DNA of 28,244 nt from contig JALLAP010000764.1 in assembly GCA_036939355.1 (NCBI GenBank), positions 1-28,244 of the forward strand, written 5' to 3'. Positions within the stretch are counted from its first letter, which is position 1. Every line of letters starts with the position of its first letter. Source of the DNA: Thalassiosira profunda (taxonomy: Eukaryota; Bacillariophyta; Thalassiosirophyceae; Thalassiosirales; Thalassiosiraceae). Below, piece by piece: positions 1 to 28,244 of this stretch. The translations under genes were made by a program, and so were the position numbers. A model generated the notes under the pieces. That model had not been told where the DNA came from. It saw nothing but the letters and a program-made list of their open reading frames with translations, and did not search any database.

Positions 1-1
1 A

Positions 2-2259
2 TGCGCCGTGTGCGCGAGGGACATCGTCCCGGGCGACCGGATGTTTTGCATGGCCTCGGAGCCGGAGACATCAGACTGCGATGGTGATGGCGCCGCAGCC
101 ATCACGACGAGGTCGTCGCTGGCATGGGGACACGAGGGGTGCTACACCTCCCATCTGCCCCCGCCCCCGGCGTGCCGCCACTGGCAGCGATTGGGACGGT
201 GCCCTGCCCAAGAAATGGGGTTGTGCGCCTTTCTCCACGATAGTGAGGATCGAGGCACGTCGGCAACTCTGGACAAGCAGCGGTGGGGAGGCAAACGCCA
301 TTTTGTGCGGAACCAGCACAAGAACTCGGTCTTTCGGACGTTCCTGATGCAGACGTACGGGTTGGACTATCTGACTAAGAAGGATGGGGTGATTTTAGAT
401 GTGGCAGGGGGCAAAGGAGAACTAAGTTTCGAGCTCATCAATCTGTGCGGGGTGAAAGAGTGTGTCGTGATAGATCCACGCCCGCTGAATCTGAGCTTGG
501 TGCGTGGCAAGTGGGAAAAGGGCCTGTTCGAACCAAAGAGGACGGGGGTGTTCTCCAAATGGTACCCGGCGTGCGAGGAGGGGTGCAAGGACCGAACGCC
601 GCAGAGTCCGGGACACATGAGATGTTTCTTCGATGGTGCCTCCTTCTTGGAGTTTGCGAATGCGGAAACATCGGAGGAGGTTGAGAGGACCAACGAGAAG
701 TTGCTACGCGAAATGATACGAGCCAAGAGCATCGTTTGGACGAGGAAGGGACTGCAGCACGAAGATGGGGCGTCCTACAACGAAGAAGATGAGAGCGGAT
801 CGGCAGCAAAACCTTATCCGATTGGAAGTTCGGAAGACGATGCATCGTCTTCCGAAATAACTGACCCATCAGAAGCGCGACGCATCCTCCAACGATGCCA
901 CATCGTCTTGGGCTTCCACCCCGACCAGGCCGCCGGCGAAATCGTAGCGTTCGCCAAGGCCCGCAACATCCCCTGTGCCTCGTTCCGTGCTGTGTATATT
1001 CAGATACGTTCTCCAAACGGAAGCTCAACGATGGGACGAACGTCAAGTCGCACGAGCATCTGGTGCAGTGGCTAAAGGAGAGGGATCCCAATGCAAGGGT
1101 TGCCACGCTGGATTTGGAGGGGAAGAATACTGTCGTTTACACGCTCCCAGTGGCCCCGGTGATGCCAGTGATGAGCAAGAATGCCCCTCGGTTTCTCGAC
1201 TATCGGAGAAGTTCGTTGCCATTGGACGTGGCTCTCTCCTTCGCACTTTCAACGATGGGTGACGAGGGCCTCGGTGGTATTAGTGCTCGTGATCTCATAC
1301 TGTCTGGAAGAGTGCTCGTGAACGGCGACGTAGAGACGAGCTGTCATCGCCTCGTGAGCCGAGATGGAGATTGCATCTCCATCGCGAGCAGCGAGGGTGG
1401 CAATAGTGTGGAAATTGAACGACCGATTCCTTCGCCGCGGTACTTCGTCTGCTACAAACCTCGCGGCGTGGTGTGTTCGAGCCGGCGCAACGAAGGCATC
1501 GACCGCAAGGACTCCGTCTTGATCTCCGAATGGCTGGCAGACGTTGTTTGCGCGGAAGGCGGCGACACAGCAATACTCTGCGGAGGGGGCAAGGCGATCG
1601 AAACGGTCGGGAGGCTCGACGAGGAGTCCGAGGGACTCCTCCTCCTGACGAACGATGGGTCGTTCTCGAGGCTGTTGTGTTCTCCTGAATTTGGGCTGAG
1701 GAAGACGTATCGCGTCGTCATTCGAGGCCGTGGATACAGCAGATTGGTTGCTCTTGCAAAGAGCGATGATGGAAATGCCACCTCGCTCGCATCGGCTGTT
1801 GCTGGCATGATACAACGTGGAAAGCAAACTCCAACGCCAGGCGAGAATGCAAACAGCACATCAACGCCTTATTTTCCCTTCGAGGGTTGCCAAGTCCTCG
1901 ATGTCGGGAAACTTCCGTCCCAACATCCGTCTGATGACAGCTTCCACGCCCTCGTCGATCTGGTGCTGCGAGAGGGGAAGCGCCACGCCGTCCGTCGCAT
2001 CATTGCTAACGCCGGGATGCGTGTGTGCTACCTGTCGAGGATATCGGTGGAAGGCCTCGAGGACGTTTTCGACGCGGTCAAGCCAGAAACGATAGCAGAG
2101 GCTTGGGAGAGAGGCTTCCTGCCCGGAGGAAGGCATCGCGAGACGGTGCCTGCGGGCACAATTTTACGTCCCAACAGCGATGGCGCAATGCTCCTTCCGG
2201 GACACGTGGTTGAGCTGAGGAACTGCAATGTTGATAGAGTATTCGCTTTGCGGGGCTAG
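2..2259 (+). CDS. CCCH zinc finger / SAM methyltransferase-like / RsuA-family pseudouridine synthase fusion (5' partial, frameshifted)
   Basis: Predicted RNA-modification protein. The frame is open from base 2 with no ATG at the edge, so the N-terminus (including a CxxC pair) probably lies upstream. Seen in order: a Cys-x8-Cys-x7-Cys-x3-His finger (about 173-231); a Rossmann-type motif I, LDVAGGKGEL (about 394-423), followed by DPRPLNLSLVRGKW; then HIVLGFHPDQ and VPCCVYSDTF, which close the methyltransferase-like domain; an S4 RNA-binding domain (about 1210-1400); and an RsuA/RluB-type pseudouridine synthase whose catalytic motif GRLDEESEGLLLLTNDG has its Asp codon at 1618-1620. The frame shifts at about 979/980: one missing base restores a continuous VPCC motif, which suggests a sequencing error more than decay. 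The methyltransferase C-terminus and the synthase share one uninterrupted ORF (895-2259), so the fusion itself does not depend on the repair. Substrate (tRNA or rRNA) is unknown. Confidence 0.82.
979..980 (+). other. Probable 1-base deletion (frameshift point)
   Basis: Upstream of here the conserved methyltransferase-like sequence runs in frame 2 (ending at NIPCA), and downstream it resumes in frame 1 (VPCCVYSDTF). Inserting one base between 979 and 980 would make a valine codon and join the two halves without loss of family-like sequence. No GT-AG intron fits in the few bases available. Confidence 0.7.
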
Positions 2260-2757
2260 GTCTGAAAGAGCTGTGGAATGAGATTTCACTGTCGGAGGAC
2301 CTAACTGCTCGGATGAGAAGCTAGTACTTCACGATAGGCCTTTCCCTTCACGTGCGCTTCGATGAGATGGCTGTGTCACCTTCGCCGCTCGAAGAAGGAG
2401 GGTGCAAAAGTCCACCTCTTTACCTGAGCAGTTTTCTCCCTCACCACTCTCTGGATCCGCGACACGACGTCAATGAATGAGATGGCCGTGTCAACTTCGC
2501 CACTGTCTCATGAATGCCTCTTGGGATACTACGACTCCAAGCGTGTCTCCACAGCACCCAAAGCCAAGGTTTGTTAAGTCTTTCTTCACCTCTTTACCCA
2601 AGATTTAGTCCAGCTGATGCACCCTTCCTGCCTGAGCAATGATTCCTCTCGCAACTTCACCACGTGGATGAGAACTGCTGTGTCAACTCGACGTTCGAAG
2701 AGGTCAAACCAAGGAGGCACAATGATCTCATTCTTTTCATCCGATCTCGACAGCAAC
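2260..2757. repeat. Intergenic region / promoter of silaffin-like gene with degenerate repeats
   Basis: No convincing gene. Three diverged copies of a motif of about 40 bp are visible: 2361-2400 (gatgagatggctgtgtcacc...), about 2475-2510 (aatgagatggccgtgtcaac...) and about 2666-2705 (gatgagaactgctgtgtcaa...). The last two copies are preceded by related sequence containing a 'cctgagca' word. The third copy falls in an upstream in-frame extension of the silaffin-like ORF (ATGs at 2617 and 2722), which I read as 5' UTR because it is repeat-derived and the signal peptide starts at 2758. Confidence 0.5.
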
Positions 2758-3219
2758 ATGAAGATCTTCAAGCTTTTCGTAGGACTGGGGCTGATTTCGG
2801 CTGGAGCAATCTCCCCCGCCATGGGGCAGGTCAAGGTAGTACGTTTGCGCACAGGATTGAGCCCCCACCACAGCCACGAATCTGCGAACCATGACCGTCG
2901 TCTGAAGAAGAACTCGTCTCGCTCCAAGTCCGAGAAGTCCTCAGGCTCTATGCCCGGCCGCCGCGTCCGTCGTCTGAAGAAGACGAGCAAGTCCGAGAAG
3001 ATGTCCCATCCGCCTGGGCAGAGCCGCGACCTGAGGAAGATGAGGAGCAAATCCGCCAAGTCCTCGGGCTCTATGCCCAGCCGCCGCGTCCGTCGTCTGA
3101 AGAAGACGAGCAAGTCCGAGAAGATGTCCCATCCGCCTGGGCGGAGCCGCGATCGTCGTCTGGAGGGTACGGAGAAAACAGGTTGGACAGCAAAGGCCGA
3201 GAAGAACCTGTTTGTGTGA
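2758..3219 (+). CDS. Silaffin-like secreted Ser/Lys-rich repeat protein
   Basis: Predicted cell-wall (biosilica) protein of 153 residues from the ATG at 2758. A signal peptide is clear: MKIFKLF, then a hydrophobic stretch, then a small-residue cleavage region near residue 23 (AMGQ). The mature part is very basic and rich in Ser, Lys and Arg, with two copies of a 41-residue unit (123 bp period). Five RXL tripeptides (residues 47-49, 71-73, 90-92, 112-114, 133-135), three of them followed by KK, fit the RXL endoprotease sites known in diatom silaffins and related wall proteins. Lys clusters of the KxxKxxK type (KTSKSEK at 74-80 and 115-121) resemble the lysine-cluster signals that direct silaffins to silica. 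The layout recalls Cylindrotheca silaffin-1, whose repeats end in RRIL. The ORF could start earlier (2617 or 2722), but those starts would bury the signal peptide. Silaffins are poorly conserved, so the family call is by composition and architecture. Confidence 0.68.
   Translation: MKIFKLFVGLGLISAGAISPAMGQVKVVRLRTGLSPHHSHESANHDRRLKKNSSRSKSEKSSGSMPGRRVRRLKKTSKSEKMSHPPGQSRDLRKMRSKSAKSSGSMPSRRVRRLKKTSKSEKMSHPPGRSRDRRLEGTEKTGWTAKAEKNLFV
2950..3150 (+). repeat. 123-bp in-frame tandem repeat inside silaffin-like gene
   Basis: The segment with SGSMP, RRVRRLKK and TSKSEKMSHPPG occurs twice, with the SMP methionine codons at 2950 and 3073, exactly 123 bp (41 codons) apart. Between the copies the DNA differs at only a few positions, so the duplication is recent or kept uniform. 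Confidence 0.9.
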
Positions 3220-3364
3220 AGAGAGGCGATTCAATCTGGCAGATAGCATGTATTGTTTTAGGATCTCGTTTCACTTGTCCTCAGAAGGCCAACCATCCGG
3301 ACATCGCCTTCTCCTGCGCTGATGAGAGCGACGAGAGAGAGGATTCTCAACCAGCGGATGTCAA

Positions 3365-4465
3365 TCACCACCTCCGGCGCGCCAACACCTTTCTCGCCTT
3401 CTGCCTCCTTGCTTCCCGCTCCTTCGCCCCCGACGAAACGTTCGACCCTTCGGATGGGACGCTTCGCAATTCGGAGGAGGCACTGTCGGTGCTCGCGGTC
3501 AATTGCAACGCGGCCGGTATCGAGTGCCTTTTGGGAGCGGTCTTTTGCATCTCTCTCCGTTGTTGCAACGCCTTCTCTCGAATGCTGCCTCTCAAAGGGC
3601 TCCTTTCCTTTGTGCTTTGGCCGTTCGTTGCCAGTGGCTGCCTGCTTGATTGTGACCTCTCCGGAGCCTTTCTGTGCCGTCGTTGGTGCATTTCCAACGC
3701 CTTTTCGCGCACGCTTGTAGATTTTGCCTCAGTTGCAACATCGGCAGAGGCCGCATACCCTGGAGAGGCCACCTTCGTGCATCTCAACTGCGGTGGTAGC
3801 GGCGGTAACTGCACCTCCTTGCTTGTTGTGTCGCTGCTGCCATACTTCGATACCAGCCTCTGTCTCGCCGACAAGGTTTCAGTCTGCGCCTTCGATGGCT
3901 GCGCTGTTGGCGGCTTCGGCGGTGCACCCGCCCTCCTCGTACCCGCCTGTGGTTTCTGTCTCTCGATCTCATCGCCGTTTCTCGTTGGCGGATTCACCCG
4001 GTCAATCGGTGGAGGCTCTGCCCCCGTCTCGCCACCGCCCCTCGCCCTCCTCGCCGCCGCCATCTGCCGTGCCTTTTTCAGGGCCGCCGCCCTGCCCTTT
4101 GGCGAGATATTGGACGCCCTCGACCTATCGCCCGCCGACACAACCTTCGGTTTGGGCCCCACGCCGGCCATGTGCCGGCTCGTCTTGTGCGTCGTGCCCA
4201 CCACCGTCCCGTGTTGAGGGGAAAACAACACATTGTCGGACATGGGCGTCAATGGCTCCAGACTGCGGCGCTGCAACAGCGTCGGCTTTGGTGGGCCGTC
4301 ATCGGAAGCCTCGCTGTTTGCGGGGCTGGGGCAGGTCGATATGGAATCGGCCAGCGAGTGCCGCAGAAAGAAGGATTGGTAGGCGTCGTTCTCCTTCCAG
4401 TCGCCGGGCCCACCGTTGCTGGGACAAGCGCCCGGCCGCCGCGGGGGGTCGATCACGTCCTCCAT
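3365..4465 (-). CDS. Basic low-complexity protein of unknown function
   Basis: I do not recognise a family. The 366-residue protein starts with MEDVIDPPRRPG and ends KVLARRRW just before the stop at 3365-3367. It is rich in Arg, Lys, Ser, Pro and Ala and probably mostly disordered, with short basic helical segments that recur in related form: AALKKARQMAAARRARGG, SVREKALEMHQRRHRKA, SIREKALQQRREMQKTA and EREARRQKARKVLARRRW. No signal peptide or membrane segment is visible. The plus strand of the same DNA also carries an open frame (3183-4217), but its product is Cys/Leu-rich and unlike any protein, while the minus-strand product has the repeated motif. It is divergent from the gene at 5026 and convergent with the silaffin-like gene. 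A nucleic-acid or microtubule-binding role is possible but unproven. Confidence 0.65.
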   Translation of the reverse strand: MEDVIDPPRRPGACPSNGGPGDWKENDAYQSFFLRHSLADSISTCPSPANSEASDDGPPKPTLLQRRSLEPLTPMSDNVLFSPQHGTVVGTTHKTSRHMAGVGPKPKVVSAGDRSRASNISPKGRAAALKKARQMAAARRARGGGETGAEPPPIDRVNPPTRNGDEIERQKPQAGTRRAGAPPKPPTAQPSKAQTETLSARQRLVSKYGSSDTTSKEVQLPPLPPQLRCTKVASPGYAASADVATEAKSTSVREKALEMHQRRHRKAPERSQSSRQPLATNGQSTKERSPLRGSIREKALQQRREMQKTAPKRHSIPAALQLTASTDSASSELRSVPSEGSNVSSGAKEREARRQKARKVLARRRW

Positions 4466-5025
4466 CTACGGCGGCTACCTGCAAAATGAGACGAGAGGCG
4501 CGTGCTCTTGTTGCAACCTGTTGCAACCAACTCGCCAAGAAGTGTCACCACTTTTCTCGGTGGGAAGTCAATTTCAACCAAGGGAACGGTGGGGGGAATT
4601 AATTTTGGCGGTGTCTCTCTAGAGACCGCATACACAACCAAGGTACTGTTGCAAATTTACGTACCCCAAACCATTCCCTGGCGTTTCGCAGAGTCAAAGA
4701 CAAAGAGAAGCTCGGGCGCGACGCCCGATCTCTGAACGACAACAATGACGGCGCCTCCTTGAAGGTCTGCATTAAGCGGGGATCGCTCGCTCCATAACTC
4801 CGTTGTGGCCCCGCCAGTCGATTCTACTGTGTTCATCTAGACGAGGCGCGTCTGATGCAATTGGACAGAGCGGGCGAACACGGCAAACCCAAACGGACCG
4901 GTTGGCGGGGTCGCTGCCATTAACCGAGCGTGAAGCGTCATAAATTGCTCGGCATCACCTCCATCAGAACACCAGCGGCCTTCGAGCCTTGACGGCGCGC
5001 ATCGCCATTCAATTGCAAAGCAACC
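4466..5025. promoter_or_regulatory. Shared upstream region of divergent genes
   Basis: 560 bp between the start codons of two divergent genes, with no credible ORF. It must hold both promoters. Visible structure: two ttgcaac words at about 4511-4526, a partial palindrome around tctctagaga (about 4615), and a perfect 7-bp hairpin with a 3-nt loop at 4712-4728. I see no TATA box I would defend. Confidence 0.5.
4712..4728. other. Short perfect hairpin
   Basis: tcgggcg, loop cga, cgcccga: a perfect 7-bp inverted repeat in the intergenic region. It could be a factor-binding palindrome or chance in GC-rich DNA. Confidence 0.4.
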
Positions 5026-6354
5026 ATGTTGGGCACGAGGCGGCGCCGCGCGTCGCGGCTGCAAGAGCGCACGGACGCCACCATCAAGCCTCCGCCCTCG
5101 CCATCAGGCTCGTCGAAGAAGACGAGCAACAAGCCGGGCTTTGTCAAGCCCGAGGAAGAGACCCAGATCGTCGTCGGCGGCAAACACCACGGCGGCTACC
5201 TCGAGGCGGCGTCGACCCTCGAGACGTACTGCGATTCCTACTCGGACGACGAGGAGGGCTCGTTCCACGGCGGCTCGCTCCTCGCGCAGCGGGCCGTGTC
5301 GAAGATCAAGGAGCGCCGCACCGGGGCGCAGAAGGAGGCGTCGGGAATCGAGGCGAGCTACGATCTGGACGTCGACAACGACAGCATCGAGATCAGCGGA
5401 GAGGGGTCGCTCAATCTGGAGGAGACTTGGGTGACACATGATGTGCGCACCGGCGGCAGCAGGCAGCCAAGGGGGCTGCCGGCGACGGTGATCAAGTACC
5501 TGAACAAACCCTCCGCTGCAGCTGGCAGAAGCAACGCGGGCAGGGCTAGCAAGGGTGCACCGCCTGCACTTACGCCCAAGAAGGGGACCGCTGCGAAGCG
5601 AGGCGAGAGAGCACAGCAAATGAGCAAGAAGATGCTTCGTCGGTCCAAACGGAATGGGCGCCCAAGCGAGCCGGAAGCGATGCCCACAACGAGCTCCGAG
5701 ATGAGCCCCTTCTGCAAGAGGGTGCTCCGTCGGTCCAAGGAAAATGGCGCCAAGAGTGCATCTACGGCGGAGGAAAGGGGTGGCGGCACGGGCGAGCGAA
5801 GGCACCAAAAGGTCAGGGAGTTGGCGGTGCGCACCCGGAAGGAGAAGATGAAGGAGAAGTGGGAGCAGCGGCAGCGGTACAACCGCAACGAGGAGGGCGA
5901 GGAGGCGAGAAATACGAGCCAGAAGGAGAACGACGCCAACAAAACGAAGGCGGAGGGTCCGAAGGAGCGCAAAACGTTCCTGGATTTCGTGGAGCATCTC
6001 CTTGTCGAGGTCGATGCCGCGAACGGAGTCGATGGGGCTGCCGTAGCACGCGCCGTACTGGCATCGGGTGAGAACACCCCCGACACTTCTGTCAACAGCT
6101 TGCCGCGCGTGGAGGACGTGAACAAAGCGTGGCCACTCAATGCATACAGGCAGACCGGCAGCGACAACATCGATAACGTGCGCCACTCCCGCCAGGCCAA
6201 AGAGTTTCTCGGAGGGCCCGACCTCCCCAAGCCCGTGCTGCGGCGGTTCCCCACGTCGCCGATCAAGCTGGACTCACCGGCCGCGAAGGCCGGGAGTCGT
6301 CGTCGTGCCATGGAAGATGCCAACGCGCCGTTCGACGAGGAGGTCGACTTTTAG
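5026..6354 (+). CDS. Charged, mostly disordered protein of unknown function
   Basis: 442 residues from the ATG at 5026 (context caaccATGt), with the stop at 6352-6354. No family is recognised. The N-terminus is basic (MLGTRRRRASR). An acidic patch (DSYSDDEEG) lies near residue 72. The middle holds two related basic segments, KKMLRRSKRNG and KRVLRRSKENG, about 33 residues apart, and a Lys/Glu/Arg-rich stretch (RTRKEKMKEKWEQRQRYNR) likely to form a charged helix. A small folded segment may lie at KTFLDFVEHLLVEVDAANG. There is no signal peptide or membrane helix. Long antisense frames (5104-6186 and 5358-6323) are by-products of GC-rich codon use. It is divergent from the basic protein at 3365-4465; both are Arg/Lys-rich, which may be coincidence. 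Confidence 0.68.
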   Translation: MLGTRRRRASRLQERTDATIKPPPSPSGSSKKTSNKPGFVKPEEETQIVVGGKHHGGYLEAASTLETYCDSYSDDEEGSFHGGSLLAQRAVSKIKERRTGAQKEASGIEASYDLDVDNDSIEISGEGSLNLEETWVTHDVRTGGSRQPRGLPATVIKYLNKPSAAAGRSNAGRASKGAPPALTPKKGTAAKRGERAQQMSKKMLRRSKRNGRPSEPEAMPTTSSEMSPFCKRVLRRSKENGAKSASTAEERGGGTGERRHQKVRELAVRTRKEKMKEKWEQRQRYNRNEEGEEARNTSQKENDANKTKAEGPKERKTFLDFVEHLLVEVDAANGVDGAAVARAVLASGENTPDTSVNSLPRVEDVNKAWPLNAYRQTGSDNIDNVRHSRQAKEFLGGPDLPKPVLRRFPTSPIKLDSPAAKAGSRRRAMEDANAPFDEEVDF

Positions 6355-6515
6355 GACAGAATTTGGTCGGGTGCAGCAGCGTGCTATTTTCGTTGCGCAT
6401 CATGTAGGAATGCTTTGTACAATCTTTGCAAGTAACGCTATGAAAAGAGAGTTGCTCTGTTTCCCCTGTCGATGGGCAGTACTCACGCACGGTATGTCCA
6501 CCCTACCACGCAGCC

Positions 6516-7964
6516 CTACCACCACGACGTGTTGAATTGGTCTCCGGTCTCGAACAAATGCGTCTCCGATTCGTTGTACAACGCGTCTGCATAACGCTTC
6601 AGAATGAACGCCGGAAAAGTCCCTAGCGGTGGATCGGTCATATTCTTGCTGATGTGGTCAACATCCACGATCTTCTCTAGCCCGAGCTTCTCCAGCTGTC
6701 GACGCAGCGCGTAGAACCAAAGCTCGATTGCATTTTTCGCATCAGATCGCTGTTTCATCGTGTCTTTGGGCACCATGTGAGCCATCTTCGGAAGCCACGG
6801 CTTGGTCTTGCCGGTGAAGTGGTTGAAGTCCCGGTACGGTGAATGCGACCACACGCCCCTCTTGAGAAATGTGCCTCCGGGATAGGAGCAGCTGTGTGGG
6901 TCAATCAACTCCCCCGTCTTCGACGTGCCAGCGAGCTCTGGCTCTCTGTTCGCATCGCTCGACCAGTGCTCCACTTCGCCGTTGATGACGATGGACACGT
7001 CCCGCTTGTGATACTTCGTCCAGTAGTACAACAACCCCTGATCCGAGAATGCACAGTAAAAGTCCCACTTGGTGCCTCTACCGCCCAGGATATTCTTCCA
7101 TTCCACTGTGTGTCCCCAGCCCTCGATCTCATCGAATGGTGGCCACTTTGTTTTGGCAAACTCCGTGGCCGCCTGCTTGCGTATGATCTCTTTGAGCTTG
7201 TTCAACTCTCCCTCTCCGGGCTTCAGCATCATGAACCCTGCGTTCGATGGCTCTGTTCGCCATGCGATCACGAGGTTGTTTCGCATCATCGTTGCATTGT
7301 TTCCTTCGGAGGGCATAAGATCAAAGAGGTAGTCGAGATTGCAGATCGGCAATACGTCTGAATCCAGAAACAACACCCTTTCGTACTCCACCAGATCGAG
7401 CACTTGGAACTTGTCCAATGTTGCTGTGTAAAAGCTGTCGGCCCTCCGATCTCCCACCGTTGGCAGATATCTTATTGTAGCCCCGGCTGCTCGAAGCCAG
7501 CTTTCCTCCTCCGCGGGGAGAGTGCTCACGGTCAGATTGGCCGCCATGCGCACCATCACCACGACGTCCTGCGACGATCCCGAATCCTTGAGAACATACG
7601 TTGCCGCCAGGATGTTGAAGATGTAACCGCGATACTGAGAGGGATTAGAAGGGTCGCAGCCCGCCATCAGAAACGCATACGCGTTTTGGCTGGTGTTATA
7701 ACGTTCGTCCGGCAGCGCGCCGTGACCCCCCATGGTGCTCCTGCCAACCTGCTCGGCCCGCGGTTGGATCTCCTCGGGCAACAGGTCGATCCCATCGAGC
7801 ATCAAAGTTTGGATGCGCGAAGGGGCGAGCGTTAGGACGATGGCGTAGCAGCAAAAAGTCGCGAGGGCGAGGACGCTGACGAGGCACTTGTTCCCTCGTC
7901 CCCTCCGGGGTGTTGTGGGATGGCCGGTGGCCGGGGCGGTGGCGGTGTGGTCGTCGTCGCCCAT
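6516..7964 (-). CDS. GT8-family glycosyltransferase (glycogenin-like), type II membrane protein
   Basis: Predicted Golgi or ER glycosyltransferase that transfers a sugar from a nucleotide sugar. The protein is 482 residues. A short N-terminal tail precedes a membrane anchor at about residues 27-47 (CLVSVLALATFCCYAIVLTL), the usual type II layout. The catalytic domain begins near residue 94 (NAYAFLMAG) and contains YLPTVG, TATLDKFQVLDLVEYERVL and the metal-binding DxD in FLDSDVLPICNLDYLFDL (DSD at 201-203), then SNAGFMMLKP, all as expected for family GT8. Near the C-terminus HFTGKTKPWL matches the HxxGxxKPW motif of glycogenin-type enzymes. Several N-x-S/T sites agree with a luminal position. 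It is a single exon, convergent with the preceding gene (161 bp apart). Donor and acceptor sugars cannot be read from sequence. Confidence 0.9.
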   Translation of the reverse strand: MGDDDHTATAPATGHPTTPRRGRGNKCLVSVLALATFCCYAIVLTLAPSRIQTLMLDGIDLLPEEIQPRAEQVGRSTMGGHGALPDERYNTSQNAYAFLMAGCDPSNPSQYRGYIFNILAATYVLKDSGSSQDVVVMVRMAANLTVSTLPAEEESWLRAAGATIRYLPTVGDRRADSFYTATLDKFQVLDLVEYERVLFLDSDVLPICNLDYLFDLMPSEGNNATMMRNNLVIAWRTEPSNAGFMMLKPGEGELNKLKEIIRKQAATEFAKTKWPPFDEIEGWGHTVEWKNILGGRGTKWDFYCAFSDQGLLYYWTKYHKRDVSIVINGEVEHWSSDANREPELAGTSKTGELIDPHSCSYPGGTFLKRGVWSHSPYRDFNHFTGKTKPWLPKMAHMVPKDTMKQRSDAKNAIELWFYALRRQLEKLGLEKIVDVDHISKNMTDPPLGTFPAFILKRYADALYNESETHLFETGDQFNTSWW

Positions 7965-8536
7965 CTCTAGACAATGTTCTAATCGCTCGGGTTCATCTAG
8001 ATCTGCACATCACCGCAGGGGCTAATCTCTACACGCCCCCCCTGATGCACATCACCCCATGCTCGTGCACCTTGGCCAAGAGTCAGAATCGATTTTTGTG
8101 CAGGCAGAGGCTGGATGGACGCCCCCGAAGAAGGCAATGCACGTTGGGCTCCTTTACAACGACGGGTGGGGCTGCCGTGATGTAGAGGAGGGTCGCCGCG
8201 GGTGGGGCCGCAAGGAGCCTCAAGGAGCTCAGCGAGGCCAGGTGTTCGAAGTAGTACTACGTTAAATGCTAATAATTCGGTACGGTATGAGAGCAAAATA
8301 GGTATTAGGTTATCTCCTAGAAAAGGGGGAGACAAAAATACTTTCACTTCTTGCCTCATTTACTTTGAAGGATTTACTTACTGCTAACCGCCGTCCGCGC
8401 CCCCACCAAGAAGCGGGGGTGGACGGCCACGCTCCCCCGCCGCCCTCCGTTCCGTCCATCGAACCACCACCATCAATCCCGCGACGGGGCGACACTCACA
8501 TCCCACACATCAAATGCACCACCGGCCCAAACTGGC
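7965..8536. promoter_or_regulatory. Upstream region of divergent GT8 and coiled-coil genes
   Basis: 572 bp with no supported gene. Most is moderately GC-rich. An A/T-richer stretch at about 8258-8385 stands out and contains a weak inverted repeat (tctcc ... ggaga around 8312-8331). I see nothing further. Confidence 0.4.
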
Positions 8537-9586
8537 ATGCGATCGCTAGCCGAGCGGTACCGCGCCCTCGCCGCCGCCCACTATGCCAAATCCAAGCGTC
8601 GTAAACTCTCAGCGGTGGCGAGATGCGAACGGGATGCGGCGCGGGTGGCACAGCTGACGACATTGCAAAGTATGGCGCGGAACACGCTCAACTTCTGTAC
8701 CGAGGCGCTGCAAAGTGAAGCGACCAATAGGAGGGAGGGCGAGCGGGAGAAGCGGGAGGCCGAGGAGGAATTAAGGAGGGCCGCGGGGGAGAGGAGGGCG
8801 GCGGAGCGATTCTTGAGCAAATTGGGCATCCGGTCGAAAAAACAGCGGGCGGAGGATGACAGTATGGATGAAGACGAGGGCGACGGCGAGAACAGCGGGG
8901 AGACGGAGAATGCCCTGATTGGGGGCATTCCCAGCAAGTTCCTCGATCTCTCGCACTTTCCGCGGCTCCGCAAAATGGTGAAGAGGCAGAACGAAGCTTT
9001 CTTCTCTCCCACCAAAAGCGACACCCACCCGAGCGGCTTCATCGACTGCACCGAGGAGGCCGCCTCCCCGGCCCGCTATCCCCTCCGCAACGAGAGTTAC
9101 CCGAGCTTCAACTCGGATGGGAATTTGCCCATGCGCATCCCCTCCTTCGGACTCCACGGAGAACCCCAGGGGATTCCCCACGAAGTAGCCCTCACGGGAA
9201 ATTCGCAAAAGGGAAGCGCCGCCCGCGTCTGCGTCTCCCGTGCGTCCCTCCCCCACGTCAACGGCACCTACCTCCAGGAGGGGAGTTACAACGGTGCCCC
9301 ATTGTTTGTGCGAGTGGGACCCCCGCGGAAATTCATGGGGAAGTGGGACTGCCGCGTCGTGCTGCGGCGGGAGCAGGCAACTCGGTCGGCCTCGGGGGAG
9401 GAGGGGAGGAAGCCGGCTCATCATGATAACGTTGCAGGAGAGGGAGGTGGATGGGAGAACGTGTGGAAGTGTATTGGCGGCGGCGAGAGCGTGACGATCC
9501 CCGGCTGTCCGACTCGACTGGATGCACTGCGGCGCGATCATAAACCAGTCTGTTATTCGTTTAGTGTGTCTGATGGGGCCAATTGA
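8537..9586 (+). CDS. Coiled-coil protein with C-terminal NGTY/NGAPLFVR module, function unknown
   Basis: 349 residues from ATG 8537. Residues about 45-100 are Arg/Glu-rich and should form a coiled coil (REGEREKREAEEELRRAAGE), followed by an acidic linker (DDSMDEDEGDGENSGE). A middle segment reads GGIPSKFLDLSHFPRLRKMV. The C-terminal part (from about residue 235) is better ordered: VNGTYLQEGSYNGAPLFVRVGPP, then MGKWDCRVVLRRE, WENVWKCIGG and a closing YSFSVSDG. The NG(T/V)Y...GxxNGAPxFxR pattern resembles a small beta-rich module I associate with many protist proteins; I cannot name it with certainty. There is no signal peptide. The gene ends 82 bp from a convergent neighbour. Confidence 0.7.
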   Translation: MRSLAERYRALAAAHYAKSKRRKLSAVARCERDAARVAQLTTLQSMARNTLNFCTEALQSEATNRREGEREKREAEEELRRAAGERRAAERFLSKLGIRSKKQRAEDDSMDEDEGDGENSGETENALIGGIPSKFLDLSHFPRLRKMVKRQNEAFFSPTKSDTHPSGFIDCTEEAASPARYPLRNESYPSFNSDGNLPMRIPSFGLHGEPQGIPHEVALTGNSQKGSAARVCVSRASLPHVNGTYLQEGSYNGAPLFVRVGPPRKFMGKWDCRVVLRREQATRSASGEEGRKPAHHDNVAGEGGGWENVWKCIGGGESVTIPGCPTRLDALRRDHKPVCYSFSVSDGAN

Positions 9587-9668
9587 TCCAATCGCATCGG
9601 CTCACATGCTAGGCGACGGTTTTCGCAGAGAGGGATCCAATCCTCTCTCTCCAACCACCTTCGCTGCT

Positions 9669-11109
9669 TCATACCGCGCGGGTCTGGTTGTCAGTGCCCC
9701 ACTCGAAGTGGCCGAGGAACGGCATGATGAGAGGACTGACCACATTCCACATGCTCATGGTGCGGGCCTGCTCGAAGAGAGCAGCGCGGCTCTCGTCGCT
9801 GACGTCCGCCGACGCTTCACGGCGAGCGATTTGCGCTGGCCGTTGCTCGACCGGCTGGGCATCCTCTGCGGACGAGAAGTCGTAGTCTGGGAAGGAGAGC
9901 AGCTTCATCTTGTTCTTGATCATCTTGAGCTCGAGAAGGACGCCGTAGTCGCGCTTGTCGAACTCGGCCTTCGAGGTGACTGTGGTTGATTTGGATTGGG
10001 CGTGTCGTGAGAGCGAGATGATGGGGACGAAAGCACGAGACGCAGAGCTACTCACGGATGTTGACGAACCAAGGGACGTACTTCGTCTTCCACAGGCCGT
10101 CGTAGTTGTTTTCGCCGAGTTTCTTCTCCACGCACTGGCACAGCATCTTCAGCGCCACGAGGTACGGTTTGAGGTGGGCCTCCAACTCAGCATTGCGCTT
10201 CCCCTTTGGCTTCCTCGTCGTCCTATCAATGGTTCGAGGGTGACAGAAAATCCTGACCTTGCTGCTGTTCGGTCCAGTGTAGGTGAGCTTTCCCCATTCC
10301 CCCCCGCCCTCCGAATCGCGGGCGTTGAGAGAGACGAAGTCGAAGTCTCCGTCGTACTTGGGCGCGTTCAAAAGCGCGACGCTCGCAATGATGCGAAACG
10401 CCTCGAGTGGGTTCTCGGCGTGAGAGAGGTCGATGCAGGCCAGGTTGGCGCCATTGAAGAGCGCAAGCGCATGCTCCGCTCCTCCCTTGAGCAGGGCAGA
10501 GAGGGCCGGCCCTTTAAAACCCATCCCGAAAGCACTGCGGTTGTCATTGTTCAACTCCACGGAGGGCGCTCCAATGGCGGTTTGGGCATAGAACTCGGCG
10601 ATCCGTGCAATGACCACCGCCAGCACATCGTCATTGCAGTGGATCCCAATGTCGGAGGCGCCGAAGGGCCCGTTCGTACTATCCAACTCTACACGCAGAA
10701 GCCCCAAGAGCATGCCGTTCCCAGCATCGTAGCGGTCCGCCCGCGCCGCGTCGCTCTCGTTCAAGAGAGCGAAGCGAAGCTTTGCCATGATGGAGTTGAC
10801 CTTCATCCGGATACCGAGCCTGTCCTGCAGGAGAGTTTGGACGAATTCCGCGGAATCCGTAGGGAGCGAGGCCACGCGCGCGTCCCCGAGGAAGAGGTTG
10901 TAGAGATTATCGTAGCCGAGCTTCCGAAACTTCTGACCCTTCGACGATCGAGAAAAATTCACGGAATGTGCGTCGACGAGGCTGAGCATTTCGCTGGAAA
11001 GGACGGGACCGATGCCGCGGCTGGTCAGAGCCGGCCCGCTGACGCGCGTGAGTTCGTCCAATATCGCGCGGTGGGTCTGCTGCGTCCCCACTGGGAACAG
11101 GTCCGACAT
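9669..11109 (-). CDS. Two-exon gene for an unrecognised 454-residue protein
   Basis: Exons 11109-10056 and 9979-9669; the intron 9980-10055 (76 bp) has a GTGAGT donor and a CAG acceptor and joins ...VPWFVNI to LTSKAEFDKRDYG in phase. The start at 11109 (MSDLFPVGTQQTHRAIL) is chosen because a pyrimidine-rich stretch ending in CTGCAG lies 16 bp upstream, suggesting a 5' UTR intron that ends at 11126; an ATG at 11178 is also in frame. The protein looks globular and mainly helical, with motifs NLYNLFLGDARVASLP, HCNDDVLAVVIARIAEFY, FNGANLACIDLSHAENPLEAF and ending WGTDNQTRAV. There is no signal peptide, membrane helix or known catalytic motif. I do not recognise the family. It is divergent from the equally unrecognised gene at 11981. 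Confidence 0.72.
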
Positions 11110-11980
11110 TGTTTTGCGGTTGGTGCTGCAGACGGAAGAGGATGCAGACAACGATAAGGAACATGTCATTGCAACCATTGCAAAACGCGACAGGCACGAT
11201 GCCAGCCCACGCGGTTGTAATATTTCGCGGCGCATCCATCGGCAACTCCCCTCGGAACTCGGCACGGCGCTAACTCGCGAAAAATGACATCTCATAGATA
11301 CTCCACACCACTCACCACTTTGCAATTCGAGGCGGGCGTTTGGCTTGCCGGGCTGGGAGCCAGCTCTCGTTGGGCGACGAGGATTATTCCGGGCGGCGAC
11401 GCGTGGACGGGAGGCGCCGACGGGAGGCGAGGTGGTTCGGGCGGGGAGGGTCGACGGACGATGCAAACGCACGGCGTCGGTGTGCAGTGGCAGCTAGCGC
11501 GGCGGCGCAGGACGGTGGCCGGCGGTGGTCGGTGGCGACAGCGGGGGCGGCAGCGGACCGCCGGCGGTAGCAATGACGACGCGGGCGGCGTGGGACGCCG
11601 AGGGTGGAGCAGAGGGGGTCGACTTGCAACGCGTCGAGAGAATAATGAAGGAGGTCGGTCGTTGCTCGTTGCTCTTTTCGAGAGGAGCGCGTACCGTAAG
11701 TACAGCGCGGCAGGCGGCAGCCAACAGCCAACCCACCCCACAACTCAAGCCAACCAAGGACGCCGGCGGGCCAGCGACGAGGGCGGCGTCTCTCCCACGC
11801 AGGCGGGGCAGCGGAAGAGCCCTAGCAGGTCGCCTGCCTCCCCCCGGGATCAACAGGTAAGTCTGCAACACGCGATGGGGATTCTTCGCGTGCACGCCAA
11901 CGCCCACACAAAAAGGTGCACGTGCGGTCCATCTCTCGGCCTCTCATTTGCATTGCCGTCGCTGAAATAGAAAGCCCACC
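11110..11980. promoter_or_regulatory. GC-rich spacer between two divergent unknown genes
   Basis: 871 bp, very rich in cgg/gcg words at 11390-11640, so it is open in several frames without protein-like sequence. It probably contains both promoters and 5' UTRs. A good splice donor-acceptor pair on the plus strand (gtaagt at 11857, atag ending at 11970) predicts a 114-bp 5' UTR intron just before the start codon at 11981. On the minus strand an acceptor at 11126 predicts a 5' UTR intron for the other gene. Confidence 0.5.
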
Positions 11981-13138
11981 ATGGCCGAGGCCGACGACGA
12001 CGCCGATTCCATCTACGGCAGGACGGCAATTTATGGAGACTACCTACTGACGGTTCACGCCGATGATGGCAGCCACACCATGCCCACGAAGAGCGGCGGA
12101 GAAGAGCCGACCGGAGATTTCAAACAGTTCCGCTGCCGGGGCGACAAGATCGGCGTCCCAGGAGGTCGCCCTGACGTCGCAGGAGGCTGCCGTGCATTCG
12201 CACACAATGTAGTTGATGTCGAACATTCGGTGAGCGGCCAATCTTTCTCCATTTGGATGTGTGTGTGCTGCCAGGGACAAGCTGGATTGCGGCCCGACCT
12301 TGACCTCGTTGTGTCCGGAGAGGTCGTGAGGTTGGACAGGACGGATTACACGATGAGGAGCGGCAGCAGGGCCATGTTGGAGGCGTACCACGCGAGGGGG
12401 GCGTTGAACGTGAGGAGCGTCGATATTGACGGCTTAAATGATGAAGCTTGCCAGCGACGGTTGATTGAGGGCGGCCTCCTCAGATCGAGGCGTCCTGGTG
12501 CGCGCCGCGGGAGTGTTCATTATGGCTGCCCGAACCCAGCCCTCGCGAAAGACCTCCTGTCGCAAGTCGATGGAATCCGCGAGGAGTTTCAGAGGTGTCA
12601 GACATTGGATGAGAATATGTTTCCCAATGTTGCGAGCATGACCCCCATTGCTGGCGCCATTCCGGCATTGTACGGTCGTACAAACAAGTGGAGTTACGAC
12701 GGACTTGGGGACGTGAGCTTCTGCCCGCACAGCGACAAGCGCTATGTGGGGAAGCCGAGCTTTCGCAGCAACCTGATGGGCTCAGAAAGGGAGGAGGGTC
12801 TCGAGCCAAAGACGACCCTCTTTCAGGACCGCAATCCGAATGGCGAGTTTCCAGGCCAGCACATTGAGCTCGTGTGCTTTGCCGGCAACACCCTGGACAT
12901 GAGGGAGGACATTGCTGGCGTCAGGAATAAATGGATTCAGCACTCTGTTTGGAACGCCGAAGGCACGATGACCATCACGTACGATTGGGGGCCACGCCTC
13001 CAAGCCATGTCCGATGAGGAGCTCGCCAATGCGGCAATCGAAGCATTCACCAATGACGACGAGCCGGACGAGGAGGAGGTCGAAGATGGAGAGCAGGGAC
13101 AGGAGGCGGGCGAAGGAGAAGAAGCTGAAGATGTCTAA
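11981..13138 (+). CDS. Unrecognised 385-residue protein with acidic tail
   Basis: Start at 11981 in a strong context (cccaccATGgcc), directly after a predicted 5' UTR intron. The N-terminus is acidic (MAEADDDADSIYGRTAIYGDY), followed by a Cys-containing region (MCVCCQGQAGLRPDLDLVV) and a body with NKWSYDGLGDVSFCPHSDKRY, TTLFQDRNPNGEFPG, NKWIQHSVWNAEG and TITYDWGPRLQAMSDEEL. The last 35 residues are almost all Asp/Glu/Gly. There is no signal peptide or membrane helix, and the single ORF is uninterrupted. I cannot assign a family. It lies between an unknown divergent gene and the repeat array next to the transposase-nuclease gene, so it could be an accessory gene of the same element, but nothing in the protein shows that. 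Confidence 0.72.
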   Translation: MAEADDDADSIYGRTAIYGDYLLTVHADDGSHTMPTKSGGEEPTGDFKQFRCRGDKIGVPGGRPDVAGGCRAFAHNVVDVEHSVSGQSFSIWMCVCCQGQAGLRPDLDLVVSGEVVRLDRTDYTMRSGSRAMLEAYHARGALNVRSVDIDGLNDEACQRRLIEGGLLRSRRPGARRGSVHYGCPNPALAKDLLSQVDGIREEFQRCQTLDENMFPNVASMTPIAGAIPALYGRTNKWSYDGLGDVSFCPHSDKRYVGKPSFRSNLMGSEREEGLEPKTTLFQDRNPNGEFPGQHIELVCFAGNTLDMREDIAGVRNKWIQHSVWNAEGTMTITYDWGPRLQAMSDEELANAAIEAFTNDDEPDEEEVEDGEQGQEAGEGEEAEDV

Positions 13139-13202
13139 ATTGCTTGGCCGTCGGAATGTTGATTGGGGTGGGGTCCTTCGTCGGCTCTCAGCTGGCAGTT
13201 TC

Positions 13203-13740
13203 GGTTTTACTAGTAGCCACCTAGTAAAACTCAAAATGAGGGATGGGTCCACCTAGCGACCGGAATATCGACCCCAGCTGTCCCAATACCATCGCCGCAT
13301 GCCCCAAGGAGTTCATTCGATCGATTTCGGTGGTTGGTGGGTCCGACTCGGCCCGCCACAGCCCGAGATAGAGCATTTTTGCATTTACTCTAGGTGGCAC
13401 CTAGTAAAAAGCGAACTCCTCATCCGGCCGTTCCGAGGCTTCACGACCGACCCCAGCGCCCCCAAAACGGTTGTCGCGTGCTCCCCCTGTCCCATTCTAT
13501 TGATTTCGATGCCTGGGGCGTTGGATTTGGTCGGCCAGCGCCCGAGATAGGGCATTTCTCTCATTTTGCCCGGTATCCCGCAGAAATGGGCAGATTGCAA
13601 GTCTATGCAGCTCCTGCTGCCCCAATATCCACTCCCCCGCCCCCCGCGTCCAAAATATGTTGCATTGTAACTCGCCGCCGCAACAACGGCTCGTCGGCCG
13701 GTCATTTCGGCCCGCCGGTGTGCCCCAAAAGTGTATTTTT
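13203..13740. repeat. Degenerate tandem array, period about 179 bp
   Basis: Two clear units (about 13203-13381 and 13382-13560): 'cgaccccagc' at 13269 and 13448, and 'gcccgagatag' at 13361 and 13540, both 179 bp apart. Each unit begins with a small inverted repeat: ttttactag ... ctagtaaaa at 13204-13228, and a decayed version at 13383-13409. A third, more diverged unit reaches about 13740 (gctgccccaata at 13616; gtatttttgc at 13733). The array lies 3' of the transposase-nuclease gene. Confidence 0.75.
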
Positions 13741-14506
13741 GCACCAAGAGTGGATACGGAGGTACCCCGATTCTCATAAAAGGGGCCGCCTGTAGCCAAG
13801 CCGACGGCGATCCCGCCCGCTCCCGTGAGTTACATCGCCACCTATGATCCGGATGCGGCGTCCACGCGTTGCGCCGGCGCTCGATTTGCGATTTGGGCGG
13901 AGGGCGGGCCATCACCTCCCGCGGCAGTGGACGCCGCATACAAGCAGCTATTCTCTCCTCGGCGCTCTCGCCAACAGCAGACGTCGGGCGGCCGTCCCGG
14001 GCGTTCGGCGCCATGTCCAATGCGATCCAATTCCATATTCTTCGCCCCAACTCGATCCGCGCATCGCCGGGGCGGCGCAAGGGGACGATGCGTCCAATTG
14101 ATGGCACCGATTTGCATTCGATCGCCCCGGGATTGATGGGCGCCTGTGGGGCAGAATCGGCGCACAGCGGCCTGCCTACGCGGCTCGCCACGTTGTATGT
14201 GGGCCGGAGCGGGGCGACCTCGTTCGGCGCGGCGATTGGTGCCGCCGCGGCGGAGCGCCGGCGTTGATCTCATGCGGGTGGTTGGTGGTGGGTGAGCGAG
14301 GAAAAATGCGTGCGTGAGAAGAGAGTGAAAAGAAGCCACTTTGCTGGTGCTTTGGTGGGCAACTCGGTGGGGTCTCCAAGGAGCTATTGTAGGTCCGATG
14401 CTTCAGCAGCAGGCAAAGAAGAATTGGCGAAGCAGCTACAAGTAGAGCAGAAAAGAGATGTATAAAATGATTTAGATGCAATTACTATCGGGAAAGTGCC
14501 TCTTCT
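13741..14506. other. Gene-free stretch 3' of the transposase-nuclease gene
   Basis: No supported gene. GC-rich to about 14270, with scattered cgatttg and ccccgggat words that may be further decayed units of the array. From about 14330 it becomes more A-rich, and 'tataaaatga' near 14461 may belong to the 3' UTR of the minus-strand gene. Confidence 0.4.
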
Positions 14507-17500
14507 TCACTTCCCTGCCTTCCTCTTCTTTCTGCCCGGCCGTCCCCTCGTGCGGACAGGTGCAGAGGGATCTTTCACATCGCCTAAGATGGCCTGTTGT
14601 TTTTCGTACAAAAGGGCCTTCCATCGCTTTCGGTGAGCAATGTGATAGCATGTATACACACCGTACGTCCGATGGTACTCTGGCTTCCCATTAGCATCGA
14701 ATTTCCCGGCAACGGGAACATCAATGTAGAAATACTGTGGCAGTTTCTTCTTGATGATCACAGCTTCCGCCTTTGGCTTCTTGCCGCCCTTTCCGCTTTT
14801 CTTGCTCCTCTTTCCTCCGCCTCCGCTGCCTTTGAAGGCGCTCTTCTTCGCCTTCTTCTTTGTTTTGGATCGCCGGGTGATCTCTCCCGGCGCGGTGAAA
14901 CAAAGCCACCTATGGCATCCCTCGCACCTGAATTCGGTGCACTTTGGAACTCTGCAGACGGCGCACGTGTGGCGGTCGCGGAGGTCGGGAGGACCCTTAG
15001 TCTTCTTCTTCTTCTTTGCAGATTCCTTCTCTACCGAAGATGTATCGGTCACCACTGGCTTGACAATGTCCACGCTGACGCTTTTGTAGAGGTAGATCCC
15101 ATCGCACAACCGGCACTGCTCTTTGAACTTTGCGTCCAGATTGTCAAAGCCCCTGCCTTGGACGCCAGGAGACTTTCCGCTCTTTGCTGCAGCATGAGGC
15201 ATTGCTCTCGGCGCAAGCTCTCCATCACTCTCTTCGTCGTCTGAATCGATATGCATCTCATCGTTATAGGGACTGGGAGCAAACACTCCACTAGCCGGCA
15301 TCTCCTGAACCGATTCAGCGCTGGCAAGCCCCTTTCCCATTCTCAAGAGCATCTTCAGAAACTCTTCGGTCGATTCTTTCATTGAGCTGCGATGGTTGGC
15401 CGCATCACGATAGTGTTTGAGAGTAGGATAGGTGTCGAGATCCGCATTGGCAGTTATCATGTGCTGGAACGTGCGAAAGACGACAGCCAGGTACTCTAAG
15501 ACACGGGCGCTGGCGGCGGTGGTCTCGGTTCGGACGCCAATCTGCTCCTGAATCTGATCAATCAAGCCAGTGGCAGTATCTCCGCCGCCCTTCTTCGGGT
15601 TCCAATACGCCACATTGATGGGAACGATGCGCGCCGTCTTTGGAAGCGGAAAGCATATCTTTGCGCCATTCTCCCCTGCATTGACCGCTTCCCCTTTGTT
15701 TGGGGCGCCGCCTTGCTCCAAAAGCGCAGTGTTCAACTTTTTCCAGAGGCCGAACATACAACGGAAGGCATCCTCTGTCATCTTGAGATGTTGCAACTGT
15801 TTGGTCTTGAATGCATCAAACAGTATTGGCGGGACGGCAGGCAGTGTATTGCCGTTCGCTTGCCCATGAGCAAACCCGACAACCTCGTTCGCAGCGGCAT
15901 GATCGATGACATCCAGGTATGCATTGTACAGTTCTTCTGGAAACTCTACTTGCAACCCAAGCATCAAATTTCCTCTCCTGTCGCCTATTGCAACGTAGCA
16001 CGTCCTCACACCGAATGTGACGGCATGATGCAGGATCTGAAATAATTCACTATCGTCCTTGAAGAGGTCTGGCAAATCTTTGTCGAATGCATCCATCTCC
16101 CAAACTTCAGTGTCCATTCGAGACTGCATGCTTCCACGCCGTGGGCTATCGAATTTCTTGATGCGAATGCGATTCATTGCATTTTTCTGACGCTGATAGG
16201 TGTTGGGAGATACGCGCCCTTTGATCTCCAACGGAAAAGCCACCCTCTTAGCATCGGCATTCTCAGCGATAACGCATGCATCCGGAGAGGTTCGCAAAGA
16301 TGGCCGCTTCTTGTTAGCGACAAGACCAGTCTTGTACATTGCATCGAGGCCAAGGTCTTCGCTAAATCCCTGAAAGAATTTCCTCGCAAGCGGCTCCTCT
16401 GCGCGCTGTCCTCGAATGGTGTATTTTGACTGGCCTTCTTCGTCGCCACGTTGCTGGGTTTTGAGGAAGGATCCGCTGAGAAACTCCACTGCTAACTTCA
16501 TCTCTGGCGTATCAGCCTCGACCTCCTCCTCTTCCTCCTCGCCGTCGCCATCACTGCGCGCTTCCAAAGCAGCAGCGAGCTTAGTGCGAAATTCGTCAAC
16601 TTTGGTGAACTTTGGTCGCTTCTTTGACGGCAGGGTTTGGGCCTTCTCTTTCAGCATTGTTACCGAGTAGAAGAGAATTTCGCGCATCACCTCGGATGCT
16701 TCCAGCCACTTCACGAGTTTGGGACGGCCTCGCTCGACTGACATGCCCCGCACGCCAAGAGGTATGAGCGAGCTCAGACAAAACTTGACGAAGCGGCCAT
16801 CGCCAGATCGTACAAATGCAGTGGCTGCGTCGCGTGCTGCGTCGTTGCTATTGCTGTCTCTGTAGTTGCAGCGAAAGATGTCCAAAAACTCCTCAGCGTC
16901 TTCTGCTGTTGGCACCCACTTTGATTGAGATTCGTCGCCATCGCTAGGATCGCCGCCTCCGCCACCTCCATTGCTTCCATTGCCGTCCTCGAAAGGGTCG
17001 TCGCTGTCACTTGCATTTCCATCATCAGAGCTGCTTCCGTCGCTTTCACTGCTACTGCTGCTCTCATCATCGCCCCCGCTGCTGTCGCCGTCGCCCTGCT
17101 TTCTTTTTGTGCCAGCAGACAGCATGATAAATGCGTTGGATTCTGCTTTCTCGTCGTCCGACGACTCCGATTCCTTGGAAGACGACTCATCGGAATCGTC
17201 GATTGGAACATCGGGCTTCGCTTTCGATTTCCTCTTCTCGGCACGAGCGGGAGCAGCCTTAGCCGCCTTAGCCGCCTTAGCCTCGTTTGCCTCCTTAACC
17301 TTCACAGTCTCTCGTTTAGCGCGTGCGCTTCTGCGGGGCTCGTCATTGCCTCCGGCGCCGCCCCTGATGGAAGCGGCTTCTTCTTCTCCTTCAGGTGGCG
17401 GCGGATCGGGCGCCTGCTCTGCTTCCTCTCTGAAATGATAGCATGCAAAGATCAACGCCATTAAGATGCGCTGCGAAATGCAGAAAAATGGAGCCGCAAT

Positions 17501-19504
17501 TGCAATCACTCACTCTTCGTTTGCAACCAAGTGCTGTAAAACCGAACTGAAAAGGTCCCGTGCTCGATCCGAGGGCTCAAATGGAACTGGCTCATTTGCG
17601 TTGACACTGGCCTCGTCGCCGTCACCATTGGCGTTGGCGTTGCTCTCCTCGTCGTCTCCTGTCGACGCTTCATCATCAGCGCGCTGAGATGCTGCATTGG
17701 TTCTGCCCTCGCCTTCCGCATTCGCTCCAGTTCCAGAGTTGTCAGTGGTAGCGTCGTCCGGCAAGAGCGAGGAGGTGCGCGTGTACTTCATCAACAGCTC
17801 AAAAGCGCCCCTCTTTGCGTGACCAACAGGAATGGTTTGGGCTAGCGCTTTGATGACTTTGGATGAGGTGGATGACGTGAAGCAAAAGCAGCGCATGAGC
17901 CACCACGCAGCACACAGCTGCACGCAAGTAACTGGCCTGACGAATTGACCCAAGCTGACTCCATGGAACCGCCGTTCTTTTCTGCAGAGATCAAATTCTT
18001 CCCTCGTGTCTTCGTCCATTTCATCCGTACTAACCGCGTACGAGGGGCCACCATTCGCGAATTCGATCTGAGGATCGGCTATCCCTTCCATGTGAGCAAA
18101 CGCCATCATCCTGCGATCATAATAACCTGTTTCCTTCGCTTGATACCGCGCGAGATCGGCTGGCTTTGCTGCAACCATGTCCCACTGAACGCCGGTAAAT
18201 TCGGTGTGGATCATTAGATTGACAACAGAGCTGGTGCCGGACCTCCAACCAGTGACGGCGAGCTCGTGGTTTTTGTCTGCAGACTTGCCAAAGTTGTGCT
18301 GTATCGTTCTCTGAAACACACAGCGCGCTTCGTTGACTGCAATGAGCTCCTGCTTGCTGCTGCGAGACCTCGACTTCGAGTCGCCTTTCTTCTCGTAATC
18401 GAGAGGGCACCAGTCCTGCCGAACCAACGTGGATAAAAGCTCCCCGCCCGTCATGAGCCACCAACATAACAGCACTTTCCGGGTGTACTGACGATCGGCG
18501 TTCAGAGTCGCGTAGTTCGATAGGTCGGGCACCTGGTTGGGCTCGAACTTGAAGACGCCACGAGCAAGCTCAAGAAAGGTATCGAAGATGGAGGAGCCCG
18601 CCTTCTGAAATGCGATCTGGAAAACGAGACCACAACCAGCCATCACCCAAGCGTGGATGTTAAAGCCTCTCTTGTTGACATTCGTGTGATGCATGCGAGC
18701 AATGCCAGAGTCGTGATCGACTGGGACGTTCCGGAGGCAGGGCGCATCGTTCTCCATCTTGTCGTCATCGTTGCAAATGTGAAGGTTGAGATCGTCCGTG
18801 CGAGCTGGAATGAAATTCTCCGACATGGTTAGGTTCAGAGCGGTCTGGAATTGCTCCCACGCACGTTTCATGTGAGGCTGCCCTTTTCCGTAGTCGTCGA
18901 TCTGGCGCCAGTAATCGTTGTACTTCTTAGCGTCGGGCATTCCCTCGGTGGACAGAAACTCGCTCTCGCAGCATTTGGTGTAATTCGTGTTGTAACGGCT
19001 GGAGAGATAAAAGGCTGCGAGGAACTCTGTATACTCTCGGAACGACGCCTCCGGCACCATTTTCCGGAAGACATGGTAGATGTCGCTCTTCTCTCCGCAC
19101 AGAATGTGCACGAACCGCTCCAAGGGGTCGCTGGACGGAATGCCTTTCTTCGAGTCCAGCCTTTTGCGCAAGAAGCGTACCTCCTTTTTCGTGTGTTTCC
19201 ACACATCGGTCCGTGCCTGGTCGTAGGTCACTGATGGCATCTCATTGAAGTCGTTGGGCTTCCATCGAGGCGAGTCGGCAGCGGGCGGGAATTTCTGGAA
19301 GTCGTGGAACTCGTGGTTCTCCTCGTCGAAGGCATCCTCATCGTAGAAAGCATTTTCAACGCGGGGGTCGTCCGAAGGGTCGAATCCGTCGGCGTCGTGG
19401 TCCATACGAGCCGCGGCTCGATCCAGCTCGTCATCAAAGATGTCGTCTTCGACTGGAAATAGATCACCAATTAAGGTCTCTTCCATCATCCTCGCAGCTG
19501 CCAT
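14507..19504 (-). CDS. piggyBac-like DDE transposase fused to PD-(D/E)XK nuclease with C-terminal Cys-rich finger
   Basis: Two exons (19504-17514, 17429-14507) joined over an 84-bp intron (17430-17513; GTGAGT donor, TTTCAG acceptor, phase 2) give 1,637 residues. Start MAAARMMEETLIGDLF follows a likely 5' UTR acceptor (TTCTGTTCAG, ends 19522). Residues about 130-575 have the piggyBac (DDE_Tnp_1_7) layout: LNLHICNDDDKM (acidic cluster 246-248), GFNIHAWVMAGCGLVFQ, NADRQYTRK (D337), then HGVSLGQF (about 514-521), where piggyBac proteins usually have GVDxxDQ. An acidic/Ser-rich linker (about 580-840) leads to a second catalytic domain: GQRAEEPLARKFF (E1008/E1009), SPDACVI (D1047), FPLEIKG (E1065-x-K1067) and QILHHAVTFGVRTCYVAIG, the signature order of YqaJ/lambda-exonuclease-like nucleases. 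The C-terminus holds CAVCRVPKCTEFRCEGCHRWLCF (1486-1507 in two CxxC pairs), like the piggyBac C-terminal zinc finger, and a later YTCYHIAHR. Domain calls are by motif and were not searched. Confidence 0.8.
17430..17513 (-). other. Intron of the transposase-nuclease gene
   Basis: 84 bp, GTGAGT donor at 17513 and TTTCAG acceptor ending at 17430. Removing it joins HLVANE to EEAEQAPDP in phase 2. It falls exactly between the transposase-like half and the nuclease-bearing half, as expected if the two halves were joined through an intron. Confidence 0.85.
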
Positions 19505-20360
19505 GATTGGGAGGCAAATGCCTGAACAGAAGAGAAGGGCGGCGGGCAACGGAGAGGTGTGAGTCGTGAGCTGCAAAACAGGAAAGTCACGCGACGAATT
19601 TCGGCAGAGCTTCCGCATCGGCGCCGCGCACACCCGTTCTCCTCGGCAGGACGAATCGCCCCCGCGCCTTGCGCCCGCGCCAATCGCCCCTCGAGCAGTT
19701 GCACTTGCTCGACTCCCGCCGAGGCAGGGCCCGCTCCGTCCCCAGTCCGTCCCGCAGACGATGGGGCAAATTTTGGCAGCAATTCGCCCTATTCCAGCAC
19801 ACACCGAGCTTTCCTCGGCAGCAATAAGACCCCGACGCCACTCACAATCCAACAGCGCCTCTGACGACCTGTTCGATGCAAGGAAGGATAGAAAGAGGGG
19901 TGAGAATACAACGCGGCGCAGGGGAAGCAAAGTATCAATGACAAAAGCAAGCAACAAATTTGGGCAGAGCTTCCGCATCGGCGCTGCACACCGAGCTCTC
20001 CTGGGCAGAACAAACAAGCCTCGCGCATCCCCCACTGCTGCAGCACGCCTCCAACCTTTGGCACGCGCCCAACGCCCCGCGCCGCTCCCACTCGATCCTC
20101 CCCGTACAGCCCCAAAAGCAGAGATGAATAAATGCCGCCGGATCCCCCCTATCGGACCGCCCCCGAGATCCCCTCGGCGGAAATCATGCCCCCCAACATT
20201 CCCCGCTATGCCAATTGCACGTTGAACATCTCCCTGAAGCTCTCGGTCATGCCCCGCACGGCCTCCCCCACCCGTTCCGGAGCAGACGGCCCTCCCCCAA
20301 GCACGCACAGATTTTGGGCACGTTGCCGAGCTCTCCTCGGCAGGAGATCGAGATCCGACG
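19505..20360. repeat. Degenerate tandem array 5' of the transposase-nuclease gene, period about 171-188 bp
   Basis: Related units start near 19596, 19767, 19955, about 20131 and 20308 (spacings about 171, 188, 176 and 177 bp). The core on the plus strand is (a)aatttNggcagagcttcc followed by cgagctctcctcggcagN; the first and third units share 'ggcagagcttccgcatcggc' exactly. The array sits directly upstream of the minus-strand start codon and keeps the frame open there, so the upstream 300 codons of that ORF are repeat, not protein. Confidence 0.75.
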
Positions 20361-21437
20361 CCTCCCTCGACGCCGCCCGCCGCAGCGAGACTCGACCAGC
20401 ACCGCCCCAGCACTCCTTCATCCTCGGAGCGCCCCGCATTACCCAGCCTGACGATAGTTCAGCCCCCGGAGGCGCCAGCCATCAGGCGCAAATCCGGCCC
20501 CATCAGCGAGCAAAAACGCGAAGCTTGACGTCCTCCCCCGCGCCCGACACGGGGTCAACGACGAGGGACGGACTCTGCGAATAGTAGAGGACGAGCGGAA
20601 GGCGGGCGGAGGCGTGTGAGGGCGAGGGAAGCGTCGCATCATGAGCACAAACACAAGGACGGATCGACGCAGCGCCGCTGCCGATCCACGCCGTTCTACG
20701 GCCACTGGAGGACGAAACGAACTCACTACAGTCTACTACCGGCCAGCGACGAGCCGCCCCGGCTCAGGAGGGGCCGCGGGAGGAGGAGGGAGGGCTACAG
20801 GGGGCGTCGCGACGCCGCGGAGGCACAAGATACCTGCGGCTGTCAGAGAGCCAAAGCAAAAAATCTTGGCTGGGATCCTTAGTTTAACGCGGGTTATTGA
20901 CTACCTGCGGCCTAACCATCGACGCCAAACCCTCCCCCCACTCTCGGACGATGCCGCCCGACCCTCTGGAGCCCCTGGCGGCGGCTCAATGGCCTCGGAA
21001 AGCGCCGCCAAAGACGGTCGAAATAAAGCCCCAGGGTGGGGACTTTTCGAAATAAATCCCCAGAGTGGGGATTTTCCAATCATCATGGATATCTGATTCC
21101 AACATCTCGCCGCCCGCCGTAGATTTAATTCCTACGTGAGTATTTAGGCCGGTGCTTTCTTCGCTTTTGCCTCCCCCTCCCCCTGGTGCCCCTCCCGCCC
21201 ACTCCTCCCTGCTCCCTGGCCAAACTGAAGGCGCCTGCTGTTACGATACGTCGGAGCACGGCAGGGGTCGAAGAACCCATCGAATTGTAGGATCGACGAC
21301 GCGTCGTCCTGAGGCCAAGCGCCTCGCGCACATATCGATGTGTCGGCCAGAGATTTTGAGCACACATCTTTGTTGATGTGTCATCCCGCGTCGGCTTGCC
21401 AATCGACCCCGACAACGACAGCACACTTTCAGGAACG
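20361..21437. other. Gene-poor stretch between repeat array and GNAT gene
   Basis: No gene I would defend. A plus-strand open frame (20641-21096) codes for a Gly/Arg/Ala-rich product that ends inside the twin hairpin repeat at 21019-21075, which argues against it being a real protein. The promoter of the GNAT gene should be in the last few hundred bases. Confidence 0.4.
21019..21075. repeat. Two tandem 28-29-bp repeats, each with a hairpin
   Basis: cgaaataaagccccagggtg... (21019-21047) is followed at once by cgaaataaatccccagagtg... (21048-21075). Each copy contains a perfect inverted repeat CCCCA / TGGGG with a 3-nt loop and ends in an act/att-tttt tail. Confidence 0.85.
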
Positions 21438-22199
21438 ATGAGGTCCTTCCCACTACTGATTCTCGTCGCCAGCGCCCGCGGCTTAGGCTCGCCGATGCAC
21501 CCGCGGTGTGTTCCGAGGCCCTCTCCTCCTCGATCCTTCCGTCGACATCACGCACATCACGCACACCTTGCCGCCGCGTCCGAGAAAGTGGCCCTGGACT
21601 TCGACCCCGACCAAGCCAGCTCCGGCGGCGGCGTAGCCGGCGGCGCATCTACTGCACTCGTCGTTCGCCAAATGTCGTCCGAGGAAGGAGCGCGGGAACT
21701 CGATGCACTGCGAGGGCAAGAAGATGCCGCTACTCGCGAGGGTATCCTGGCGGGGATTGCAGCTACGCCCAATTACGAGCCGGAAGTCTACTTTGTTGCA
21801 GCGGAGGCGAATGAAGGTGTCAATCATGAAGTGTCAAACCACACAGTTGGCGTGGTCAGCGCCCAGCTCCGCCGCCGAGCGCCCCTCATCGCCGGCCCCG
21901 GCGCTGAAGGTGGCGACCCGTCCGCAGAGCACCTTCCCTCGGTGCCCCTCCCATCCCCGCACGTCTATCTTTGCAACATGTACGTCGATGCGAAGTTTAG
22001 AAAACGGGGTTTTGGCACGGCGTTGCTGTCGGCGGTGGGGGAGTATGCCCGCGCTTGGAGCGAGCAATTGGGCGAGGCAGTGCCCCTGGTATTGTCGGTG
22101 GACAACGACAACGTCGGGGCCGTGCGACTGTACGAGAAGGGTGGCTTCGAGTATCTGGAGAAGAACGACGTCTTTTGCGTGATGGAGAAGTGGCCTTGA
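21438..22199 (+). CDS. GNAT-family N-acetyltransferase with N-terminal targeting sequence
   Basis: Predicted acetyl-CoA-dependent N-acetyltransferase of 253 residues from ATG 21438. I prefer this start over the in-frame ATG at 21378 because MRSFPLLILVASARG then forms a hydrophobic leader typical of a signal peptide; the following Arg/Pro/His-rich stretch could be a plastid transit peptide, and VASARG is a weak match to the ASAF-type cleavage motif of diatom plastid proteins. The GNAT core is clear: VYFVAAEAN and VGVVSAQL (beta strands), VYLCNMYVDAKFRKRGFGTALL (acetyl-CoA-binding R-x-x-G-x-G/A motif) and LSVDNDNVGAVRLYEKGGFEYL (motif B). Substrate is unknown. Confidence 0.85.
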   Translation: MRSFPLLILVASARGLGSPMHPRCVPRPSPPRSFRRHHAHHAHLAAASEKVALDFDPDQASSGGGVAGGASTALVVRQMSSEEGARELDALRGQEDAATREGILAGIAATPNYEPEVYFVAAEANEGVNHEVSNHTVGVVSAQLRRRAPLIAGPGAEGGDPSAEHLPSVPLPSPHVYLCNMYVDAKFRKRGFGTALLSAVGEYARAWSEQLGEAVPLVLSVDNDNVGAVRLYEKGGFEYLEKNDVFCVMEKWP

Positions 22200-22411
22200 T
22201 GCTATTGATGTGGAGGGACGGCCATGATGACGAGCGCGATCCTGTGAGATACACCCCGTTGGGAATCCAGGAAAAATTCGAAAGCTTCGGATTTTCTCAC
22301 AAGGGCCCACCCAAAGATCAATCCCTCCTTTCGTGCGCTCAGGCGGTTCCTACGTCAGACAGCGGCGCCCCTATTTCATTCTCACCCTCCTGAAATTGTC
22401 ACGTTATTGCA

Positions 22412-24245
22412 ATGGGAGATTCTGCGTCGGTGACGTCGTTCTCCTCGCTGGACAATGTCTCTCGGTCGAGCATGCTCCGGCAGAAGCGAGAGCAGGCCCT
22501 GCGGAGGCAGCGGGGCAATGTCCCGTCACGCGAAAGTCTTGGTAGCTCGTACGCGTCGCATCGAAGCGCATTAACTACAACGTCAGCCATGGCCGACGTG
22601 ATGGCGTTTGACGAAGCCAAAACGCGGGAAAGGATCGAAGCGAGAGTGATGGAGGAGGAAGATCGAAGGCGGGAGGAAGTGAAGATGAGAGCGAAACGGG
22701 CCAGGGCAGCGGAACTGGAGGAGGAGCGGGCGCGGGCCGAAGAATCGGCCCGCCTTCGCTTTGAGCGCGAGCAACTCGAATTGAGGCGCAAGCTAGCTGA
22801 AGAGAAGGAGGCGCGGCAGAAGGCGGAGGCCAAGGCAGAGGAGGATCGTTTGGAGCGTGAACGCATGGCGGCCAAGGAGATGGAGAAGCTGGCACTCGAG
22901 CGCAAGCGCTTGGAGGAGGAGAGGGCAAAGTTTGAGGCCGAGCGGCAATCCTTGGAGACCACGAATTCGCCGCAGCGGAGCGACGAGGAAGCCTACGGTC
23001 AGTTCGCCCACGAGGCGGCCGGCAGCAGCAACAACGGCTATCAACGGTATCAGCCTGGCGTCTGGCCGCGCGGCGAAGCGAAGGAAGATGCAACAATCAT
23101 NCAACAACGGCTATCAACGGTATCAGCCTGGCGTCTGGCCGCGCGGCGAAGCGAAGGAAGATGCAACAATCATCTCCGAGTTGACCGAAGGATGCAGTCC
23201 GGATCAGGCTGCTGCCTCCAACAACGGAGAGGCACAACGAGGCTCCAAAATCCAGCGGAGCCATTCCACTCGCTCGCTTTCCTTCACCAATGCCGACGAA
23301 GCCGAACCGTCTGCTCGTAGGCCGGAACGACCCAGAGGGATGGCTCGGAGAGACAGTTCGTCCTCGCGGAGGGGGAGCCTATCTTCGCAGGACAGTGCCT
23401 CAAAGTGCACGTCCCTGAAGCAACTCGTATCGATCGAGGACGTCAACCTCGACGATCCCAAAGTGATGCGCGCCTTCCTCATGCAGCCGTGTCCCAAGGG
23501 CGAGGGCATGGTCCAGTGCTCCGTGCGACGGACCAAGGGTCTCAAGAATGCGCTCTTTCCCGAGTACCGCATGTACCTAAAAAACAGCAGCAAGACGGAG
23601 ACCTTCCTCATGACGTCGAAGAAGCGCGGGGGGTCCAAGACGTCCAATTATCTCCTCTCGATGAACAGGAACGACCACGACAAGGGCAGCGACAGCATTG
23701 TCGGCAAACTGCGCAGCAATTTCCTCGGCACCGAGTACATGATTTACGATCACGGAAGCAATCCCGACTTTGACGACGACGAGAAGAACGGCGGGGAAGT
23801 CCGGCGCGAGCTGGGCGGCATTTTGTACTCGGCGAGCACCTCTCTGGGATCGAAGGGTCCGAGGCAGATGAGGTGTTGCCTGCCCAAGGTGGACGTAGTC
23901 GGACGTCCCGTGAAGATCTGGCAGCCGTCGAAAAAAGACGACGAGCGCATGATATCGTGCTTCAAGAAGGAAACGACCGACCTCGGCAAGCTCGAGTGTC
24001 TCGAGAACAAACCGCCGTCGTGGAACGAGGAGGTGGGGGCGTACGTGCTGAATTTCAACGGCCGCGTTACCATGGCGAGCGTCAAGAACTTCCAAATGTG
24101 CAAGCAGGACAGCGAAGAGCAGGTCCTCCAATTCGGAAGGACGGGCAAGGACGAGTTCAGCTTGGATGTGACGTGGCCCATGTCCCTCTTCCAGGCGTTT
24201 GCGGTGGCCTTGTCGAGCTTCGATTCTAAGCTGGGTTGTGATTGA
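22412..24245 (+). CDS. Tubby-like protein with N-terminal coiled coil (interrupted by assembly duplication)
   Basis: N-terminal residues about 60-190 form a long Glu/Arg/Lys-rich coiled coil (EEERARAEESARLRFEREQ). The C-terminal half is a complete Tubby domain: MVQCSVRRTKGLKNALFPEY, SKTSNYLLSMNRNDHDKGSD, VGKLRSNFLGTEYMIYDHG, NKPPSWNEEVGAYVLNFNGR, VTMASVKNFQMCKQ and the closing LFQAFAVALSSFDSKLGCD. Tubby domains bind membrane phosphoinositides; the basic KKRGGSK segment before TSNY lies where that site is in animal Tubby. The reading frame shifts by one at 23101, but removing one of the two identical copies plus the N (73 bp) restores a single ORF of 586 residues, so I regard the gene as intact. 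There is no intron. The role in the cell cannot be read from sequence; flagellar or membrane-trafficking links are known for the family. Confidence 0.92.
23029..23173. repeat. 72-bp perfect duplication around a single N (assembly artefact)
   Basis: Bases 23029-23100 and 23102-23173 are identical and separated by one N at 23101. The 73-bp offset shifts the frame of the Tubby-like gene, and collapsing it restores the frame exactly. This is what an unmerged contig overlap looks like. Confidence 0.93.
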
Positions 24246-24653
24246 CGGGCGCTGAAGGCACCGAAGACTGAAGGGGTTGCTTCTCTTCTACGGAGAGATT
24301 CAACGTAGGAATGATACTAATTCCGTAGATAACTGATGAACGTATCTAAAGCTAGAGTGCCTATCGCGGTACCAATCGCCTCTAGGTAGGGAGAGGTACG
24401 TGCTATGTACGCCGTACTCATCTCCACTACCTTCTTCGGCGAGGGTGAATGCTAGAGGGTTATCATAATCTAACATATCTTGTTTTGGCCGGGAGCGCCC
24501 AGCTGGATAGAGCAGTCACCTGCAAGCCGTTTGCCGTGCTTTGTTCCCCGACTGCGGTGCCAGAGGCGAAATATGGCGGAAGAAGCCAGCCTCTGATTTC
24601 GTTGCACCGGTCCGGGATGAGAGCACCCTTCAATAGCCGCATCAAAATAGCGT
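24246..24653. other. Gap between two convergent genes
   Basis: 408 bp between the stop of the Tubby-like gene and the stop of the metalloprotease gene, presumably both 3' UTRs. I find no gene. Confidence 0.5.
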
Positions 24654-27600
24654 CTAATTCGCTTCGTATCTAACGCAAAGAGGAATGTTGAGGCGAGGGC
24701 ATCATACAACGAGCACCGCAAATCAGTTCCTGGCACTCACCTAACTCGTCCTCCAAATACTCTCGGCGCAAAGGTACCACGCCCGAACCTATCTGCCGTT
24801 CCGATTCCTTCAAATATCACCAGAGACTCGTCTTCAGCAAACGGGGCCCCTTCCGCTGTACCTTCTTGATAAACAACATTCTTTGAACTAACGACAAAGA
24901 ATGAACGGACGCTTCCTCCGTCGACGGAGACAGCGCTGTCGAAATCGCCAAGCTCTGTTGGCTGTCCTCGGCGATTGTGCACCAGTGCAGGGTTGTCGTA
25001 AATCAGAGTCCAGCCGTCGCTGCTCTGCACGTGACCGCTGTAGGACCCGTCTCTAGTGTAGACCTTCACCGCTCCTTGGCCTCGCGCCATCGCATTGATG
25101 ACCAATGATGAAACGGAAACGTCACGCTTCGCCTTCAACTCGAACACCACGCCTCCAGACCCAAGGCTGAAGTCAAAGGTGGTCTCGAGCTCTCGCCCGG
25201 CACAGTCGACTGGGCACGACTCCGACGACTCATCTATGCCACACACAGAGTCACCGCACACAGCAGCGGTGGTCTGAATGGCATCGTAGCTGGGTTGGTA
25301 TTAAGCAGGCAAATTGAGTGGACAGCATTGGAACACTCCTCAGACACTCAGAAAGAGACCTCTTACCCGACAACACCTCCAAATACCCTCGGCGAAAAGA
25401 TCTCGCCGCCGAAGCTCTCCGTCGTCCCGATTCCTTCAAAGATCGCAATCGACTCGTCCTCGGCAAACAAAGCTCCCTTTTCTTTGCCCTTTTGGTAGAC
25501 CATATGCTTCGAGGAGGTGACAAAAAATGACTGCACGTTGCCCCCGCGGATAGAAACGGCCTCGTCGAAGTTGCCCAGTGCTGTTGGCCTTCCTCTGCGG
25601 TTGTGGACTAAGGCTGGGTTGTCGTATACCAGAGTCCAGCCGTCGCTGCTTTGCAGGAAACCACTGTATGATCCTCCGCGAGTATATACCTTCACTTCTC
25701 CCTGGCCTCGTGCCATTGCGTTGATCACCAATGATGAAACGGAAACGTCACGCTTCGCCTTCAACTCGAACACCACGCCTCCGGATCCGAGACTGAAGTC
25801 GAAAGTCGTTTCGAGCTCTCGCCCGGCACAGTCGACGGGGCATGACTCGGACGACTCATCTATGCCACACACAAAGTCGCCGCACTCGCCAAACGAGGAC
25901 ACCGGCGCTGATGTTGGCGCCAAAGTAATGTCGCCCTGTTGGTAACGGATAATGCCACCCCACACTCTCGGACTGTGCACGGTGTTGGAGAACGTTTCGC
26001 TCGTACCTATGCCTTCAAGTATCACCAGAGACTCGTCCTCCACAAAAGGGGCGCCTTCCGTTGTACCCGATTTGTAGACCAGGCCTCGTGTGGACGAAAC
26101 GTAGAACGAACGCGTCGCCCCCTTGGCTATCTGCACACTCTGATCGAAATCTCCCAACTCTGTTGGTCGTCCTCGGCGCTCGTGTGCCACTGCAGGATTG
26201 TCGTAGATGAGGGTCCAACCCTCACTACTTCCGGTCTTTCCAGCATATCCTCCCTCTCGAGTGTACACTTTCACCGCTCCTTCGCCACGAGAGTTCGAGT
26301 TGATAACCAAGGACGAAATTGAAACGCGTTGCTTGGCTTCGACGGCAAACACAGCCCCGCCGGATCCCAAGTTGAACTCAAAGGTAGTCGCGAGCTCATT
26401 TCCACAATCGATGGGGCAAGTGCTTGGGTCCTCACTGGCGTCACACACTTCATTTCCGCATTGGTTCGAAGTGGGGCTCGCCGAAGGCGCCATTGTGGGG
26501 CGATTTGTAGGGAGGTTCGTCGGAGCTGGGGTTGGTCGGACACTCGGCCGAACACTTGGACGCATGGTAGTAGGCCGCAATGTTGGCTTTCTCGTGGGCT
26601 CAGAGGTGGGGTCGCCAAAGCTTACAGCGATGTCTGCGTACGCTGGATTGGCTCCGAGATTGATCTCCTTCACCTCGATTTTCAAGTCCTCTCCCGAGCC
26701 ACGCCAATTGGGGACAGTGTACGTAGGATCTCCTGGAGATAGAATTGCTTTGAGAAATGACTGCGAGTAGCCCAAGCCATCTCCTCCTTGCTCGACCACC
26801 GTGACTCTGTCCCGAGCTTGATCCGTCTGCCTGTTGATGCCTCGAGCTCTGTTGAAGCCCAGGAAAAGGTCCTTCGGTCCACCTGACTCGAGCTTGGCGA
26901 CGATTGGGCGCGCGTCGGGGTTGTTTTCGTAATCGGCAATACCAATGAGCTTTCGCGACCACTGGTTACTGTCTCTGTCCGAGTTCCATACCGCCACATC
27001 GTAGCCATTGGAAAACCAGCCGCCGCTTGCTCGGGCGATCTGGAAGTTTTTTGCTTGGTTGAAGCACATCGCTCCGTCGTCATCCGTGTAGTAGGGGTTT
27101 CCCATAAAGCCTGTAGATGGAGCACGCAGTGAGAATTCAATGAGGTATCAAGTGAATTGCTCTCATTACACAGATCAAGCCACTCACCTGTGTGATCCGT
27201 ATATGTTAAACCATCCAACCCTCCGGAGTGGGCCTGTTGAGTGTCGAAATATGAGCTGGGAAAGGAAGCCGATGCGAAGAAATGCTGTCCTGCCTGCTTC
27301 ACTTACCAGATTCAAGTTGTGGCCTAATACCAGTTGCATCCGCAGTTGGTCAGAGTTGAGTGACGAAGAAAGAAGCAACTCTGCCAAACAAGTCAAAGGG
27401 ACACATTCACATACCTAGCTCGTGCATTTGCACCGCTACATGTCGATAGTTGTTCCCTTGATACATCGATAGCCACGAGTTGACGCTGTTGGTAAAAAAG
27501 GCAGGCGAAGAAGGATGAAGTTAGAGCACTGTGGCGACGAAGTTAACTTGTCATGCGAGCATGATGTACTACACTCACTAAGCGCTGTTCCAGCAGGAGG

Positions 27601-28242
27601 GGACAATACAGCGTTAGTTAGCAGAAAGATCGACCTCAAAGCAAACAAAACAGCTGCGCGGCAAACTCACTACGCTGCCCACCCGCATTCACTGCCATAA
27701 CATCCCTCCAGAACAAACATCACGTGCTGGAAAGGCCCGGGCAGAGTGAAGCCGAGCTTTGTTTGCGTCGCCTTGATTACCGCCGCGCGAATGGCACTGC
27801 GACCGCTGTTCCTGAGAGAGATGGGAATGTTGACCTCGATGACCCCGGGCGCCGCGAGATGCTCCGAGATGTCAACGTCGTACGCGTTCGTCACTTCGAG
27901 CTCGCCGTACGAGCACGCCTCGAGCTGGCTCTTGGCGTTGGCGACGTCGCCGTCAGTGCCAAACACCTTGTCCGAGATGTCGGTTGGGCTGTTGGGGTGC
28001 TTCTTTCCTTCAGAGTCAATTACTCGCACAGTTAGGATGGGCTTGGCGCCTCTGTAGGTGGCCAGCCGGCGACTGTGCCTGTCTCTGCGTTCGGTTTCGT
28101 TCCGCTGCTCGAGAATGATTTCGCCCGGCGGCAGAAACACCGCCCCCGACTCGTCTTCCACGATCAGATTGTCCGCTATGCCGACGGTGGTTTCGGCGCT
28201 CACGAGCGTCCCCTCGTCGAGCAGCCGCTGCAGCTCGCCCAT
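24654..28242 (-). CDS. Gametolysin-type (peptidase M11) secreted metalloprotease with PT linker and three tandem C-terminal domains (5' partial)
   Basis: Zinc endopeptidase related to Chlamydomonas gametolysin. I read eight exons: 28242-27671, 27584-27579, 27485-27415, 27323-27307, 27233-27188, 27110-25367, 25289-24741, 24669-24654; introns are 71-93 bp, all GT-AG, and the sum (3,021 nt) is a whole number of codons (1,006 residues in the window). The frame is still open at the window edge, so the signal peptide is probably outside. First a propeptide-like region, then CYGSECGWAA-YAY-VNSWLSMYQG, the zinc site HELGHNLNLAH (HExxHxxxxxH, rebuilt across three exons), AHSGGLDG and the Met-turn region TGFMGNPYYTDDDGAMCFN. 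After the catalytic domain come an IxVxFGDPTSEPT-type Pro/Thr linker and three repeats of about 170-180 residues, each opening with CG(D/N)xVC...CPxDC and containing LGSGG, VKVYTR, GWTL(I/V)YDNPA and SPRVxGG. The domains may anchor or target the enzyme in the wall. The exact ends of the two smallest exons are inferred. Confidence 0.85.
24741..25900 (-). repeat. 626-bp tandem exon duplication within the metalloprotease gene
   Basis: The exon for the third C-terminal domain (24741-25289) and the matching 3' part of the large exon are offset by exactly 626 bp (549-bp exon plus 77-bp intron). Long runs are nearly identical, for example around 25101 and 25727, including third codon positions, while the first domain (about 25960-26470) is much more diverged. 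Both introns that follow the repeats are in phase 2 at the same place, but their sequences do not look alike. Confidence 0.85.
27307..27323 (-). other. 17-nt microexon carrying part of the zinc-binding site
   Basis: Minus-strand GCCACAACTTGAATCTG, preceded by TATTAG and followed by GTAAGT. It supplies the Gly, the second zinc-ligand His and NLNL of HELGHNLNL; the preceding exon ends in CAC GAG CTA G and the next starts with GCC CAC (A-H). Confidence 0.85.
27579..27584 (-). other. Predicted 6-nt microexon (CGCTTA)
   Basis: Flanked by AACAG (upstream) and GTGAGT (downstream) on the minus strand. It adds Y-A-Y between CGWAA and VNSW; without it the junction would read CGWAA-Y-VNSW, still in frame. 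With the microexon the flanking introns are 86 and 93 bp, like the others in this gene; without it there would be one 185-bp intron. Confidence 0.6.
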
Positions 28243-28244
28243 TT

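What the first reader, a model, noticed from the sequence alone, without database searches (positions are those of the whole stretch)
14507..19504. piggyBac-like transposase fused to a PD-(D/E)XK nuclease
One predicted protein carries, in order, a piggyBac-type DDE core, a long acidic linker, a YqaJ/lambda-exonuclease-like nuclease core (E...SPD...ExK...Q motifs in the expected order) and a piggyBac-type Cys-rich C-terminus. I know of no described piggyBac family with an inserted exonuclease-type domain. It could process DNA ends at excision or integration, or be a recombination protein that uses the transposase core as a DNA-binding scaffold. The motifs are seen in the sequence; the function is inference.
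Basis: partly seen in the sequence, partly recalled or inferred. Interest (0 to 1): 0.9.

Follow-up and report, generated by a model that had tools for sequence, protein, structure and literature searches.

The report
Transposase with nuclease inside catalytic domain
An alga-like genome encodes one protein in which a DNA-cutting exonuclease-type domain appears to be inserted inside the catalytic core of a piggyBac-like jumping-gene enzyme; relatives occur in diatoms, and one relative sits in a recognisable mobile element, so this looks like a two-nuclease transposase family rather than a chance fusion.

Summary
The gene (19504-14507, - strand, one predicted 84-nt intron) encodes 1637 aa. Its YqaJ/lambda-exonuclease-like nuclease (E...SPD...ExK...Q) does not follow a complete piggyBac core: it lies inside it, between the second and third catalytic aspartates. 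The third motif (WNPKKGGGDT, 15575-15604) comes after the nuclease and corresponds to piggyBac's D447 motif. The nuclease itself spans the intron, so neither enzyme is complete without both exons.

Two same-genome relatives carry the same order in single frames (1542 and 1280 aa); the second passes Pfam's cut-offs for both domains. A database search found 28 relatives, three diatom species among them. The residues of both active sites are kept in all rows that cover them, apart from one lysine (28/29). One relative sits in a 5.46-kb element with terminal inverted repeats and has a short non-autonomous derivative; their ends start CCC and are flanked by ATAT, not piggyBac's TTAA. The window gene has no detectable repeats: old, immobile or domesticated.

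KolobokE transposons are a known precedent for pairing a transposase with such a nuclease.

The parts
14507..19504 (-). Whole gene: start codon at 19504, stop codon ends at 14507; 1637 aa after predicted splicing
17430..17513 (-). Predicted 84-nt intron (GTGAGT...TTTCAG) holding the only in-frame stop; G+C 0.44 against 0.57 and 0.59 in the 300 bases on either side
   Evidence: no RNA evidence
18095..19207 (-). First part of the piggyBac-like transposase, residues 100-470: N-terminal helices, first half of the RNase H-like core, insertion-domain-like stretch (limits approximate)
   Evidence: Residues 147-357 align to family profile 115-324, E 2e-6
18755..18769 (-). Catalytic motif D1 (DDDKM, residues 246-250)
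18485..18502 (-). Catalytic motif D2 (NADRQY, residues 335-340)
   Evidence: D, R and Y each in 30 of 30 rows; place
17837..17953 (-). First helix of the nuclease with the W motif (QLCAAWWLMRCFCFTSS at 17870-17920), residues 518-556, in exon 1
   Evidence: Matches family profile 454-492, domain score 16.1
16436..17752 (-). Acidic low-complexity linker (411 aa, 23% D+E) interrupting the nuclease; contains the intron
   Evidence: From the W motif to the first E motif: 474 aa here, 280 in C1279, 69 in C628 (positions)
15881..16429 (-). Nuclease core: E (16391-16414), SPD (16274-16291), ExK (16214-16228), Q (16019-16039)
15311..15745 (-). Second part of the transposase: catalytic motif D3 (WNPKKGGGDT, 15575-15604) and following helices (outer limits approximate)
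   Evidence: Family profile 749-824 matches piggyBac 432-502 with its KGGVD; window aligned to that profile region
14630..15115 (-). C-terminal Cys-rich domain (CRLC...CAVC...RCEGCHRWLC...CYHIAH), piggyBac-type

Best explanation
The gene encodes a piggyBac-related DNA transposase whose catalytic core is split by a lambda-exonuclease/YqaJ-type nuclease inserted at the end of the insertion domain, just before the third catalytic Asp. SHOWN by sequence: nested order, both sets of active-site residues kept, a family in several algae, one member in a mobile element. INFERRED: the DDD site cuts and joins the element's ends as in piggyBac, while the nested nuclease, held near the flanking DNA, degrades 5' strands at the broken donor site. 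piggyBac leaves complementary 4-nt overhangs that reseal seamlessly, which loses the copy; chewing them back would block resealing and push repair towards copying from the sister chromatid, so the element gains a copy. The window's own gene has no detectable ends and is a fixed, old or domesticated member. The confidence given is for identity and anatomy; for the resection role it is about 0.4.
For: Nested order: a profile of 26 relatives hits piggyBac 6x67 as its best PDB match (E 1.5e-5) on both sides of a lambda-exonuclease hit (LHK-Exo 3syy, E 3.4e-5, profile 464-572): profile 53-170 to piggyBac 101-232, and 749-824 to 432-502 with the D447 motif. A five-row subset of the same relatives repeats the D3 match (E 1.9e-5). 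piggyBac's insertion domain ends at 433 (PMC7351741, passages). Same-genome relatives in single frames; C628 passes both Pfam cut-offs (YqaJ 26.4 of 22, DDE_Tnp_1_7 25.6 of 22.4). Active-site counts. Element: inverted repeats around C628 score 72, maximum of 30 shuffles 26; derivative on C289 and an end on C651. The same-genome canonical piggyBac C924 matches DDE_Tnp_1_7 4-335 within 387 residues, so it has no such insert. Seamless repair of 4-nt overhangs: PMC7351741 (passages). The 5'-to-3' polarity of lambda exonuclease is recalled.
Against: No structure could be predicted. The two piggyBac pieces are weak taken singly (i-E 0.022 and 0.010) and the Cys-rich piece is not significant (-2.3 bits). 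Excising the nuclease from C628 did not extend its Pfam match past profile position 180 (26.7 against 25.6 bits). C628 finds only itself in its own genome, and the window's halves find only C1279, so the C628-window link rests on the profile. A small profile with the window's exon 2 found no relevant PDB hit, though one of its four rows was cut too late. By hmmsearch the window's first transposase part is matched only weakly (1.3 bits). Nothing tests the proposed resection.
Confidence: 0.85

Rival explanations
1. Same anatomy, different role: the nested nuclease cuts the second (non-transferred) strand at each transposon end, replacing piggyBac's hairpin, as TnsA does beside TnsB in Tn7.
For: In Tn7 a TnsA-TnsB transposase cuts both strands, and natural TnsAB fusions are reported (PMC8188705, abstract and outline). 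The nuclease lies at the edge of the insertion domain.
Against: The nuclease is of the lambda-exonuclease type, not known as a site-specific nickase (recalled); C628 ends keep a piggyBac-like layout with a 4-bp flanking palindrome, which hairpin chemistry already explains.
Confidence: 0.25
2. The window gene is a domesticated host gene: it lost its terminal repeats and works as a DNA-processing enzyme for the cell.
For: No terminal inverted repeats within 3 kb: score 32, maximum of 30 shuffles 32; C1279 within 2.6 kb 24 against 31. Active-site residues kept in the window gene, C1279 and, where covered, P0003. Only one further same-genome match, C1279, to either half. The three form one clade (SH-aLRT 100).
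Against: Only one near relative outside the genome (P0003, 36% identity); no expression, synteny or dN/dS evidence; ends may lie further out or have decayed.
Confidence: 0.3
3. Two separate genes, or one gene broken by the in-frame TGA.
For: The two open frames are separated by one TGA; no RNA data.
Against: The nuclease's first helix is in exon 1 and its core in exon 2; D1 and D2 are in exon 1, D3 in exon 2; relatives have single frames; consensus-like splice sites remove a stretch unlike its acidic surroundings.
Confidence: 0.05
4. The nuclease match is chance similarity in a diverged transposase.
For: The window protein alone is below the YqaJ cut-off (15.5 of 22 bits).
Against: 19 of 26 relatives match YqaJ at E <= 0.01, best 3.3e-9; PDB nuclease hits; shuffles do not match.
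Confidence: 0.02

Closest known systems
piggyBac superfamily transposases (piggyBac 6x67/6x68; Pfam DDE_Tnp_1_7)
   Same: Three catalytic Asp motifs in order, D3 motif with KGG.D, N-terminal helices, C-terminal Cys-rich domain; C628 ends start CCC and carry subterminal palindromes
   Different: A nuclease is inserted before D3; the window protein has no direct Pfam transposase hit; the C628 and C289 elements are flanked by ATAT, not TTAA
KolobokE transposons (PMC9587614; section 10 and passages seen)
   Same: [quoted passage not shown] Kolobok also has a 4-bp palindromic target (TTAA)
   Different: Different superfamily: last catalytic residue E, here D in 30 of 30; nuclease described as downstream of the transposase domain, not nested; Kolobok ends 5'-RR, C628 ends 5'-CC
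YqaJ/lambda-exonuclease-like nucleases (LHK-Exo 3syy, mimivirus R354 5yeu)
   Same: E, SPD, ExK and Q motifs in order; profile hits E 3.4e-5 and 0.0059
   Different: The solved ones are chains of 216 and 391 aa without a transposase; here the domain is split by an acidic linker and lies inside a transposase
Tn7 TnsA-TnsB and natural TnsAB fusions (PMC8188705; abstract and outline seen)
   Same: A transposase paired or fused with a second DNA-cutting protein
   Different: Bacterial, another transposase family, fused rather than nested (nested state not checked in the text)

Membership tests
piggyBac superfamily | Three catalytic Asp in piggyBac motifs (D268, D346, D447 equivalents) | tested here: met
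   27/27, 30/30 and 30/30 rows, window included; D447 motif aligned to 6x67
piggyBac superfamily | DDE_Tnp_1_7 above Pfam cut-off | tested here: inconclusive
   Window: no hit. C628: met. 9 of 26 relatives match at E <= 0.01
piggyBac superfamily | C-terminal Cys-rich domain | tested here: met
   Four Cys in 30/30 to 31/31 rows; piggyBat 9c0f matched at profile 910-972, E 0.0095
piggyBac superfamily | TTAA target site duplication | tested here: not met
   C628 (2 ends), C289 (2) and C651 (1): ATAT. A sixth end-like site, C167 (1 mismatch): CATT. Two sites with 3 mismatches: GAAC, CCAC. TTAA at none of 8. Window gene: no ends found
piggyBac superfamily | Hairpin excision intermediate | not testable with these tools
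   Needs biochemistry
YqaJ/lambda-exonuclease-like nucleases | E, D, ExK, Q motifs in order | tested here: met
   E 30/30, D 30/30, E 29/29, K 28/29, Q 30/30
YqaJ/lambda-exonuclease-like nucleases | Pfam YqaJ above cut-off | tested here: inconclusive
   Window 15.5 of 22; C628 26.4; P0007 37.6
YqaJ/lambda-exonuclease-like nucleases | PD-(D/E)XK fold | not testable with these tools
KolobokE | Last catalytic residue Glu | tested here: not met
   Asp in 30 of 30
KolobokE | 5'-RR termini | tested here: not met
   C628 and C289 ends start CCC, if ATAT is the target and not part of the terminal repeat

The most novel reading that the evidence does not exclude
The window gene, C1279 and P0003 are a domesticated lineage of a two-nuclease transposase in planktonic algae that has kept both active sites for a cellular job such as programmed DNA excision or end resection. 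The mobile members use the nested nuclease to turn seamless, loss-prone excision into copy gain, a strategy reached separately by Kolobok and piggyBac relatives.
Probability: 0.18. Interest if true: 0.9.

Novelty: new variant of a known kind. Interest (0 to 1): 0.72.

Why it matters
It points to a second nuclease built inside the catalytic fold of a cut-and-paste transposase, beside the DNA it cuts, with both sets of active-site residues kept over a diverse family. It makes a clear question testable: can a transposon control how its host repairs the hole it leaves? It might also give piggyBac-type tools with a different target tetranucleotide.

Tried and rejected
Rejected: 'nuclease after a complete piggyBac core' (D3 lies after the nuclease); KolobokE membership (third residue D, CC ends). 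Terminal repeats for the window gene were sought and not found. A 14-of-16 inverted pair at 11764/21899 (none in 3 shuffles) has CGGC, not TTAA or ATAT, beside it, and the window's best flank alignment scores no higher than the best of 30 shuffles, so I treated it as chance. A viral origin was not shown: four viral-contig scans found no relative, but their patterns are narrow, so this is weak.

Led nowhere: Pfam on nuclease-excised constructs; PDB search with the exon-2 profile A2; genome contigs gave one partial relative on a 3.4-kb contig labelled an uncultured Arenicella MAG, probably a misplaced eukaryotic piece. The 18S rRNA requests did not complete, so the organism is not identified.

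Rows dropped: A3 used 26 of the 28 hits (P0021 and P0023, internally shortened, left out). The tree used 29 of 32 rows (P0020, P0021, P0023 left out). Counts leave out rows with a gap at that column. In the ATAT count, C167 (CATT, 1 mismatch) is against it; C141 and C1176 (3 mismatches) may be chance matches.
Full report
WHAT IS THERE. The gene runs from 19504 to 14507 on the - strand. Its two frames are in register, separated only by a TGA at 17510-17512. Leaving out 17430-17513 (84 nt, GTGAGT...TTTCAG) gives one frame of 1637 aa. The removed stretch has G+C 0.44 against 0.57 and 0.59 in the 300 bases on either side, and reads as mostly hydrophobic residues within an acidic linker. There is no RNA evidence here.

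IS IT REAL. The window protein alone reaches no Pfam cut-off (YqaJ 15.5 of 22 bits; no DDE_Tnp_1_7 hit), and PDB searches with each half gave nothing relevant. Relatives settle it. In the same genome (21.8 Mb, 1366 contigs) searches with each half hit C1279, whose single 1542-aa frame holds both. C628 holds a single 1280-aa frame with DDE_Tnp_1_7 (25.6 of 22.4) and YqaJ (26.4 of 22). C628 and the window gene do not find each other in pairwise search; the profile links them. Among outside proteins, the exon-2 search (residues 330-1000; 7999 candidates scored) found one relative at E <= 1, P0003, 36% identity; the exon-1 search found none. The C628 search found 28 at E <= 1, from 1.6e-216 to 1.5e-4; named sources are Skeletonema dohrnii, Mediolabrus comicus and Nitzschia inconspicua, all Bacillariophyta, and a transcriptome labelled MMETSP0963. 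Of 26 of these, 19 match YqaJ and 9 match DDE_Tnp_1_7 at E <= 0.01. A profile of those 26 scores the spliced window protein 53.9 and C1279 49.2; the best of 100 shuffles scores -0.9. hhalign agrees for each half, with shuffle controls.

ANATOMY. Against PDB sequences the 26-row profile hits piggyBac 6x67 first (E 1.5e-5) in separate pieces: profile 53-170 to piggyBac 101-232 (i-E 0.022), 749-824 to 432-502 (i-E 0.010), and an insignificant 923-965 to 553-594 (-2.3 bits). Between them, 464-572 hits LHK-Exo (3syy, E 3.4e-5) and 465-593 hits mimivirus R354 (5yeu, E 0.0059). The 749-824 piece holds piggyBac's KGGVD, which carries D447. A five-row subset gives the same D3 match (E 1.9e-5). In piggyBac the catalytic domain is 263-457, interrupted by an insertion domain 372-433, with D268, D346 and D447 catalytic (PMC7351741, passages). 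So the nuclease sits at the C-terminal edge of the insertion domain, inside the RNase H-like fold and before D3. In the window: D1 18755-18769, D2 18485-18502, first nuclease helix 17837-17953, acidic linker 16436-17752, nuclease core 15881-16429, D3 15575-15604, Cys-rich end 14630-15115. The first nuclease helix, D1 and D2 are in exon 1; the nuclease core and D3 are in exon 2. Two separate genes would leave both enzymes incomplete. Pfam on constructs with the nuclease left out did not extend the transposase match, so the nesting rests on the profile, the motif and the alignment; a structure is still needed.

CONSERVATION. Over 32 aligned rows, gaps left out: D1 27/27, D2 30/30, D3 30/30; nuclease E 30/30, D 30/30, E 29/29, K 28/29, Q 30/30; four C-terminal Cys 30/30 to 31/31. 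The window gene has all of them. The sequences are related and most were found by similarity to C628, so this supports two maintained active sites but is not a selection test. The tree (29 of 32 rows, SH-aLRT only) joins the window gene to P0003 (99) and those to C1279 (100); long branches make the deeper order unsure.

MOBILITY. C628 is flanked by inverted repeats (score 72, maximum of 30 shuffles 26) that bound a 5460-bp element starting CCCACCCGAT and running into AACCCGGAATCTAGTTCCGGGTT-type palindromes. piggyBac's Cys-rich domain binds a palindromic internal repeat (PMC7351741, passages). C289 holds a 365-bp element with both ends (10458-10822; 10454-10826 with the flanking ATAT): 84% and 87% identity to C628's left end, 94% over 117 bp to its right end. 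C651 holds one more end. ATAT lies beside these 5 ends; a sixth end-like site, C167 with one mismatch, has CATT, and two sites with three mismatches have GAAC and CCAC. A target duplication of ATAT fits, but a terminal repeat that includes ATAT is not excluded. The window gene and C1279 show no such repeats within 3 and 2.6 kb (32 against a shuffle maximum of 32; 24 against 31). Of 10 neighbouring ORFs scanned, three pass a Pfam cut-off: PseudoU_synth_2, Glyco_transf_8 (barely) and Tub.

HOW IT MOST LIKELY WORKS. Shown: anatomy by sequence, conservation, a mobile relative. From established work: piggyBac leaves complementary 4-nt overhangs that reseal seamlessly at the donor site (PMC7351741, passages). 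Recalled: lambda-type exonucleases degrade 5' strands from ends. Inferred: the nested nuclease resects the donor break, prevents resealing and favours repair by copying. I hold this role at about 0.4 and a TnsA-like second-strand cut at about 0.25; the 0.85 in Best explanation is for identity and anatomy. It is suggestive that Kolobok, another transposon with a 4-bp TTAA target, also has a lineage with a lambda exonuclease-like nuclease (KolobokE; PMC9587614, section 10 and passages).

KNOWN OR NEW. Ten full-text searches showed me no paper describing a piggyBac-type transposase with a YqaJ or lambda-exonuclease domain; apart from PMC9587614, PMC7351741 and PMC8188705 only listings were seen, among them three papers that hold both words 'piggyBac' and 'YqaJ' and were not opened. 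The library lacks most subscription journals, and Repbase was not searched. Source names, cut short in the listing, already call two N. inconspicua relatives 'YqaJ viral recombinase domain-' and 'PiggyBac transposable element-'. I do not file it as an ordinary piggyBac member, because the TTAA test was not met; the protein is piggyBac-related. New variant of a known kind.

Noticed in passing
L009 2834-6784 (C924): A canonical piggyBac-like transposase with a PHD finger (DDE_Tnp_1_7 99.8 bits) is flanked by inverted repeats with subterminal palindromes such as ATGCGTCCCGGGACGCAT; the flanking tetranucleotide may be CTAG, not TTAA.
   Followed up: partly
L031 259-623 (C289:10458-10822): A 365-bp non-autonomous element with C628-type ends, flanked by ATAT on both sides.
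   Followed up: yes
P0014: One of 26 relatives scanned carries a Ulp1-type protease match (Peptidase_C48, best E 5e-10; PF02902 listed for P0014).
   Followed up: no
window 19583-19631 and 19943-19991: A 49-nt direct repeat (84%) 360 bases apart just upstream of the gene; role unknown.
   Followed up: no
G000 whole genome: 32 light-harvesting protein matches but no silicon-transporter match: the organism may not be a diatom, or the assembly is incomplete.
   Followed up: partly
L019: A contig filed under an uncultured Arenicella MAG encodes an interrupted relative amid several long inverted repeats; likely a misbinned eukaryotic contig.
   Followed up: partly
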